From contig NZ_JAOWLE010000001.1 in the NCBI RefSeq assembly GCF_025751515.1, positions 372,001-436,000 on the forward strand: 64,000 nt of DNA, in the 5' to 3' direction. Every line of letters begins with the position of its first letter. Positions within the stretch are counted from its first letter, which is position 1. Below are positions 1 through 64,000 of this stretch, piece by piece. The translations under genes were made by a program, and so were the position numbers. Below the pieces are notes generated by a model. That model searched no databases. It was given only the letters and a program-made list of their open reading frames with translations, and had not been told where the DNA came from. The stretch comes from Actibacterium sp. XHP0104 (lineage in GTDB: Bacteria; Pseudomonadota; Alphaproteobacteria; Rhodobacterales; Rhodobacteraceae).

Positions 1-700
1 GGCCCGCGATGATGCGGGTCAGCACGCGGATCGGGTTCATCGCGGCGCCGCCATACATGCCCGAATGCAGGTCCTTGCTGGGGCCGGTAATGGTGATTTC
101 CTCGCCCACCAGCCCGCGCAGCATGGTGACGATCGCCGGGGTGCGGCTGTCGAAGAGGCCGGTGTCGCAGATCAGCGCGATGTCGGACTTCAGCTCTTCT
201 GCGTTGTCGCGCATGAAGGGGATCAGCGAGGGCGATCCGGATTCCTCTTCGCCTTCGAAGAAAAAGCTGATGCGGGCGGGCAGGGTGCCGTGCACGGCTT
301 TCCAGGCGCGGCAGGCTTCGACAAAGGTCATCAGCTGGCCCTTGTCGTCGCTGGCGCCGCGGGCATAGATCTTGCCGTCGTCGATCACCGGTTTGAACGG
401 GTCGCTGGTCCACAGGTTCAGCGGGTCGACGGGCTGAACGTCATAATGGCCGTAGAACATGATATGCGGGCCGGGGCCTTTGCCATGGGCCACGACCATC
501 GGGTGACCCGGCGTGGGGCGCTTGGTGGCGTCAAAGCCGATCGAGGCCAGATCGGCCACCAGCCAGTCGGCGGCGGTGTCGCAGTCGCCCTTGTAGGCGG
601 GGTCGGTCGAGATCGAGGGGATGCGCAGCAGTTTCTGCAGGCGTTCCAGCGCCTGGGGCAGGTCGGCATCGATTCGGGCGAGAACGGGCTCGAGGGTCAT
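1..700 (-). CDS. M20 family zinc dipeptidase, C-terminus cut by window edge
   Basis: This is the first 233 codons of a cytoplasmic M20/M25/M40-type metallopeptidase. It begins at an ATG (698-700) and runs open to base 1, so the C-terminal part lies outside the window. Visible family signatures are FYGHYDVQP (first metal-binding His/Asp block), GASDDKG (bridging Asp block), EGEEESGS (catalytic Glu followed by a metal-binding Glu) and HSGMYGG near the cut end, where the dimerisation (lid) domain starts. The N-terminal residues (MTLEPVLARIDADLPQALERL) lack a signal peptide. The family hydrolyses dipeptides or N-acyl/carboxyl-blocked amino acids; the substrate cannot be told from this part. The family call is firm, the specificity unknown. 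Confidence 0.88.
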   Translation of the reverse strand, partial: MTLEPVLARIDADLPQALERLQKLLRIPSISTDPAYKGDCDTAADWLVADLASIGFDATKRPTPGHPMVVAHGKGPGPHIMFYGHYDVQPVDPLNLWTSDPFKPVIDDGKIYARGASDDKGQLMTFVEACRAWKAVHGTLPARISFFFEGEEESGSPSLIPFMRDNAEELKSDIALICDTGLFDSRTPAIVTMLRGLVGEEITITGPSKDLHSGMYGGAAMNPIRVLTRIIAG

Positions 701-819
701 GGTGGCCTCTGATCAGATAGGGTTCGTCGTAGCGTAACAGGCGTGGGGCGGCTGTCCAGAGGGTGGCGGGCCAAGGCGGCAAAGGGTAGCCTGAAGAGGT
801 GTGTTTCAGGAGGTTCAGG

Positions 820-1395
820 ATGCGTATCACCCCCGTTTGCTTGATGGCCGCGATGGCCGCCCTGCCGGCCGTGGCTGAACCGGTGGATGGCAAGGCCGCC
901 AAGGCGGCGCTGTTCAAGCCCGCCCCGGCAGAGGCGGTTTTGGTGCCTCAGGATGTGCTGGACGAAAAAGAGGGGCAGATCGCGGTGCAGGTGGCCGGGC
1001 AACAGCCCTATTACGGTGCCATGGCGGTGGCGCCCGAAGACGGGTTGCTGAGCGATGCGACGGTTGCCGCGACCAACTATCACGACGTGGATGCCGCCCG
1101 CGAGGCGGCGCTAGAGGGTTGCAATGCGCGGCGAAAAGGGGCCGCGGCCTGTGTGATCGTGGCCGAAATCCGCCCCATGGGTCATGAGGCGCGGCCGCTG
1201 CAATTGTCGTCCGCCGCGACCGAGGCGTTCCACGGCTATTATCGCAAGCAGCGCGGTGCCAAGGCGATGGCGATCTCGCTGTCGACGGGCAAATGGGCCG
1301 TGGCCACGGGCGAGGGGGCCGAGGCCCAGGCGCTGGCCGATTGCGCGCTGGCCGCCCGTGCCGAGGACTGTTTGGTGGCGATTCTGGACGACTGA
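820..1395 (+). CDS. Small secreted protein with two Cys-containing repeats, upstream of hemA
   Basis: The product has 191 residues. I chose the ATG at 820 because AGGAGG (808-813) sits 6 bases before it; an upstream in-frame GTG at 799 has no such site. Residues 1-20 form a signal peptide ending near AVAEP, so the mature protein should be periplasmic or secreted. Two similar blocks are visible: REAALEGCNARRKGAAACVI and, near the C-terminus, AQALADCALAARAEDCLVAI. Each has two Cys about 10 residues apart in an Ala-rich helix-strand context, so two disulfides are plausible. The layout recalls the secreted DUF4189-type repeat, but I cannot confirm that. Proteins of this sort next to hemA have, to my recollection, been labelled as aminolevulinate synthases in databases; it has no PLP fold and cannot be that enzyme. 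Function unknown. Confidence 0.8.
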   Translation: MRITPVCLMAAMAALPAVAEPVDGKAAKAALFKPAPAEAVLVPQDVLDEKEGQIAVQVAGQQPYYGAMAVAPEDGLLSDATVAATNYHDVDAAREAALEGCNARRKGAAACVIVAEIRPMGHEARPLQLSSAATEAFHGYYRKQRGAKAMAISLSTGKWAVATGEGAEAQALADCALAARAEDCLVAILDD

Positions 1396-1407
1396 GAGGT
1401 GTGGAAT

Positions 1408-1421
1408 TTGACCGAAATCAA
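1408..1421. promoter_or_regulatory. FnrL/FNR-type site upstream of hemA
   Basis: TTGAC-CGAA-ATCAA matches the FNR/FnrL consensus TTGAT-N4-ATCAA at nine of ten specified bases. It lies just after the stop of the secreted-protein gene and about 315 bases before the hemA start. FnrL control of hemA is established in Rhodobacter sphaeroides. The site itself is seen directly; that it is functional here is inference. The distance from the hemA start implies a long leader or a promoter near 1420-1550. Confidence 0.6.
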
Positions 1422-1734
1422 AGTGGCGCGGGCGGGCTGCGCCTAAAGCAAAAGGGCAAGGCCCGCATTGGTTGAAATTCAGGACGCAGGGGCGCGACAA
1501 AAACGCGCGAACAGTTTTTGTTTTCTGAATGTGAAAAATGTGCATAAAGGACATGCCTTAGGGCGACGGGAGGGCTTTTGCACAGATCAGGTGGTCTAAA
1601 GGCTGCTTTGTGGCCAGACCAAGCCTTGCCGCAACGGGGTGAGGGGGGTAAACCGTTTTGGTCCCCGCGCCCATGTCGGTGCGATGCTCTGGCACGGCCC
1701 GTTCGGGCCGGACGCAGAATGAAGGAGAGATAGA
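1422..1734 (+). other. Long structured leader region of hemA, no gene seen
   Basis: I see no credible coding sequence between the upstream gene and hemA (339 bases in all). The stretch 1501-1560 is AT-richer than its surroundings and is the likeliest place for a hemA promoter, though no clean -35/-10 pair stands out. Two perfect inverted repeats follow: TGGTCT/AGACCA (1592-1597 with 1616-1621) and CGGCCC-GTTC-GGGCCG (1695-1710). The second ends about 11 bases before the Shine-Dalgarno AAGGAG at 1722-1727, so it could fold close to the ribosome site. Confidence 0.5.
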
Positions 1735-2958
1735 GTGGATTATACCGCTGGTTTGGACAAAGCCCTGAACAGCCTTCACGAGGAAGGCCGCTATCGCACC
1801 TTTATCGATATCGAGCGTCGCAAGGGCAATTTCCCCCATGCGGTCTGGAAACGCCCTGACGGCACCGAACAGGACATCACCGTCTGGTGCGGCAATGACT
1901 ATCTGGGCATGGGCCAGCACCCCGCCGTTCTGGCCGCCATGCACGAGGCCATCGACGCCACCGGCGCCGGCTCGGGCGGCACGCGCAACATTTCGGGCAC
2001 CACGGTCTATCACAAGCGCCTCGAGGCCGAGCTGGCCGATCTGCACCAGAAAGAGGCCGCGCTGGTCTTTACCTCGGCCTATATCGCCAATGACGCCACG
2101 CTGAGCACGCTGCCCAAGCTGTTTCCGGGGCTGATCATCTATTCGGATGTGCTGAACCATGCCTCGATGATCGAGGGCATCCGCCGCAACGGCGGCGCCA
2201 AGCGCATCTTCCGCCACAACGACGTCGCCCATCTGCGCGAGCTGCTGGAAGCCGACGACCCGAACGCGCCGAAACTGATCGCGTTTGAATCGGTCTATTC
2301 GATGGATGGCGATTTCGGCCCGATCGAGGAACTGCTTGATCTTGCTGACGAATTCAACGCGCTGACCTATATCGACGAGGTCCATGCCGTGGGCATGTAC
2401 GGCCCCCGCGGTGCCGGTGTGGCCGAGCGTGACGGCCTGATGCATCGCATCGACATCATCAACGGCACCCTGGCCAAGGCCTATGGTGTGATGGGCGGTT
2501 ACATCGCCGCTTCGGCCAAGATGTGCGACGCGATCCGGTCTTATGCGCCGGGCTTTATCTTTACCACCTCGCTGCCGCCGGCGGTTGCCGCCGCTGCTGC
2601 CGCGTCGGTGCATCATCTCAAGACCGATCAGACCCTGCGCGATCAGCACCAGCTGCAAGCCAAGATCCTCAAGATGCGCCTGAAAGGGCTGGGCCTGCCG
2701 ATCATCGATCATGGCAGCCATATCGTGCCGGTCATCGTTGGCGACCCGGTGCACACCAAGAAACTGTCGGACATGCTGCTGGAACGCTTTGGCATTTACG
2801 TGCAGCCGATCAACTATCCGACGGTGCCGCGCGGCACCGAACGGCTGCGGTTCACGCCCTCGCCGGTGCATGGTCCCAAAGAGATGGACAAGCTGGTCAA
2901 GGCCATGGACGAGCTGTGGAGCCATTGTGCGCTGAATCGTGCCGAACTGAGCGCGTAA
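1735..2958 (+). CDS. hemA: 5-aminolevulinate synthase (Shemin pathway)
   Basis: This PLP enzyme condenses glycine and succinyl-CoA to 5-aminolevulinate, the first committed step of haem (and, where present, bacteriochlorophyll) synthesis in alphaproteobacteria. The 407 residues are colinear with Rhodobacter HemA, from the N-terminal block [11 protein letters not shown] through [10 protein letters not shown], the glycine-rich [24 protein letters not shown] and NGTLAKAYG, whose Lys248 is the PLP Schiff-base lysine. The start is a GTG with AAGGAG 7 bases upstream; starting there gives the family's usual MDY beginning. An FnrL-like site lies far upstream (1408-1421), suggesting oxygen control. 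A RodZ-like gene follows after 115 bases in the same direction. Confidence 0.97.
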
Positions 2959-3024
2959 TCGTTTCTGCGGATGCAACCCGCCTTGTTCTGTGCTAAAAAA
3001 AGCCTAAGAGAGGCATGATACTAC

Positions 3025-3041
3025 GGAATCGTAGGAATCGT
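3025..3041. repeat. Tandem 8-bp direct repeat before the RodZ-like gene
   Basis: GGAATCGT occurs twice (3025-3032 and 3034-3041) with one base between, 33 bases before the ATG at 3074. The first copy also takes part in a short hairpin, CTACG-GAAT-CGTAG (3021-3034). It may be an operator or chance; no known regulator is recognised. Confidence 0.4.
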
Positions 3042-3073
3042 GACCATAAGGCAACAGGCATGGGACAGGGCAG

Positions 3074-4252
3074 ATGATCAGGCGCAAGCGTCCGCCGGTC
3101 GAAACACTCACGGATGAACCGCGTGGTTTTGATTCGTACGAGCTAAAGCTCGGCGACATCATGCGTGGTGAACGTGCGACCATGGGCAAATCGCTCTTGG
3201 ATGTTCAGCGCGAGCTGAAGATCCGTGCCACCTATATCGCCGCCATCGAAAATGCCGATCCGACCGCGTTCGAGACGCCCGGCTTCATCGCCGGTTATGT
3301 TCGGTCTTATGCACGATATCTAGAGTTGGACCCCGAGTGGGCCTACAAGAAATTCTGTGCCGAGGGCAATTTCGCCGTCGCGCACGGGTTGGACAAGGCC
3401 GCATCCAGCGCCCGCGTGTCCACCGAGAAAACTGCCAAGAAACCGCGCAATGCCGACCCGCTGGCCAACCCGAACGCCAGCTTCGTGCCGCGCTCTCCGG
3501 CCACCTTTGGCCATGTCGAGCCGGGGGCTATCGGCTCGGTTCTGGTGCTGGTGGCGCTGGTCTCGGCGCTGGGTTTTGGCGGCTGGTCGGTGCTTAAGGA
3601 AATTCAAAAAGTGCGCCTGACCCCGGTTGAGAATGCCCCGGGACTGCTGGCGCAGGTCGATCCGCTGAACGACATGGCAATTGTGGCAGAGGCCGCCCCC
3701 GTGGTCGAAGGCCAAGAGCAGCCCGGCGCCGATGCGCTGGCGCGGCTTTACCGTCCGCGCCCGCTGGACGTGCCGGTCATGGTGGCCCGCGACGGCCCGA
3801 TCTCGACGCTTGAACCGGGTCAGCTGAGCGCGCTGGACGAGCAGCCGCAAATGGCCGCCGCCCTTCCGCCCGCGTCCGACATTCTGGATGCCCCGGTGCA
3901 GGTGGTCGATGCCGACGTGCCCGAGGTGGTTCTGTTCGCCGTGCGCCCGGCCTGGGTGCGCGTTGCCGCCGCTGACGGCACGGTGGTGTTCGAAAAGATT
4001 CTGGATGCGGGCGAGACATACGTTCTGCCCGCCACCGAAGAGCCGCCCGTGCTGCGCACCGGCAATGGCGGGGCGGTCTATTTCGCGGTCAATGGCCAAA
4101 CCTACGGTCCGGCGGGTGTCGGGGGCGAGGTGGTCAAGAACGTGGTCATGGCCGCCGATGCGCTGACCGGGCAGTATCAGGTTGCCGATGTGACCGAGAA
4201 TGCCGAGCTGGCGCGCGTTGTGGCGCAGCTGTCGCAGCCCGCCGGCCAATAG
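3074..4252 (+). CDS. RodZ-like membrane protein, N-terminal helix-turn-helix and C-terminal DUF4115
   Basis: The 392 residues have the RodZ layout: a Cro/C1-type helix-turn-helix of the RodZ kind (about 26-95; SLLDVQRELKIRATYIAAIE, then FIAGYVRSYARYLELDP), a basic linker, one membrane segment (about 153-175) and a periplasmic beta domain of the DUF4115 type (about 282-359). In other bacteria RodZ links MreB filaments to the elongasome and helps set rod width. The periplasmic linker is long and rich in Ala, Pro and acidic residues. It stands alone between hemA and ispG; rodZ next to ispG is a common bacterial arrangement and supports the call. A DNA-binding role is not excluded. Confidence 0.85.
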   Translation: MIRRKRPPVETLTDEPRGFDSYELKLGDIMRGERATMGKSLLDVQRELKIRATYIAAIENADPTAFETPGFIAGYVRSYARYLELDPEWAYKKFCAEGNFAVAHGLDKAASSARVSTEKTAKKPRNADPLANPNASFVPRSPATFGHVEPGAIGSVLVLVALVSALGFGGWSVLKEIQKVRLTPVENAPGLLAQVDPLNDMAIVAEAAPVVEGQEQPGADALARLYRPRPLDVPVMVARDGPISTLEPGQLSALDEQPQMAAALPPASDILDAPVQVVDADVPEVVLFAVRPAWVRVAAADGTVVFEKILDAGETYVLPATEEPPVLRTGNGGAVYFAVNGQTYGPAGVGGEVVKNVVMAADALTGQYQVADVTENAELARVVAQLSQPAGQ

Positions 4253-4318
4253 CGCCGTTGCGCGTGCGGCCCGGCGGGTCTATCTAACACCATAACAGCA
4301 TTGACCGGGAGAGGGCGG

Positions 4319-5443
4319 ATGTCGCTCAACCAGGTGCGCCCCTGGCGCAATATCTATCGCCGCAAATCGCGCATGATCCACGTGGGCCCGGTGCCCGTGG
4401 GGGGCGATGCGCCGATTTCGGTTCAGACCATGACCAATACGATCACGTCGGATGCCAAGGCGACGATCGAACAGGTTCTGCGCTGTGCCGAGGCGGGGGC
4501 GGATATCGTGCGGGTGTCGGTGCCCGATCAGGACAGCGCGCGCGCACTGCACGAGATCGTGCGCGAAAGCCCGGTGCCGATCGTGGCGGATATTCATTTC
4601 CACTATAAGCGCGCGATTGAATCGGCCGAGGCGGGCGCGGCCTGTCTGCGGATCAATCCGGGCAATATCGGCGACGAGACCCGCGTCAAGGAAGTGATCC
4701 GCGCGGCGCGCGATCATGGCTGCTCGATCCGGATCGGGGTGAATGCCGGGTCGCTGGAAAAGCACCTGCTGGAGAAATACGGCGAACCTTGCCCCGAGGC
4801 GATGGTCGAAAGCGGGCTTGAGCATATCAAGATCCTGGAAGACAACGATTTTCATGAATTCAAGATCAGCGTAAAGGCCAGCGACGTGTTCCTGTCGGCC
4901 GCCGCCTATCAGGCCCTGGCCGAGGCGACGGATGCGCCGATTCACCTTGGGATCACCGAGGCGGGTGGCCTGACCAGCGGCACGATCAAATCGGCGATCG
5001 GGCTGGGCAACCTGTTGTGGATGGGCATTGGTGATACGCTGCGCGTGTCGCTGTCGGCCGACCCGGTCGAAGAGGTCAAGGTCGGTTACGAGATCCTGAA
5101 ATCGCTGGGCCTGCGCCATCGTGGCGTGAATATCATCAGCTGTCCGTCCTGCGCGCGGCAGGGGTTCGACGTCATCAAGACCGTCGAGGCGCTGGAAAAG
5201 CGGCTGGAACACATCAAGACCCCGATGAGCCTGTCGATCATCGGCTGTGTGGTGAACGGCCCCGGCGAGGCGCTGATGACCGATGTCGGGTTCACCGGCG
5301 GCGGGGCAGGCAGCGGCATGGTTTATCTGGCGGGCAAGCAAAGCCACAAGCTGTCGAATGACCAGATGATCGACCATATCGTCGAGCAGGTTGAAAAACG
5401 CGCCGCCCAGATCGAAGAGGGCGAGGTCAAGGCGGCCGAGTGA
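4319..5443 (+). CDS. ispG: 4-hydroxy-3-methylbut-2-enyl diphosphate synthase
   Basis: IspG (GcpE) is the iron-sulfur enzyme of the MEP isoprenoid pathway that reductively converts MEcPP to HMBPP. The 374 residues hold a TIM-barrel N-terminus ([26 protein letters not shown]) and the C-terminal cluster domain, with Cys275, Cys278 and Cys310 plus the conserved NGPGEA Glu as 4Fe-4S ligands. I take the ATG at 4319 with GGGAGAGGG just before it; an in-frame TTG at 4301 is less likely. The stop codon (5441-5443) directly abuts the stop of the convergent M48 gene, with no base between them. Confidence 0.96.
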
Positions 5444-6124
5444 TCAGCCGCGCCAGCGGGCCTCATTCGTCTCGATGGCCTTGATGCGCTCGGCGGTCTT
5501 TGGGTGGCTCATCAGCCAGGCGGGCACGGGGCCGTGGCCACCGGTCAGGGCCTCTAGCTTTTCGAACAGCGATTTTTGCGGCGCGGTGCCGATCCCGGCC
5601 TTGACCAGCAGGGCGCTGGCATAGGCGTCGGCCTCGTATTCATCCTTGCGCGACAGTTTAGCCGCCAAGAGCGAGGTCAGAATATTGGCGATGTAGACGC
5701 CCAATCCGGGGATCAGCCGCGACAGCACCATCCCCAGCGCGGCGCGCATGGCATTCTGGCCGGAAAAGTCGATCATCCGCCGCCGTGTATGGCCCAGGGC
5801 GACATGGCCCAGCTCATGCGCGATGACGCTGGCCAGCTCTTCGGCGCTGACCTCGCCCGCGCGATATTTGTCGTAAAACCCGCGGGTTATAAAGATGCGC
5901 CCATCCGGCGCGGCCAATCCGTTCACCGGCGCGATGTCGTAAAGATGCACCCGGATGCGCGGCAGATCAAGCGCACGGGCCAGGCGGTCGGTGGTGGCCT
6001 TGAGGCCGGCATCGGCCAGTTCGGCTGACCGCGCGTCGAGCTCGCGCGCGGTGCGCCAGACCGAGAACCGGTACATGACGAACCCGTAGGCCAGCGCCAG
6101 AAGGATTGGGGTCAGCTTGAGCAT
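5444..6124 (-). CDS. M48 family membrane-anchored zinc metalloprotease
   Basis: This short M48 peptidase (226 residues) has one N-terminal membrane segment (about 4-21), the zinc motif HELGH at 103-107 and a third ligand in the DEYEADAYA helix. M48 enzymes of this size are thought to act in membrane protein quality control; the substrate is unknown. The ATG at 6124 is used; a TTG at 6154 would add ten residues, and neither has a clear Shine-Dalgarno site. It is the last gene of the minus-strand run that begins with moxR, 52 bases after the VWA gene. Confidence 0.85.
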   Translation of the reverse strand: MLKLTPILLALAYGFVMYRFSVWRTARELDARSAELADAGLKATTDRLARALDLPRIRVHLYDIAPVNGLAAPDGRIFITRGFYDKYRAGEVSAEELASVIAHELGHVALGHTRRRMIDFSGQNAMRAALGMVLSRLIPGLGVYIANILTSLLAAKLSRKDEYEADAYASALLVKAGIGTAPQKSLFEKLEALTGGHGPVPAWLMSHPKTAERIKAIETNEARWRG

Positions 6125-6176
6125 GGGGTGAATATGGGGGCTGGTCGCGCGCAAGGCCAGCGGCGTCGCGCAGATT

Positions 6177-7361
6177 TTAGCGCCCCAGTTCCTTCATCCC
6201 GCGCTCGATACCCTCTAGCGTCATGGGCACCATGCGGTTTTCAAAGATTTCCTGGATCATGCGGATCGACTGGGTGTAGTCCCAATAGCGTTCGGGCACC
6301 GGGTTCAGCCACATGTGGTTGGGCCATTTCTCGCGGGCGCGTTGCAGCCAGACCTGCCCGGCCTCTTCGTTCCAGTGTTCATTCGCGCCGCCGGGATAGG
6401 CGACCTCGTAGGGGCTCATGGATGCGTCGCCCACGAAGATGCATTTGTAGTCAGAGCCGTAGGTGTTCAGCACCTCCCACGTGGGGGTCTGCGCGTTCCA
6501 GCGGCGGCGGTTGTCGCGCCACACGCCCTCATAGAGGCAGTTGTGGAAATAGTAATATTCCAGGTGCTTGAACTCGGACCGGGCGGCCGAGAACAGCTCT
6601 TCGACCAGCTTGATATGCGGGTCCATGCTGCCGCCCACATCAAGGAACAACAGCACCTTGACGGCGTTGCGGCGCTCGGGGCGGGTTTTCACGTCGAGAT
6701 AGCCGTGATCGGCGGTGGCCTTGATGGTTCCGTCCAGGTCCAGCTCTTCGTGGGCGCCGTCGCGGGCCCATTGCCGCACGCGTTTCAGCGCGACCTTGAT
6801 GTTGCGGGTGCCCAGCTCGACGCTGTCGTCGAGGTTCTTGAATTCGCGCTTGTCCCAGACCTTGACGGCGCGGCGGTGGCGGCTTTCCTTTTGGCCGATG
6901 CGCACGCCTTCGGGGTTATAGCCATAGGCGCCGAAGGGCGAGGTGCCGGCGGTGCCGATCCACTTGTTGCCGCCCTGGTGGCGGCCTTTCTGTTCCTCAA
7001 GCCGTTTTTTCAGCGTTTCCATCAGCTTGTCGAACCCGCCCAGGGCCTCGATCTCGGCCTTTTCCTCGGGGCTGAGATGCTTTTCGGCCATCTTGGTCAG
7101 CCAGTCGGCGGGCAGCTCGACCGCCTCCAGCACATCTTCGAAGGCCACGTTTTCAAGCCCCGAAAAGGCCGTGGCAAAGGCGCGGTCGAACCGGTCGAGG
7201 TTGCGCTCGTCTTTGACCATCGCGGTGCGGGCCAGATAGTAGAACCCTTCGATGTCGTAGATGACGATGCCTTTTTTCATCCCTTCCAGAAAGGCCAGGT
7301 ATTCGCGCAGGGAAACCGGCACCCCGGTGTCGCGCAATGTCTGGAAAAAGGGGATGAACAT
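6177..7361 (-). CDS. CoxE-type VWA domain protein (MoxR partner)
   Basis: The 394 residues match the CoxE-like VWA family that works with MoxR AAA+ ATPases in assembly or activation of protein complexes. The N-terminal half is helical (FFQTLRDTGVPVSLREYLAFL); the C-terminal half is the VWA fold beginning at NAVKVLLFLDVGGSMDPH. The metal-ion (MIDAS) motif reads D-V-G-G-S, so the first Ser of the usual DxSxS is Gly. It has no signal peptide or membrane segment and is likely cytosolic. It lies 4 bases after a 54-residue membrane protein gene and in the same run as moxR (9429-10271). The client of the pair is not evident. Confidence 0.87.
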   Translation of the reverse strand: MFIPFFQTLRDTGVPVSLREYLAFLEGMKKGIVIYDIEGFYYLARTAMVKDERNLDRFDRAFATAFSGLENVAFEDVLEAVELPADWLTKMAEKHLSPEEKAEIEALGGFDKLMETLKKRLEEQKGRHQGGNKWIGTAGTSPFGAYGYNPEGVRIGQKESRHRRAVKVWDKREFKNLDDSVELGTRNIKVALKRVRQWARDGAHEELDLDGTIKATADHGYLDVKTRPERRNAVKVLLFLDVGGSMDPHIKLVEELFSAARSEFKHLEYYYFHNCLYEGVWRDNRRRWNAQTPTWEVLNTYGSDYKCIFVGDASMSPYEVAYPGGANEHWNEEAGQVWLQRAREKWPNHMWLNPVPERYWDYTQSIRMIQEIFENRMVPMTLEGIERGMKELGR

Positions 7362-7365
7362 GGGA

Positions 7366-7530
7366 TCAGGCCAGTTTCTCGATGATGATGGTGATGATCA
7401 GCCCCAGCAGCGAAAAGGCCAGAGCATAGCCGATGGCGTATTGGGCGATGTCAAAGCCCTTGCCGCCGCGGCGTTTGGCGGTCAGGCCGCCCAGAATGGC
7501 GCCCAGGGTGAATCCGGCGATCACGATCAT
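7366..7530 (-). CDS. 54-residue small membrane protein in the MoxR/VWA operon
   Basis: A short gene read from the ATG at 7528-7530 to the TGA at 7366-7368. It encodes a hydrophobic stretch (MIVIAGFTLGAILGGLTA), a basic Gly-rich turn (KRRGGKG) and a second hydrophobic helix (IGYALAFSLLGLIITIII) ending EKLA, i.e. a two-helix hairpin with the basic loop probably in the cytosol. Its start overlaps the stop of the DUF2927 lipoprotein gene by ATGA, and the VWA gene starts 4 bases after its stop, so it is embedded in the operon and probably translationally coupled. I recognise no family. Clean coding structure and tight packing argue that it is real. Confidence 0.78.
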   Translation of the reverse strand: MIVIAGFTLGAILGGLTAKRRGGKGFDIAQYAIGYALAFSLLGLIITIIIEKLA

Positions 7531-8885
7531 TGTTGCTGCCTCCGTGGCGCAAGCGCCGCGATTTCATTCAACCGCGCGCGCACTTCCTTGTCCGAGCCGA
7601 AGCCATAACGCGCCCAGCCCAGACTGTCGAGCCGCACCGCCCGCGCCTCGGCCGGTCGGTTCATCGCATCCAGCGCCTCGGCCTTGACCATCAGCATCGA
7701 GGCCATAAGCGCGGCGTTCTGGGCTTGGGTCGCGGCGGGCAGGGCGCTGTTGATCAGCGAAAGGGCCTTGTCGGCATGGCCGCCCGACAGGGCAAAGGCG
7801 GCCAGGTGCAGGCTGACATGGGCGTCCTGCACGCGGGTCAGGCTAGAGGCGGTGTAGATGCTTCTCGCCTCGAGGAACGAGGCCAGCGCCAGGGCGGGAT
7901 CTTGGGCCAGCATCAGGCGGCCCTGCGCGAACAGGGCAAAGCCCAGCCGCGTGTCCTGCCAGCCCGCATTGCGAGCGATCGAAACTGCGCGGGCGGCCTC
8001 GAAGCGGCGGCGGGAATTGCTGGTGTTGGGGCCATAGGCGGTTTCGATCGCGTCGATCCAGGCCCGCGGCGTGGTGTTGGGCGTCGATCCACCCCCGGCG
8101 CGCTGGCCGCGCGGGTTCAGCCGGGCCAGCACGCGGGGCAGGCGGGCGGCCGCCTGGTCGCGGGTCAGGCCGTTGGTCATTTCGGGCGCGTAATAGGCGC
8201 GCAGGATCAGCATGTCGAACCCGGTCAGCACGGTATGGAAATTGTCGTCGTTAAACACGCTGTCGGGCAGGCTGTAGAGATCGTTGAGCGGCCCCAATGC
8301 CTGGGCCAGTTCCTCGTGCAGGCAATCGCGGATTTCCTGCGGGCTGACGTCCGAGGGCAGAAAGATCGCCGCCGTGTCGCGGCGGGTCAGTGCGGCCCAG
8401 TTCACCCGATCGCCGCGGCGGTGGCGTTGATAGTCGGTCCAACTGCTGACGCCGGGCACCACGAAACAGGCGGCCTGGGGCACCAGACGTTGAATGCTGG
8501 CGTGGGGCAGGGCCTGAATGGTGATCTGGGCGGGTTCATCGCCCTGGACCTGGGTGATATTGATCCCTGCTTCGCGCCGCAGCCGGTGCAGCAGCGCCGC
8601 CAGGTCGGGGGCCAGCGTCGAGGGCGCGCCGGGCACGACGCGCACGCGGATCGGGCCTTCGAACCGGGTCATCATGTCCAGGCGGCGGCCGCTTTCCATC
8701 TCGAAGGCGAGGCTGAGAAAATCGTTGGCGATCTGCGCGTTGGGGCGTTGCGGGGCCGTGACGGCAGGCGCGGCGAACCGTTTCATCGGCGGCAGGTCCA
8801 ACGCGGGCGCGGATGACTGCACCGGTGCGGTGCCGCAGGCCGCAAGGGCACCCAGGCATAGGGTCAGGGCCAGTTTTCGCAGCAC
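7527..8885 (-). CDS. DUF2927 family putative lipoprotein
   Basis: The product has 452 residues with an N-terminal lipoprotein signal (LCLGALAAC, the Cys followed by Gly), so it should be lipid-anchored in the periplasm. Residues about 50-260 match the DUF2927 family (RFEGPIRVRVVPGAP; CLHEELAQALGPLNDLYSLPDS). The C-terminal third is helical and repeat-like, resembling TPR-type helices (FLEARSIYTASSL; KALSLINSALPAATQ). I prefer the GTG at 8885 because GGAG lies 6 bases upstream; a TTG at 8891 would place the start on that site. It overlaps the 54-residue membrane protein gene by 4 bases. Function unknown; the operon links it to the MoxR/VWA pair. Confidence 0.8.
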   Translation of the reverse strand: MLRKLALTLCLGALAACGTAPVQSSAPALDLPPMKRFAAPAVTAPQRPNAQIANDFLSLAFEMESGRRLDMMTRFEGPIRVRVVPGAPSTLAPDLAALLHRLRREAGINITQVQGDEPAQITIQALPHASIQRLVPQAACFVVPGVSSWTDYQRHRRGDRVNWAALTRRDTAAIFLPSDVSPQEIRDCLHEELAQALGPLNDLYSLPDSVFNDDNFHTVLTGFDMLILRAYYAPEMTNGLTRDQAAARLPRVLARLNPRGQRAGGGSTPNTTPRAWIDAIETAYGPNTSNSRRRFEAARAVSIARNAGWQDTRLGFALFAQGRLMLAQDPALALASFLEARSIYTASSLTRVQDAHVSLHLAAFALSGGHADKALSLINSALPAATQAQNAALMASMLMVKAEALDAMNRPAEARAVRLDSLGWARYGFGSDKEVRARLNEIAALAPRRQQQ

Positions 8886-8887
8886 AC

Positions 8888-9334
8888 TCAACTCCGCTGA
8901 TACTTGATAAAGGGCGTCACCTTGGCCACCTGATCATAAAGCCCGCGCGCTGTCTTGTTGAAATCCTGCGTCAGCCAATAGAGGCCCGGCGCACCGGCGG
9001 CGTCGGCCTCGGCATAGACGGCCTCGATCAGGGCGCGGGCCACCCCGGCGCGGCGCACGGCCGGGTCGACATAGAGATCCTGCAGATAGCAGACATTCTC
9101 GATTTTCCAGCCGTGGCGGTGAAACAGGAAATGCACCAGCCCGACCGGTTCGCCATCCAGAATCGCCAGCCGGCCCTGAAATTCGTTCGGGGCGCCGGAC
9201 AGCATCCGGGCAAAGCTGCTCTCGTAAATGTGATCGGGCAGCGTGGTCTCGTAATAGGCGAGATAGCCCTGCCAGAGCCGCGCCCAGGCCTGTCGATCCG
9301 AAGAGTGCAGCGGTCGGATGATGAGATCGGGCAT
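8888..9334 (-). CDS. GNAT family N-acetyltransferase
   Basis: This is a 148-residue single-domain GNAT protein. Motif A is seen as LYVDPAVRRAGVARALIEAV, with the acetyl-CoA pyrophosphate loop RRAGVA, and the C-terminal GLYWLTQDFNKTARGLYDQV is typical of motif B. The substrate could be a small amine, an amino acid or a protein N-terminus; nothing in the sequence decides. AGGAG 6 bases before the ATG supports the start. It lies between moxR and the DUF2927 gene, 2 bases before the latter's start. A perfect inverted repeat separates it from moxR. Confidence 0.88.
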   Translation of the reverse strand: MPDLIIRPLHSSDRQAWARLWQGYLAYYETTLPDHIYESSFARMLSGAPNEFQGRLAILDGEPVGLVHFLFHRHGWKIENVCYLQDLYVDPAVRRAGVARALIEAVYAEADAAGAPGLYWLTQDFNKTARGLYDQVAKVTPFIKYQRS

Positions 9335-9362
9335 CTTGGCTCCTGTGGGGCTAGTGAGATTC

Positions 9363-9399
9363 CGATCTGACTGTTCGCAATATGGAAACAGTCAGATCG
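9363..9399. repeat. Perfect 13-bp inverted repeat between moxR and the GNAT gene
   Basis: The arms CGATCTGACTGTT (9363-9375) and AACAGTCAGATCG (9387-9399) are exactly complementary with an 11-base loop. There is no T-tract on the minus-strand transcript after the stem, so it is not a standard terminator. It could be an RNA stem that stabilises or processes the moxR message, or a binding site for a dimeric regulator ahead of the GNAT gene. Confidence 0.75.
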
Positions 9400-9428
9400 A
9401 AAAATTGCACAATTGCGACTTCCCGGCC

Positions 9429-10271
9429 CTAACGCTGGGCGCGCCGCGCCATGAAGGCCAGACGCTCGAACAGGTGCACGTCCTGCTCGTTTTTCAGCAA
9501 TGCGCCATGCAGTTTCGGTAGGGCATTCACGCCGTCGCGCTTCAGGTCTTCGGGGTTCAGATCCTCGGCCAGCAGCAGCTTGAGCCAATCCAGCACTTCG
9601 CTGGTCGAAGGCTTTTTCTTGAGCCCCTGCGTGTCGCGGATTTCATAGAATTGCGTCAGCGCCTCGGTCAGCAGCTTGGCCTTGATGCCGGGGTGATGCA
9701 CTTCGACGATCTGGCGCATCGTGTCGATGTCGGGGAAGCGGATGTAGTGAAAGAAGCAACGGCGCAGAAACGCGTCGGGCAGCTCTTTTTCGTTGTTTGA
9801 CGTGATGATGACCACCGGACGGACCTTGGCGCGGACGGTTTCGCCGGTCTCGTAGACGTGGAATTCCATCTTGTCCAACTCTTGAAGCAGGTCGTTGGGG
9901 AATTCGATATCGGCCTTGTCGATCTCGTCGATCAGCAGCACGACTTTCTGGTCGGCCTCAAAGGCCTGCCACAGCTTGCCCTTGCGGATATAGTTGCGCA
10001 CGTCATGCACGCGCTCGTCGCCCAGCTGGCTGTCGCGCAGGCGGCTGACGGCGTCGTATTCATAAAGGCCCTGCTGGGCGCGGGTGGTCGATTTGATGTG
10101 CCATTCGATGATCGGCAGGCCCAGGCTGGCGGCGACCTGCTTGGCCAGTTCGGTCTTGCCGGTGCCGGGCTCGCCCTTGACCAGCAGCGGGCGCTCCAGC
10201 GCGACGGCGGCGTTCACGGCGACGGTCAGATCCTCGGTGGCGACATAGGAATCGGTAGAGGTGAATTTCAT
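9429..10271 (-). CDS. MoxR family AAA+ ATPase
   Basis: The 280 residues carry a Walker A motif (GEPGTGKTE), Walker B (VVLLIDEIDKAD), a sensor-1 region (VVIITSNNEKELPDAFLRRC) and the MoxR lid domain. MoxR ATPases act as chaperones with VWA partners to mature or activate client complexes. The CoxE-type VWA gene lies three genes downstream on the same strand, completing the pair. It is likely cytosolic. The start ATG lies 190 bases from the divergent dksA start, so the two genes share an intergenic promoter region. The closest known relationships are to the CoxD-like branch; the client here is unknown. Confidence 0.93.
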   Translation of the reverse strand: MKFTSTDSYVATEDLTVAVNAAVALERPLLVKGEPGTGKTELAKQVAASLGLPIIEWHIKSTTRAQQGLYEYDAVSRLRDSQLGDERVHDVRNYIRKGKLWQAFEADQKVVLLIDEIDKADIEFPNDLLQELDKMEFHVYETGETVRAKVRPVVIITSNNEKELPDAFLRRCFFHYIRFPDIDTMRQIVEVHHPGIKAKLLTEALTQFYEIRDTQGLKKKPSTSEVLDWLKLLLAEDLNPEDLKRDGVNALPKLHGALLKNEQDVHLFERLAFMARRAQR

Positions 10272-10330
10272 TGGGTTTCCTGTCTAAAAGGCGTGTCTTG
10301 GCTGCGTGTTTAGCGCAACTCCCGGCAGAC

Positions 10331-10359
10331 TTCAAAAAGCCATAAAGCGGCACTATATG
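10331..10359 (+). promoter_or_regulatory. Candidate promoter for dksA
   Basis: TTCAAA (10331-10336), 17 bases, then TATATG (10354-10359), in the moxR/dksA divergent region and about 100 bases before the dksA start. It is a moderate match to sigma-70 elements and the best I see in this gap. Confidence 0.35.
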
Positions 10360-10461
10360 CTAGTGACAACCCCCCAGCATTGGGGTAAGCCAACCCGCGA
10401 GGAGTGCCGGGTGACTGACGTTGCGACAACATTCGGGCCCGGCCTGCGAAAGGGAGCAGGT

Positions 10462-10884
10462 ATGAAGGCCGAATCTTTCTTGCCAGACGATTATCGTCCC
10501 GCAGAGGACGAACCGTTCATGAACGAGCGCCAGCTCGAATATTTCCGACGCAAATTGCTAAGCCTCAAGGCCGAGTTGCTGGATGAAAGCAAATCGACCA
10601 TCGAAGGTCTGCAGGATGGTGCGCGCAACATCCCCGATCTGGCCGACCGCGCCAGCGAGGAAACCGATCGCGCGCTTGAGCTGCGTATCCGTGACCGCCA
10701 GCGCAAGCTGGTGTCCAAGATCGACGGGGCGCTGCGCCGCATCGACGAAGGCGAATACGGCTATTGCCAGGAAACCGGCGAGCCGATCTCGCTGCGTCGC
10801 CTGGATGCGCGTCCGACCACGACCCTCAGCCTCGAGGCGCAGGAACGTCACGAACGCCGCGAAAAGGTGCATCGCGACGACTGA
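10462..10884 (+). CDS. dksA: DksA-type RNA polymerase secondary-channel regulator with degenerate zinc finger
   Basis: DksA binds the secondary channel of RNA polymerase and, with ppGpp, adjusts transcription of rRNA and amino-acid genes. The 140 residues hold the coiled coil with its tip motif (NIPDLADRASEETDRA) and the globular C-terminal domain (GEYGYCQETGEPISLRRLDARP). Of the four zinc-binding Cys of E. coli DksA only the first remains (CQET; the others are Thr, Ser and Ala), so zinc cannot be held in the usual way. Single-copy DksA-like proteins with altered fingers are known in Rhodobacter. The ATG at 10462 has GGGAG upstream and gives the usual length. A strong terminator follows at 10913. 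Confidence 0.9.
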   Translation: MKAESFLPDDYRPAEDEPFMNERQLEYFRRKLLSLKAELLDESKSTIEGLQDGARNIPDLADRASEETDRALELRIRDRQRKLVSKIDGALRRIDEGEYGYCQETGEPISLRRLDARPTTTLSLEAQERHERREKVHRDD

Positions 10885-10912
10885 TCGCGACATGCGGTTC
10901 TGAACGTTTTCG

Positions 10913-10943
10913 CACCGGGGCCACCGCGCCCCGGTGTCGTTTT
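10913..10943 (+). terminator. Rho-independent terminator of dksA
   Basis: CACCGGGGC (10913-10921) pairs perfectly with GCCCCGGTG (10928-10936) around a 6-base loop, followed by TCG and TTTT. It separates dksA from the FAD monooxygenase gene that starts at 10956. Confidence 0.8.
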
Positions 10944-10955
10944 CTGGGGGCAGGT

Positions 10956-12125
10956 ATGCTGATCGGGCAAAAGATTTCCGTCATCGGGGCCGGGGTGTCC
11001 GGTCTGGCCGTGGCCACGCTGCTGGCGCAGCGCGGGGCGCAGGTGACCGTTCTGGAACAGGCCGAGGCCATTCGCGAGGTTGGCGCGGGGTTGCAGATTT
11101 CCCCCAACGGCGCGGCGGTTCTTCGGGCCATGGGGCAGGGGGATCAGCTAGAGACCCTTGGCCAGCGCGGCCGCATGGTCGAGCTGCGCGATGGCGCCAG
11201 CGGGCAGCGGGTGTTGCAACTGGATCTGACCCGTGGCGGGCAGGGCTATTACTTTTTCCACCGCGCCGATCTGATCGAGATGCTGGCCGAGGCCGCGCGC
11301 GAGGCGGGGGTGCGCATTCGCCTGCTGCAACAGATCTCGGATCTGCAATTCGATACTGACGGCGCGCATCTGACCACCGCGCAGGGCGCGCAGATGCAGG
11401 CCGATCTGGTGCTGGGCGCCGACGGGCTGCACTCGGTGGTGCGGGCCCAGCTGAACGGTGCGGCCCGGCCCGCCTTTACCGGCCAGGTGGCCTGGCGCGC
11501 GACCGTGCCCATGGAAAAGGCCCCCGATCCGCTGGTGCGGGTCTATATGGGGCCGGGGCGGCACCTGGTGCGTTACCCGCTGCGTGGCGGCAAGCTGATG
11601 AATATCGTCGCCGTCGAAGAGCGTGACGCCTGGGCGGTTGAAAGCTGGTCGCATACCGACAATCCCGACAACCTGCGCGCGGCTTTCGCCGGGTTCGCGC
11701 CCGAGGTGCGGCAGCTGCTGGATCAGGTGAATGACGTGTTCCTGTGGGGGCTGTTCCGCCACCCGGTCGCGCCGGTCTGGCACAATGATCACGCCGCCAT
11801 TCTGGGCGATGCCGCGCATCCGACGCTGCCCTTCATGGCGCAGGGTGCGAATATGGCGCTTGAGGATGCCTGGGTTCTGGCGGCGGCGCTGGCGGGGCAT
11901 GACGACCGTGCCGAGGCGCTGAGCAATTATCAGATCGCCCGGCGTGAACGCTGTATCGACATCGTCGATGCGGCCTCAAAGAACGCCCGCAACTACCACC
12001 TGACCGGATCGAAACGCACGTTGGGGCATCTGGCGCTGCGGGTGGCGGGGGCGGTTGCGCCCGATATGATGCTGAAACGGTTCGACTGGATCTATGGCTA
12101 TGACGTGACCCGGCTTTATCCCTAG
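10956..12125 (+). CDS. FAD-dependent aromatic-hydroxylase-type monooxygenase
   Basis: This 389-residue flavoprotein belongs to the PHBH/salicylate hydroxylase (UbiH-like) class. It shows the N-terminal dinucleotide fold IGAGVSGLAVATLLAQRGAQ, the GADGLHSVVR block (the DG motif that binds FAD and NADPH) and the second FAD motif ILGDAAHPTLPFMAQGANMA. Such enzymes hydroxylate aromatic or quinone rings using NAD(P)H and oxygen; the substrate is not visible. It has no signal peptide. The gene follows the dksA terminator directly, so it needs its own promoter, and it precedes the agmatinase-family gene by about 60 bases on the same strand. Confidence 0.88.
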   Translation: MLIGQKISVIGAGVSGLAVATLLAQRGAQVTVLEQAEAIREVGAGLQISPNGAAVLRAMGQGDQLETLGQRGRMVELRDGASGQRVLQLDLTRGGQGYYFFHRADLIEMLAEAAREAGVRIRLLQQISDLQFDTDGAHLTTAQGAQMQADLVLGADGLHSVVRAQLNGAARPAFTGQVAWRATVPMEKAPDPLVRVYMGPGRHLVRYPLRGGKLMNIVAVEERDAWAVESWSHTDNPDNLRAAFAGFAPEVRQLLDQVNDVFLWGLFRHPVAPVWHNDHAAILGDAAHPTLPFMAQGANMALEDAWVLAAALAGHDDRAEALSNYQIARRERCIDIVDAASKNARNYHLTGSKRTLGHLALRVAGAVAPDMMLKRFDWIYGYDVTRLYP

Positions 12126-12186
12126 TCTGGCCATGCCGCCGGATTTGCCGCTAAGCTTGACCATCACAGCAGACGGAGCGCCGCAC

Positions 12187-13149
12187 ATGGCCCTGGAAGA
12201 CGCCGCCAAACAGATCGACACCGCCTTTACCCGCGAGGGCTATCGCGGGCTGGCCTTTGAGAACACATTCGGGGGCGCGACCTCGTTCCTGCGCCGCAGC
12301 TATACCAAGGATCTGACCGGCGTCGATCTGGCGGTCACCGGGGTGCCGTTCGATCAGGCGGTGACCAACCGCCCCGGCACCCGCCTGGGCCCCCGTGCCA
12401 TCCGCGAGGCCAGCGCGTTGCAGGCCTTTGATCCGCCCTATGGCTGGGGGTTCAACCCGGTCGACGAGTTCAACGTCGCCGATTACGGCGATCTGGCCTT
12501 TGACTATGCCGATACGCGCAAGTTTCCCGCCGCGCTGACCGCCCATATCGCCGGTATTCTGGATGCAGGCGCGGGCAGTCTGACGCTGGGCGGCGATCAT
12601 TATATCTCGTTCCCGATCCTGCGGGCCTATGCGCGCAAGTTCGGGCCGCTGTCGCTCTTGCATTTCGATGCGCATTCCGACACCTGGGCCGATGATGATT
12701 TCGACCGCATCGACCACGGCACCATGTTCTACAAGGCGGTCAAAGAGGGGCTGATCGACCCGGCGCGCAGCGTGCAGGTCGGCATTCGCACCGAAAACCC
12801 CGACACGATGGGCGTCAATATCATCGACGCCCGTGAGGTGCATGAGGGCGGCACGGCGGCGGCAGTGGCGCGGATCAAGTCGATCCTGGGCGATCACCCC
12901 ACTTATGTGACCTTTGACATCGACGCGCTTGACCCGGCCTATGCGCCCGGCACCGGCACGCCCGTTTGGGGCGGGCTGACCAGCGCCCAGGCCGCGCATA
13001 TGCTGCGTGACCTGGCCGGCATCAACATGGTCGGCGGCGATGTGGTCGAGGTCTCTCCGCCCTTTGATACCACCGGTGCCACGGCGATTGCCGGTGCCCA
13101 TGTCGCGGTGGAACTGATGTGCCTTTACTGCTGGAACAAGCGGGGTTGA
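12187..13149 (+). CDS. Agmatinase / ureohydrolase family enzyme
   Basis: This ureohydrolase (320 residues) has all the dimanganese motifs: GGDHYISFP, FDAHSDTW and FDIDALDPAYAPGT. It should cleave agmatine, guanidinobutyrate or a related guanidino compound to urea and an amine. The length and the N-terminal segment (FGGATSFLRRSYTKDLTGVDLAV) fit agmatinase (SpeB) best, but substrate cannot be fixed from motifs. The ATG at 12187 is preceded by CGGAG at 7 bases; an in-frame ATG at 12133 would add 18 residues without a good ribosome site. The prfA gene follows after 30 bases on the same strand. Confidence 0.88.
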   Translation: MALEDAAKQIDTAFTREGYRGLAFENTFGGATSFLRRSYTKDLTGVDLAVTGVPFDQAVTNRPGTRLGPRAIREASALQAFDPPYGWGFNPVDEFNVADYGDLAFDYADTRKFPAALTAHIAGILDAGAGSLTLGGDHYISFPILRAYARKFGPLSLLHFDAHSDTWADDDFDRIDHGTMFYKAVKEGLIDPARSVQVGIRTENPDTMGVNIIDAREVHEGGTAAAVARIKSILGDHPTYVTFDIDALDPAYAPGTGTPVWGGLTSAQAAHMLRDLAGINMVGGDVVEVSPPFDTTGATAIAGAHVAVELMCLYCWNKRG

Positions 13150-13179
13150 CCGCGCCGCACGGCTGGGCAAGACAAGCGC

Positions 13180-14228
<1,049 letters not shown>

Positions 14229-14232
<4 letters not shown>

Positions 14233-15065
14233 CGACCGGCGCCCAGGCGCTGGCGGCGGCGGTGGTGCGGCTGCGCGCGGCGGATGTGCCCGATGCCCCA
14301 CGCGATGCGCGCCGCCTGCTGGCCCATGCAATGGGGATCGCGCCGGGGCGCCTGACGCTGGCGCTGCATGATCCGATGTCCTCGCAGGCCCTGGCGGATT
14401 TCGAGGCCGCCATTGCCCGCCGCGCATCGCGCGAGCCGGTATCGCATATCACCGGCACGCGCGCCTTCTACGGGCGTGACTTCTCTGTGACATCCGACGT
14501 CTTGGACCCGCGCCCCGAAACCGAAACCCTGATCGCGCTGGCGCTGGAAGAGCCGTTTGACAGCGTTCTGGACTTGGGCACGGGCTCGGGCTGTATCCTG
14601 CTGACGCTGCTGGCCGAACGGCCAGAGGCGCGCGGGCTGGGGGCCGATCTGTCGGATGCGGCGCTTGCCGTGGCGCAGCAAAACGCCCGGCGGTTGGGTG
14701 TCGAGGCCGATTTCATCCGCTCGGACTGGTTTGCGGCGATCGACGGCCAGTTCGATCTGATCGTGTCGAACCCGCCCTATATCACCGAGGCCGAGATGGC
14801 CGATCTGTCGCCCGAGGTGCTGCACGAGCCGCGCATGGCGCTGACGCCCGGCGGTGACGGGCTGGATGCTTACCGCGCGATTGCGGCGGGGGCGGGGGCG
14901 TATTTGCGGCCCGGCGGGCGCCTGATGGTGGAAATCGGCGCGGCCCAGGGGCCAGACGTGGCGGGGCTGTTTAAGGCGGCGGGCCTTGGCGAGGTGCAGG
15001 TGCATCCTGATCTTGATGGGCGTGACCGCGTGGTCAGCGCCCGCGCGCGAACCGCAAAAACCTGA
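14229..15065 (+). CDS. prmC: Release factor glutamine N5-methyltransferase
   Basis: PrmC (HemK) methylates the glutamine of the GGQ motif of RF1 and RF2 using SAM. The 278 residues show the N-terminal helical substrate-binding domain ([13 protein letters not shown]) and the methyltransferase core: [11 protein letters not shown] (SAM loop) and the active-site SNPPYIT, where NPPY binds the target glutamine. Its ATG overlaps the prfA stop by 4 bases, so translation is likely coupled. After its stop there are about 220 bases to the next gene with no obvious terminator. Confidence 0.95.
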
Positions 15066-15126
15066 GAAAACTGCAATTTTCGGGACGCTAACACGGGAAA
15101 TAGTGTGTTTTCTGCACATTTTTCGC

Positions 15127-15154
15127 TTGTTTGGGGGGGCGGGCAAGGTTATCT
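15127..15154 (+). promoter_or_regulatory. Candidate promoter for the DUF4167 gene
   Basis: TTGTTT (15127-15132), 16 bases, then TTATCT (15149-15154). If used, it gives a leader of about 120 bases containing GGGAC/GTCCC complementary arms (around 15171-15187). It is a moderate match and could be chance. Confidence 0.3.
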
Positions 15155-15286
15155 CAGAAAGGCGAGGGGCGGGACGTGCAAGTCCCCCTCGACAGCAAGC
15201 CAGAAAGATATCGGATCAAAATTGCGGCTGGAAACGCTATCCGGTCAGGGTCCGAAAAGCCAAAACAAGGCTGGAAAAAAACAAAC

Positions 15287-15820
15287 ATGAGATCATCTAA
15301 GTCACGTTCGCGGTCGAAATCGAACCGTTCGCGCTCGGTCGGCAACATCGTCAACCGCGTGTTCGACAGCTCGGGCCCCGAGGGCAAGGTGCGCGGCACT
15401 CCGCAGCAGATCATCGAGAAATACAACCAGCTGGCACGCGATGCCCAACTGGCCAATGATCGCGTTGCCGCCGAGAACTTTCAGCAGCATGCCGAACATT
15501 ACACCCGCCTTCTGGGCGAGGCGCAGCGCGAGATGGACGCCCGCCGCGAACAGCAAGAGGCCCAGCAGAACCGTGACCGCCCGAACCAGGGCGATGACGG
15601 CAACCAGCGGGCCGATATGGGTGAACAGCCCAAGGGCGATGCATTGGATGTCGCCGATACCGGGTCGGATTCGGGTGACAGCGGGCTGGTCGAAACGCCC
15701 GAGCAAAAGCCCGTCGAAAAGCCCGCTCCGCGCCGTCGCGCCCGCAAGCCCAAGGCGCAAGGCGGTGACGATCAGGCCGAGAAACCGGCCGGCGAACCGC
15801 AGGCCCCGGCCGCGGAATAA
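15287..15820 (+). CDS. DUF4167 domain protein, basic N-terminus and disordered tail
   Basis: The 177 residues begin with a strongly basic Ser/Arg/Lys-rich segment (MRSSKSRSRSKSNRSRSVGN), then the conserved DUF4167 core (NRVFDSSGPEGKVRGTPQQI ... EKYNQLARDAQLANDRVAAENFQQHAEHYTRLL), and end in a long Gln/Asp/Pro/Ala-rich, probably unstructured tail with a basic patch. The basic ends suggest nucleic-acid binding, which is inference; the family's function is not known to me. I take the ATG at 15287, since the upstream frame lacks the family's conserved start. The gene ends 6 bases from the convergent rsmA end. Confidence 0.85.
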   Translation: MRSSKSRSRSKSNRSRSVGNIVNRVFDSSGPEGKVRGTPQQIIEKYNQLARDAQLANDRVAAENFQQHAEHYTRLLGEAQREMDARREQQEAQQNRDRPNQGDDGNQRADMGEQPKGDALDVADTGSDSGDSGLVETPEQKPVEKPAPRRRARKPKAQGGDDQAEKPAGEPQAPAAE

Positions 15821-15826
15821 CGCGGC

Positions 15827-16669
15827 CTAGCCCTCGGCCACGGCACGGGCGAGGGCGCAGAATTCTTCGATTGATAGCTGTTCGGCGCGCTCGGTGGGGG
15901 CAATCCCTGCCGTGCGCAGGCGGTCCTCGATATCGGGGGCCACGCCTTTCAGGCTGGCGCGCAGCATCTTGCGGCGCTGGTTAAAGGCGGCGGCCACGAC
16001 GCGGCTAAGCACCGCAGGATCGGCGGGGAACAGCGGTTCGGGCCGGGCCACAAGATGCACCACGGATGAATGGATCTTCGGCGGCGGGGTAAAGGCCTCG
16101 GGCGGCAGAGACATGACGATTTTCGCGTCCGAACGCCATTGCGCCAGGATCGCCAGCCGGCCATAGGCCTTGCCGCCGGGCTGGGCGGTGATGCGCTCGG
16201 CCACTTCTTTCTGGAACATCAGCGTCAGGCTTTGCCAGACGGGCGGCCATTGCGGCGGCGTCAGCCAGCGCACCAGCAGTTCCGTGCCCACGTTATAGGG
16301 CAGGTTGGCGACGATGCGGATCGGCGGCGTCAGGTGTTCCAGCGGGTTCAGCGTCAGCGCGTCGGCGTTGATGACCTCTAGCCGGCCCGGATAGGCGGCG
16401 GCGACCTCGGCCAGCGCGGGCAGGCAGCGGGCGTCTTTTTCAACGGCCAGCACCCGGCGCGCGCCTTCGGCCAGCAGGCCACGGGTCAGCCCGCCCGGGC
16501 CGGGCCCGATTTCCAGCACGTCGCATTGCGACAGATCTCCGGCCTGACGCGCGATCTTGGCGGTCAGGTTCAGGTCGAGCAGAAAGTTCTGCCCCAGCGA
16601 TTTCTTGGCCGATAGCCCGTGCGTGGCGATCACCTCGCGCAGGGGGGGAAGGCCGTCGATGGCTGCCAT
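15827..16669 (-). CDS. rsmA: 16S rRNA dimethyladenosine transferase
   Basis: RsmA (KsgA) dimethylates two adjacent adenosines near the 3' end of 16S rRNA during small-subunit maturation. The 280 residues carry [10 protein letters not shown], the SAM loop [14 protein letters not shown], the catalytic NLPYN motif and the C-terminal [14 protein letters not shown]. It is the last gene of the lptF-lptG-lptD-surA-pdxA-rsmA run and starts 12 bases after pdxA ends. The linkage surA-pdxA-rsmA is widely conserved in proteobacteria. Confidence 0.97.
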
Positions 16670-16681
16670 GGTCGGTCTCCT

Positions 16682-17653
16682 TCAGCCGCGCGCCTGCGCC
16701 ATGCGGTCGGCCATGCGCAGCGCCGAGATCAGGCTGGTGGGGTCGGCCTTGCCCTGGCCGGCGATATCGAACGCGGTGCCGTGATCGGGCGAGGTGCGGA
16801 TGAAGGGCAGGCCCAGCGTCACGTTCACGCCGCCCGCGAAATCCAGCGTCTTGATCGGGATCAGCGCCTGATCGTGATACATCGCCACCGCCACGTCATA
16901 GCGCGCGCGGGCTCCGGCATGGAACATCGTGTCGGCGGGCAGGGGGCCAAAGACGTTCATGCCGTCGGCGCGCAGCCGCGCGATCAGGGGGGCGATCATG
17001 TCGATTTCCTGATGCCCCATCTTGCCGCCTTCACCCGCGTGCGGGTTCAGACCTGCGACGGCGATGCGCGGCGTGTCGATGCCGAAATCGCGGATCAGCG
17101 CGTCGCGGGTGATGCGCAGGGTGGTTTCCAGCAACTCGGGGGTCAGGGCGGCGGGCACATCGGCCAGCGGGATGTGAATCGTGGTGGGCACCACCCGCAG
17201 CGCGTCGCAAGCCAGCATCATCACCACACGATCCACCCCGGCCAATGACGCCAGGTATTCGGTGTGGCCCGGATAGGCGAACCCGGCGCCGTCTTGCAGG
17301 GCCTGCTTGCTGATCGGGTTGGTGCAGACGGCGCTGGCGCGGCCTTCCTGCACCAACTCGACGGCGCGGGCGATGCTGGAGATCACTCCGGCGGCATGGT
17401 CCGGGTTGGGTTGGCCGGGGGTCAGGCGGCCGGGCAGGTCATGGCGCAGCACCGGCAGGGCGCGGGCCGAGACATGCAGCGCGTCCTCGGGCGCGTGAAT
17501 CTCCACATGCGGGGTGCCGGCGGGCAGGTGGCCGGGATCACCGATCCAGAAAAACGGCAGCCGCGCGCCCAGCGTATCCCAGGCTCGGGCGGTGATTTCG
17601 GGGCCGATGCCCGCGGGCTCGCCGCAGGTCAGCGCGATGGGCGGTCGGGTCAT
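16682..17653 (-). CDS. pdxA: 4-hydroxythreonine-4-phosphate dehydrogenase
   Basis: PdxA is the NAD-dependent, metal-requiring enzyme of de novo pyridoxal phosphate synthesis. The 323 residues include CGEPAGIGPEI at the N-terminus and the three metal-binding His in YPGHTEYLA, GLNPHAGEGG and MYHDQALIP. The ATG at 17651-17653 overlaps the surA stop by 4 bases and gives the family's usual N-terminus (MTRPPIALTCGEPAG); the frame is open further upstream but only as an unused extension. PLP made here serves, among others, the HemA and aminotransferase of this window. Confidence 0.96.
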   Translation of the reverse strand: MTRPPIALTCGEPAGIGPEITARAWDTLGARLPFFWIGDPGHLPAGTPHVEIHAPEDALHVSARALPVLRHDLPGRLTPGQPNPDHAAGVISSIARAVELVQEGRASAVCTNPISKQALQDGAGFAYPGHTEYLASLAGVDRVVMMLACDALRVVPTTIHIPLADVPAALTPELLETTLRITRDALIRDFGIDTPRIAVAGLNPHAGEGGKMGHQEIDMIAPLIARLRADGMNVFGPLPADTMFHAGARARYDVAVAMYHDQALIPIKTLDFAGGVNVTLGLPFIRTSPDHGTAFDIAGQGKADPTSLISALRMADRMAQARG

Positions 17654-18861
17654 GGTTCGCGGATGATGGCGTCGGCGCGCAGCTCGGCCAGATAGCTGTC
17701 GGCGTAGCTGCCCATGCGCTGGCTGACCAGGCGCTGGCGCAGCGCGCCGCGGTCGAATTCCTGATCCAGCGCCGGAGTGCGGCCGCACAGCATCAACAGC
17801 TCTGTCGCGCCGTTCCGGGCAAGGATCGTGGTCTCGCCGTCATCCATGCCGGCCAGCTGCGTGGCCAGATCGCCCGGCACATCGGCAACCGACTGGGCCT
17901 CGCGCAGCAATTGCTCGGGGGGCAGTTTTTCGTCCAGCGCGATCCCGTAAAGATCGTCGCAGACATCGACCTCCAGGGCCAGATCCGCAGCGCGCTGGGT
18001 GGCGCCCTCGGGCAGCAGCAGGCGGGCGTATTCGACGGCCAGGGTCTCGGGTTCGCGCGGATCCTCCTCTTCGATCGCGCGCAGCTGGAACAGGCCGATG
18101 GCGTTGTTCAATGGGATCGGGTCGGTCACCTCGCCGGGGCCAAGCGACAGCACCTGTGCCGCGATGGCAGGCGGCAGGCGCGACAGGTCAAGCCAGTCGA
18201 CACGGCCGCCACGACCGGCCGATTGCGATACCGAATACTGGCGCGCGGCGGCGGCGAATTCGACGTCGCTGTCGATGTTGCGGGCCAGCTGCTGCGACAG
18301 TTCCTGCGCCTGAGCCTTGTATTCGGGCGTGTCGGCGCGAAGGATGATTTCCGACATCAGGATGCGGGCGCTGCCGGCGCGGGTGGTCAGCGCGATGGCG
18401 CGGTCGATTTCCTGTTCGGTGATTTGGGCGCGCGGGCCAAAGCGGGTTTGCACCACCTGGCGCCAGGCCAGGCCGGCCTCGACGAAATCGCGGAAACTTT
18501 CCGTGGCGACGCCGTTCTGGGCCAGAAAGCCCGCGAACTGTTCGGCGCTCAGCCCGCCACGGGCGGCGAATTCTTCCATCCCGGCGTCAACGGCCTCGGG
18601 GGTGACTTCCAGCCCCATGGCGCGCGCGGCGTCCATGCGCAGGCGGTCTTCGACCAGCCCTTCCAGCGCCTCGGTTTCCAGGTCGCCGGGGCTGTTGAGC
18701 GCCACCATCATGCGGATGCGCTGATCGACCTCCCAGTTGGTGATGGCGCGGTCATTGACGATCAGCCGTGGCGCGTAGGGGCCACCCTGTTGGGCCAGGC
18801 CAAGCGCGGGCGCGACGGCGGCAAGGGTCAACGCGATGAGAAAGCGGGTCAGTCGGGTCAT
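17650..18861 (-). CDS. surA: SurA-like periplasmic peptidyl-prolyl isomerase/chaperone
   Basis: SurA escorts outer-membrane proteins across the periplasm. The 403 residues have a signal peptide (about 1-23, ending LGLAQ), a SurA N-terminal chaperone domain (LIVNDRAITNWEVDQRIRMM) and one parvulin-type region (about 165-262, DWLDLSRLPPAIAAQVLSL). Only one parvulin-like domain is clear, while E. coli SurA has two, as is common in alphaproteobacteria. It follows lptD by 24 bases and overlaps pdxA by 4, so its expression is tied to that of LptD, one of its main clients elsewhere. Confidence 0.93.
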   Translation of the reverse strand: MTRLTRFLIALTLAAVAPALGLAQQGGPYAPRLIVNDRAITNWEVDQRIRMMVALNSPGDLETEALEGLVEDRLRMDAARAMGLEVTPEAVDAGMEEFAARGGLSAEQFAGFLAQNGVATESFRDFVEAGLAWRQVVQTRFGPRAQITEQEIDRAIALTTRAGSARILMSEIILRADTPEYKAQAQELSQQLARNIDSDVEFAAAARQYSVSQSAGRGGRVDWLDLSRLPPAIAAQVLSLGPGEVTDPIPLNNAIGLFQLRAIEEEDPREPETLAVEYARLLLPEGATQRAADLALEVDVCDDLYGIALDEKLPPEQLLREAQSVADVPGDLATQLAGMDDGETTILARNGATELLMLCGRTPALDQEFDRGALRQRLVSQRMGSYADSYLAELRADAIIREP

Positions 18862-18885
18862 GTCACCTGTCCGTTCTGCTCGGTT

Positions 18886-21036
18886 CTATAGGCCGCAGGT
18901 GCGGCGATGGGTTGATCCTTTGGCACCCCCGCCCACACCGATCAGCGAAATCCTGAGACCAAAGTCGGTTGTTGGTCTCACACTAGTCGATGAGGTGAAG
19001 CGGCGCGAGAGGGAAAGATCGACGCTGACGCATTCATTGGCGTATTCCAGCCCGACCCCGGCCTCGGCGGCGCGGTCGGCGGTCAGGTCATAGCGCCAGC
19101 TGGCGCGGCCGGTCCAGCCGGGGGCGACCTCATAGCCGGCATCCATCAGCCATTCATGGCTGGCCTCGAACCTCATCTCGGTCGGGTCGGCCTCTTGCCA
19201 GATATAGCTTGACCCCAGGTCGAACGTATCGCGCGACCAGTCCAGCCGCAGCTCGTTGCGGGTAAAGGTCAGGTTGTCGTCGAACAGGGCGCGGTTGGTG
19301 ATGGTGAAATCATCCGAAGTGTTCAGCGAGGCCGCCACCAGCCAGTCGCTGGTGTCGCCGCTCAGGCCCGAAGGGGCGGAAAACTGGTTCGCGTCGTCAA
19401 AGCGGATGATCCGGCCCAGCGTGGCCGAGGCCGACCAGCCCTGTGGGTCATAGCGTGTCCAGCTGAGGCCCAGGTTGGCGCGCAGCCCCTCTTCGCGGAC
19501 ATCGGCGCCGGGAAAGCGGCTGAGCGAGAACAGGTTGCCCTCGTCAAAGGCGGTCGAAAGGCTGTCTTCGTTGGGCAGGCTGTCGGTGTTGGATTTGCTC
19601 CAGACCAGCTGGGCCATGGGTTCCAGCACCTGCACGGCGCCGCCGGTTTCGGTGCGCGACATGGGCCAGCGCAGTTCGGCGGCCAGAAACGGGGTGCTGC
19701 GCAGCACGCCATCGGGGGTGGCCGCGTCATCCGAGACGTTGACGTAATCCAGCGCCAGCGCGCTTTGCAGGCCGAACAGCATGCCGTTGCGCAGGGTCCA
19801 GTCGCGCTGCCAGTCGGCCTCGACCGTCAGCCGCGCCAGGTCGCGCCCGATCACATCGGCGCCCGAACGGCGATTGAAGGCAAAGGCCTCGGCGCCCAGG
19901 GTTGCGATGCCGCCGATGCCACCCGGCTCGTAACGGCGCTCGATCAGGGCCTGCGCGACCGTCGAGGGAATGGTGCGGTTCGATTCGGAGGCGCGCAGCG
20001 TATGCAGGTAGGTCAGCCCGCCCTGCACATATTCGTCGCGCCGGGTGCGGCTGATGGTGATGCCGCTGCGCAGGCGGTCAGCCCCGGAATAGTCGTAATC
20101 CGACAGGTATTTCGGGTCTTCGACCCCTTGCAGCTGGAACCGCAGCTCATAGTCGCGCGGCAGGTCGAACTGGCCCTGGGCAAAGATATAGGCGCGGGTT
20201 TGGTCGGGCAGAAGGTCATCGCGCGAGACTGCGCCCTTCACCTCGATCTCGCCATTCACAAAGGCCTTGCGCAGGCGCAGCTCTAGCGTGCGGGTGAAGT
20301 CATGGGCCAGGTAGGGCGTCACGGTGATGTCGGCATGGGGGCCAAGCGTCAGGAAATACGGGATCTTGATGCCGACGCCCAGGCGGTTGGTCGCCCGGAT
20401 CGAAGGGGTCAGGAACCCGCTGCTGCGTTCCAGCGTCGGGTCGGGCAGGCGTAGGCGCGGGGCGTAAAAGATCGGCAGGCCAACCACCTCGAAGCGGGCC
20501 TGGTCGAAATACAGCTGGCGCGCCTCGGTGTCATGGATCACCCGGCGGGCGCGGATTTGCCACAGCGGCACGGGCTCGCCCACGCAGATGCGGCAGGACG
20601 AGGCGACGGTTTTGTTCAGAACGGTATAGCGGCCCTCGATCCGCAGCATTTCCGAGGCGGCCAGTTGCAGGCGCGAATCCAGCACCATCCGGGCCGAGCG
20701 CAGCAAGCCGTCGCGCATGTCGGCCGACAGGCGGGCGCTGTCGGCGGTGATCACCGAGCCGGTGTCGAGAATGATGCGCATCGGGCCCTCGATCGACAGC
20801 TGGTCGCTGGGCCGGTCATAGGTCACACGGCTGGCCATCAGGCGATAGCCGTCGAACAGCACCTCGACATTGCCCTCGGCCACCAGCGTGCCGCCGGGCG
20901 CGACAAGCACGCGGTCGGCGATCAGCGTCGCCAGTCGGGGATCGTCCGCGGTTTCGGCGCGGGCCGTCGGGGTCAGGCCGATGACCAGGCCGACGAACGC
21001 GGCTATGATCCAGGAAGTCACCCGCAGGGTCATCAT
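18886..21036 (-). CDS. lptD: LPS-assembly protein LptD
   Basis: LptD is the outer-membrane beta-barrel that inserts LPS into the outer leaflet with LptE. The 716 residues comprise a signal peptide (about 1-27), a periplasmic OstA/beta-jellyroll domain (about 35-145; VAEGNVEVLFDGYRLMASRV) and a long beta-barrel. Four Cys are spread as a close pair at 148/151 and single residues at 669 and 714; E. coli LptD uses N- and C-terminal Cys for essential disulfides, so a similar bridge is plausible although the spacing differs. It overlaps lptG by 4 bases (ATGA). No lptE is in this run. Confidence 0.95.
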   Translation of the reverse strand: MMTLRVTSWIIAAFVGLVIGLTPTARAETADDPRLATLIADRVLVAPGGTLVAEGNVEVLFDGYRLMASRVTYDRPSDQLSIEGPMRIILDTGSVITADSARLSADMRDGLLRSARMVLDSRLQLAASEMLRIEGRYTVLNKTVASSCRICVGEPVPLWQIRARRVIHDTEARQLYFDQARFEVVGLPIFYAPRLRLPDPTLERSSGFLTPSIRATNRLGVGIKIPYFLTLGPHADITVTPYLAHDFTRTLELRLRKAFVNGEIEVKGAVSRDDLLPDQTRAYIFAQGQFDLPRDYELRFQLQGVEDPKYLSDYDYSGADRLRSGITISRTRRDEYVQGGLTYLHTLRASESNRTIPSTVAQALIERRYEPGGIGGIATLGAEAFAFNRRSGADVIGRDLARLTVEADWQRDWTLRNGMLFGLQSALALDYVNVSDDAATPDGVLRSTPFLAAELRWPMSRTETGGAVQVLEPMAQLVWSKSNTDSLPNEDSLSTAFDEGNLFSLSRFPGADVREEGLRANLGLSWTRYDPQGWSASATLGRIIRFDDANQFSAPSGLSGDTSDWLVAASLNTSDDFTITNRALFDDNLTFTRNELRLDWSRDTFDLGSSYIWQEADPTEMRFEASHEWLMDAGYEVAPGWTGRASWRYDLTADRAAEAGVGLEYANECVSVDLSLSRRFTSSTSVRPTTDFGLRISLIGVGGGAKGSTHRRTCGL

Positions 21037-22133
21037 CCATCCTCCAGGTGCAGGAGCAGCCCGACCGCCAGCAGCATCGCGACCAGGGGCGGGGACCAGG
21101 CGGCCAGCTCGGGCGGGATCTGACCGTTTTCGCCCATGACCTGCGCAAAGTCGCGCAGGAAGAACAGCCCCAGCCCCAGCCCGAAGGCCATCAGAACCAT
21201 CGGCCCGGTGCGGCCGAACCGGGTGTGGCGCATGGTAAAGACCGCCGCCAGCAGCACCATCGCCACGAACATCAGCGGCAGCGCCAGTTCCATGTGGAAC
21301 CAGACCTTGTGACGCCGGGCGGAAAAGCCGGCGGCCTCGAGATCGTTGATAAAGGCCGGCAGCGCCCAGATCGGCACCGCATCGGGCGATCCGAAACTGT
21401 CGCGGATGCGTTCGCGCGTCAGGTCCGAGGGCAGCGACAGCGTGTCATGCCGGGTGGCGGTGCGTTCGGGGTTGCGCGTTTCGGGCGCCAGATCCCATTG
21501 CTTGGCATTGGTCAGCGCCCAGGCGCCATCGCCCAGCTCGGCGCGCGCGGCCTCGATGCGGCTGACGGGGCCGTCCTGGGCAGAGAAGGTGATGAAGGTG
21601 ACATCGAACAGCACCGTGCCGTCCTGGTTGGCGCGCGGGGCGCGGATCACGGTCTGGCCATTGGCGCTGCTTTGGCGCAGCCACAGGCCTTCGACGGTGA
21701 TCGACAACGCGCTGCTGGTGCCGCTGCGATAGGTCTCGAGGCGTTCTTCGTAGATTTTGCCGGTGGCCGCGACCAGCGGGTTGAACACCGCCACCGCCAG
21801 ACCGCCCGCAAGCAGCGCGGTGGTGATCGGAGCCAGCAGCGATTGCAACGCCGAGCGCCCGGAGGCGCGCGTCACCACCAGCTCGGACGAGCGGGCCAGA
21901 CGCAGATACAGCGTCAGCGTCGCCAGCATCACGATCAGCGGCAGAATGCCATAAAGCGCCTCGGGCGTGTTCAGCAGCGACAGGCCAAAGAGCTGGGTAA
22001 AGGTCACGGTGCCGATCTCGAAGCGGCGCACCTGCTCGACCACGTCCAGCATCAGCACGATCATCGCGAAGGCGGCCAGAACGGCCAGCAGGCTGACCGC
22101 GAATTTGCGCGCGAAATAGAGGTGCAGCTTCAT
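21033..22133 (-). CDS. lptG: LPS export ABC transporter permease LptG
   Basis: LptG is one of the two inner-membrane permeases of the LptB2FG exporter. The 366 residues show the N-terminal LHLYFARKFAVSLLAVLAAF, the first membrane helices, a periplasmic beta-jellyroll (about 130-270) and the C-terminal helices. The ATG at 22131-22133 gives the standard YjgP/YjgQ start; the frame extends upstream into lptF but that stretch is the wrong frame of lptF. The start overlaps the lptF stop by ATGA and the stop overlaps the lptD start by ATGA. Confidence 0.95.
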   Translation of the reverse strand: MKLHLYFARKFAVSLLAVLAAFAMIVLMLDVVEQVRRFEIGTVTFTQLFGLSLLNTPEALYGILPLIVMLATLTLYLRLARSSELVVTRASGRSALQSLLAPITTALLAGGLAVAVFNPLVAATGKIYEERLETYRSGTSSALSITVEGLWLRQSSANGQTVIRAPRANQDGTVLFDVTFITFSAQDGPVSRIEAARAELGDGAWALTNAKQWDLAPETRNPERTATRHDTLSLPSDLTRERIRDSFGSPDAVPIWALPAFINDLEAAGFSARRHKVWFHMELALPLMFVAMVLLAAVFTMRHTRFGRTGPMVLMAFGLGLGLFFLRDFAQVMGENGQIPPELAAWSPPLVAMLLAVGLLLHLEDG

Positions 22134-23266
22134 GCCGGGGCCTCCGTCGCGGGGGGGCGGGGGCGGCGCATGGGTGGGCGGCTGGCGATCCACAGCAGCA
22201 GCATCGCCCCGCAAATGCCGATCAGCGGCGACAGATAATGCGCCCACCACATCCGTTCGTCGCTGCGCGCCAGGTCTGTACAGGCGTTGTCCAGCAGATG
22301 GCCCGCGATCAGCAGCCCGATCGCGAAGGCGATCTGCCGCCACAGGCCGAACCGGCTGAACCCGCCCAGCATCAGCGCGCTGAAGCCCAGCAACACCGAG
22401 GACAGCGCCGTAAAGGGCTGGGCGAACCGCGAATGCCCCTCGCTAAGCAGGTCGGCGCGGGTCTTGCGCGTGGCCTCGATCGTTTCGGGCGTAGCGGCCA
22501 GCAGGGCGGCGGTCGACAGCTCGTCGATCTTGGTGCGCCGGGCGTTCTTGGTGCCGATGATCCCGCCGATATCGAAAACCGCGTTCTCGAAATGGGTGAC
22601 GGCCAGGCTTTGATCGGCCAGGCGCAGGGTCTGGGCCAGGCCCTCGAACATCACCAGTTTGGGCGTGCCGTCATCGCCGGGCACCAGCAGGGCCCGCTTG
22701 GCCGAATAGGTGGTGCGTCGCGCCGCATCGCGGGCGTCCGACAGGAAGATGTCGCGTAATTCGCCCAGGCTGGTGATCTCGCCGATATAAAAGGTGACGC
22801 CCTTGGTCGGGTGCAGGAACCGGCCCTCGGTCAGCAGCCGCGCCGTGACGTTTTCGGACACTTCGGCCTGGCGCTCGGTCATGCGCTCGCGGCTGATGGG
22901 CACCAGCACATGCGCCAGGATCAGCAGCAGAACGCTGATCAACAGCCCGAATAGCGCCACCGGCCGCGCCATGCGAAAGGGCGACAGCCCGCTGGCCTGC
23001 GCCACAACCAGCTCGCTTTCCGACATCAGCCGGTTCACCGCGTAAACGGTTGCCGCGAAAGCGGAAATCGGCAGTACCAGTTTGATGACATAGGGCAGCG
23101 ACAACAGGGTGATTTGCAGGAAGACGCCCGCGCTTTGGCCGTCACCGATCAGCTGGTCGAACAGCCGCACGGCCCGGTTCAGCCAGTAGACGGCCACCAG
23201 CACCAGGGAAAAGAACCCAAACAAGACCATCAGCTGAGACAGCAGATAGCGATCGAAACGCGGCAC
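22130..23266 (-). CDS. lptF: LPS export ABC transporter permease LptF
   Basis: LptF pairs with LptG to pull LPS from the inner membrane. The roughly 378 residues show PRFDRYLLSQLMVLFGFFSL, SELVVAQASGLSPF (the coupling region that contacts the LptB ATPase), a periplasmic domain and the C-terminal helices. Start choice is uncertain: GTG at 23266 has a G-rich site 5 bases upstream, while GTG 23272 and TTG 23278 are also in frame. This is the first gene of the six-gene envelope run, and its promoter must lie in the 125 bases shared with divergent pepA. Confidence 0.94.
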   Translation of the reverse strand: MPRFDRYLLSQLMVLFGFFSLVLVAVYWLNRAVRLFDQLIGDGQSAGVFLQITLLSLPYVIKLVLPISAFAATVYAVNRLMSESELVVAQASGLSPFRMARPVALFGLLISVLLLILAHVLVPISRERMTERQAEVSENVTARLLTEGRFLHPTKGVTFYIGEITSLGELRDIFLSDARDAARRTTYSAKRALLVPGDDGTPKLVMFEGLAQTLRLADQSLAVTHFENAVFDIGGIIGTKNARRTKIDELSTAALLAATPETIEATRKTRADLLSEGHSRFAQPFTALSSVLLGFSALMLGGFSRFGLWRQIAFAIGLLIAGHLLDNACTDLARSDERMWWAHYLSPLIGICGAMLLLWIASRPPMRRPRPPATEAPA

Positions 23267-23288
23267 GAGCACCCCCAAAGGCCCCAGG

Positions 23289-23318
23289 AATTGCCGGCGA
23301 CACTAGACCAATTGCCGG
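23289..23318. repeat. 9-bp direct repeat in the lptF/pepA divergent promoter region
   Basis: AATTGCCGG occurs at 23289-23297 and 23310-23318, start to start 21 bases, i.e. two helical turns on the same DNA face. It lies between the divergent lptF and pepA starts. It could bind a regulator as a tandem dimer; no family is recognised. Confidence 0.5.
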
Positions 23319-23391
23319 GCGGGTAAAACTGCTATCTGGTCAAGCGGCGGGTCACAGCTTAGGTATTTGGGGAACCAACCAGGAGAGCACC

Positions 23392-24861
23392 ATGACAACC
23401 CCGCCCGAGATCAATTTCCGTGACACCGATCTGGATGCCATCGACCGCGCCGCGGGCCGGGTGGCGGTGCTGATTGGCGCGGGGGGCAAGCTGGATGCCG
23501 CCGGGCGCCGGGTGAACAAGCTGACGCGCGGGGCGCTGCTGCGCTTTGCCGAGTCAGAGGCGTTCGAGAAGATGAAGCCGGGCGAGGTGCGCTCGCTGGC
23601 GTGGCCGTCGGGCATGGGGGCCGAGGCCATCGATCTGGTGCGCCTGGACGCGCGCGCCGATATCGAACAGGCCCGCAAGGCCGGCGCCGCGCTGGCCAAG
23701 CTGCGCAATGCCGCCGACATGCTGGTTGCGGCGGGCAATCATAAACATGCCGATCAGATCGCCTTTGGGCTGGCGCTGCGGTCCTACGGGTTCGACACCT
23801 ACAAGACCGATGCCAAACCCGCCAAGGGCGCGGTCAGCGTCATGTGCGCGAAGCCCGAAGAGGTCGCCGCCGCCTCGGCCGCCCATGCCGCCGTGGCCGA
23901 AGGCGTGTTCTTTACCCGCGATCTGGTCAATGAGCCCGCCAACGTGCTGACCACCAGCGATTTCGCCGCCCGGCTGGCCGCGATGCAGGAACTTGGGCTC
24001 GAGGTCGAGATCCTCGAAGAGGACGCGCTGCAAAAGCTGGGCATGCGGATGCTGCTGTCGGTGGGGCAGGGCTCTGTCAGCCCGTCCAAGGTGGTGGTGA
24101 TGCACTGGAACGGCGGCAAAAAGGGCGACGCCCCGCTGGCGCTGGTCGGCAAGGGCGTGGTGTTCGACACTGGCGGTATCAGCCTGAAACCCGCCGCCGG
24201 CATGGAAGACATGACCATGGACATGGGCGGCGCGGGCGTCGTGGCGGGCGTGATGCGCACGCTGGCCCTGCGCAAGGCCAAGGCCAATGTCGTGGGCCTG
24301 GTGGGTCTGGTCGAAAACATGCCCTCGGGCGAGGCCACGCGCCCCGGCGATGTGGTCAAATCGATGAAGGGCGACACGGTCGAGATCATCAACACCGATG
24401 CCGAAGGGCGCCTGGTGCTGGGCGATGTGCTCTGGTACGCGCAAGAGCGGTTCAAACCGGCGGGCATGATCAACCTCGCGACGCTGACCGGGGCGATCAT
24501 TATCGGCTTGGGCCATGAAAACGCAGGCGTCTTTTCGAACGATGACGCGATCTGCGGCCAGTTCCTCAAGGCCGCCGAGGCCGAGCAAGAGGGCGCCTGG
24601 CGCATGCCGCTGTCGCCCGCCTATGACAAGCTGATCGAAAGCCGCATCGCCGATATCAAGAACACCGGCGGCCGCCCGGCCGGCTCGATCACCGCCGCGG
24701 CTTTCCTCAAGCGCTTTGTCAAAGATGATACCCCCTGGATTCACCTCGACATCGCCGGGGTCGCCAGCGTCAAATCCGACACCGCCTATGCGCCCAAGGG
24801 CGCCACGGGCTGGGGTGTGATGGCGCTGAATCGCATGATCCGCGACAATTTCGAGACCTGA
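23392..24861 (+). CDS. pepA: Leucyl aminopeptidase (M17)
   Basis: This cytosolic M17 aminopeptidase (489 residues) removes N-terminal residues from peptides using two metal ions. The catalytic domain has VGKGVVFDTGGISLKPAAGM (Lys and Asp ligands), MDMGGAG and the signature NTDAEGRLVL. The N-terminal domain is the usual M17 regulatory/DNA-binding-type lobe. AGGAG precedes the ATG. The last base of its stop is the first of the holC ATG (TGATG), a conserved pepA-holC pairing. Confidence 0.96.
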   Translation: MTTPPEINFRDTDLDAIDRAAGRVAVLIGAGGKLDAAGRRVNKLTRGALLRFAESEAFEKMKPGEVRSLAWPSGMGAEAIDLVRLDARADIEQARKAGAALAKLRNAADMLVAAGNHKHADQIAFGLALRSYGFDTYKTDAKPAKGAVSVMCAKPEEVAAASAAHAAVAEGVFFTRDLVNEPANVLTTSDFAARLAAMQELGLEVEILEEDALQKLGMRMLLSVGQGSVSPSKVVVMHWNGGKKGDAPLALVGKGVVFDTGGISLKPAAGMEDMTMDMGGAGVVAGVMRTLALRKAKANVVGLVGLVENMPSGEATRPGDVVKSMKGDTVEIINTDAEGRLVLGDVLWYAQERFKPAGMINLATLTGAIIIGLGHENAGVFSNDDAICGQFLKAAEAEQEGAWRMPLSPAYDKLIESRIADIKNTGGRPAGSITAAAFLKRFVKDDTPWIHLDIAGVASVKSDTAYAPKGATGWGVMALNRMIRDNFET

Positions 24862-25322
24862 TGGGACAGGTCTATTTCTATCACCTGACCCGAAACCCGC
24901 TCGAGGTCACGCTGCCGCTGCTGCTCGAGAAATCCCTGGCGGCAGGCTGGCGCGTGGCCGTGCGCGGCACCCGCCCCGACCGGATCAAATGGCTCAACGA
25001 CCGTCTCTGGCTGATCGGTGATGGCAGCTTCCTGCCCCATGGCGTCGCGGGCGGCCCCTATGACGCCGACCAGCCGATCCTGCTGACCACGGCCCACACC
25101 GCGCCCAACGCCGCGCAATGCCTGATGGCAATCGACGGCGCCGATGTCACCGCGCCTGAAATCGCCAGCCATGAACGCACTTGCATCCTGTTCGACGGCA
25201 ACGACCCCGATGCCGTCGCCCATGCCCGGCAGCAATGGAAATCGCTCACCGATGCCGGCGCGGCGGCGCAATACTGGTCCGAGGAAAGCGGCCGCTGGGA
25301 GAAAAAGGCCGAAAGCGGCTGA
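24861..25322 (+). CDS. holC: DNA polymerase III chi subunit
   Basis: HolC links the DNA polymerase III clamp loader to single-stranded-DNA-binding protein. The 153 residues follow the chi family in length and in blocks such as QVYFYHLTRNPLEVTLPLLL and WRVAVRGTRPDRIKWLNDRLW, with a short charged tail. It is joined to pepA by a 1-base overlap, which also occurs in many other proteobacteria. Two palindromes follow its stop, before the convergent protease gene. Confidence 0.92.
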   Translation: MGQVYFYHLTRNPLEVTLPLLLEKSLAAGWRVAVRGTRPDRIKWLNDRLWLIGDGSFLPHGVAGGPYDADQPILLTTAHTAPNAAQCLMAIDGADVTAPEIASHERTCILFDGNDPDAVAHARQQWKSLTDAGAAAQYWSEESGRWEKKAESG

Positions 25323-25343
25323 TCTTTCATCTTGGCGAAAATA

Positions 25344-25379
25344 CCTCCGCCGGAGGCACCCGAGCGGCCCCTGGGCCGC
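25344..25379. repeat. Two small palindromes between convergent holC and protease genes
   Basis: CCTCC-GCC-GGAGG (25344-25356) is followed by GCGGCCC-CT-GGGCCGC (25364-25379). No T-tract follows on either strand. The motif with its AT-rich left flank (AAAATACCTCCGCCGGAGGC) looks like an intergenic element I recall seeing after genes in Rhodobacterales; it occurs once in this window. It may act as an mRNA-end stabiliser. Confidence 0.5.
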
Positions 25380-25415
25380 GAGACATGACCGCGCGCGCGG
25401 CACGCGCGCACCGCT

Positions 25416-25997
25416 TTACCGCGACAGGATCAGCTCTGACCCGGTGATCTCGATACGCTCGAACAGGTTGAGATACCCCATTCCCATCAACGACATATCC
25501 ATCTCGCCGCCATTGACCCAGGCGCGCTGGTTGCGGTCGGTGAAGGGGCCAAAACGCACCTCGTCCAGCTTGACCGGGGCCGTGGCCACGGTGCCGTTGG
25601 CGGTGCGGGCCTGCCCGAAATAGCGTAGCTCATCGGGCTTCAGCCCCGCCCGCGCGGCATCTTGGCGCGTCAGAACCATCTCGCCCGCGCCGGTATCGAC
25701 CACAAAGGGCACGGTGACCCCGTTGACCTGCGCGGTGACATAGTAATGCCCGTCAGGGGCGCGGGGCACGATGATGCGGCCCTCTTCGGCGATCACGGTC
25801 TGGCGCGGCGCGACGGTGTGGCGGATATCGCCCCACAGCCCATAGGCCGCGATCACCCCCAGAAAGATCAGCCCCCAGATCGCCGCTTGCTGGGCCATCT
25901 GGGTTTTGCGGCGGCGGTTATGGGCAATGAAATACCCGCCCACCGCAGCGGCAAGCAGGACAAGATAGATCAGGCTGGCATAGTCGTTGCTGCTCAT
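25416..25997 (-). CDS. Membrane-anchored retropepsin-like aspartic protease
   Basis: The 193 residues start with two membrane segments (about 7-25 and 38-55), followed by a clan AA domain on the periplasmic side: VPFVVDTGAGEMVLTRQDA holds the catalytic D-T-G. Bacterial single-domain proteins of this sort (the TIGR02281 type) act as dimers, like retroviral proteases. The reading LMGMGYLNLFERIEI at the C-terminus corresponds to the family's ILGMDFL-type block. Substrate unknown. It is transcribed toward holC and is the last gene of the minus run from the ABC-F gene. Confidence 0.85.
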   Translation of the reverse strand: MSSNDYASLIYLVLLAAAVGGYFIAHNRRRKTQMAQQAAIWGLIFLGVIAAYGLWGDIRHTVAPRQTVIAEEGRIIVPRAPDGHYYVTAQVNGVTVPFVVDTGAGEMVLTRQDAARAGLKPDELRYFGQARTANGTVATAPVKLDEVRFGPFTDRNQRAWVNGGEMDMSLMGMGYLNLFERIEITGSELILSR

Positions 25998-26055
25998 GCG
26001 GCCCCCGAAACGGTTACGGGTTCAATATAGGGCAGGCGCGGCAGAGTTTGAGGTG

Positions 26056-26676
26056 TCAAACTGGCGCAAGGCCAAAATCGCGCAGCCCGTCGAGGACGAA
26101 CTGCACCGACAGCGCCGCCAGCAGCATGCCCAACAGGCGCGTCACCACGTTGATGCCGGTCTTGCCCAGAACCCGCTCTAGCAGGCCCGATGACACGAAC
26201 ATCAGCGCCATGATCGTCAGCACCCCAAGCATCACCAGATGCACGCCAACCAGCATCGGCAGATTGCCCTCGGCCTCGCCCGCCAGCAGGATCATCGTCG
26301 CCATCGAGCCGGGCCCGGCGATCAGCGGCGTGGCCAGTGGAAAGACAGACGGGTCGGGGCGGTCTTCGTGGGTCTGGTCTTCGCGGCGCTTGGTGCGGCG
26401 CTCGAACAGCATTTCCAGCGCGGTCAGGAACAGCAGGATGCCACCCGCGATGCGGAAGGCGGCCATCGAGATGCCGACAAAGCCCAGAACGGCCTCGCCT
26501 AACAGGCCGAACATCGTCAGCAAGATCGCCGCCGTCAGCGTTGCGCGCAGGGTGATGGCGCGGCGTTCGCGTGGGGTCATGCCCTGGGTGATCGCCACGA
26601 ACAGCGGCGTCAGGCCGACAGGGTCGATGATCACGAAAAGCGTGACAAAGGCGCTGATGTAGAATGTCAGGTCCAA
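26056..26676 (-). CDS. MarC family integral membrane protein
   Basis: A 206-residue protein with six likely membrane helices and the MarC signature FVIIDPVGLTPLFVAIT near the start and PLATPLIAGPGSMATMILL in the middle. MarC proteins were once linked to multiple antibiotic resistance, but that link has been withdrawn, and their transport role is open. The best start is a TTG at 26676 with a G-rich site (GGGGGA) about 7 bases upstream, giving MDLTFYISAF; it lies 4 bases after the stop of the ABC-F gene. Confidence 0.9.
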   Translation of the reverse strand: MDLTFYISAFVTLFVIIDPVGLTPLFVAITQGMTPRERRAITLRATLTAAILLTMFGLLGEAVLGFVGISMAAFRIAGGILLFLTALEMLFERRTKRREDQTHEDRPDPSVFPLATPLIAGPGSMATMILLAGEAEGNLPMLVGVHLVMLGVLTIMALMFVSSGLLERVLGKTGINVVTRLLGMLLAALSVQFVLDGLRDFGLAPV

Positions 26677-26680
26677 GCGG

Positions 26681-28531
26681 TTATCCCCCGGCGGCGTCCA
26701 GCCGCTCCATGGCATCCATCCACAATGCCTCGGCGCGGGCCAGCCCGTCCATCACCTCGGCATGTTTCTGCTGCCACTTGGCAATCTCGTCGGATTTGCC
26801 GGGCTCGTAAAGGGCGGGATCGGCCAGCTTGGCATCCAGCTTTTCGCGCATCTCGGTCAGCTTGCCGACGCGGTCTTCGCATTTGCGCAGATCGGCGCGC
26901 AGGGCCTGCATGATGTCACGATCGGCGCGCTTGGGTTTGTCGGGGGCGGGTTCGGCGCGTTTGGCGGGCTTGTCGCTGGCCAGCAGCAGCGCGCGGTAAC
27001 TGTCGAGATCGTCTTCATAGGGCGTGACCAGCCCGTCTTTGACCAGCCACAGCCGGTCGGCCACCATCGACAGCAGGTGCATGTCGTGGCTGACCAGAAT
27101 GACCGCGCCCGAATAGGCGGTCAGGGCTTCGACCAGGGCTTCGCGGCTTTCGATATCCAGGTGGTTGGTGGGTTCGTCAAGGATCAGCAGGTGCGGCGCG
27201 TCAAGCGTGGCCAAGAGCAGCGACAGCCGCGCCTTTTGCCCGCCCGACAGGCGGCCGACCTCGGTTTCGGCCTGATCGGCGCCCAGGCCGAACCCGGCCA
27301 GCTGGGCGCGCAGTTTCGATTGCTGCACCTCGGGGCGTTCGCGTTGCAGGTGCTGCAGCGGCGTTTCGTCGATATGCAGCTCGTCCACCTGGTGCTGGGC
27401 GAAAAAGCCGATCCGCAGCTTGTTCGCCCGCGTCATCCGCCCGCCCATCAGCGGCAGCCGGTCGGACAAGAGCTTTGACAGGGTCGATTTGCCCTGACCG
27501 TTCTTGCCCAACAGCGCGATGCGGTCGTCCTGGTCGATGCGCAGGTTCATCTTGCGCAGCACGACCGTGTCGCCATAGCCGCAGGACGCGCTTTCCAGTG
27601 CGATGATCGGGGGGCTCAGCTCCTCGGGGTTGGGAAAGGTGAACACGGTGCGCGCCGCCTCTTCGGGGGCGGTGATCGGTTCCATCTTTTCCAGCATCTT
27701 GACGCGGGCCTGCGCCTGTTTGGCCTTGCTGGCCTTGGCCTTGAAGCGATCAACGAATTTTTGCAGATGGGCGCGGTGGTCGGCCTGTTTCTTGGCCTGC
27801 GCGGCCTGCACGGCGCGCTGTTCGGCGCGGGTGCGGGCAAAGGTATCATAGCCGCCCTGATAAAGCGTCAGCTTACGCTCATCGAGATGCAGGATCGCCC
27901 CCACGGCCCGGTTCAGCAAGCCGCGGTCGTGGCTGATGATGATGACCGTATGCGGATAGCGCGCCAGATAGTTTTCCAGCCACAGCGCGCCCTCGAGGTC
28001 GAGATAGTTGGTCGGTTCGTCCAGCAGCAGCAGGTCGGGCTGCGCGAACAGCACGGCGGCCAGAGCGACGCGCATCCGCCAGCCGCCCGAAAACGCAGAG
28101 CAGGGCATGCGCTGATCGTCATCGTCAAAGCCCAGGCCCTTGAGGATGCTTGCGGCGCGGGCCTCGGCCGACCAGGCGTCGATATCGGCCAGGCGGGTCT
28201 GGATCTCGGCGATGCGGGCGGGGTCGGTGGCGGTGCCGGCCTCGGCCATCAGGGCCGCGCGTTCGGTATCGGCGGCCAGAACGGTATCAATCAGGCTGAC
28301 ATCCGATCCGGGCACTTCCTGGCTGACGCCGCCGATGCGGGCGCGGGAGGGCAGGGTGATGCTGCCGCTTTCAAGCGAAAGCTCGCCCCGGATCAGGCGG
28401 AACAGCGTGGTCTTGCCCGCGCCGTTGCGGCCCACAAGCCCCACCTTGTGACCGGTTGGAATAGTGGCGCTGGCGCCCGTGAAAAGGGGACGTCCAGAGA
28501 TGGAATAGTGAAGGTCGTCGATCCTGAGCAT
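26681..28531 (-). CDS. ABC-F family ATPase (ribosome-associated type)
   Basis: This protein has two ABC cassettes in one chain of 616 residues and no membrane segment. Walker A motifs are GRNGAGKTT and GKNGQGKST; signature motifs FSGGWRMRVALA and LSGGQKARLSLL; Walker B LLLLDEPTNYLD and LLILDEPTNHLD. Between them is the charged linker typical of ABC-F factors that enter the ribosomal E site. The C-terminal tail (about 530-616) is a coiled coil as in Uup/YheS. It resembles YheS most, but this is by layout only. The ATG at 28531 gives the usual MLRIDDLHYS start. Confidence 0.92.
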   Translation of the reverse strand: MLRIDDLHYSISGRPLFTGASATIPTGHKVGLVGRNGAGKTTLFRLIRGELSLESGSITLPSRARIGGVSQEVPGSDVSLIDTVLAADTERAALMAEAGTATDPARIAEIQTRLADIDAWSAEARAASILKGLGFDDDDQRMPCSAFSGGWRMRVALAAVLFAQPDLLLLDEPTNYLDLEGALWLENYLARYPHTVIIISHDRGLLNRAVGAILHLDERKLTLYQGGYDTFARTRAEQRAVQAAQAKKQADHRAHLQKFVDRFKAKASKAKQAQARVKMLEKMEPITAPEEAARTVFTFPNPEELSPPIIALESASCGYGDTVVLRKMNLRIDQDDRIALLGKNGQGKSTLSKLLSDRLPLMGGRMTRANKLRIGFFAQHQVDELHIDETPLQHLQRERPEVQQSKLRAQLAGFGLGADQAETEVGRLSGGQKARLSLLLATLDAPHLLILDEPTNHLDIESREALVEALTAYSGAVILVSHDMHLLSMVADRLWLVKDGLVTPYEDDLDSYRALLLASDKPAKRAEPAPDKPKRADRDIMQALRADLRKCEDRVGKLTEMREKLDAKLADPALYEPGKSDEIAKWQQKHAEVMDGLARAEALWMDAMERLDAAGG

Positions 28532-28562
28532 GGGCGTGCTGTGGACCAGCGCCGAGGACAAG

Positions 28563-28847
28563 TCAATCAGGCAAAGGGGTTTTCAGCAGGCTGTGCAGAT
28601 CCGAGGCATCATAGCTTTGGAATGCCACCAGTGGCGTGTCGCCCGCGTCGTCAAAGGCGAACACGTTCAGCGCATCAAGGTGCAGCGTCGCGCGGCAAAA
28701 GCGGTTCTCGCCGGCCAGTTCGGGCGGGCATTCGGCCAGGTCGGCATGAGTGACCGCGCTTTCGAACATCTCGTAGGTAAAGGTCAGAGGCTCGGTGCCA
28801 TACGCGGGGGTGGCAAGCAATGCGACCAGCGGCAGAACACGTTTCAT
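28563..28847 (-). CDS. Small secreted protein of unknown function
   Basis: The product has 94 residues with a signal peptide (MKRVLPLVALLATPAYG) and a short mature part with two Cys (AECPPELAGENRFCRATLHL), likely one disulfide. No family is recognised. The ATG at 28845-28847 follows AAGGGG at about 10 bases; a longer open frame upstream reads into the divergent ndk promoter and is not needed. A 25-base palindromic element sits 34 bases before the start. It ends 31 bases before the ABC-F gene start and may be co-transcribed with it. Confidence 0.72.
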   Translation of the reverse strand: MKRVLPLVALLATPAYGTEPLTFTYEMFESAVTHADLAECPPELAGENRFCRATLHLDALNVFAFDDAGDTPLVAFQSYDASDLHSLLKTPLPD

Positions 28848-28880
28848 GGCGGAAAATCCCCTTGTTGGTGAAATCGGCTT

Positions 28881-28905
28881 ATTTCTGATTAAAATAGTCA
28901 GAAAT
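28881..28905. promoter_or_regulatory. AT-rich palindrome with a TGA-N9-TCA core (IRO-like)
   Basis: ATTTCTGA (28881-28888) and TCAGAAAT (28898-28905) are perfect inverted repeats around 9 bases. The core TGA-N9-TCA matches the IRO motif described for RirA-type iron regulators of rhizobia. It lies between the small secreted gene and ndk, closer to the former. The palindrome is seen; its regulator is a guess. Confidence 0.45.
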
Positions 28906-29005
28906 GTCAAGAGCGGTTTCCGACCCGCCGCGACTCCGCTCTTTATCCTGTCTGGTCCCCGTGTTAGAGGCGGGCCAGCGAAACCCACCAACAGGAGCGA
29001 GCCCG

Positions 29006-29428
29006 ATGGCCATTCAACGCACCTTCTCGATCATCAAGCCCGACGCGACCAAGCGCAACCTGACTGGCGCCATCAACGCCAAGCTCGAGGCCGCCGGCCT
29101 GCGCATCATCGCGCAGAAACGCATTCACCTGACCCCGGCCCAGGCCGGCGTGTTCTATGCCGTTCACAAAGAGCGCCCCTTCTACGGCGAACTGTGCGAG
29201 TTCATGGCATCCGAGCCGATCGTCGTTCAGGTGCTGGAAGGTGAAGACGCCATCGCCAAGAACCGCGAAGTGATGGGCGCCACCAACCCGTCTGAGGCCG
29301 CCGAAGGCACCATCCGCAAGGAATTCGCCCTGTCGATCGGTGAGAACTCGATCCACGGCTCAGACGGCGAAGACACCGCCGCCACCGAGATCGCCTATTT
29401 CTTCTCGGGTCTCGAACTGGTCGGCTGA
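29006..29428 (+). CDS. ndk: Nucleoside diphosphate kinase
   Basis: Ndk transfers the gamma phosphate between nucleoside triphosphates and diphosphates through a phospho-histidine. The 140 residues have the typical start ([16 protein letters not shown]), KERPFYGEL, the nucleotide-binding loop [17 protein letters not shown] and the active-site block ENSIHGSDG, whose His carries the phosphate. AGGAG precedes the ATG. A strong terminator follows 24 bases after the stop. Confidence 0.97.
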
Positions 29429-29452
29429 TCGGTTCACCCTGGCTGAAACGTG

Positions 29453-29480
29453 AAACGCCCGCCATTTCGGCGGGCGTTTT
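29453..29480. terminator. Bidirectional rho-independent terminator between ndk and the MBL gene
   Basis: AAACGCCCGCC (29453-29463) and GGCGGGCGTTT (29469-29479) form a perfect 11-bp stem with a 5-base loop. T-runs occur on the 3' side in both directions, so it can end ndk (+) and the MBL-fold gene (-). Confidence 0.9.
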
Positions 29481-29482
29481 CG

Positions 29483-30454
29483 TTAGCCCCAGTTCCAGAT
29501 TGCCGGGACGAACCTGAAGGCGTCGCCGTCGCGCATGACGTGACCCACGCCGGGGAAGGGGAAGTGATAGCCCAGCACCGCCATGCCGTCGGCGGCAGCC
29601 ATGTCCAGCAGGCGGTGGCGGGTTGCGGCGGCCATGGGGCCGTCCTGGTCGAAACCGCCATGCCAGTCGGGGCGTTCAAAGCTGGCATAGGCGTGGGTCA
29701 TCGCGTCGCCCAGCGCGATCAGCTGTTTGCCCTCGCTTTCGACCACGACCGACAGGTGGTTCAGCGTGTGGCCTGGCGTCGCGATCATGCGCACGCCCGG
29801 CACAACCTCGAACCCGTCCTCGGCGCGGGTCCAGTCGACGCCATCGGTGCCCAGCGCGTTGACCGCGCCGACCACGAATTGCTGCATCTCAAGCGGCACG
29901 GTATTGGCCAGCCCGTCCTGCATCCACCAGTCATACTCGGCCCCGCCGATGACATATTGCGCGTCGGGAAAGAGCGGCTCGTCGAAGTCGTCGCGGATGC
30001 CCCAGACATGATCGGGGTGGGCATGGGTGATCACCACATGGGTGATGCTGGCCGGGTCGATGCCGGCGGCATCGAGATTAGCCATCAAGCGCCCCGCGGT
30101 GGGCAGGAACCGGCTGCCAGAGCCCACGTCGATCAGCACCACGGCCTCGCCGGTGTCGATCACCAGGTGGTTGGTGTGGGAATAGTTGTTGTCGACCGAC
30201 AGCTGATGCGACTTGAGAAAGGCGATGACATCGTCTTGTGACGCGTTCGGGAAACTGCCGGCGGGCAGGTCGAGATAGCCGTCGGACACGACCGTCAGCC
30301 GGGTCGTGCCGATCGAAAAGCGGAAATAGGGCGCGTTGCCTGCCGCACCCGGCCCCCCGACATTGGCCAAAAGGGGTGCGGCAGGCAGTGCAAGCGCAGG
30401 GGCCGCCGCGGCCAGTTTCAACAGACGGCGACGGGTCGGGTCAAAATGGGGCAT
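29483..30454 (-). CDS. Tat-exported MBL-fold metallo-hydrolase
   Basis: The 323 residues begin with a twin-arginine signal (TRRRLLKLAAAAPALALPAA), so a folded, metal-loaded enzyme should reach the periplasm. The metallo-beta-lactamase fold has the dinuclear metal site: THAHPDH, PGHTLNH, the bridging Asp in GDAMTH and a late His (GYHFPFPG). The subclass resembles lactonase-like and SoxH-like hydrolases; substrate unknown. It lies 35 bases after the DUF2892 gene on the same strand, and an SqrR/BigR-like site before that gene suggests a link to reactive sulfur. Confidence 0.88.
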   Translation of the reverse strand: MPHFDPTRRRLLKLAAAAPALALPAAPLLANVGGPGAAGNAPYFRFSIGTTRLTVVSDGYLDLPAGSFPNASQDDVIAFLKSHQLSVDNNYSHTNHLVIDTGEAVVLIDVGSGSRFLPTAGRLMANLDAAGIDPASITHVVITHAHPDHVWGIRDDFDEPLFPDAQYVIGGAEYDWWMQDGLANTVPLEMQQFVVGAVNALGTDGVDWTRAEDGFEVVPGVRMIATPGHTLNHLSVVVESEGKQLIALGDAMTHAYASFERPDWHGGFDQDGPMAAATRHRLLDMAAADGMAVLGYHFPFPGVGHVMRDGDAFRFVPAIWNWG

Positions 30455-30489
30455 CGTTTCCTCCCAGAACGGATGCGAACTCTATCCGC

Positions 30490-30693
30490 TTAGTTAAACG
30501 CGGTTCCGGGCTTTACGCCAAGCTTTTTGAAGATGTTGGCCGCGGGGCAGAAGCCGGTGATCGAGGCCTGGAACATGTTCACGCCGATGAATGCGGTGAA
30601 CAGGTGCCACAGGGGCGACACGAAATAGGCCAGTGCCACCGAGATCAGGATCATCACGCCGGCAAACATCATCACAGCACGGTCAAGGGTCAT
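30490..30693 (-). CDS. DUF2892 (YgaP-type) small membrane protein
   Basis: The 67 residues form two membrane helices flanking the family signature FTAFIGVNMFQASITGFCPA, with a C-terminal IFKKLGVKPG. In YgaP the same domain anchors a rhodanese; here it stands alone. I use the ATG at 30691-30693 because GGAG lies 6 bases upstream; an ATG at 30705 overlaps that site. It is first in a pair with the Tat-exported MBL hydrolase, and the ATTC-N8-GAAT box lies 68 bases upstream of its start. A second DUF2892 gene is at 58169. Confidence 0.9.
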   Translation of the reverse strand: MTLDRAVMMFAGVMILISVALAYFVSPLWHLFTAFIGVNMFQASITGFCPAANIFKKLGVKPGTAFN

Positions 30694-30760
30694 GGGATAC
30701 TCCATCAGCAGGCCACGGGGATCGGGCCTTTGGGCGCAATATGCCCGCTGGCGAAGATAA

Positions 30761-30776
30761 ATTCAAGTATGCGAAT
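30761..30776. promoter_or_regulatory. SqrR/BigR-like operator (ATTC-N8-GAAT) before the DUF2892-MBL pair
   Basis: ATTC (30761-30764), eight bases, GAAT (30773-30776). This matches exactly the inverted repeat reported for SqrR, the persulfide-sensing ArsR-family repressor of Rhodobacter capsulatus. Over 20 bases it is identical at 17 positions to the site at 54579, in the same orientation to its gene. It lies between the marR stop and the DUF2892 start. Confidence 0.65.
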
Positions 30777-30799
30777 GTGACTGGGAAACGATTTCCGCG

Positions 30800-31270
30800 T
30801 CAGGCGAGGGGCTGGCGCAGGGGCGCACGGCTTAGCTTGTTACCGGCCTCGGCGGCCTTGCGCATCAGTTGCAACAGGGTCTCTTGTTCCTCGGGGGTGA
30901 GGCCCGACAGAACCTCGCGTTGCAGCGACTGCACCACGACCTTGACCTGCTCGAACTCGTCCAGGCCGATCTCGGTCAGATGCAGCACCTTCGCCCGGCG
31001 GTCGCGTTCCGAGATCTCGCGCCGCACCAGGCCCTTTTGTTCCAACCGGTCGATCACGCCGCCGATGGTGACGCGGTCATAGGCGATCAGCCCGGACAGG
31101 GTGGCCTGGTCGATGCCGGGATTGCTGGCGATGGCCGAGATGGCGGCGAATTGCACCGGCGTCAGGGCGTGACCCGCGCGGGCCACGCGGTCGGCAAAGA
31201 CCGAGACGGAAATCTGGTGCAGCCGACGGATGTAATGCCCGGGCATGTTATAGATTTCAGGTGCTTCCAT
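30800..31270 (-). CDS. MarR family transcriptional regulator
   Basis: This 156-residue winged-helix protein has the MarR layout: dimerising N-terminal helices, the recognition region (GIDQATLSGLIAYDRVTIGGVIDRLEQKGLVRREISERDRRAKVL is spread over about 55-100, with the wing at ERDRRA) and a C-terminal dimer helix. The motif D-R-x-T at the recognition helix is typical. The ATG at 31268-31270 has a G-rich site at about 7 bases; an ATG at 31282 would put that site inside the gene. Its ligand is unknown; the intergenic inverted repeats upstream (31284-31394) may be its own operators. Confidence 0.9.
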   Translation of the reverse strand: MEAPEIYNMPGHYIRRLHQISVSVFADRVARAGHALTPVQFAAISAIASNPGIDQATLSGLIAYDRVTIGGVIDRLEQKGLVRREISERDRRAKVLHLTEIGLDEFEQVKVVVQSLQREVLSGLTPEEQETLLQLMRKAAEAGNKLSRAPLRQPLA

Positions 31271-31283
31271 GATGACCCCCATT

Positions 31284-31394
31284 CTTTTTTCCCGATACTA
31301 GGCGAGATTTCGGATGCCGGTCGATCCGAATTTGCCTGAGGCGGGAAAAAAGGACAGCGGGGGGATATCGGCCGGGGAGATGAGAACCCCGGCC
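31284..31394. repeat. Nested inverted repeats upstream of marR
   Basis: Three perfect pairs lie in this gap: CTTTTTTCCCG/CGGGAAAAAAG (31284-31294 and 31342-31352), TTCGGAT/ATCCGAA (31309-31315 and 31324-31330) inside it, and GGCCGGGG/CCCCGGCC (31370-31377 and 31387-31394). The last lies just after the end of the DsbA-like gene and may serve in 3'-end formation of its message; the inner ones may be MarR operators. Confidence 0.55.
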
Positions 31395-31415
31395 CATGGA
31401 AAGGCTGCGCGCGGG

Positions 31416-32165
31416 TTACTGCGCCCGCACCTCGGCCACGATCTGTTGCATCGCCGCCAGCGGCACATAGCCGCGCAGCATCTGTTCCTCGAGCACGAAG
31501 GTGGGCGTGCCGCTGATCCCAAGGCGCTGGGCCAGGGCGTGGTTGGCGGCGATCACCTGGTCAACCTCGGGCGAGGTCATGCGGGCGATGACGGCATCGG
31601 CGTCCAGGTTCAGCTTTTCGGCCAGATTGGCCAGGCTCTTGACCGAGACCTTGCCGCGAAAGGTGATCAGCTCGTCATGGGCCTTTTCATAGGCCTCGTC
31701 GCCCGCGATCTGCTGGGCGGCGATGGCAAAGCGCGATGACAGGTCGGATTCTTCGCCCAGGATCGGGAATTCCTTGACCACGAAACGGATGTTGCCGTCG
31801 GTCTTGATCAGGGTATTCACGTCGTCATAGGCCTTGCGGCAATAGCCACAGCGGTAATCCATGAATTCAACCAGGGTGATGTCGCCGTCGGGGTTGCCGC
31901 CGACCCAGGAATAGCCGTCGTTGTAGATCTCGTCGGAATTGGTGGCCACCAGGGCCACATCCGCCGCGACTTGCTGATGGGCCTGGCGTTCCTCAAGAAC
32001 GGCGATGGCCTCCATCAGCACTTCGGGGTTGTCCAGCAGATAGGCCCGCACCTCGGCGCGAAAGGCCTCGCGCTCGGACTGGGACATCGAGGCAAGGTCG
32101 GTTGCACCGGCAGGGGCGGCCAGGGTCAGGGCCGCCAGGGCGCCGGCAAGCAGAAAGCGGGTCAT
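31416..32165 (-). CDS. Periplasmic DsbA-family thiol-disulfide oxidoreductase
   Basis: The 249 residues have a signal peptide (about 1-21), a helical N-terminal segment (SEREAFRAEVRAYLLDNPEV, as in ScsC/Com1-type proteins that oligomerise through it), and a thioredoxin fold with the active site CGYC (about residue 107) and the cis-Pro loop GTPTFV. It probably oxidises or isomerises disulfides in the periplasm. No dsbB is nearby. It is followed on the same strand by marR after a 145-base gap rich in inverted repeats. Confidence 0.9.
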   Translation of the reverse strand: MTRFLLAGALAALTLAAPAGATDLASMSQSEREAFRAEVRAYLLDNPEVLMEAIAVLEERQAHQQVAADVALVATNSDEIYNDGYSWVGGNPDGDITLVEFMDYRCGYCRKAYDDVNTLIKTDGNIRFVVKEFPILGEESDLSSRFAIAAQQIAGDEAYEKAHDELITFRGKVSVKSLANLAEKLNLDADAVIARMTSPEVDQVIAANHALAQRLGISGTPTFVLEEQMLRGYVPLAAMQQIVAEVRAQ

Positions 32166-32254
32166 CGGGTCTCTCCGTGGTTTCGGTCGGGACAGCTATT
32201 TCATAGGCCGGGACGGGGGGCAACGGCTATGCACAATGACGTTATGTGCCTGCG

Positions 32255-33604
32255 TCACTGTGCCTGTTTGGCGGCGCGCAGGATGTCCTGGGCCCGGCGC
32301 CAGCCCGGAGATCCGTTGGGCAACAGCCCGGCTGCGCGGCTGGCATGGATCGCGGCATCCCTCAGCTGACCCATCACCGCATAGCGTTCCGCCGTCGACA
32401 GCGAGGCCATGCCGTTATTGCCCGCGCGCGCATAGGCCACGGCCAGGTCGCGCAGCATCCGCGGGTCATATGGGTCGCGCGCGCGGGCCTTTTCCAGCGC
32501 GGCCAGCGCCTTGCGGTTGCCGTCGGCGGTATCCAGCGCCAGCAGCGACCTGCCATAGCCCGCCAGGATCAGCGCATCGCCGGGCCGCAGGTTCACCGCG
32601 CGGGCATAAGCATTCACGGCAGGCGCGAAATTGCGCGATTCCAGCAAGATCTGCCCGCGCAGCTCATGCGCAAAGGCGTCTTCGTGGCGCATCTGCACCA
32701 GACGGTCGGCCTCGCGCAGGGCAGCCTTTGGGTCGGGCTTGCGGTGATAGGCGATGGCGCGGCGCATCACGGCAATATCTGAATTGTCGCCCTTGGCCAC
32801 CTTGCGCAGCGTGTAGGACGGCGCCTGTGTAAAGGCGCCCAGCTTGCCCTGGGCGCGGGCGAACCAGTAATCGGCCTGCGGGTTGGGTCGGGCCTTGTCG
32901 CCATAGGCGGCGGCGAAACCGGTGAGGGCGCGGATGCGATCTTGCGATAGCGGGTGGGTCAGCACGTAAGGGTCCTGCCGCGCGGGGCCCAGGGCCGCCT
33001 GACCGCGAAACAGTTCCAGCACGTCCAGCATGGCGCCGGGGTCGATACCCGCCCCGGCCATATAGCGCGCGCCTGCCTGGTCGGCCGAGCTTTCCTCGGC
33101 CCTGGTATGGGCCAGGAACAGCCGCTGCGCGGTCGAGGTCGACCCGATCGCCAGCCCGCTGACCGCGCGCCCGTCGGCCCCGCCTATGGCCGCCGCCGCC
33201 GACAGGATCAGCGCCATCTTGGCGATGTTGTTGGTGCTGCGTAGATTGGCGATGCGGCGCGAAAGATGACCGTTGGCGATATGGGCCAGCTCGTGTGACA
33301 GCACGGCCTGCACCTCTTGCGCGGTCTTCAGGCGCAGCAGCAGGCCGGAATGCATGACGATGGTCTGGTTGTCTCCGACGAAGGCGTTCATCGAGCTGTC
33401 ATTCACCACCAGCACCCGCATCTGCCCGCCGCCCATGCCCGCCGCCCCGGCCAGCGGGGTCAAAAGCTGGTTCAGCGCGTATTCGATTTCGGAATCGCGG
33501 ATCAGCCCCTGGGCCGAGGCCGCCAGCGGATGCAGCAGCATCAACAGGCCGCACAGCAGGGCCGCGACCGGGCGGCGCACAGAGATCTGGGGGAGGGCTG
33601 GCAT
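32255..33604 (-). CDS. BepA-like periplasmic M48 metalloprotease with TPR repeats
   Basis: The 449 residues consist of a signal peptide (about 1-32), an M48 domain with HELAH at 104-108 and a third zinc ligand in the EESSADQAG helix, and a C-terminal TPR array (PKAALREADRLVQMRHEDAF; FAPAVNAYARAVNLRPGDAL). The same order is seen in E. coli BepA, which degrades or helps mature stalled outer-membrane proteins such as LptD. The ATG at 33604 begins the signal peptide; a longer frame upstream overlaps the divergent aminotransferase start and is unlikely. The divergent gap is only 58 bases. Confidence 0.9.
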   Translation of the reverse strand: MPALPQISVRRPVAALLCGLLMLLHPLAASAQGLIRDSEIEYALNQLLTPLAGAAGMGGGQMRVLVVNDSSMNAFVGDNQTIVMHSGLLLRLKTAQEVQAVLSHELAHIANGHLSRRIANLRSTNNIAKMALILSAAAAIGGADGRAVSGLAIGSTSTAQRLFLAHTRAEESSADQAGARYMAGAGIDPGAMLDVLELFRGQAALGPARQDPYVLTHPLSQDRIRALTGFAAAYGDKARPNPQADYWFARAQGKLGAFTQAPSYTLRKVAKGDNSDIAVMRRAIAYHRKPDPKAALREADRLVQMRHEDAFAHELRGQILLESRNFAPAVNAYARAVNLRPGDALILAGYGRSLLALDTADGNRKALAALEKARARDPYDPRMLRDLAVAYARAGNNGMASLSTAERYAVMGQLRDAAIHASRAAGLLPNGSPGWRRAQDILRAAKQAQ

Positions 33605-33662
33605 TGACTGTCCGCTTGCGCACTGAAAAAAGGTCACCATGTGCGCAGTCTGAGAGGGTTCC

Positions 33663-34808
33663 ATGCGAAGTTCAAGCCGGGGCGATGTTGATCCCTTTAT
33701 CGTGATGGATGTGCTGGAGGCCGCTCGTCAGGCCGAGGCCACGGGCCGCCACATCATCCATATGGAGGTCGGCCAGCCCAGCACGCCCGCGCCTGCCGGC
33801 GCCCGCTCGGCGCTGACCGACGCGCTGGGGCGTGATCCATTGGGCTATACCGTTTCGCTGGGCATCCCAGAACTGCGGGAACGGATCGCAAAGCTTTATA
33901 AAGACTGGTATAATGTCGATCTTTCGCCCGATCGGGTGATTGTCACCTCGGGGTCGTCTGGGGCGTTCTTGCTGGCCTTTACGGCGCTCTTTGACACCGG
34001 CGACAAGGTGGGCATCGGCGCGCCCGGATATCCGTCCTACCGGCAGATCCTCAAGGCGCTTGGCATCACGCCGGTGATGATCGAGACCGCGGCGGAAAAC
34101 CGCCTGCAACCGGTGCCCAGCGAACTGCCGCCTGATCTGGCGGGGCTGATGGTGGCTTCGCCCGCCAACCCGTCGGGCACGATGCTGGGGCGCGATGAAC
34201 TGGCCGCCCTGATCAAGGCCTGCGCCAAGAATGGAACGGCGTTCATCAGTGACGAGATCTATCACGGCATCGAATATGACAAAAAGGCCGTCACCGCGCT
34301 GGAGATCAGCGACGATGTCTATGTGATCAATTCCTTCTCGAAATATTTCTCGATGACCGGCTGGCGCGTGGGCTGGATGGTGGTGCCGCCCGATCATGTG
34401 CGCCGGGTCGAACGGCTGGCGCAGAACATGTTCATCTGCGCCCCCCATGCGGCGCAGGTTGTCGCGCTGCATGCGATGGATTGCGACGATGAATTGCAGG
34501 CCAACATGGATGTTTACCGCGCCAACCGCCAGCTGATGATGGAGGGCCTGCCGCGCGCGGGCTTTGACCGGATCGCGCCGCCCGACGGGGCGTTCTATGT
34601 CTATGCCGATGTCAGCCACCTGACCGATGACAGCCGCGCATTCGCGGCCGAGATCCTGGACAAGGCGGGTGTGGCGGTGACGCCGGGGCTGGATTTCGAC
34701 CCCGATCGCGGGGCAGGGACGCTGCGCTTTTCCTATGCGCGCGCGACCGAGGATATCCGCGAGGGGCTGCGCCGTCTGGGCGATTTCATGCGTGACCGGC
34801 AGGTATGA
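33663..34808 (+). CDS. Class I/II PLP-dependent aminotransferase
   Basis: A 381-residue cytosolic fold-type I enzyme. SFSKYFSMTGWRVGW holds the PLP lysine (Lys227) and the phosphate-binding Arg region; SPANPSG, SDEIYHGIEY and the C-terminal LRFSYARATEDI are further class signatures. The family includes aspartate, alanine and kynurenine-type aminotransferases; the amino acid used is not clear. The gene overlaps the following amidase gene by 4 bases (ATGA), so the two are made together. Confidence 0.9.
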   Translation: MRSSSRGDVDPFIVMDVLEAARQAEATGRHIIHMEVGQPSTPAPAGARSALTDALGRDPLGYTVSLGIPELRERIAKLYKDWYNVDLSPDRVIVTSGSSGAFLLAFTALFDTGDKVGIGAPGYPSYRQILKALGITPVMIETAAENRLQPVPSELPPDLAGLMVASPANPSGTMLGRDELAALIKACAKNGTAFISDEIYHGIEYDKKAVTALEISDDVYVINSFSKYFSMTGWRVGWMVVPPDHVRRVERLAQNMFICAPHAAQVVALHAMDCDDELQANMDVYRANRQLMMEGLPRAGFDRIAPPDGAFYVYADVSHLTDDSRAFAAEILDKAGVAVTPGLDFDPDRGAGTLRFSYARATEDIREGLRRLGDFMRDRQV

Positions 34809-36025
34809 TCCGCCTGGCCGCCATAGGCGCCGCGCTGTGGCTGGCGCTGGCGGGGGGCGCTGCGGCGCAGGATCTTTCCGCGCTGGCGCGGGTCGATGCC
34901 GGGGCCTCGGCGGTGATGGATGCGGGCGAGGGCGTCGATCTGACGCTGACCCTTAGCCAGCCCGTGCCCTATGCCATTCGCCTGTTGGATCAGCCCGTGC
35001 GGCTGGTCGTCGATTTCCGCGAGGTCGACTGGGCAGGGTTTGACGGGGCGGTGTTTGATCGTTCTGATCGGGTAACCGGTGTGCGCACCGGCCCGGTGCG
35101 GCCGGGCTGGTCGCGCATGGTGATCGAGCTGGATCAGCCGCTGGGCCTGCGCCGCGCCGAGCTGAGCCGCGACGCTGACAGCGGGCGCGGGGTGCTGACA
35201 CTGCGCCTGGAGCCGGTCACGCCAGAGGTCTTTGCCGCGCAGGTTACGGTGGCGCAGTCGGCGCTGTGGGGCCTGCCCGAACCCGTGCGGATGGACCCGC
35301 CGCATCGCCGTCAGGATGGCTCGCGGCCGGTGCGGGTGGTGCTGGACCCGGGCCATGGTGGCATCGATCCGGGCGCCGAGCGCGACGGGGTGATCGAGGC
35401 CGACCTGATGCTGACCTTCGCGCGCGAGCTGCGCGACGAGCTGCGCCGCGCCGGGTTCGAGGTGGTGCTGACGCGCGAGGATGACAGTTTCGTGCCGCTT
35501 GAGGCGCGGGTGTCGATCGCGCGGGCGGCGGGGGCGGATGTGTTCCTGTCGCTGCATGCCGATATCGTGACCGAAGGGCGCGCCAGCGGGGCCACGATTT
35601 ATACGCTGGCCGATAGCGCGTCGGATCGCGCGTCCGAACTGTTGGCCGAACGCCATGACCGCGCCGATCTGCTGGCGGGGGTCGATCTCAGCCACCAGGA
35701 TGACGTGATCGCCGGGGTGTTGATGGATCTGGCCCGCACCGAGGCGGCGCCACGGTCGCAGGCGCTGGCGCAGGCGCTGGTGGCGGGGCTGAAGCAGCAT
35801 ATCGGGCGCATGCACAAGCGCCCGCATCAAGAGGCGGGGTTCTCGGTGCTCAAGGCGCCCGACATCCCGTCGGTGCTGGTTGAAATCGGGTTCATGTCAT
35901 CGCCGCGCGACCTGGAAAACCTGACCGACGCCGAGTGGCGCGCCAAGGCGGCACAGGGCATCCGCGCCGCCTTGCAGGACTGGGCGCAAAGTGATGCCGC
36001 GCAGGGCGCGTTGCTTAGGCAGTAA
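34805..36025 (+). CDS. N-acetylmuramoyl-L-alanine amidase (AmiC type)
   Basis: The enzyme cuts the bond between muramic acid and the peptide stem during cell separation. The 406 residues have a signal peptide (about 1-21), an N-terminal AMIN domain for septal peptidoglycan targeting (about 25-130) and an Amidase_3 domain (about 177-395) with VVLDPGHGGIDPGA, LSLHAD (second zinc His) and the catalytic Glu in VLVEIGFMSS. It overlaps the aminotransferase gene by 4 bases at its start and the convergent methyltransferase gene by 11 bases at its end. Confidence 0.94.
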   Translation: MIRLAAIGAALWLALAGGAAAQDLSALARVDAGASAVMDAGEGVDLTLTLSQPVPYAIRLLDQPVRLVVDFREVDWAGFDGAVFDRSDRVTGVRTGPVRPGWSRMVIELDQPLGLRRAELSRDADSGRGVLTLRLEPVTPEVFAAQVTVAQSALWGLPEPVRMDPPHRRQDGSRPVRVVLDPGHGGIDPGAERDGVIEADLMLTFARELRDELRRAGFEVVLTREDDSFVPLEARVSIARAAGADVFLSLHADIVTEGRASGATIYTLADSASDRASELLAERHDRADLLAGVDLSHQDDVIAGVLMDLARTEAAPRSQALAQALVAGLKQHIGRMHKRPHQEAGFSVLKAPDIPSVLVEIGFMSSPRDLENLTDAEWRAKAAQGIRAALQDWAQSDAAQGALLRQ

Positions 36026-36611
36026 GGCGTGCCAGCCAGACCGAATGGCCCCGGCAATCGGGGTCTTCGGGCACGAATTTGACCACTTCGAACCCGTGTT
36101 CGGCCAGCAGCTTGCGGTATTCGCGCGGGGCGAGGCTGGCGTGATAGACCGGCTCTCCCTCGACCTCGCCGATGGCCTCGCCGGCGGCTTGCCCCGAGGT
36201 GAACATCAGCACGGCCTTGGGTGCGGCATGGGCGGCAAAGACCGCGAACATCGCGCGCTGATCTTCGGCCGAGAGGTGGAAAAAGCTGTTCCAGGCCAGG
36301 ATCGCATCGAACTGTTCGCCCAGGTCCAGCCCGCGCATATCGGCATGCACCGCATTGGCGTGGGGCAGGTTGGCCTGAAACATCTCGATCATCTCGGCCG
36401 CGCCATCGACGCCGGTGATGTCGGCGCGGCGATCGGCCAGGTAGGTCGCGATCGGCTTGCCGGTGCCACAGCCCAGGTCCAGCACCTTGCGGCCGGGGGC
36501 ATGGGCCAGCATCCGGTCAAGCCAGCGCCGTTCGAACAATGATTTATCGCGGCTACGGGCAAAGCCCTGCGCGACTCGGGAATAGGTGGAAAGGATATCT
36601 TCTGCTCGCAT
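36015..36611 (-). CDS. Class I SAM-dependent methyltransferase
   Basis: A 198-residue single-domain methyltransferase with the SAM loop VLDLGCGTGKPIA, acidic motif II (ITGVDGAAEMIE) and a motif IV FDAILAWNSFFHL. The substrate is not recognisable; small-molecule (UbiE-like) types are the nearest in shape. Its last 11 bases are antisense to the end of the amidase gene, so the two messages converge with overlap. The region up to the PBP1A gene (152 bases) carries that gene's promoter. Confidence 0.87.
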   Translation of the reverse strand: MRAEDILSTYSRVAQGFARSRDKSLFERRWLDRMLAHAPGRKVLDLGCGTGKPIATYLADRRADITGVDGAAEMIEMFQANLPHANAVHADMRGLDLGEQFDAILAWNSFFHLSAEDQRAMFAVFAAHAAPKAVLMFTSGQAAGEAIGEVEGEPVYHASLAPREYRKLLAEHGFEVVKFVPEDPDCRGHSVWLARLTA

Positions 36612-36708
36612 GGTGCCGGGCTAGGGTTTTGTGCGGCGATACACAAGGGCCTCGCGCATCCGTGAGCGCGACGCGGCGTTTTTTGGCCGATGGGCGGGGC
36701 GGTTGTTT

Positions 36709-36737
36709 TTGACCCTGACCCCTGACGCGCCTATATA
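36709..36737 (+). promoter_or_regulatory. Strong sigma-70-like promoter for the PBP1A gene
   Basis: TTGACC (36709-36714), 17 bases, TATATA (36732-36737). This is the best -35/-10 pair I see in the window. It places the transcription start near 36744, about 20 bases before the GTG start, with GGGAG (36752-36756) as ribosome site. Confidence 0.65.
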
Positions 36738-36763
36738 ACCGGGGTCAAGTTTGGGAGCGCGCA

Positions 36764-39316
36764 GTGATCCGGTTCATCCTGTCCTTTTTCGGGGCTGTCT
36801 TCACCTTTGTGACGGTGGGGGTGGTTGTTGGCGCGCTGATGCTGGGCGCGATCTTCTGGATGTATGCGCGCGATCTGCCCAATCACGAGGAACTGGCCAA
36901 TTACGCGCCCAAGACCATCAGCCGAATCTATTCGGGCGAGGGCCGCCTGATTGACGAATTCGCGCATGAGCGCCGCCTGTTCGCGCCGGCCGATGAAATC
37001 CCCGATGTGGTCAAGGCCGCGTTCATCTCGGCCGAGGACAAGAACTTCTTTGTGCATCCGGGCTATGACCTGCGGGGGATCGTTGCTGCCGGTGTCGAGG
37101 CCGTGCGCACCCGTGGCCAGCGCGTTCGCGGTGCGTCGACCATCACCCAGCAGGTGGCCAAGAACTTTCTGCTCAGCAGTGATCGCACCGCCGAGCGCAA
37201 GATCAAGGAGCTGATCCTGGCCTCGCGCATCGACGATGCGCTGTCAAAGGACCAGATCCTGGAGCTGTATCTCAACGAGATCTACCTGGGTCAGAACTCT
37301 TATGGCGTGGCCGCCGCCGCGCAGACCTATTTCAACAAGTCTCTTGAGGAACTGAGCGTCGCCGAGGCGGCATTCCTGGGCGCGCTGCCGCAAAAGCCGG
37401 CCCATACCCACCCGGTGCGGGACCGCGAGTTTGCCGTCTCGCGGCGCAACTACGTGCTGCGCGAGATGTTCGAGAACGGCTATATCGACGCCGCCACCCG
37501 CGATGCCGCGCAGGCCGCGCCGCTGCTGAGCGTGCAGAATGGCGATTTCCCCGCCTTCCGCGACAGCCTGCCCGACCGCGACTATTTCACCGACGAGATC
37601 CGCCGGCAGCTGAGCCAGAACTTTGGCGAGGGAGAGTTCTTTGGCGGTGGCCTGACCATTCGCGCCACCATCGACCCCGAGATGCAGGGGCATGCCGCTG
37701 CGGCCCTGCGCGCCGGGCTGGAAGGCTATGACCGCGAACGTGGCGTCTGGCGCGGCACGGGGCTGACCGTTGCCGCCGATCAGTTGGGCAGCGAAGAGGC
37801 CTGGCGCGCGGCGCTGGCCGCCATTGACGTGCCCCGCGACATCGAGGGCTGGTATCCGGCGGTGGTGCTTGAGCTGGGCAAGACCTCGGCCCGCATCGGC
37901 ATCGAGCGCATCGCCGAGGATGACGACGGCCACTGGATTCCGGCCGAAGACGTGTCCTGGGCGCGCAAGCTGCGCGCCGACGGCAGCCTTGGCCCCAAGG
38001 CATCAAAAGTGGCCGATCTGGTCTCGGTGGGCGACGTGGTTCTGGTGCGGCAGATGACCAAGGACGCGGATGGCTCGTTCATTCGCTGGACGCTGCGGCA
38101 GGTGCCCGAGGTGCAGGGCGGCTTTGTCGCGATGGATGTGAATACCGGCCGCGTTCTGGCGATGCAGGGCGGGTTCAGCTATCAGGCCTCGGTCTTCAAC
38201 CGCGCCACCCAGGCGACGCGCCAGCCTGGTTCCAGCTTCAAGCCCTTCGTCTATGCGGCGGCGCTTGATTCCGGTTTCACCCCGGCGACGATCGTCATCG
38301 ACGCGCCGATCGAGGTGGAAACCGCCGCCGGTATCTGGCGTCCCAAGAATGCCACCAACAAATTCTACGGCCCCACGCCGCTGCGCACGGGTATCGAATG
38401 GTCGCGAAACCTGATGACGGTGCGGCTGGCGCAGGAGATCGGTATGGAAACCGTCGCCGGCTATGCCGAGCGGTTCGGCGTCTATGACCGGCTGGATCCG
38501 TTCCTGGCCAACGCGCTGGGCAGCCAGGAAACCACGCTTTACAAGATGGTCTCGGCCTATGCGATGTTTGCCAATGGCGGCGAGCGGGTTGAGCCCACGC
38601 TGGTTGACCGGGTGCAGGATCGCTGGGGCAAGACCATCTATCGCCACGACCCGCGCGATTGCGTCGATTGCGGCGTGGCCGATCTGGTCGACGGCAAGTC
38701 GCCCACCATCCGGTCGTCGCGCCAGCGGGTGATCAACGCCATCACCGCCTATCAGCTGACCTCGATGATGCGGGGCGTGGTGGATCGCGGCACGGCCTCG
38801 GGCACGGTCAACCTGCCGGTGCCCACCGCCGGCAAGACCGGCACCACCAACGAGGCCAAGGACGTGTGGTTCGTGGGCTTTACCTCGAATATCGTCGCGG
38901 GCTGCTACATCGGCTACGACACGCCGCGGCCGCTGGGGCGCGGGGCAGGGGGCGGCACCATGTGCGGCCCGGTCTTCAACGATTTCATGCTGCACGCGGT
39001 CGAGAAATACGGCGGCGGCAAGTTCAAGGTGCCCCCGGGTGGCCATTTCATCAAGATCGACCGCTATACCGGCGCGCGCCTGCCCAATGACGTCGAGGGC
39101 GAGTTCGTGGTGGCGGAATATTTCCGTGACGGCGAAGAGCCGCTCTTTGGTCTGGCGGCGCTGGTCGATGGCGGCTTTGCCATGGGATCGAACCTGCCGC
39201 TGTTCGAGCCGGGCGAATTCGACAATGGCGAGGTGGTGACCACCTCGACCGGGAAAAAGGCCACCGTGGGGCCCAAGGCCAGCTTTGGCACGGTCAGCTC
39301 GGGCGGGCTGTACTAG
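36764..39316 (+). CDS. mrcA: Penicillin-binding protein 1A (bifunctional)
   Basis: PBP1A polymerises glycan strands and cross-links peptides. The 850 residues contain one N-terminal membrane segment, a GT51 glycosyltransferase domain (about 55-240; ISAEDKNFFVHPGYD with the catalytic Glu, GASTITQQVAKNF, ELYLNEIYLGQ) and a transpeptidase domain with SSFK (Ser490), SRN and KTGTT (Lys691). Between them is the OB-like insert typical of the 1A class. The start is a GTG with GGGAG 7 bases upstream; a near-consensus promoter lies just ahead. The prfB gene follows after 77 bases. Confidence 0.95.
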   Translation: MIRFILSFFGAVFTFVTVGVVVGALMLGAIFWMYARDLPNHEELANYAPKTISRIYSGEGRLIDEFAHERRLFAPADEIPDVVKAAFISAEDKNFFVHPGYDLRGIVAAGVEAVRTRGQRVRGASTITQQVAKNFLLSSDRTAERKIKELILASRIDDALSKDQILELYLNEIYLGQNSYGVAAAAQTYFNKSLEELSVAEAAFLGALPQKPAHTHPVRDREFAVSRRNYVLREMFENGYIDAATRDAAQAAPLLSVQNGDFPAFRDSLPDRDYFTDEIRRQLSQNFGEGEFFGGGLTIRATIDPEMQGHAAAALRAGLEGYDRERGVWRGTGLTVAADQLGSEEAWRAALAAIDVPRDIEGWYPAVVLELGKTSARIGIERIAEDDDGHWIPAEDVSWARKLRADGSLGPKASKVADLVSVGDVVLVRQMTKDADGSFIRWTLRQVPEVQGGFVAMDVNTGRVLAMQGGFSYQASVFNRATQATRQPGSSFKPFVYAAALDSGFTPATIVIDAPIEVETAAGIWRPKNATNKFYGPTPLRTGIEWSRNLMTVRLAQEIGMETVAGYAERFGVYDRLDPFLANALGSQETTLYKMVSAYAMFANGGERVEPTLVDRVQDRWGKTIYRHDPRDCVDCGVADLVDGKSPTIRSSRQRVINAITAYQLTSMMRGVVDRGTASGTVNLPVPTAGKTGTTNEAKDVWFVGFTSNIVAGCYIGYDTPRPLGRGAGGGTMCGPVFNDFMLHAVEKYGGGKFKVPPGGHFIKIDRYTGARLPNDVEGEFVVAEYFRDGEEPLFGLAALVDGGFAMGSNLPLFEPGEFDNGEVVTTSTGKKATVGPKASFGTVSSGGLY

Positions 39317-39393
39317 CCCCTCGGGCCTTGCCCGTGCCTGCCCAAGCCGCTATCAACCCGCTCTGAACACCAACCAAGTCGAAGGTCATTCCC

Positions 39394-40521
39394 ATGCGCG
39401 CCGAGACGCAAAACACGGTCGAGGATATCCGCAAGTCGCTCAAGCTGCTGGCGCAGCGGCTGGATTGGGAAACGGCGGAATACCGGCTGGAAGAATTCAA
39501 CGCCCGCGTCGAAGACCCCGACCTGTGGAACGACCCCGATGCCGCGCAAAAGCTGATGCGCGAACGGCAGGCGCTGGTCGATGCGATCGATACCTACAAG
39601 TCCATCACCCAGGACATGGAAGACAATATCGAGCTGATCGAACTGGGCGAGATGGAGGATGACGCCGAGGTCATCAAAGAGGCCGAGGCGTCGCTGAAAT
39701 CGCTGCGCGAGAAGGCGGCCGCGAAAGAGCTGGAGGCCCTGCTGGACGGCGAGGCCGATGCCAATGACACCTTCCTTGAAATCAACTCGGGCGCAGGCGG
39801 CACCGAAAGCTGTGACTGGGCCTCGATGCTGGCGCGGATGTATGTGCGCTGGGCCGAAAAGAAGGGCTATAAGGTCGAGCTGCAATCGGAAAGCGCGGGC
39901 GAAGAGGCGGGGATCAAGTCCGCCGCCTACAAGATTTCGGGTCACAACGCCTATGGCTGGCTCAAGTCGGAATCGGGCGTGCATCGCCTGGTGCGGATTT
40001 CGCCCTATGACAGCGCGGCGCGGCGGCATACCTCGTTCAGCTCGGTCTGGGTCTACCCGGTGGTGGACGACAATATCGAGATCGAGGTGAACCCGGCCGA
40101 CATCCGTGTCGATACCTACCGGTCGTCGGGCGCGGGCGGGCAGCACGTCAACACCACCGACTCGGCGGTGCGGATCACCCACATGCCGACCGGCATCGTG
40201 GTGACCAGCTCGGAAAAATCGCAGCACCAGAACCGCGACATTGCCATGAAGGCGCTGAAATCGCGCCTTTACCAGATGGAGCTGGACCGGCGGAACGAGG
40301 CCATCAACGCCGCGCATGAGGCCAAGGGCGAGGCGGGCTGGGGCAACCAGATCCGGTCTTACGTGTTGCAGCCCTACCAGATGGTCAAGGACTTGCGCAC
40401 CGGGGTCGAGACCTCGGACACCCAGGGCGTGCTGGATGGCGACCTCGATCAGTTCATGGCCGCCACGCTGGCGCTGAAGGTCGCCGGCAAGAGCCGCGCC
40501 GAGGCCAATGCCGAAGACTAG
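39394..40521 (+). CDS. prfB: Peptide chain release factor 2, without programmed frameshift
   Basis: RF2 ends translation at UAA and UGA. The 375 residues hold the codon-recognition region ([15 protein letters not shown], where E. coli has SPF), the GGQ loop ([20 protein letters not shown]) and the C-terminal [12 protein letters not shown]. In many bacteria prfB carries an in-frame UGA near codon 26 that requires a +1 frameshift; here the frame is continuous from the ATG, so that autoregulation is absent. It follows PBP1A in the same direction. Confidence 0.96.
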
Positions 40522-40623
40522 GCCCGGTCTATAAAAACCTGCGTCTAACATTCCGTTTTAGTTGATTGATCGGCATTTGCCCGGCATTCTCGGCCTGCCC
40601 ACAGGGCAAGGGAGGAGACTGAC

Positions 40624-41400
40624 ATGACGATGACCGATGCCCCGCATCCTTCGGCACCGCCAAAGATCCAGGTGATCGAGGGCAAGGACCTGCGCAAGGC
40701 GCTGGCCGCGGGCTGGCGCGACTTTCTGGCCGCGCCGGGCTATGGGGTGTTTTTTGGCGGATTCTACGTGATTTGCGGGATGTTTCTGTTCTGGCTGACC
40801 CGCGCCACCGGCCAGACCTATTGGCTGGCGCTGGCGGCGTTCGGTTTTCCGCTGCTGGGGCCCTTCGCGGCCGTTGGCCTATATGAGGTCAGCCACCGGC
40901 TGGATATCGGTCAGCCGCTGAACTGGCGCGAGATCCTGGGCGTGATCTGGCGGCAAAAGGACCGTCAGCTGCCGTCGATCAGCGCGATCATCATCCTGAT
41001 CTTCCTGTTTTGGACCTTTATCGGCCACATGATCTTTGCCCTGTTCCTGGGCTTGTCGACGATGACCAATATTTCCAGCTCGTACGAGGTGTTCCTGACG
41101 CCGAACGGCATGATGATGCTGGCGGTGGGGTCGGTCGTGGGCGGTATCATCGCGGCGCTGCTGTTTGCCATCACGGTGGTCGGGCTGCCGCTGCTGCTGG
41201 ATCGCGAGATCGACTTTGTGACGGCGATGATCGTCAGCTATCAGGCCTGCCTGCGCAACATGGGCGTGATGGCGGTATGGGGCGTGCTGGTGACGGTGCT
41301 GCTGTTCATCGGGATGCTGCCGATGTTCATGGGGCTGCTGCTGGTGCTGCCGGTGCTGGGCCATGCGACCTGGCATCTTTACCGGCGCACGATCCGCTAG
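40624..41400 (+). CDS. DUF2189 family integral membrane protein
   Basis: The 258 residues have about six membrane helices and the DUF2189 N-terminal block (LRKALAAGWRDFLAAPGYGV) plus GLYEVSHRLDIGQPLNWREI. The C-terminal half (LPLLLDREIDFVTAMIVSYQ) is also characteristic. Function is not known. GGAGGAG lies about 7 bases before the ATG at 40624; just upstream of it TGCCC-ACA-GGGCA could form a small hairpin. A strong terminator follows the stop. Confidence 0.88.
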   Translation: MTMTDAPHPSAPPKIQVIEGKDLRKALAAGWRDFLAAPGYGVFFGGFYVICGMFLFWLTRATGQTYWLALAAFGFPLLGPFAAVGLYEVSHRLDIGQPLNWREILGVIWRQKDRQLPSISAIIILIFLFWTFIGHMIFALFLGLSTMTNISSSYEVFLTPNGMMMLAVGSVVGGIIAALLFAITVVGLPLLLDREIDFVTAMIVSYQACLRNMGVMAVWGVLVTVLLFIGMLPMFMGLLLVLPVLGHATWHLYRRTIR

Positions 41401-41420
41401 ATGCTTTGATCAAATAAAAG

Positions 41421-41449
41421 AAAACGGGCGCCCCAGGGGCGCCCGTTTT
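41421..41449. terminator. Bidirectional terminator between DUF2189 and bactofilin genes
   Basis: AAAACGGGCGCC (41421-41432) pairs with GGCGCCCGTTTT (41438-41449); with one further C-G pair the stem reaches 13 bp around a 3-base loop. T-runs on both strands allow it to stop both converging genes. Confidence 0.92.
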
Positions 41450-41475
41450 GATTCCGGATGGCCGGAAAGGGGTGC

Positions 41476-41991
41476 TTAGTCGGCCTTGGGCGCAGCAGCG
41501 GCCGGTTTCTTGACCGGGGCGCCCTGGGTCGACAGCGGGTCTTCCTGGCGCTGGACCGAACCCTCGAAATGGGCGCCGCTTTCGATGGCGATGGTCTTGT
41601 GGATGATGTCGCCTTCGACGCGGGCGGTCGAGGTCAGGCGCACCTTGAGGCCGCGCACGCGGCCGATCACGCGGCCATTGACCACGACGTCATCGGCCAT
41701 GATTTCACCGCGGATGGTGGCGCCTTCGCCGACGGTCAGCATATGGGCGCGGATGTCGCCTTCGACGGTGCCTTCGACCTGGATATCGCCGGTGGTGCGC
41801 AGGTTGCCCTTGACCGTCAGGTCCGAGGACAACACCGACGCCGGCGGTTTGGGCTTGGCGGCGGGCATTGCGGGTTTCTCGCTGATCGGGGCCGCGGGGG
41901 CCGCCGGAGCCGCAGCTTCGGGTGCTTTGGCTTTGTCAGCTTCATTGGCCTGCTTGGGGCCGGGCTCGTTGATCCTGCTTTTAGAAAACAT
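41476..41991 (-). CDS. Bactofilin (polymer-forming cytoskeletal protein)
   Basis: Bactofilins self-assemble into filaments and position cell-wall enzymes. The 171 residues have a disordered Ala/Pro-rich N-terminus and a right-handed beta-helix core (about 52-150): SSDLTVKGNLRTTGDIQVEG, EGDIRAHMLTVGEGATIRGE. A Lys/Ala/Pro tail follows. The start overlaps the end of the upstream M23 peptidase gene by 11 bases; bactofilin with M23 is a recurrent partnership in which the filament recruits the peptidase. Confidence 0.92.
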   Translation of the reverse strand: MFSKSRINEPGPKQANEADKAKAPEAAAPAAPAAPISEKPAMPAAKPKPPASVLSSDLTVKGNLRTTGDIQVEGTVEGDIRAHMLTVGEGATIRGEIMADDVVVNGRVIGRVRGLKVRLTSTARVEGDIIHKTIAIESGAHFEGSVQRQEDPLSTQGAPVKKPAAAAPKAD

Positions 41992-43291
41992 CTCTGGCTG
42001 CCTTGATGTAGGTCATGGGATTGACGGATTTGCCTCCGACGCGCACCTCATAATGCAAATGAGTGCCAGTGGAGCGGCCGGAGTTCCCCATATCACCGAT
42101 CCGCTCTCCGCGCGAGACCCTTTGGCCGACCTTCACGCGGATTTTGGACATATGGGCATATCGGGTCTCGATGCCGAAGTCGTGTTGGATCTTTACCAGG
42201 CGACCGTAACCGGAGGACCAGTCGGCGTGAATCACCACGCCATCGGCCGTGGAATAGATCGGGGTGCCGTGGGCGGCGGCAAAATCTGTGCCCTCGTGCA
42301 TGCGGCCCCAGCGCTGGCCGTAACCGCTGGTATAGCGGAAGGCCGATTTGAGCGGCAGGGCAAAGGGGGCCTTTTCGGCCGCCATGCGATACATGTTCAG
42401 CCGGTCGAGATCGCGCAGGATCTCGTTCGCGCGCAGGCTGTCGGGATCGGTCGCATCCTCGCCGCGGGTCGACAGCGCGATCGGGGTAAGCGGGCCGCCC
42501 TGGCCGGAATAGCCGCGGCGCACCTGTTCCAGCAGGTCATCGGTATCGTGACCGGCAGCGCGGAACATCTTGTCCAGGGGTTCAACCGTGATGGCCATCG
42601 CGTCTTCGAGCTGGCCAAAGATGCGGTCGTTGCGGTCTTGCTGCAGCTGGCGGTCGTAATCCAGCGCGCTGGCCAGCTCATAGGCCTGGGCGGCCTCGGC
42701 GGCGATGGCGTCACGCTCGGTGGCGGTCAGGTTCAGCGCCTCGGACAGGAAGGTCACGGTCTGGCGCATGTCTTCGACACGGCCCTCGCCGGTGCGGTCG
42801 GACCCGGACTTGCTGGCCAGCGCCAGTTCCAGATCACCGGCCTTGGCCAGCGCGTCGTCGCGTTCGCTCATGGTGCGGCGCAGGGTCGACTGGATCACCT
42901 CGATGCCGGTTTCCAGCTCGCGGCGGCGATCCTCGGAGGCCAGCAGTTCGGACTGCATCTTCGACACTTCGGTCAGAGCCAGGCTGAATCGTTTCTGCGC
43001 CCGTTCTGCCTCAAGCGCGCGCTGATCGCGTTCTTCGGCCAGGGTGTTGAGGCGTTCTTCGTAATGGGCCTGTTCACGCTGGGCCTGGTCACGCAGGCTG
43101 CCCGCGCCGATATTGTCCATCAGCAGAACGGCGGTGGCGATGATGGTCCAGGCAACGGTCAGCGAGCTGCCCACGAAGATGGCCAGCTGGGTCTCGGAAC
43201 GCAGGCGGATAAACCGGGTCTCGTCATCGGACCGCAGGAACATGCGCTGTTCCGGCAAGTAACGTTCCAAGGCTGCGTGCAGCCGCATCAT
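41981..43291 (-). CDS. M23 (LytM) family peptidase with membrane anchor and coiled coil
   Basis: The roughly 436 residues form a short cytosolic segment, one membrane helix (about 36-57; QLAIFVGSSLTVAWTIIATA), a long coiled coil (about 65-215) and a C-terminal M23 domain. The zinc site is complete: HEGTDF and HLHYEV supply His, Asp and His, so the enzyme should cut peptidoglycan cross-bridges. ATG at 43291 is used; ATG 43288 and TTG 43306 are also in frame and no ribosome site decides. It overlaps the bactofilin gene by 11 bases. Confidence 0.92.
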   Translation of the reverse strand: MMRLHAALERYLPEQRMFLRSDDETRFIRLRSETQLAIFVGSSLTVAWTIIATAVLLMDNIGAGSLRDQAQREQAHYEERLNTLAEERDQRALEAERAQKRFSLALTEVSKMQSELLASEDRRRELETGIEVIQSTLRRTMSERDDALAKAGDLELALASKSGSDRTGEGRVEDMRQTVTFLSEALNLTATERDAIAAEAAQAYELASALDYDRQLQQDRNDRIFGQLEDAMAITVEPLDKMFRAAGHDTDDLLEQVRRGYSGQGGPLTPIALSTRGEDATDPDSLRANEILRDLDRLNMYRMAAEKAPFALPLKSAFRYTSGYGQRWGRMHEGTDFAAAHGTPIYSTADGVVIHADWSSGYGRLVKIQHDFGIETRYAHMSKIRVKVGQRVSRGERIGDMGNSGRSTGTHLHYEVRVGGKSVNPMTYIKAARDVF

Positions 43292-43469
43292 CAGAGAAGT
43301 TCTCAATCGTCTCGTGCCCCGTCTGTCTCATCCCCATGGCGATGATGTCATCGCCGCCCCAGTCGTGGTTCGGGATTGAATAGGCCAAACTGCGGCATGG
43401 CTGCAACATTTTTGGCCGATTTTCTTTGGCGAATAGGGCCTTAGGGGGCGCTAACAGGCGAGATTTCGC

Positions 43470-44315
43470 CTATCCGTCGGCGGGATTCCGGCGCGAGGGC
43501 GGGGTTTCGGCGGCCAGCGGCCAGTAAAAATCGGGCGGAATTCCGGCCTCGGCGCGCTTTTCCTCGTTGAAGGGCGGCTTGAGATCGCCGTGGAAATAGC
43601 GCCGCACCAGCGCGTGAAACGCGTCCTTGGGGTCGGTGTTTTCGCGCCCGCACAGAAAGTGAAACCACTTGGACCCATAGGCCACGTGGCCCACTTCCTC
43701 GGCATAGATCACGTTCAGAGCCTCGACGGTCCTGTCTTCGCCGGCTTTCTCGAACAGGGCGATCATGCCGGGGGTCACGTCCAGCCCGCGCGCCTCGAGC
43801 ACCATCGGCACCACGGCCAACCGGCCCATCAGATCATCGGCGGTATCCTCGGCCGCGCGCCACATGCCGGCATGGGCGTCCAACGCGCCATAGTGGCTGT
43901 CCATCGCATCAAGACAGTCGCATATCAGGTTGAAATGCTTTGATTCCTCGTCGGCAGCCTTGACCCAGTCGTCATAGAATCCGGGCGGCATTTCGATATG
44001 GCCGAACCGGGCGATGATATCCCAGTGCAGGTCAACGGCGTTCAGTTCGATATGGGCAACGGCGTGCAGGATCGCCATGCGCCCGGCGCGGGTGCCGGGG
44101 CGACGGCGCGGCACGTCGCGCGGATCGAGCAGGGCGGGCTTGTCGGGCCTTGCGGGGTGGTCGGGCGGCGAGGCGGTGCCCACGGGCAGGGGCGTGCCCG
44201 CCTGACGCGCGGCGAACCATGCGGCGGCATGGCGGCGCGACAGGGCGGTTTTTTCCTGCGGGTCGGCGGTGCGCAGCACCTGGTCGGCCATCTGGGCCAG
44301 GGTCAGATCGGTCAT
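43470..44315 (-). CDS. DUF455 ferritin-like protein
   Basis: The 281 residues match the DUF455 family of ferritin-like helical-bundle proteins, with potential metal ligands in HAVAHIELNAVDLHWDI, ADEESKHFNLI and IYAEEVGHVAYG. These repeated E/H patterns are typical of a di-iron or similar centre. The biological role is not known. The start overlaps the bcp stop by 4 bases (ATGA), so it is made together with the peroxiredoxin, which hints at an oxidative-stress role. A short hairpin (AGGCGA/TCGCCT, 43456-43471) spans its end. Confidence 0.87.
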   Translation of the reverse strand: MTDLTLAQMADQVLRTADPQEKTALSRRHAAAWFAARQAGTPLPVGTASPPDHPARPDKPALLDPRDVPRRRPGTRAGRMAILHAVAHIELNAVDLHWDIIARFGHIEMPPGFYDDWVKAADEESKHFNLICDCLDAMDSHYGALDAHAGMWRAAEDTADDLMGRLAVVPMVLEARGLDVTPGMIALFEKAGEDRTVEALNVIYAEEVGHVAYGSKWFHFLCGRENTDPKDAFHALVRRYFHGDLKPPFNEEKRAEAGIPPDFYWPLAAETPPSRRNPADG

Positions 44316-44773
44316 AGGGCGCGCACGGCCTCGAGCACCTCTTCGGCGTGGCCGGTGACCTTGACCTTGGGCCAGATGCGGGCGATGCGGCCCTCGGCGT
44401 CGATCAGGAAAGTGGCGCGGGTGATGCCCATGTAGGTGCGGCCATACATGTTCTTTTCGCCCCAGACGCCGTAGCTTTCGCAGACCGTGCCGTTTTCATC
44501 GGACAAGAGCGGAATGCCCAACCCGTGCTTGACGCAGAACTTTTCGTGCTTGGCGACGCTGTCTTTCGAGATGCCAAAAACCTGCGCGCCGGCGGCGGCG
44601 AACTGGTCTTTGAGGGCCGTGAAATCCAGCGCCTCGGTGGTGCAGCCGGGGGTGTCGTCCTTGGGGTAGAAATACAGCACCACGGGGGCCGGGCGCAGGG
44701 CCGACAAGGTGACATCCTGGCCACCATCACGGGGCAGGGTGAAATCGGGCGCGATCTGGCCGGTCTCGGGCAT
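44312..44773 (-). CDS. bcp: Thiol peroxidase of the Bcp/PrxQ type
   Basis: Bcp reduces peroxides with a thiol partner. The 153 residues contain YFYPKDDTPGCTTEALDF with the peroxidatic Cys44. The resolving Cys five residues later (CxxxxC in E. coli Bcp) is Leu/Ala here; other Cys (KFCVKHG, TVCESYG) might resolve instead. The start at 44773 has AAGGAC at about 7 bases; an in-frame start at 44797 adds only a basic tag. It is first of a pair with the DUF455 gene and lies back to back with the AsmA-like gene. Confidence 0.93.
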   Translation of the reverse strand: MPETGQIAPDFTLPRDGGQDVTLSALRPAPVVLYFYPKDDTPGCTTEALDFTALKDQFAAAGAQVFGISKDSVAKHEKFCVKHGLGIPLLSDENGTVCESYGVWGEKNMYGRTYMGITRATFLIDAEGRIARIWPKVKVTGHAEEVLEAVRAL

Positions 44774-44881
44774 TGGTCGTCCTTTCCTCTTTGGCAAAGC
44801 CGTTGAGATGATTTAGGCTTTGAGGCGCGAGGATAGAGCGGCGGCCCACAGAGGCAAGAGCAACAGGCGCCCTTTCGGCAC

Positions 44882-47800
44882 ATGACAGAGCACAAGACCC
44901 AGCCACCCCAAACTGCCCCGCCGCGCGGGCCGCGTCCGCGCGGGCGGTTTGTCATATGGCTGATGATGGCGCTGGCGGTGATGGCTTGCGTGTTTCTGGT
45001 GGCGGTGATGTCGCTGACGGGGCGGGTGGTGATCCTGCCCGACTGGATGAGCGCGCGGATCGAGTCGCGGCTGGATGCGGCGCTGGCCCCGGCCGATCTG
45101 ACGATTGGCCGCACACGGGTCGAGTTTTCGCGCCGCGGCGTGCCGGGGGTCTATTTCAGCGATGTTTCGGTGATGGATGGCGCTGGCCGCCCGCTGGCGC
45201 AGTTGCCCGAGGTCAGCATCACCCTGGCCGGCAAGGCGCTGCTTGAGGGCCGGATCGAATTGCGGCGCGTGGCGCTGAACGGGGCCTCGATCGTGTTGCG
45301 GCGCAGTGCAAGCGGCCAGTTCGACCTGGCCATGGGCGACACGATGCGCCCGGTGCAGGCGCAGTCGCTGGGCCGGGCGCTGGATCAGATCGACCAGGCC
45401 TTTGCCCAGCCGATGCTGGCGGGGGTCGAAACGGTCACCGTCGAGGCGCTGCATGTCAGTTACACCGATGCGCGCGCCGGGCGGTTCTGGCAGGTGCGTG
45501 ACGGGCTGATGACGCTGGACCAGACCGACGAGAACCTGTCGGCGCAGCTGTTCTTTGCGCTTCGCAGCGATGTGGGCGTGCCGTCCGAGGTGGCGATGAG
45601 TTTCGAGACGGTCAAGGGATCGCCCGAGTCGCGGATCTCGGCCAATTTCAGCGATGTTCCAGCGGCCGATATTGCCACGCAATCGCCGGCGCTGGCGTTT
45701 CTGGGGGTGTTGCAGGCGCCGATTTCGGGGGCGATGCGGGGGGGCGTTGCGGCCGATGGCACGCTGGCGCCGCTGAACGCGGCCTTGCAGATCGGGGCAG
45801 GCGCGCTGCGCCCCGAGGCCGACGCCGCGCCGATCCGGTTTGAGCGGGGCCGCGCGTATTTCAGCTATGACCCCGCGCAGGGGCGGATCAACCTTAGCGA
45901 GGTTTCGGTGAAATCGGATGCGCTGAGCCTGACCGCCGAGGGGCATGCCTATCTGAAAGACCATGAAAACGGCTGGCCCAGCAGCCTGACCACCCAGATC
46001 CGCATGCGCCAGGTCGAGCTGACGCCCAAGGGTGTCTTTGCCGAACCGGCGCGGTTTTCCAGCGGGGCGGCCGATTTCAAGCTGACGCTTGACCCGTTCT
46101 CCGCCACCATCGGCCAGGCGGTTCTCAGCGATGAGAACGGCGCCGATTACCGTGGTTCGGGTAAGGTGTCGGTGTCGGATGCGGGCTGGGCGGTGGCGCT
46201 GGATCTGGCGCTGAACCAGATCGAGGATCAGGCGCTGTTGCAGCTTTGGCCGGTGGATGTGGTGCCCAACACGCGCGAGTGGGTTGCGAATAACGTCAAT
46301 GACGGGCTGATCTATGATGTGCGCGGCGCGCTGCGGCTGATACCGGAGGCCGAGCCGGTCGCCAGCCTGACATGGGAATTCCGCGATGCCTCGGTGCGGT
46401 TCCTCAAAACCATGCCGCCGGTGGAAAACGGGTTCGGCTATTCTTCGATCAGCGATAACGCCTTTACGATGGTTCTGGAAAGCGGTTCCGTCACCGCGCC
46501 CAGCGGGGGCCAGGTCGATCCGGCCGGCACGGTGGTGCGGGTGCCCGATATCCGCCAGCGCCCGGCGGTGGGCCATATCACGCTACGCACCGACAGTTCG
46601 ATCGAGGCCATGTTGTCGCTGTTGGATCTGCCGCCGCTGAATGTCATGTCGCGCGCCGGCCAGCCGGTGACGCTGGCCAAGGGGCGTGCCCGGGTCGAGG
46701 TCGATCTGCGGCTGCCTTTGCTCAAGAAGGTTCAGACCAAGGACGTCACCTATGATATGCGCGGCACGCTGACCGGGGTGCGCTCGGAAACCCTGGTCAA
46801 GGGCCGGGTGCTGACCGCCAGCCAGCTAGAGCTGCACGCCGACAACCAGGTGCTGACGATCGGCGGTCAGGCGGCGCTGGACGGGGTGCCGGTGCAGGGC
46901 AGCTGGACCCAGAAGATGGGCCCCGAGCATCGCGGCATCAGCCAGGTCGACGGCGTGGTGATGCTGTCGCAACAGGCGTCGGATGCGTTCCGGCTGGGCC
47001 TGCCGCCGGGCAGTCTCAGTGGTCAGGCCGAAGGCCGGGTCACGCTGTCGATGACCAAGGGGCAGCCGCCCGAGTTCACGCTAAGCTCTGATCTAGAGCG
47101 GCTGGGGATCTCGCTGGCCGGGGTGGGCTGGACCAAACCCCCGGCCGAAAAGGGAACGCTTGAGGTGGCGGGCCAGCTGTCGCAGCCGGCGGTGATCAAC
47201 CGGTTTGACCTGTCGGCGGCCGGTATGACCGCCAGCGAGGGCCGCGCGGTGATGCATGCCGATGGCTCGCTGGACCGGCTGAGTTTCGGCCGGGTTTTGA
47301 TGGGCGGCTGGCTGGATGCGCCGGTCAGCCTGGTCGGACGCGGCGCCGGTGTGCCGCCCGAAATTCAGGTCACCGGTGGCGCGCTGGACCTGCGGGCCAG
47401 CCCGATGCTGAAAGGCGGCGGTGGCGGCGCGGGCGGTCAAAGCCCGATCCGGCTGGCGCTGGATCAGTTGACCGTCTCGCGCTCGATCGAGCTGTTGGGG
47501 GTCGAGGGGGTGCTGGAGCCGGGAGGTGGGCTGCAGGGTAAGCTAAGCGCCGTTCTGCGCGGCGGTGGGCCGGTTGCCATCACTTTGGCGCCAACCAAAC
47601 GCGGCACCGCGATCCGGGTGCGCTCGAACGATGCGGGCGGGGTGCTGCGCGGGGCGGGGATCTTTGAGAAATCGACCGGCGGCTCGATGGATCTGTTGCT
47701 GGCGCCGCTGGGCAAGCCGGGCCATTACGATGGTCAGATTCGCATCGAACGCACACGCGTGCAGGGCGCCCCGGCCTTGGCCGAATTGCTGAGCGCGGTC

Positions 47801-48169
47801 TCGGTCGTGGGCTTGCTGGATGGCGAGGGGCTGGTCTTCACCACGGTCGATGGCCGCTTTCGCTTGACCCCCGCCGGGCTAGAGGTCAAACGGAGCAGCG
47901 CTGTCGGTCCGTCGCTGGGAATTTCGATGGCAGGGGTGATGGATTTCGGAACCGGAAAGATGCACATGCAGGGCGTGATTTCGCCGGTCTACATGATCAA
48001 CGGCATCGGCCAGATCTTCAGCCGCCGGGGCGAGGGGCTGTTCGGGTTCAACTATGCGCTGCGCGGCGACGCCAAGGCGCCCGAGGTCAAGGTCAACCCG
48101 CTGTCGATCCTGACGCCGGGCATGTTCCGCGAGATTTTCCGCAGTGCCCCGCCGGAGTTGCCCGAATGA
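44882..48169 (+). CDS. AsmA/YhdP-like envelope protein (DUF3971)
   Basis: This 1095-residue protein has a Pro/Arg-rich cytosolic N-terminus, one membrane helix (about 24-46) and a very long beta-rich periplasmic part with YhdP/AsmA features ([20 protein letters not shown] near the start; [15 protein letters not shown] at the end). AsmA-like proteins are thought to form bridges that move phospholipids to the outer membrane, which fits the envelope genes elsewhere in the window. The stop overlaps the queA start by 4 bases. Family assignment is by layout and a few blocks. Confidence 0.85.
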
Positions 48170-49215
48170 AGCTGTCCGATTTCGATTTCCACCTGCCGGA
48201 TGAGCTGATTGCCACCCGGCCGGCCAAGCCGCGCCCCTCGGCGCGTTTGCTGGTGGCGCAGGGCGATACGATCACTGACAAGCATGTCTATGACCTGCCC
48301 GAATTCTTGCGCCCGGGCGACCGGCTGATCCTGAACAACACCAAGGTCATCCCCGCGCGGCTGTTCGGCCGCCGCCCGCGCATGACCCCGCAGGGCCCGG
48401 TTGAGGCCAAGGTCGAGATCACCCTGATCGAGCCGCGCCCCGGCGGGCAATGGGCGGCGCTGGCGAAACCGCTGCGCAAGCTGCAAGAGGGCGAAGAGAT
48501 CCTGTTCTCGGACGCGCTAAGCGCCCGTGTGGCCGAGCGCGGCACGGATGGCGTTGTGCTGTCGTTCAACCTGACGGGCGATGATTTCGACGCGGCGCTG
48601 GCCGAGGCCGGCGCGATGCCGCTGCCGCCCTATATCGCCGCCAAACGCCCCGCTGACGCGCAGGACAAGGACGATTACCAGACGGTCTTTGCCCGCCATT
48701 CCGGCGCGGTGGCGGCGCCCACGGCCAGCCTGCACTTTGATCAGGCCCTGCTGGCCACGCTGCGCGAGCGCGGCGTCGAATTCACCGAGGTGACGCTGCA
48801 TGTGGGGGCGGGGACCTTCCTGCCGGTCAAGGTCGATGACGTCAGCCAGCACAAGATGCATGCTGAATGGGGCGAGGTCACCGCCGAGGCCGCCGCGCAG
48901 ATCAACGCCACCCGCGCGGCCGGTGGGCGGATCATCCCGGTGGGCACCACCGCGCTGCGCCTGATCGAAAGCGCGGCCCAGGCTGATGGTACCATGCAGC
49001 CCTGGCAGGGCGAGACCGACATCTTTATCACGCCGGGCTACGGGTTCCGGGTGACCGATGCATTGATGACCAATTTCCACCTGCCCAAATCGACGCTGAT
49101 GATGCTGGTCTCGGCGCTGATGGGCCCCGACCGTATCCGGGCGATCTATGCCCATGCGGTTGACCGGGGGTACCGGTTCTTTTCTTATGGGGATGCGTCG
49201 CTGCTGATCCCCTAG
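48166..49215 (+). CDS. queA: S-adenosylmethionine:tRNA ribosyltransferase-isomerase
   Basis: QueA transfers and isomerises the ribosyl part of SAM onto preQ1 in tRNA to make epoxyqueuosine. The 349 residues show the standard start ([20 protein letters not shown]), [41 protein letters not shown] and [17 protein letters not shown]. It overlaps the AsmA-like gene by ATGA. The partner tgt is not in the window on this side; the next gene is an MFS transporter. Confidence 0.97.
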
Positions 49216-49304
49216 CGGCGCGTTTGGACGACAGGATGTCGTGCGTGGCCCTTGATGGGGGCCGCGACGCTGCTAGATCGTGCCGCATGTGATTGGAGTA
49301 TGCC

Positions 49305-50567
49305 GTGATCAAGGTGTTGGGCTCTTCGTGGGCGTTGCTGCTGGGCGTGCTGTTGCTGATGATCGGCAACGGCCTGCAAGGCACGTTGCTGGGCCTGCGC
49401 GGCGAGATCGAGGGCTTTTCCACCTTCGAGATCTCGCTGGTGATGTCGGGCTATTTCCTGGGCTTCCTCGGCGGTTCGCGCCTGGCGCCCGAGATGATCC
49501 GGCGGGTGGGGCATGTGCGGGTGTTCGCCGCGCTGGCCTCATTCATCTCGGCGGCGCTGATCCTGTTTCCGGTGGTTGCCGATCCGTGGGTCTGGATCGG
49601 GCTGCGGATTATCGTCGGGTTCTGCTTTTCGGGCGTTTACGTGACCTCGGAAAGCTGGCTGAACAACTCGGCCAGCAATGAAACGCGGGGCCAGGCGCTG
49701 TCGGCCTATATGATCGTGCAGATGCTGGGGCTTGTGGCGGCGCAGGCGATCCTGACGCTGGGCGATCCGTCGGGGTTCGTGCTGTTCATCATTCCCTCGG
49801 TGCTGGTGTCGATCGCCTTTGCGCCGATCCTGCTGTCGGCCCAGCCGATGCCGGCCTTTGGGCGCACACAGCCGCTAAGCATCGCGCGGCTCTATCGCAT
49901 CTCGCCCTTGGGCTGCGTCGGCATGTTTCTGGTCGGCGGCATCTATTCGGCCCTGCTGGGCATGGCCTCGGTCTATGGGGTCAAGGCCGGGCTGAGCGTG
50001 CCCGAGATCTCCACCTTTATCGGCGCGATGTTCGTGGGCGGGCTGTTGTTGCAATACCCGATCGGCTGGTTGTCGGACCGGATGGACCGGCGGCACCTGA
50101 TCTTTGGCGCAGCCGTGATCGGGGCCCTGGGGGCGCTGGCGGGGCTTGCTATGGGCGGGGTTTTGCCTGCGCTGGTCGTTGCTTCGGCGGTGATCGGGGG
50201 GATGACCAACCCGCTTTACGCGCTGCTGATTGCCCATACCAACGATTTCATCGAGCACGAGGACATGGCCGCCGCATCGGGCGGGCTGATCTTTCTGAAC
50301 GGTATGGGGGCCGTCGCTGGCCCGCTGATCACCGGCTGGATCATGGGGCAGCTTGGGCCGGGCGGGTTTTTCGTGTTCATTGCCGCGCTGATGGGCGCGC
50401 TGGCCGCCTATGCCGCCTGGCGGATGACCCGGCGCCCGGCGCCTGACACAGACCATACCGGCGCCTATGCGCATGTCATGGCGGCCTCTTCGCCGGTCGC
50501 GGTCGAGCTGGCGCAAGAGGTGTTCCAGGATGGGCTGGATGAGGCCGCCGAAGAGCGAAACCATTAA
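49305..50567 (+). CDS. Major facilitator superfamily transporter
   Basis: A 420-residue protein with about twelve membrane helices and MFS loop motifs (SGYFLGFLGGSRLAPEMIRR between helices 2 and 3; GWLSDRMDRRHLIFG between 8 and 9). The tail (about 375-420) is soluble and acidic. The substrate is unknown; the sequence resembles a group of uncharacterised alphaproteobacterial MFS proteins rather than sugar or drug pumps with clear motifs. GTG at 49305 is chosen for the GGAG six bases upstream; a TTG at 49293 is also in frame. Confidence 0.87.
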   Translation: MIKVLGSSWALLLGVLLLMIGNGLQGTLLGLRGEIEGFSTFEISLVMSGYFLGFLGGSRLAPEMIRRVGHVRVFAALASFISAALILFPVVADPWVWIGLRIIVGFCFSGVYVTSESWLNNSASNETRGQALSAYMIVQMLGLVAAQAILTLGDPSGFVLFIIPSVLVSIAFAPILLSAQPMPAFGRTQPLSIARLYRISPLGCVGMFLVGGIYSALLGMASVYGVKAGLSVPEISTFIGAMFVGGLLLQYPIGWLSDRMDRRHLIFGAAVIGALGALAGLAMGGVLPALVVASAVIGGMTNPLYALLIAHTNDFIEHEDMAAASGGLIFLNGMGAVAGPLITGWIMGQLGPGGFFVFIAALMGALAAYAAWRMTRRPAPDTDHTGAYAHVMAASSPVAVELAQEVFQDGLDEAAEERNH

Positions 50568-50631
50568 TTTCCTTGCGGGATTGCCCGAGTTCTGAAACGC
50601 TGATTTCAGCGAACAGGCACGGGAGGTGCAG

Positions 50632-51204
50632 ATGACCACAGCGCAAGAGGTCAGGGATTTCTGGCTGGGCGAGGTCGGGCCAGAAGGGTGGTATGCTGGC
50701 GGCGACGAATTGGACGCGCGCATCCGGGACCGGTTCGAGGATCTGTGGCTTCAGGCGCGCAAGGGCGGGCTGCATGATTGGCTGGCCAACCCGGCCGATA
50801 CGCTGTCCTATCTGCTGCTGACCGACCAGTTTCCGCGCAACATGTTCCGGGGCGACGCGCAGGCTTTTGCCACCGATGCCATGGCGCGCACCGCAGCCAA
50901 GAATGCCATCGCCAAAGAGTTCGACATGCGCATTCCCACGCCTGAAAGACAGTTCTTTTACCTGCCGCTGATGCATTCGGAAACCATGACCGATCAGGAC
51001 CGGTGCGTTCGGCTGATGATGCTGAGCATGCCCGGCGATGACGGCGAAAACCTGCTGCATGCGCGTGCCCATCGCGAGATCATTCGGCGCTTTGGGCGTT
51101 TCCCCTACCGCAATGCCGCCTTGTCCAGAGAGACTAGCCCGGCCGAGCAGGATTTCCTTGATAAGGGCGGATATGCCAAGATTGTCGCCCGTCTAAAAGG
51201 GTGA
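50632..51204 (+). CDS. DUF924 family protein
   Basis: The 190 residues match DUF924, helical proteins with a TPR-like fold. Conserved blocks are DFWLGEVGPEGWYAGG, LLLTDQFPRNMFRGDAQAF, FFYLPLMHSE and HREIIRRFGRFPYRN. No function is established. GGGAGG about 6 bases before the ATG at 50632 fixes the start. It stands alone between the MFS gene and the AT-rich gap upstream of lpd. Confidence 0.88.
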   Translation: MTTAQEVRDFWLGEVGPEGWYAGGDELDARIRDRFEDLWLQARKGGLHDWLANPADTLSYLLLTDQFPRNMFRGDAQAFATDAMARTAAKNAIAKEFDMRIPTPERQFFYLPLMHSETMTDQDRCVRLMMLSMPGDDGENLLHARAHREIIRRFGRFPYRNAALSRETSPAEQDFLDKGGYAKIVARLKG

Positions 51205-51223
51205 TTATGGCTGGCATCTTGCC

Positions 51224-51300
51224 GATAATAGTCTGAAAACAAGTCATAAATATAGAGTATAGAAATATAATTTAATGATTAAGTTAATTTTTTGATAACC
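51224..51300. other. Strongly AT-rich patch upstream of lpd
   Basis: Only 15 of these 77 bases are G or C, in a window that is otherwise GC-rich. It contains several TTAA words (51272, 51279, 51284). Downstream of it, GATCTGGGC/GCCCGAGATC (51327-51351) can form a hairpin with a one-base bulge. I see no gene here; it may be a promoter, a UP element or a nucleoid-protein site for lpd. Confidence 0.6.
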
Positions 51301-51434
51301 TTGCCGTGATGGCGCTGATGGCGGTGGATCTGGGCGGTTTTGCCCGAGATCTGGGTACCATCCTCAGCAGCGGCGTTGAGTGTTGTTCAGAAATAGTTTA
51401 ATGGCACAACAGTTTCAGGCTTGAGGAGGGGCTG

Positions 51435-52829
51435 ATGGCTGCCAAGGAATATGATCTGATCGTGATCGGCGCAGGGCCGGGCGGATATGTCGCCGCGATC
51501 CGTGGCGCTCAGCTGGGGCTGAAGGTCGCGATCGTCGAGCGCGAGCATCTGGGCGGGATCTGCCTGAACTGGGGATGCATACCGACCAAGGCGCTGCTGC
51601 GCAGTTCCGAAGTTTTTCACCTGATGCACCGGGCCAAGGAATTTGGTCTCAAGGCCGACAATCTGGGCTATGATCTGGATGCCGTGGTCAAGCGGTCGCG
51701 CGATGTGGCCGCGCAGCTGTCGGGCGGCATCGGCCATCTGATGAAGAAGAACAAGATCGATGTGGTCATGGGCGCGGCGACCCTTCCCGCCAGGGGCAAG
51801 GTCTCGGTCAAGACCGACAAGGGCGCCCAGGATCTGGCCGCCAAACACATCATTCTGGCCACCGGCGCCCGCGCGCGCGAGTTGCCGGGGCTTGAGGCCG
51901 ACGGCGATCTGGTCTGGACCTACAAACACGCGCTGAAACCGGTACGGATGCCGAAAAAGCTGCTGGTCATCGGCTCGGGCGCGATCGGGATCGAGTTCGC
52001 CAGTTTCTACAACACGCTGGGCGCCGACACGACCGTGGTCGAGGTGCTGGACCGCGTGCTGCCCGTCGAAGACGCCGAGATCAGCGCCTTTGCCAAGAAG
52101 CAATTCACCAAGCAGGGCATGAAGATCATGGAGAAATCCGCGGTCAAGAAGCTGGATCGCGGCAAGGGCAAGGTGACCGCCCATATCGAAACCGGCGGCA
52201 AGGTGATCACGCAGGACTTCGACACGGTGATTTCGGCCGTGGGGATCGTGGGCAATGTCGAGGGTCTGGGGCTAGAGGCCCTGGGCGTCAAAATCGACCG
52301 CACCCATGTGGTGACCGACGAATATTGCCGCACCGGTGTCGATGGCCTTTATGCCATTGGCGACATCGCCGGCGCGCCCTGGCTGGCGCACAAGGCCAGC
52401 CACGAGGGCGTCATGGTGGCCGAGCTGATCGCGGGCGGCAAGCCGCATCCGGTCAAACCCGAAAGCATCGCCGGCTGCACCTATTGCCATCCGCAGGTGG
52501 CAAGCGTCGGCTATACCGAGGCCAAGGCCAAGGAGCTGGGCTATGAGGTCAAGGTCGGGCGCTTTCCGTTCATGGGCAACGGCAAGGCGATTGCATTGGG
52601 CGAACCCGAGGGCATGGTGAAAACCGTGTTCGATGCAAAGACCGGCGAGTTGCTGGGCGCCCATATGGTCGGCGCCGAGGTGACCGAGATGATCCAGGGC
52701 TATATCGTCGGCCGCACGCTGGAAACCACCGAGGCCGAGCTGATGGAAACCGTTTTCCCGCATCCGACGCTGAGCGAGATGATGCATGAAAGCGTGTTGG
52801 ACGCCTATGGCCGCGTGATCCACATGTGA
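51435..52829 (+). CDS. lpdA: Dihydrolipoyl dehydrogenase
   Basis: This FAD enzyme (E3) reoxidises lipoamide in the pyruvate or 2-oxoglutarate dehydrogenase complexes or glycine cleavage. The 464 residues have the FAD fold IGAGPGGYVAAIRGAQLG, the redox pair Cys43-Cys48 (GGICLNWGCIPTK), the NAD fold LLVIGSGAIGIEFAS and the C-terminal His-Glu dyad in HPHPTLSEMMHE. GAGGAGGGG precedes the ATG. No E1/E2 genes are next to it in the window, so which complex it serves is open; a terminator follows immediately. Confidence 0.96.
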   Translation: MAAKEYDLIVIGAGPGGYVAAIRGAQLGLKVAIVEREHLGGICLNWGCIPTKALLRSSEVFHLMHRAKEFGLKADNLGYDLDAVVKRSRDVAAQLSGGIGHLMKKNKIDVVMGAATLPARGKVSVKTDKGAQDLAAKHIILATGARARELPGLEADGDLVWTYKHALKPVRMPKKLLVIGSGAIGIEFASFYNTLGADTTVVEVLDRVLPVEDAEISAFAKKQFTKQGMKIMEKSAVKKLDRGKGKVTAHIETGGKVITQDFDTVISAVGIVGNVEGLGLEALGVKIDRTHVVTDEYCRTGVDGLYAIGDIAGAPWLAHKASHEGVMVAELIAGGKPHPVKPESIAGCTYCHPQVASVGYTEAKAKELGYEVKVGRFPFMGNGKAIALGEPEGMVKTVFDAKTGELLGAHMVGAEVTEMIQGYIVGRTLETTEAELMETVFPHPTLSEMMHESVLDAYGRVIHM

Positions 52830-52851
52830 TCGGGCCGAAACGGCAGATCAG

Positions 52852-52881
52852 AACGGCGCCCCCAAGAGGGGCGCCGTTTTT
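52852..52881. terminator. Bidirectional terminator between lpd and DUF1330 genes
   Basis: AACGGCGCCCC (52852-52862) pairs perfectly with GGGGCGCCGTT (52868-52878), loop 5 bases, followed by a run of T to 52881. On the opposite strand the stem is also close to the DUF1330 stop at 52884. Confidence 0.92.
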
Positions 52882-52883
52882 CG

Positions 52884-53171
52884 TTACATCGGGTCGAGCA
52901 GGGTGATGGTGGTCTGTGCCCCGGCGCGACGCAGCGCGTGGGTGTCGGCCAGCTCGGGGTCGTTGATCCAGTCGCGCGCGGCCTGGGCGTCGGGAAAGCT
53001 GAGGATGACATGCGCCTGCGCGCCGCCGCCGTTTGATTCAAGGATCTCACGGCTGCCGCCGGCCAGGGCCTTGCCGCCGTGCTTTTTCACGGCCGCGCCG
53101 CCGACCTTGAAATAGGCGGCAAGGGTGTCGGGATCGGTGGGGGCAAGGTTTACGACGACGAAATGTGGCAT
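52884..53171 (-). CDS. DUF1330 family protein
   Basis: The 95 residues form a small dimeric alpha-beta barrel-type (ferredoxin-like) domain: HFVVVNLAPTDPDTLAAYFK, SREILESNGGGAQAHVILSF and FPDAQAARDWINDPEL. DUF1330 proteins have no agreed function, though some resemble antibiotic-biosynthesis monooxygenase-type dimers. It is divergent from a LysR regulator with a shared 101-base control region, so it is the regulator's likeliest target. Confidence 0.88.
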   Translation of the reverse strand: MPHFVVVNLAPTDPDTLAAYFKVGGAAVKKHGGKALAGGSREILESNGGGAQAHVILSFPDAQAARDWINDPELADTHALRRAGAQTTITLLDPM

Positions 53172-53230
53172 GGCGCGCTCCGCTGAGATGTAGGGCTTTC
53201 AGCTTATGTTTGGTCGGGCTGTGGGAAAAT

Positions 53231-53249
53231 TGTATAAGCCTGCAATACA
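53231..53249. promoter_or_regulatory. Candidate LysR operator (T-N11-A palindrome)
   Basis: TGTAT-N9-ATACA is a perfect 5-bp inverted repeat containing the T-N11-A core used by LysR regulators. It lies 24 bases before the lysR-type gene start, in the region shared with the divergent DUF1330 gene. Confidence 0.55.
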
Positions 53250-53272
53250 CCTGATCGAAAATAGGGGTAGTC

Positions 53273-54166
53273 ATGCAGGATTGGGACGGGTTGCGATACG
53301 TTCTGGCGGTCACGCGTGAGGGCGGGCTAAGTGGCGCCGCGCGGGCCTTGGGTGTGACACATGCGACGGTGTCGCGGCAGGTGGCGCGGGCCGAGCAGGC
53401 GGCGGGCACGCCGTTCTTTACCCGGCTGGCGACCGGGCTGGTGCCGACCGAGGCCGGGGCCGAGGCCGCCGCCCGTGCCGCCCGGATCGAGGCCGAGATA
53501 TTGGCGCTGGATCTGGCGCTGGCGGCGCGGGACGACCGCGCCACGGGTGATCTGACCGTGACGGTGCCGCCTTTGCTGATGCTGTCGGGGCTGGCCGAGG
53601 ACCTGACCGAGTTTCGGCAGATGTTCCCCGGCATCTCGCTGTCTGTTCTGGGGGGGAATGCGCCGCTGAACCTGCATCGGCGCGAGGCCGACATCGCCAT
53701 CCGCGTTGCCCGAGACCCGACCGATAGCCTCTGGGGCAGGGTGATCGCCCGTCAGCGCGCGGGCTGGTTCGCCACCCCGGGTTTTCTGCGCGATCACAGC
53801 GCGGCCATGGCGTCGGGCGGGGCGGTGCCGGTGGTATCGTTCACGGCCTATTCCGACCCGCTGCCGCCCAGCCTGGTGCAGCACCTGCCGGGCGCCGAGG
53901 TCGTGGTGGTCAGCGATGACATGGTCGGCGCCGCGGCGTTGGCGCGGGCGGGTATGGGGCTGGTTCGGATGCCCTGGTTTCTGGGCGAGGGCGACCCCGA
54001 CCTGGTTCCGGTGCCCGGCGTGCCGCTGATCGACTACATGCCGATCTGGGTGCTGACGCATCCCGACCTGCGCCGCCTGCCGCGGGTGGTTGAATTCATG
54101 CGTTTCGTCGCGGGGCGGTTTGCCGGGCGGGCCGATCGCTATTACGGGCCGCCCGAGGTGCCTTAG
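53273..54166 (+). CDS. LysR family transcriptional regulator
   Basis: A 297-residue LysR protein: N-terminal winged helix (WDGLRYVLAVTREGGLSGAARALGV is about 4-28; THATVSRQVARAEQAAGTPF the recognition part) and a C-terminal effector-binding domain (about 92-290). It resembles the single-gene regulators that control a divergent neighbour, here DUF1330. The inducer is unknown. The last bases of its stop overlap the convergent rhodanese gene's stop (54163-54166). Confidence 0.92.
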   Translation: MQDWDGLRYVLAVTREGGLSGAARALGVTHATVSRQVARAEQAAGTPFFTRLATGLVPTEAGAEAAARAARIEAEILALDLALAARDDRATGDLTVTVPPLLMLSGLAEDLTEFRQMFPGISLSVLGGNAPLNLHRREADIAIRVARDPTDSLWGRVIARQRAGWFATPGFLRDHSAAMASGGAVPVVSFTAYSDPLPPSLVQHLPGAEVVVVSDDMVGAAALARAGMGLVRMPWFLGEGDPDLVPVPGVPLIDYMPIWVLTHPDLRRLPRVVEFMRFVAGRFAGRADRYYGPPEVP

Positions 54167-54525
54167 GCGTGACTAAGCGCGCCGCCGGCCACCTGCCAGT
54201 GGTGCAGCCCGCCGATGTTGTAGACCTGCTCATAGCCCATCTGCATCATCATCTGCGCCGCCATCTGCGACCGCCCGCCCGACGCGCAATAGAGCGCGAT
54301 GGGCCGGTCCAGGGTCAGCTCGGGCAGGTGCTCGGGGCTGCGCGGATCGACCTTCATCTGCAACACCGGCAGCGGAATATGCAGCGCGCCTGCCGCATGG
54401 CCCGTGGCCCGCAGCTCGGCCGCGTCGCGCACGTCGATCAGGGTCATCTCGCCGGCGGCGACTTTCTGCACCGCCTCGGCCGCATCCAGAACGGCGACGC
54501 GCGGGCCAGAGAACATCGAAAACAT
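54163..54525 (-). CDS. Single-domain rhodanese (sulfurtransferase)
   Basis: The 120 residues form one rhodanese domain with LIDVRDAAELRATGHAAGAL and the active-site loop YCASGGRSQMAA, whose Cys carries the persulfide. It has no signal peptide and is likely cytosolic. Such proteins pass sulfane sulfur between partners during persulfide detoxification or biosynthesis. An ATTC-N8-GAAT box lies 54 bases before its start, like that of the DUF2892-MBL pair. Its end overlaps the lysR-type gene by 4 bases. Confidence 0.92.
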   Translation of the reverse strand: MFSMFSGPRVAVLDAAEAVQKVAAGEMTLIDVRDAAELRATGHAAGALHIPLPVLQMKVDPRSPEHLPELTLDRPIALYCASGGRSQMAAQMMMQMGYEQVYNIGGLHHWQVAGGALSHA

Positions 54526-54578
54526 GGTCGGTTCCTTGTCTGGTTGGTCCCGCGGGGGCGGGGGTGGCGGTGATATAT

Positions 54579-54594
54579 ATTCATGTTGGCGAAT
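54579..54594. promoter_or_regulatory. SqrR/BigR-like operator (ATTC-N8-GAAT) before the rhodanese gene
   Basis: ATTC (54579-54582), eight bases, GAAT (54591-54594), with an AT-rich flank (GATATAT) on the gene side that could hold a -10 element. It shares 17 of 20 bases with the site at 30761. Rhodaneses are typical targets of persulfide-sensing ArsR-family repressors (SqrR/BigR), which fits the gene it precedes. Confidence 0.68.
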
Positions 54595-54687
54595 GTGAAG
54601 AGTCGCGCAAGGCTTGTCTCACGATTTCGGGAAGAAATAGCGGGATGGCGCGCGAAATGGCAGTAGAAAAGGGGCGCAGGCGGAAAA

Positions 54688-54702
54688 GTTCTTGCAATGT
54701 TC
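54688..54702. promoter_or_regulatory. LexA (SOS) box of uvrA
   Basis: GTTC-TTGCAAT-GTTC is an exact match to the alphaproteobacterial LexA site GTTC-N7-GTTC. It lies 68 bases upstream of the uvrA start. uvrA is an SOS gene in this group, so LexA repression here is very likely. Confidence 0.88.
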
Positions 54703-54770
54703 CTGCTTTTCGGTTGGAGACTCGCCTGCGGTAAACTATTTCTTAATCACCGTGGGTCCGGGGGTGGTGT

Positions 54771-57632
<2,862 letters not shown>

Positions 57633-57754
57633 GCGCCGCACATTGCCTTGCCCAAGGTCGGGCATGTGGTCGACGGCCACGGATGTTATAGCCGTGGACC
57701 GCGTTCATTGCCCGTAAGGCGGCTGCCCGAGGCAGTTACCGTAGAGGTATGTGC

Positions 57755-58078
57755 CTATTCCATCAGGTCGGCAATCGCGCCGATCAGGTTCAGAACCTTG
57801 CGTGTCTCGGGATCGACCCGCAGCACATAGCCATCGCGGTGATAGTAGGTGCCACGCGGATCCAGACCATAGCGGTCGGGGTAGAGGATGCGCACATAGT
57901 CGTCATCTTCGAAATGGTCACCGGGGTGATAGTCGACGCCCTTTTTCGCCTGCCCCGGCGGCACGCAGGGTGGGTTTTTCTTGGCCAGTCCGGGCGGGCA
58001 ATGGCCCGGCCCGGCGAGGGACACGACAGGTGTCATGGCAAGGGCGGTGGCGGCGATCAGGGCGGGCAAAAGGCGCAT
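57755..58078 (-). CDS. Small secreted protein with PPGxAKK repeats
   Basis: The 107 residues have a signal peptide (about 1-22) and a mature part with two copies of a P-P-G-x-A-K-K motif (CPPGLAKKNPPCVPPGQAKK) and two Cys. The rest (YVRILYPDRYGLDPRGTYYH and VLRVDPETRKVLNLIGAIAD) resembles the RcnB-like small periplasmic domain seen in many proteobacteria. The ATG at 58076-58078 has GGAG at 6 bases; an ATG at 58090 overlaps that site. Function unknown, perhaps envelope or metal stress. Confidence 0.78.
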   Translation of the reverse strand: MRLLPALIAATALAMTPVVSLAGPGHCPPGLAKKNPPCVPPGQAKKGVDYHPGDHFEDDDYVRILYPDRYGLDPRGTYYHRDGYVLRVDPETRKVLNLIGAIADLME

Positions 58079-58099
58079 GGGTGTCTCCATTGGTTGCCC

Positions 58100-58140
58100 A
58101 TAAAGAAAGGGCCGGCGCTGGAATTGTCCAGTGCCGGCCC
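58100..58140 (-). terminator. Terminator after the second DUF2892 gene
   Basis: GGGCCGGCGCTGGA (58109-58122) pairs with TCCAGTGCCGGCCC (58127-58140), 14 bp with one G-T wobble and a 4-base loop. On the minus strand it is followed by a T-rich CTTTCTTTA, so it should end transcripts coming from the DUF2892 gene. Confidence 0.85.
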
Positions 58141-58168
58141 CGGTCTTGCGCGGAAACCCGCGCGAGCG

Positions 58169-58375
58169 TCAGTTTTTCTTCATCGGGCAGCTGTTGAGGC
58201 CCAGGATCGAATAGACCGGGCAGCTCGACATCAGGCCGGTGGCCAGCGGCACGATCCCGATCAGATAGAGCCAGCGCATGCCGGCGTCGGCGTTCAGGAA
58301 GAACCCGACCAGCAGAGCAAGGCCAACGACGATACGCAGAATGCGGTCGATGCCGCCAACGTTTTTCTTAAGCAT
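58169..58375 (-). CDS. DUF2892 small membrane protein (second copy)
   Basis: The 68 residues match DUF2892: KNVGGIDRILRIVVGLALLVGFF, a second helix (WLYLIGIVPLATGLMSSCPV) and a C-terminal LNSCPMKKN. The ATG at 58373-58375 has AGGAG about 8 bases upstream; an ATG at 58381 is too close to that site. Unlike the copy at 30490 it has no ATTC-N8-GAAT box upstream. It lies downstream of a Crp/Fnr gene on the same strand, which may control it. Confidence 0.9.
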   Translation of the reverse strand: MLKKNVGGIDRILRIVVGLALLVGFFLNADAGMRWLYLIGIVPLATGLMSSCPVYSILGLNSCPMKKN

Positions 58376-58458
58376 TTCCATTCTCCTGTCATTCCTAACG
58401 ACTCGGTGTCGCGCGGTATGTCCAGGATTATGCCGCAACTGCATTGCCGCGTCTGTGA

Positions 58459-59124
58459 CTAGGTCACGAAAGGCGCATCTATTTCGGAAAGGGCGATCAG
58501 GGCAGGGCGGTTGACGATGGTCACGATGCCGCGATCAAGCTGCACCAGCCCGCGTTTGGCCATCGCGTCCAACCGGCGCGAGACCACCTCGCGGGCCGAT
58601 CCGATGCGGGTGGCCAGCTCGGCATGGGTGGCGCGCACGATGTCGTCCTGGGACTGATCCAGCAGGGCGGCGGCCAGGCGGCTTTCGACCTTTTGAAAGG
58701 CGACCTTTTCCAGCAGGGTCATCATGCTTTGCATGCGGGTGGCGAAGGCGCCAAAGACGAAATGGCGAAATGCGGCAGAGCTGTCCATCAGCGCCAGGAA
58801 CATGTCGCGCGGCACAAAGACCAGCTCGACCTCGGAGGTGGTCAGCGCCTCGCCGGTATAATCGGCGCCGCCCAGCAGGCCCAGCGTCGACTGGACGCAG
58901 GATTGGCCGGGCTCGACGGCATAAAGCAGGATGTCGCGACCGGTGGGGCCGGTCAGATAGACCTCGACCCGGCCGCGCAGCACGATGGCAAAGCCACGCG
59001 CGGCCTCGCCGGGGTGAAACAGGGCCTGGCCCTTGGGCAGGGTGGCCGCTGGCAGGGTATCAAGCGTGGCGCGCGCGGGCGCTTCGAGCTGTTCCAGCCC
59101 TTCGGCCCGCGCCGCCCATCCCAT
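58459..59124 (-). CDS. Crp/Fnr family transcriptional regulator
   Basis: The 221 residues have an N-terminal cyclic-nucleotide-binding-type beta-roll (ALFHPGEAARGFAIVLRGRVEVYL) and a C-terminal helix-turn-helix (ATHAELATRIGSAREVVSRRL). It lacks the N-terminal Cys cluster of FNR, with only one Cys (about 76), so it does not hold an oxygen-sensing 4Fe-4S centre; it is nearer the Dnr/NnrR or CooA-like branches or an uncharacterised one. The start overlaps the mmsB stop by one base (TGATG), tying it to the valine-degradation genes upstream. Confidence 0.9.
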   Translation of the reverse strand: MGWAARAEGLEQLEAPARATLDTLPAATLPKGQALFHPGEAARGFAIVLRGRVEVYLTGPTGRDILLYAVEPGQSCVQSTLGLLGGADYTGEALTTSEVELVFVPRDMFLALMDSSAAFRHFVFGAFATRMQSMMTLLEKVAFQKVESRLAAALLDQSQDDIVRATHAELATRIGSAREVVSRRLDAMAKRGLVQLDRGIVTIVNRPALIALSEIDAPFVT

Positions 59125-59996
59125 CAGCCGCGACCGCGCTTTTCGAACCGGGGCAGCATGGCGCTAAAGTCGCGGCCCTTGCCGTCTTCGGTCTCGACAA
59201 AGGTGGTGTAGAGCGCGGCGGCCAGCTGACCCATCGGCGTGTCGGCATCGGCCGATTCCGCCGCCTGCTGCGACAAGCGCAGGTCTTTCAGCATCAGCTC
59301 GGCGGCAAAGCCGGGCTTATAACCGTTGTCGGCGGGGCTTTGCGGGCCGACGCCGGGGGCGGGGCAATAGGCGTTCATGGACCAGCTATAGCCCGAACTG
59401 GTGGAAACGACATCAAACATTTTCGCGCGGTCCAGGCCCAGCTTGTCGGCCAGGGCAAAGGCCTCGCAGGTGGCGATCATGGTGACGCCCAGGATCATGT
59501 TGTTACAGATCTTGGCGGCCTGGCCCGCGCCCGAGGCGCCGCAATGCACGGCCTTTTGGCCCATGATGTCGAACAGGGGCTTGGCGATCTCGAACGCCGC
59601 GTCCGAGCCGCCCGCCATGAAGGTCAGCGTGCCCGCGGCGGCGCCGCCGACACCGCCCGACACGGGCGCGTCCATGCCCAACACGCCTGCGGCCTCGGCC
59701 TGGGTGGCCACGGCGCGGGCGCTGTCGACATCGACGGTCGAGCAGTCGAGGAACACCGCGCCCTGATCCATCACCGGGATGATCTGGTCGGCCACCGCGC
59801 GCAGGATCGCACCGTTGGGCAGCATGGTCACGACGACCTGTTGGCCCTTTGCGGCGGCTTCGGCGCTGTCGGCCTTGGTGACGCCCTCGGGGCAGGGGGC
59901 GGTGAGGTCAAAGCCCGTCACCTCGTGGCCAGCCGCGGCCAGGTTGGTGGCCATCGGCCCGCCCATGTTGCCCAGTCCGATAAATCCGATTTTCAT
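59124..59996 (-). CDS. mmsB: 3-hydroxyisobutyrate dehydrogenase
   Basis: This NAD-dependent enzyme oxidises 3-hydroxyisobutyrate to methylmalonate semialdehyde in valine degradation. The 290 residues have the Rossmann motif FIGLGNMGGPMATNLAAAGH, the substrate loop DAPVSGGVGGAAAGTL and the catalytic Lys in GAGQAAKICNNM. It overlaps the preceding gene (acyl-CoA hydrolase) by 4 bases and the regulator gene by one. The semialdehyde dehydrogenase mmsA is not in the window. Confidence 0.94.
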   Translation of the reverse strand: MKIGFIGLGNMGGPMATNLAAAGHEVTGFDLTAPCPEGVTKADSAEAAAKGQQVVVTMLPNGAILRAVADQIIPVMDQGAVFLDCSTVDVDSARAVATQAEAAGVLGMDAPVSGGVGGAAAGTLTFMAGGSDAAFEIAKPLFDIMGQKAVHCGASGAGQAAKICNNMILGVTMIATCEAFALADKLGLDRAKMFDVVSTSSGYSWSMNAYCPAPGVGPQSPADNGYKPGFAAELMLKDLRLSQQAAESADADTPMGQLAAALYTTFVETEDGKGRDFSAMLPRFEKRGRG

Positions 59997-61039
59997 GCCA
60001 GCTCCTCCTCAAGCTTGAGTCCTTGTGCCCCCAGTGGCATCAGCATCCGGCTGACGTCGATGCCCAGCACCGTTTCCATGTCGGAATGCTGCCAGCGGGG
60101 GGATTTGTCCTTGTCGATAATGGCCGCGCGGATGCCTTCGATAAAGTCACCCTCTTCGGCCGAGCGATAGGTAAAGCGATATTCCTGCCGCAAGGCGGCG
60201 CGAATGGTGTCCTTGCCGCGCAGCCGGTGCAGCATCTCGATGGTGCAGGCCATCGAAAGCGGGCTGTTGCGGCCCAGCATTTTCAGCGTGGCGGCGGCGA
60301 AATCACTGTCTTCGGCGCGCAGCGACCGGGCGATGTCGCCCATGGTCTCGCCGCCGAAATGCGCGTCGATCTGCGGGCGCAGGGCGGCCAGCGGGGCCTG
60401 GGGGGCGGGCTGAGCCGCGCGGTCGACGGCCGAGGGATCGCCGGTCTTTTCCAGCTCTGCGATCAGGGCGGGCCAGCTGGCCTCGGGGATATAATAGTCG
60501 GCGAACCCCACAAGGATCGCGTCACCCGGCCCCATGCGGCCCGCGGTGGTGCCCAGGTATTCGCCCAGGCGCCCCGGTGCGCGCGACAGGATCAGCATAC
60601 CGCCCACGTCGGGCACCAGGCCGATGCCGCATTCGGGCATGGCAACCTGGCTGGTGTCGCCGACGATACGGTGGCTGCCGTGACAGCCTACACCGACGCC
60701 CCCGCCCATGGTAAAGCCCTGCATCAGGCTGACCACGGGTTTGGGATATTCGAACAGCTTGGCGTTCATGCGGTATTCGTCGCGCCAGTATTTGCGGCCA
60801 TATTCATAGTCGCCCGCCTTGGCGGTTTCATACATGACTGCGATGTCGCCGCCGGCGCAAAAGGCGCGCTCGCCCACGGCGTCGATGACGATCAGCGCGA
60901 CATCGTCGTCGTCGCGCCAATCGTCCAATGCGGCTTCGATCGCCAGGCACATGTCATAGGTCAGGGCGTTGAGCGCCTCTGGCCTGGTCAATGTGATCCG
61001 CCCGGCCCGTGCGACCTTGCGAATATCGATGTCTGGCAT
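59993..61039 (-). CDS. 3-hydroxyisobutyryl-CoA hydrolase (crotonase fold)
   Basis: The 348 residues follow the HIBCH branch of the crotonase superfamily: ERAFCAGGDIAVMYE (oxyanion hole), GFTMGGGVGVGCHGSHRIVG, and AMPECGIGLVPDVGG with the catalytic Glu and Asp. Longer than simple enoyl-CoA hydratases, as expected for the hydrolase. It releases free 3-hydroxyisobutyrate from its CoA ester, feeding MmsB. It is packed between the acyl-CoA dehydrogenase (1-base overlap) and mmsB (4-base overlap). Confidence 0.9.
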   Translation of the reverse strand: MPDIDIRKVARAGRITLTRPEALNALTYDMCLAIEAALDDWRDDDDVALIVIDAVGERAFCAGGDIAVMYETAKAGDYEYGRKYWRDEYRMNAKLFEYPKPVVSLMQGFTMGGGVGVGCHGSHRIVGDTSQVAMPECGIGLVPDVGGMLILSRAPGRLGEYLGTTAGRMGPGDAILVGFADYYIPEASWPALIAELEKTGDPSAVDRAAQPAPQAPLAALRPQIDAHFGGETMGDIARSLRAEDSDFAAATLKMLGRNSPLSMACTIEMLHRLRGKDTIRAALRQEYRFTYRSAEEGDFIEGIRAAIIDKDKSPRWQHSDMETVLGIDVSRMLMPLGAQGLKLEEELA

Positions 61040-62184
61040 CAGCCGCGATCCTCCAGCAACGAGCGCGCGACGATCAGGCGCATGATCTCGTTGGTGCCTT
61101 CCAGGATCTGGTGCACGCGCAGGTCGCGCACGATTTTCTCGATGCCGTAATCGGCCAGGTAGCCGTAACCGCCATGCAGCTGCAGACAGTCATTGGCCAC
61201 GTCAAAGGACACGTCCGTGACGTATTGCTTGGCCATGGCGCAGAACTTGGTCGCGTCAGCGGTTTTCTGGTCCAGCTTCCAGGCGGCCTGACGCAGGAAG
61301 GTGCGGGCCGATTGCAGCTTGACCTCGTTGTCGGCCAGGCGGAATTGCAGCGCCTGGAACTGGTCGAGGGTTTTGCCAAAGGCCTTGCGCTCGCCCATAT
61401 AGGTCACGGCAGCATCCAGCGCAGCCTGTGCGCCGCCTAGGGCCGAGGCCGCGATATTCAGGCGGCCGCCGTCGAGGCCGGCCATGGCATAGCTAAAGCC
61501 GCGGCCTTCTTCGCCGACCAGGTTTTCGGCGGGAATGGCGCAATCGTCGAACTGCACCTGCGCCGTGGGCTGCGATTTCCAGCCCATCTTGTGTTCCAGC
61601 GCGCCAAAGCTGAGGCCGGGGGTGCCGTCCTCGACCACCACGGTCGAGATGCCCTTGGGGCCGTCCTGACCGGTGCGGCACATCACGACATAGGCGTCGG
61701 AATAGCTGCCGCCCGAGATGAACGCCTTGGTGCCGTTCAGCACATAGCCGTCATTGGTCTTGGCGGCGCGGGTGCGCAGCGAGGCCGCATCACTGCCCGA
61801 GCCGGGCTCGGTCAGGCAGTAGGAAAAGATCTTGGTCATCGAGCAGAGATCAGGCAGCCATTTCTGCTTGGTCTCGTGCGAGCCGAACTTGTCGATCATG
61901 CCGCCGCACATGTTGTGGATCGACAGCAGTGACCCGACCGAGGGGCAGGACATGGCCAGAGCCTCGAACACCAGAGTGGCATCCAGCCGGTTCAGGCCAG
62001 ATCCGCCATACTCCTCAGAGACATAGACGCCGCCCAGGCCCAGCTCGGCCACTTTCGACCACAGCTCTTTGGGGATGGTGCCCTGATTTTCCCATTCGCG
62101 GGCATTTGGCGCGATATGTTCGGCCCCGAAATCGCGGGCCATTTCAAAAATCGCTTCCTGCTCTTCGCTGAGTGCAAAATCCAT
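61039..62184 (-). CDS. Acyl-CoA dehydrogenase, probably isobutyryl-CoA dehydrogenase
   Basis: A 381-residue FAD enzyme of the acyl-CoA dehydrogenase family: SYCLTEPGSGSDAASLRTRA (FAD/substrate signature), AFGKTLDQFQALQFRLAD and the C-terminal LHGGYGYLADYGIEKIVRDL, with the catalytic Glu in ILEGTNEIM. Gene order with the 3-hydroxyisobutyryl-CoA hydrolase and mmsB supports isobutyryl-CoA as substrate. GGAGG lies 5 bases before the ATG at 62184; a longer upstream frame lacks a site. It heads the four-gene valine/regulator run. Confidence 0.92.
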   Translation of the reverse strand: MDFALSEEQEAIFEMARDFGAEHIAPNAREWENQGTIPKELWSKVAELGLGGVYVSEEYGGSGLNRLDATLVFEALAMSCPSVGSLLSIHNMCGGMIDKFGSHETKQKWLPDLCSMTKIFSYCLTEPGSGSDAASLRTRAAKTNDGYVLNGTKAFISGGSYSDAYVVMCRTGQDGPKGISTVVVEDGTPGLSFGALEHKMGWKSQPTAQVQFDDCAIPAENLVGEEGRGFSYAMAGLDGGRLNIAASALGGAQAALDAAVTYMGERKAFGKTLDQFQALQFRLADNEVKLQSARTFLRQAAWKLDQKTADATKFCAMAKQYVTDVSFDVANDCLQLHGGYGYLADYGIEKIVRDLRVHQILEGTNEIMRLIVARSLLEDRG

Positions 62185-62295
62185 GTGATCCTCCGCTGGC
62201 GTCAAAAATTGAACGGATGTTAATTTAAGACTGTTGCACAAGTTTTGCAGGCCGAAACATGCAAAGGCAAGTGGAGGATTTTCAAAGCCGTTTTG

Positions 62296-62868
62296 CTAAA
62301 TTACCCGAACCTGTGCGCCGACGGGCACCAGGTCGAACAATTCGGCGATTTTGTCGTTGTAAAGACCGATACAGCCCGAGGACGACCGGCGCCCGATCTT
62401 GCGCGTGTCATGGGTGCCGTGGATCAGGTAGGCGGGCCAGCTGAGATAGAGCGCATGTGTGCCCAGCGGGTTGCCGGGGCCTGCGGGCATGAATTCGGGC
62501 AGGCTGGGGTCGCGCTCGCGCATGCTGGTGGTTGGGGTCCAGGTCGGGCCGACCTTCTTGCGCACGACCTCGGTGTAGCCGCGCTTGGTCAGGTCTTCGC
62601 TCATCGGCACCGAGGTGGGGTAGAGGCGATAGTCCGCCCCATCGGCCGACCAGAAATGCAGCGCCCGCGAGGTGGTATCGGCCAGCAGGGTCACGCGGCC
62701 AAGGCTGTCGAAATGGTCTTGCCAGTTCTGGGTGGCAAAGCTGGACACGTTATGGCGGGTGGGGGCCGGCTCGTCGGGGCCTGCGGTCAGCGCCTGGGCG
62801 CGCAGGATCGACGGCGCGGCGATCAGGCCGGCGCTTGCGGTCAGGAAATGGCGGCGGGAAAGGGTCAT
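62296..62868 (-). CDS. Tat-exported L,D-transpeptidase (YkuD domain)
   Basis: The 190 residues start with a Tat signal (SRRHFLTASAGLIAAPSIL). The YkuD domain ends in the active-site stretch LIHGTHDTRKIGRRSSSGCI, followed by GLYN. The usual SHGCIR(L/M) is SSGCIG here: the Cys nucleophile and the upstream HGT are kept, but the His before GC and the Arg after CI are replaced. Such enzymes make 3-3 peptidoglycan cross-links or attach lipoproteins. It is a monocistronic gene. Confidence 0.9.
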   Translation of the reverse strand: MTLSRRHFLTASAGLIAAPSILRAQALTAGPDEPAPTRHNVSSFATQNWQDHFDSLGRVTLLADTTSRALHFWSADGADYRLYPTSVPMSEDLTKRGYTEVVRKKVGPTWTPTTSMRERDPSLPEFMPAGPGNPLGTHALYLSWPAYLIHGTHDTRKIGRRSSSGCIGLYNDKIAELFDLVPVGAQVRVI

Positions 62869-62945
62869 CGGGCTGCTCCTTTTCTTTTGCGCCTGACTGT
62901 CAGGTCAGCGCATCCGGGTCCACTCAAATCCCCGTGTGTGGCGGG

Positions 62946-64000
62946 TTACAGCCCGTTCTGGAACTCGTCGATCAACAGGCGCACCACGTCGCGCAGCGCC
63001 TCGCGATCCTCTTTGCCATCGGCCAGCGCGGCCTCGTAGGTGCGGCGCTGGCGGTCGGCGCTGGTGCCATGGGCGATGATGTCGCGGGTGGCCTGCAATT
63101 CGGACAGGCATCCCAGCGCGGCGGCATCCTCGGACAAAAGCTCGATCATTTCCTCGACCAGTGCGGCCATCGGCGTGATGCAGCCCTGGCCCAGGTCGAT
63201 CAGCCCCTCGGTGATGCCGTAACGCTGGGCGCGCCAGCGGTTTTCGGCGATCAGGAACGGATCATAGAGGCGCCATTGCTGGTTGCGCTGTTTCAGCCGG
63301 TACAGCATCCGTGCCATGCATTGCGCCAGCGCCGCCAGCGACAGGGCGTGTTCCAGCTTGGGGCTGACGTCGCAGATCCGCACCTCGAGCGTGGGGAACC
63401 GGGCCGAGGGGCGCAGGTCCCACCAGATCTTGCTGCTGTCCTCGATCAGGTTCAGGTCGATCAGCGTGTCGACCATCTGGCGATAATGGTCCCAGCTTTG
63501 GGCGCGCGGCGGCAGGCCGGTGCGGGGCAGGTTGTCGAACACGGTCAGGCGATACGAGGCCAGGCCGGTGTCGATGCCCTGCCAGAACGGCGACGAGGTG
63601 CTGAGCGCCAGCAAGTGCGGCAGGAAATACGACATCTGGTTCATCAGGTCGATGCGGTCGGATTCGTCGTCGATGCCGATATGAACATGCATGCCGCAGA
63701 TCAGCATCCGCCGCGCGACGCCGGCCAGCAGCTTGCTCAGCTCGTTATAGCGCTGCTTGTCGGTATGGTGCTGCTGTTTCCAGTCGGCAAAGGGGTGGCA
63801 CGAGGCGGCGATCGGGGCCAGGCCGTGTTTGTCGGCGATGCGGGCGACGGTGCGGCGCAGGTGGCGCAGGTCGTCGCGGGCCTCGGACACGGTCTTGCAG
63901 ACATGAGTGCCGATCTCGACCTGGCATTGCAGGAACTCGGGGCTGAACTGGCCGGCCAGTTCGGCGGTGCATTCCTCCATCAGCTCGGCCGGCGCCATGG
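62946..64000 (-). CDS. YbdK-type carboxylate-amine ligase (glutamate-cysteine ligase-like), N-terminus cut
   Basis: The fragment (350 residues from the first in-window Met at 63998, but the frame stays open to base 64000) belongs to the type 2 glutamate-cysteine ligase family: [67 protein letters not shown] and the C-terminal [11 protein letters not shown]. The expected start with the family's GIEEE motif is missing, so the true start lies beyond the window and the in-frame ATG is probably internal. The family has weak glutamate-cysteine ligase activity in E. coli YbdK; its physiological product is uncertain. Confidence 0.88.

Follow-up and report, generated by a model that had tools for sequence, protein, structure and literature searches.

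A candidate SqrR-type operator before a lone rhodanese gene of Actibacterium sp. XHP0104 and its conservation upstream of rhodanese orthologues

The closest described regulatory system is that of the repressor SqrR in R. capsulatus. The site deduced for this protein (RcSqrR) is given in passages of PMC9774250 as ATTC-N8-GAAT; the same passages describe YgaV, an SqrR homologue whose footprint over the ygaVP promoter contains a similar site. According to sections of PMC9995734, sqr and the rhodanese gene rcc01557 are under SqrR control in R. capsulatus. The trxC gene is also controlled by SqrR, with a 22.4-fold effect of sulfide and a 21.6-fold effect of an sqrR mutation reported in excerpts of PMC10044876; the trxC primer listed there, when reverse-complemented, holds ATTCCGCAACGCGAAT just before the ATG. 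Parts of PMC12423496 name RND pumps among the target genes of this ArsR repressor subfamily. In E. coli, excerpts of the literature describe YgaP as a single protein that joins a rhodanese domain and a transmembrane domain.

The window analysed here, a stretch of 64,000 nucleotides of Actibacterium sp. XHP0104, contains a candidate SqrR-type operator ATTC-N8-GAAT at 54579..54594 on the minus strand (letters ATTCATGTTGGCGAAT; ATTCGCCAACATGAAT in the orientation of the gene). The site is separated by 53 bp from the start codon of a lone single-domain rhodanese gene (54163..54525, minus strand; PF00581, E = 8e-16); a CASGGR loop, where rhodaneses normally carry the catalytic cysteine, can be read from the protein. 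A second candidate operator of the same type is located at 30761..30776, also on the minus strand (letters ATTCAAGTATGCGAAT; gene orientation ATTCGCATACTTGAAT), before a gene encoding a YgaP-like transmembrane (DUF2892) protein (30490..30705, minus strand; PF11127, E = 6.5e-13). The sole PDB match of this protein at E ≤ 1 is YgaP (2mpn, E = 7.8e-7). The 54579 site looks like a further case of a regulatory system that is already described: with a probability of about 0.92, a SqrR/BigR-type repressor of the ArsR family would bind it as its operator and control the rhodanese gene in response to polysulfide.

The preliminary description had pointed to a near-identical site 24 kb away in the same orientation to its gene, and this was confirmed. 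The two sites agree at 17 of 20 bases and, outside the ATTC/GAAT core, at 9 of 12, both lying in the same orientation before a minus-strand gene; the naive chance of at least 9 of 12 non-core agreements is about 8e-4, uncorrected for the picking of the pair. Among 17 genomes picked for having both, the non-core likeness of rhodanese and DUF2892 sites averages 5.9 of 12 within a genome and 5.2 between genomes. These are the only exact ATTC-N8-GAAT matches in the window, a count not above chance (two seen, 0.70 expected; 15 of 100 shuffles gave at least two), and one-mismatch versions are rarer in the window than expected (8 vs 17). The pair is significant because the core is conserved before orthologous genes, not because of counts. 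Tandem repeats were looked for near the 54579 site and none were found.

Conservation was followed in 117 rhodanese loci (L027-L056, L057-L060, L071-L093 and L124-L183), drawn from the matches listed; the first group consists of the 30 matches of its set that came with a locus, three of one set of 100, the weakest (G098, G221 and G101), were left out, as were 10 out-of-family loci (L061-L070), which have no site. By the test that the preliminary description had set itself, conservation of the extended site before the orthologous rhodanese genes of close relatives, the core holds: an exact copy lies at most 250 bp upstream in 53 of the 101 loci with tblastn scores of at least 85 bits. It is missing from the other 48 and from all 16 weaker loci (below 85 bits). 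When all inverted repeats with four-base half-sites were ranked (256 half-sites × spacings of 0–14, or 3840 patterns), ATTC-N8-GAAT came first, being present in 52 of 100 distinct rhodanese upstream regions. The runners-up were GC-rich self-complementary words found in 39 and fewer of the 100, and the ATTC half-site at other spacings occurred in at most two. The inner eight bases of the rhodanese-family sites are variable except for a T-rich middle; therefore, it is the palindrome that carries the signal rather than an overall likeness of the upstream regions. With a position matrix trained on 52 rhodanese sites, 63 of 97 rhodanese loci have a score of at least 18, with at least one such copy in 63 of 82 genomes. 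The core is kept in about half of the rhodanese orthologue loci examined, and the candidate operator is well supported by conservation.

The site also lies among promoter-like elements. A −35-like hexamer TTCACA (54594..54599, minus strand) overlaps the outer base of the operator, and a −10-like hexamer TATATC (54572..54577, minus strand) follows with a spacer of 16. Throughout the rhodanese family, the operator is flanked by a −35 resembling TTnACA and a −10 resembling TATA, and the promoter scored better toward the gene at 46 of 52 distinct sites, in reverse at three, with three ties. An overlap of operator and promoter is supported for the rhodanese family only. Best-pair promoter direction was not significant for the DUF2892 family (11 vs 7) or the HlyD family (7 vs 6) and leaned away from the gene for trxC (3 vs 7). 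With a fixed −35 frame, all four families lean toward the gene (mean matches of 3.50 vs 1.44, 3.27 vs 1.45, 3.13 vs 1.60 and 2.00 vs 1.27). A simple consensus scan called no sigma-70 promoter at 54579 or 30761.

The same palindrome is first of the 3840 patterns upstream of three further gene families, each counted with the copy from the genome under study included. The exact core was found in 22 of 30 DUF2892 upstream regions of 250 bp (the best 30 of 41 matches), in 15 of 30 regions of 400 bp before the gene for HlyD, the adaptor in an RND pair (30 of 39 matches), and in 11 of 30 regions of 400 bp before trxC, encoding thioredoxin-2 (the 30 best matches from a longer list). Some DUF2892 and HlyD loci overlap, a few having a common operon and site; among 29 relatives, eight have an HlyD relative within 1.5 kb of the DUF2892 gene and two have a trxC relative there. 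In one of these two (G066), the DUF2892 locus (L209) is without a site of its own, and the matrix scores 20.4 for a match at the neighbouring trxC gene (L293). The suggestion that one regulator serves targets of a sulfur or thiol type is borne out by this conservation of the core before rhodanese, DUF2892, HlyD and trxC orthologues.

The Actibacterium genome contains 15 exact cores and two copies of the reversed pattern; as a control the latter is weak, since the rarity of that word could have a different cause. Four of them have high matrix scores: 29.5 at 30761, 27.9 at 54579, 27.6 before trxC and 26.4 before the RND pair; only the 54579 site had been used in training the matrix. The DUF2892 gene behind the 30761 site and, elsewhere in the genome, trxC and the RND efflux pair are probably under the same repressor. 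The matrix gave no match of at least 18 in the flanks of 60 loci, which together span 108 kb. The remaining 11 exact cores score 12.9 in one case and below 8 in ten, and with matrix scores of no more than 12.9 they were treated as chance occurrences. YeeE-type genes had been among the expected targets, but the exact core between a YeeE-type gene and a gene judged by eye to be msrA-like scores below 8, against 26–30 at the four good sites, and was taken as chance. The core scoring 12.9 (L008; L186 5380, G000:C14:29379) lies between a DUF692-type gene and thrS, both identified by eye, and may also be due to chance.

Two further observations concern candidate members of this gene set. A one-mismatch site (L202 1503-1518; G000:C16:47180-47195) has a matrix score of 23.5 and is located 40 bp before a gene for a DsrE-like protein with a signal-peptide-like start (PF02635, E = 2e-4; 21.8 bits, with a cut-off of 22.7); on these features, the DsrE-like gene is a possible fifth target. 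Downstream of the DUF2892 gene, on the same strand and after a gap of 35 bp, lies a gene for a metallo-beta-lactamase-fold protein (29483..30454, minus strand; PF00753) with a twin-arginine-like leader seen by eye. It is possibly co-transcribed after DUF2892 as an operon; no relative of it was found within 1.5 kb of DUF2892 in any of 29 relatives. The top NCBIfam match of the protein is the AidB lactonase model, at 133 bits with a cut-off of 360.

The part of the preliminary description that did not hold is the extended consensus ATTCANGTNNGCGAATGTGA, which had been put forward as a search pattern for the regulon. Exact matches occur in one of 248 family genomes, and these are the two window sites themselves; in the same genome, the next match has three mismatches. 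With one mismatch allowed, four other family genomes have one match each, none of them within 1.5 kb of rhodanese, DUF2892, HlyD or trxC relatives. The right half common to the two window sites, GCGAATGTGA, is present in three of 97 distinct core sites taken from before the four gene families, two of which are the window's own. The GTGA extension is mostly the complement of the −35 hexamer, TTCACA at the 54579 site. One one-mismatch match of the extended pattern (L300 1505; G250:C15:138976-138995), away from the four gene families, has a matrix score of 27.1 and may mark a further target.

A suitable repressor is encoded in the same genome. PF01022 has 11 matches there at E ≤ 0.01, five of them over the cut-off, and one of the ArsR proteins has as its best PDB match 6o8k (E = 5e-39), presumably R. 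capsulatus SqrR, with both sensor cysteines aligned. Its gene adjoins a sox cluster (L184 5862-11557; G000:C14) that comprises genes for a YeeE-type transporter and a DsbD_TM protein, soxYZ and soxA. The protein scores 92.4 bits against the NCBIfam BigR equivalog, below the cut-off of 155; by that model, the predicted repressor is a relative of BigR, not BigR itself. A homologue (E ≤ 1e-18) is present in 202 of 248 family genomes, and only seven of the 82 genomes compared are without a strong homologue (E ≤ 1e-30). Sites scoring at least 18 were found in five of nine loci without strong SqrR and in 58 of 88 with it (p = 0.72, with few SqrR-less genomes and a matrix trained on many of the same sites); the exact core was found in two of nine and 48 of 88, respectively. 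Absence of the repressor did not predict absence of the site in the few genomes that allow this comparison. In 17 genomes with strong SqrR, no site scoring at least 18 lies before any rhodanese copy examined.

The location of the repressor gene allows another reading, in which the acting repressor is better named SoxR, a sox-linked ArsR protein, and the signal at the sites is sulfane sulfur that comes from thiosulfate. This reading overlaps with the SqrR/BigR-type one, the subfamily and mechanism being shared and the name and signal source being different; it is judged tenable, though the less probable way of naming the protein and its signal. It draws on the proximity of the gene to soxYZ/soxA and the YeeE-type transporter, and on H. 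denitrificans, whose SoxR and sHdrR are close relatives of SqrR and bind shared promoters; the comparison for SoxR is given in passages of PMC10451225. However, the sox promoters of the Actibacterium genome have only degenerate matrix matches (13.3 and 11.8). A tree of 30 family copies, weakly resolved with three of 29 inner branches well supported, mixes sox-linked copies (those with sox/YeeE neighbours within 1.5 kb) and other copies, and the 6o8k row clusters with three copies, two of them sox-linked. As the two kinds are intermingled, the distinction between SqrR and SoxR may be empty here.

Regulators encoded next to the two sites are far weaker candidates. A MarR gene (30800-31282) lies just upstream of DUF2892 and a LysR gene (53273-54166) just downstream of the rhodanese gene, and passages of PMC11211675 indicate that sulfane sulfur sensing is possible for MarR proteins. 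Binding of both sites by either protein is nevertheless very unlikely: a MarR relative is found within 1.5 kb of DUF2892 in none of 29 relatives and a LysR relative near rhodanese in two of 40, while the sites persist.

It is just as improbable that the 54579 site serves the divergent uvrA gene, even though 36 of the 41 rhodanese loci checked have uvrA in their flank. Before uvrA, at 54688..54702 on the plus strand, there is a GTTC-N7-GTTC box, which we take to be the alphaproteobacterial form of the LexA box; uvrA therefore has a candidate operator of its own. This is the window's only plus-strand match of the pattern, and the box is absent from the 54579 site. Moreover, four of 36 loci with the site lack a uvrA gene in the flank, the promoter at the site is directed toward the rhodanese gene and the same core is found before DUF2892, trxC and HlyD. 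A chance palindrome can be practically discounted: random sequence of 64 kb could well hold two exact cores, but core and spacing are conserved before orthologues in four gene families.

The SqrR/BigR-type reading rests on the site and the conservation of its core before orthologues, on the overlap with the promoter among the rhodanese loci and on the presence of a repressor gene with both cysteines; the recognition site, the sensing chemistry and the choice of rhodanese and trxC as targets are taken from the R. capsulatus literature. We infer from sequence comparison both binding and induction in this organism, with the sox-linked ArsR protein as the putative acting repressor. In the proposed mechanism, the repressor would bind ATTC-N8-GAAT between the −35 and −10 elements of the rhodanese promoter and block transcription. 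Sulfide would raise cellular polysulfide and persulfide, and polysulfide would bridge the two conserved cysteines of the repressor, taking it off the DNA. With the operator free of repressor, rhodanese could be made.

In many genomes of the family, a single polysulfide-repressor motif joins genes for a rhodanese, thioredoxin-2, an RND pump and a membrane protein of the DUF2892 type; in this way, two proteins of unclear substrate, the YgaP-type membrane protein and the RND pair, are linked to the handling of reactive sulfur, and the position matrix can be used for finding further targets. A more speculative proposal, considered improbable as a whole, is that the soluble rhodanese represents one half of a split YgaP and the YgaP-like membrane protein the other. 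Made together under one polysulfide repressor, they would assemble into a membrane sulfurtransferase passing sulfane sulfur to the co-regulated RND pump, which would export it, and thioredoxin-2 would act as the off-switch.

Compared with the described systems, the 54579 site has a core and spacing identical to those of the R. capsulatus SqrR operator. The likeness of the regulons is at the level of gene kinds, rhodanese and trxC also bearing the core here; the repressor gene, in a genome of 2.69 Mb, differs in being situated by sox genes. BigR of Xylella and Agrobacterium and SoxR/sHdrR of Hyphomicrobium have the ArsR subfamily and two sensor cysteines in common with the Actibacterium repressor, but their target operons differ from those found here; no operator sequences for them were found in the passages searched. 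The window rhodanese is not specially close to that of YgaP, no YgaP-named PDB chain being matched at E ≤ 1e-6. As compared with E. coli ygaVP, the rhodanese and transmembrane domains united in YgaP correspond here to two genes 24 kb apart, each with a candidate operator.
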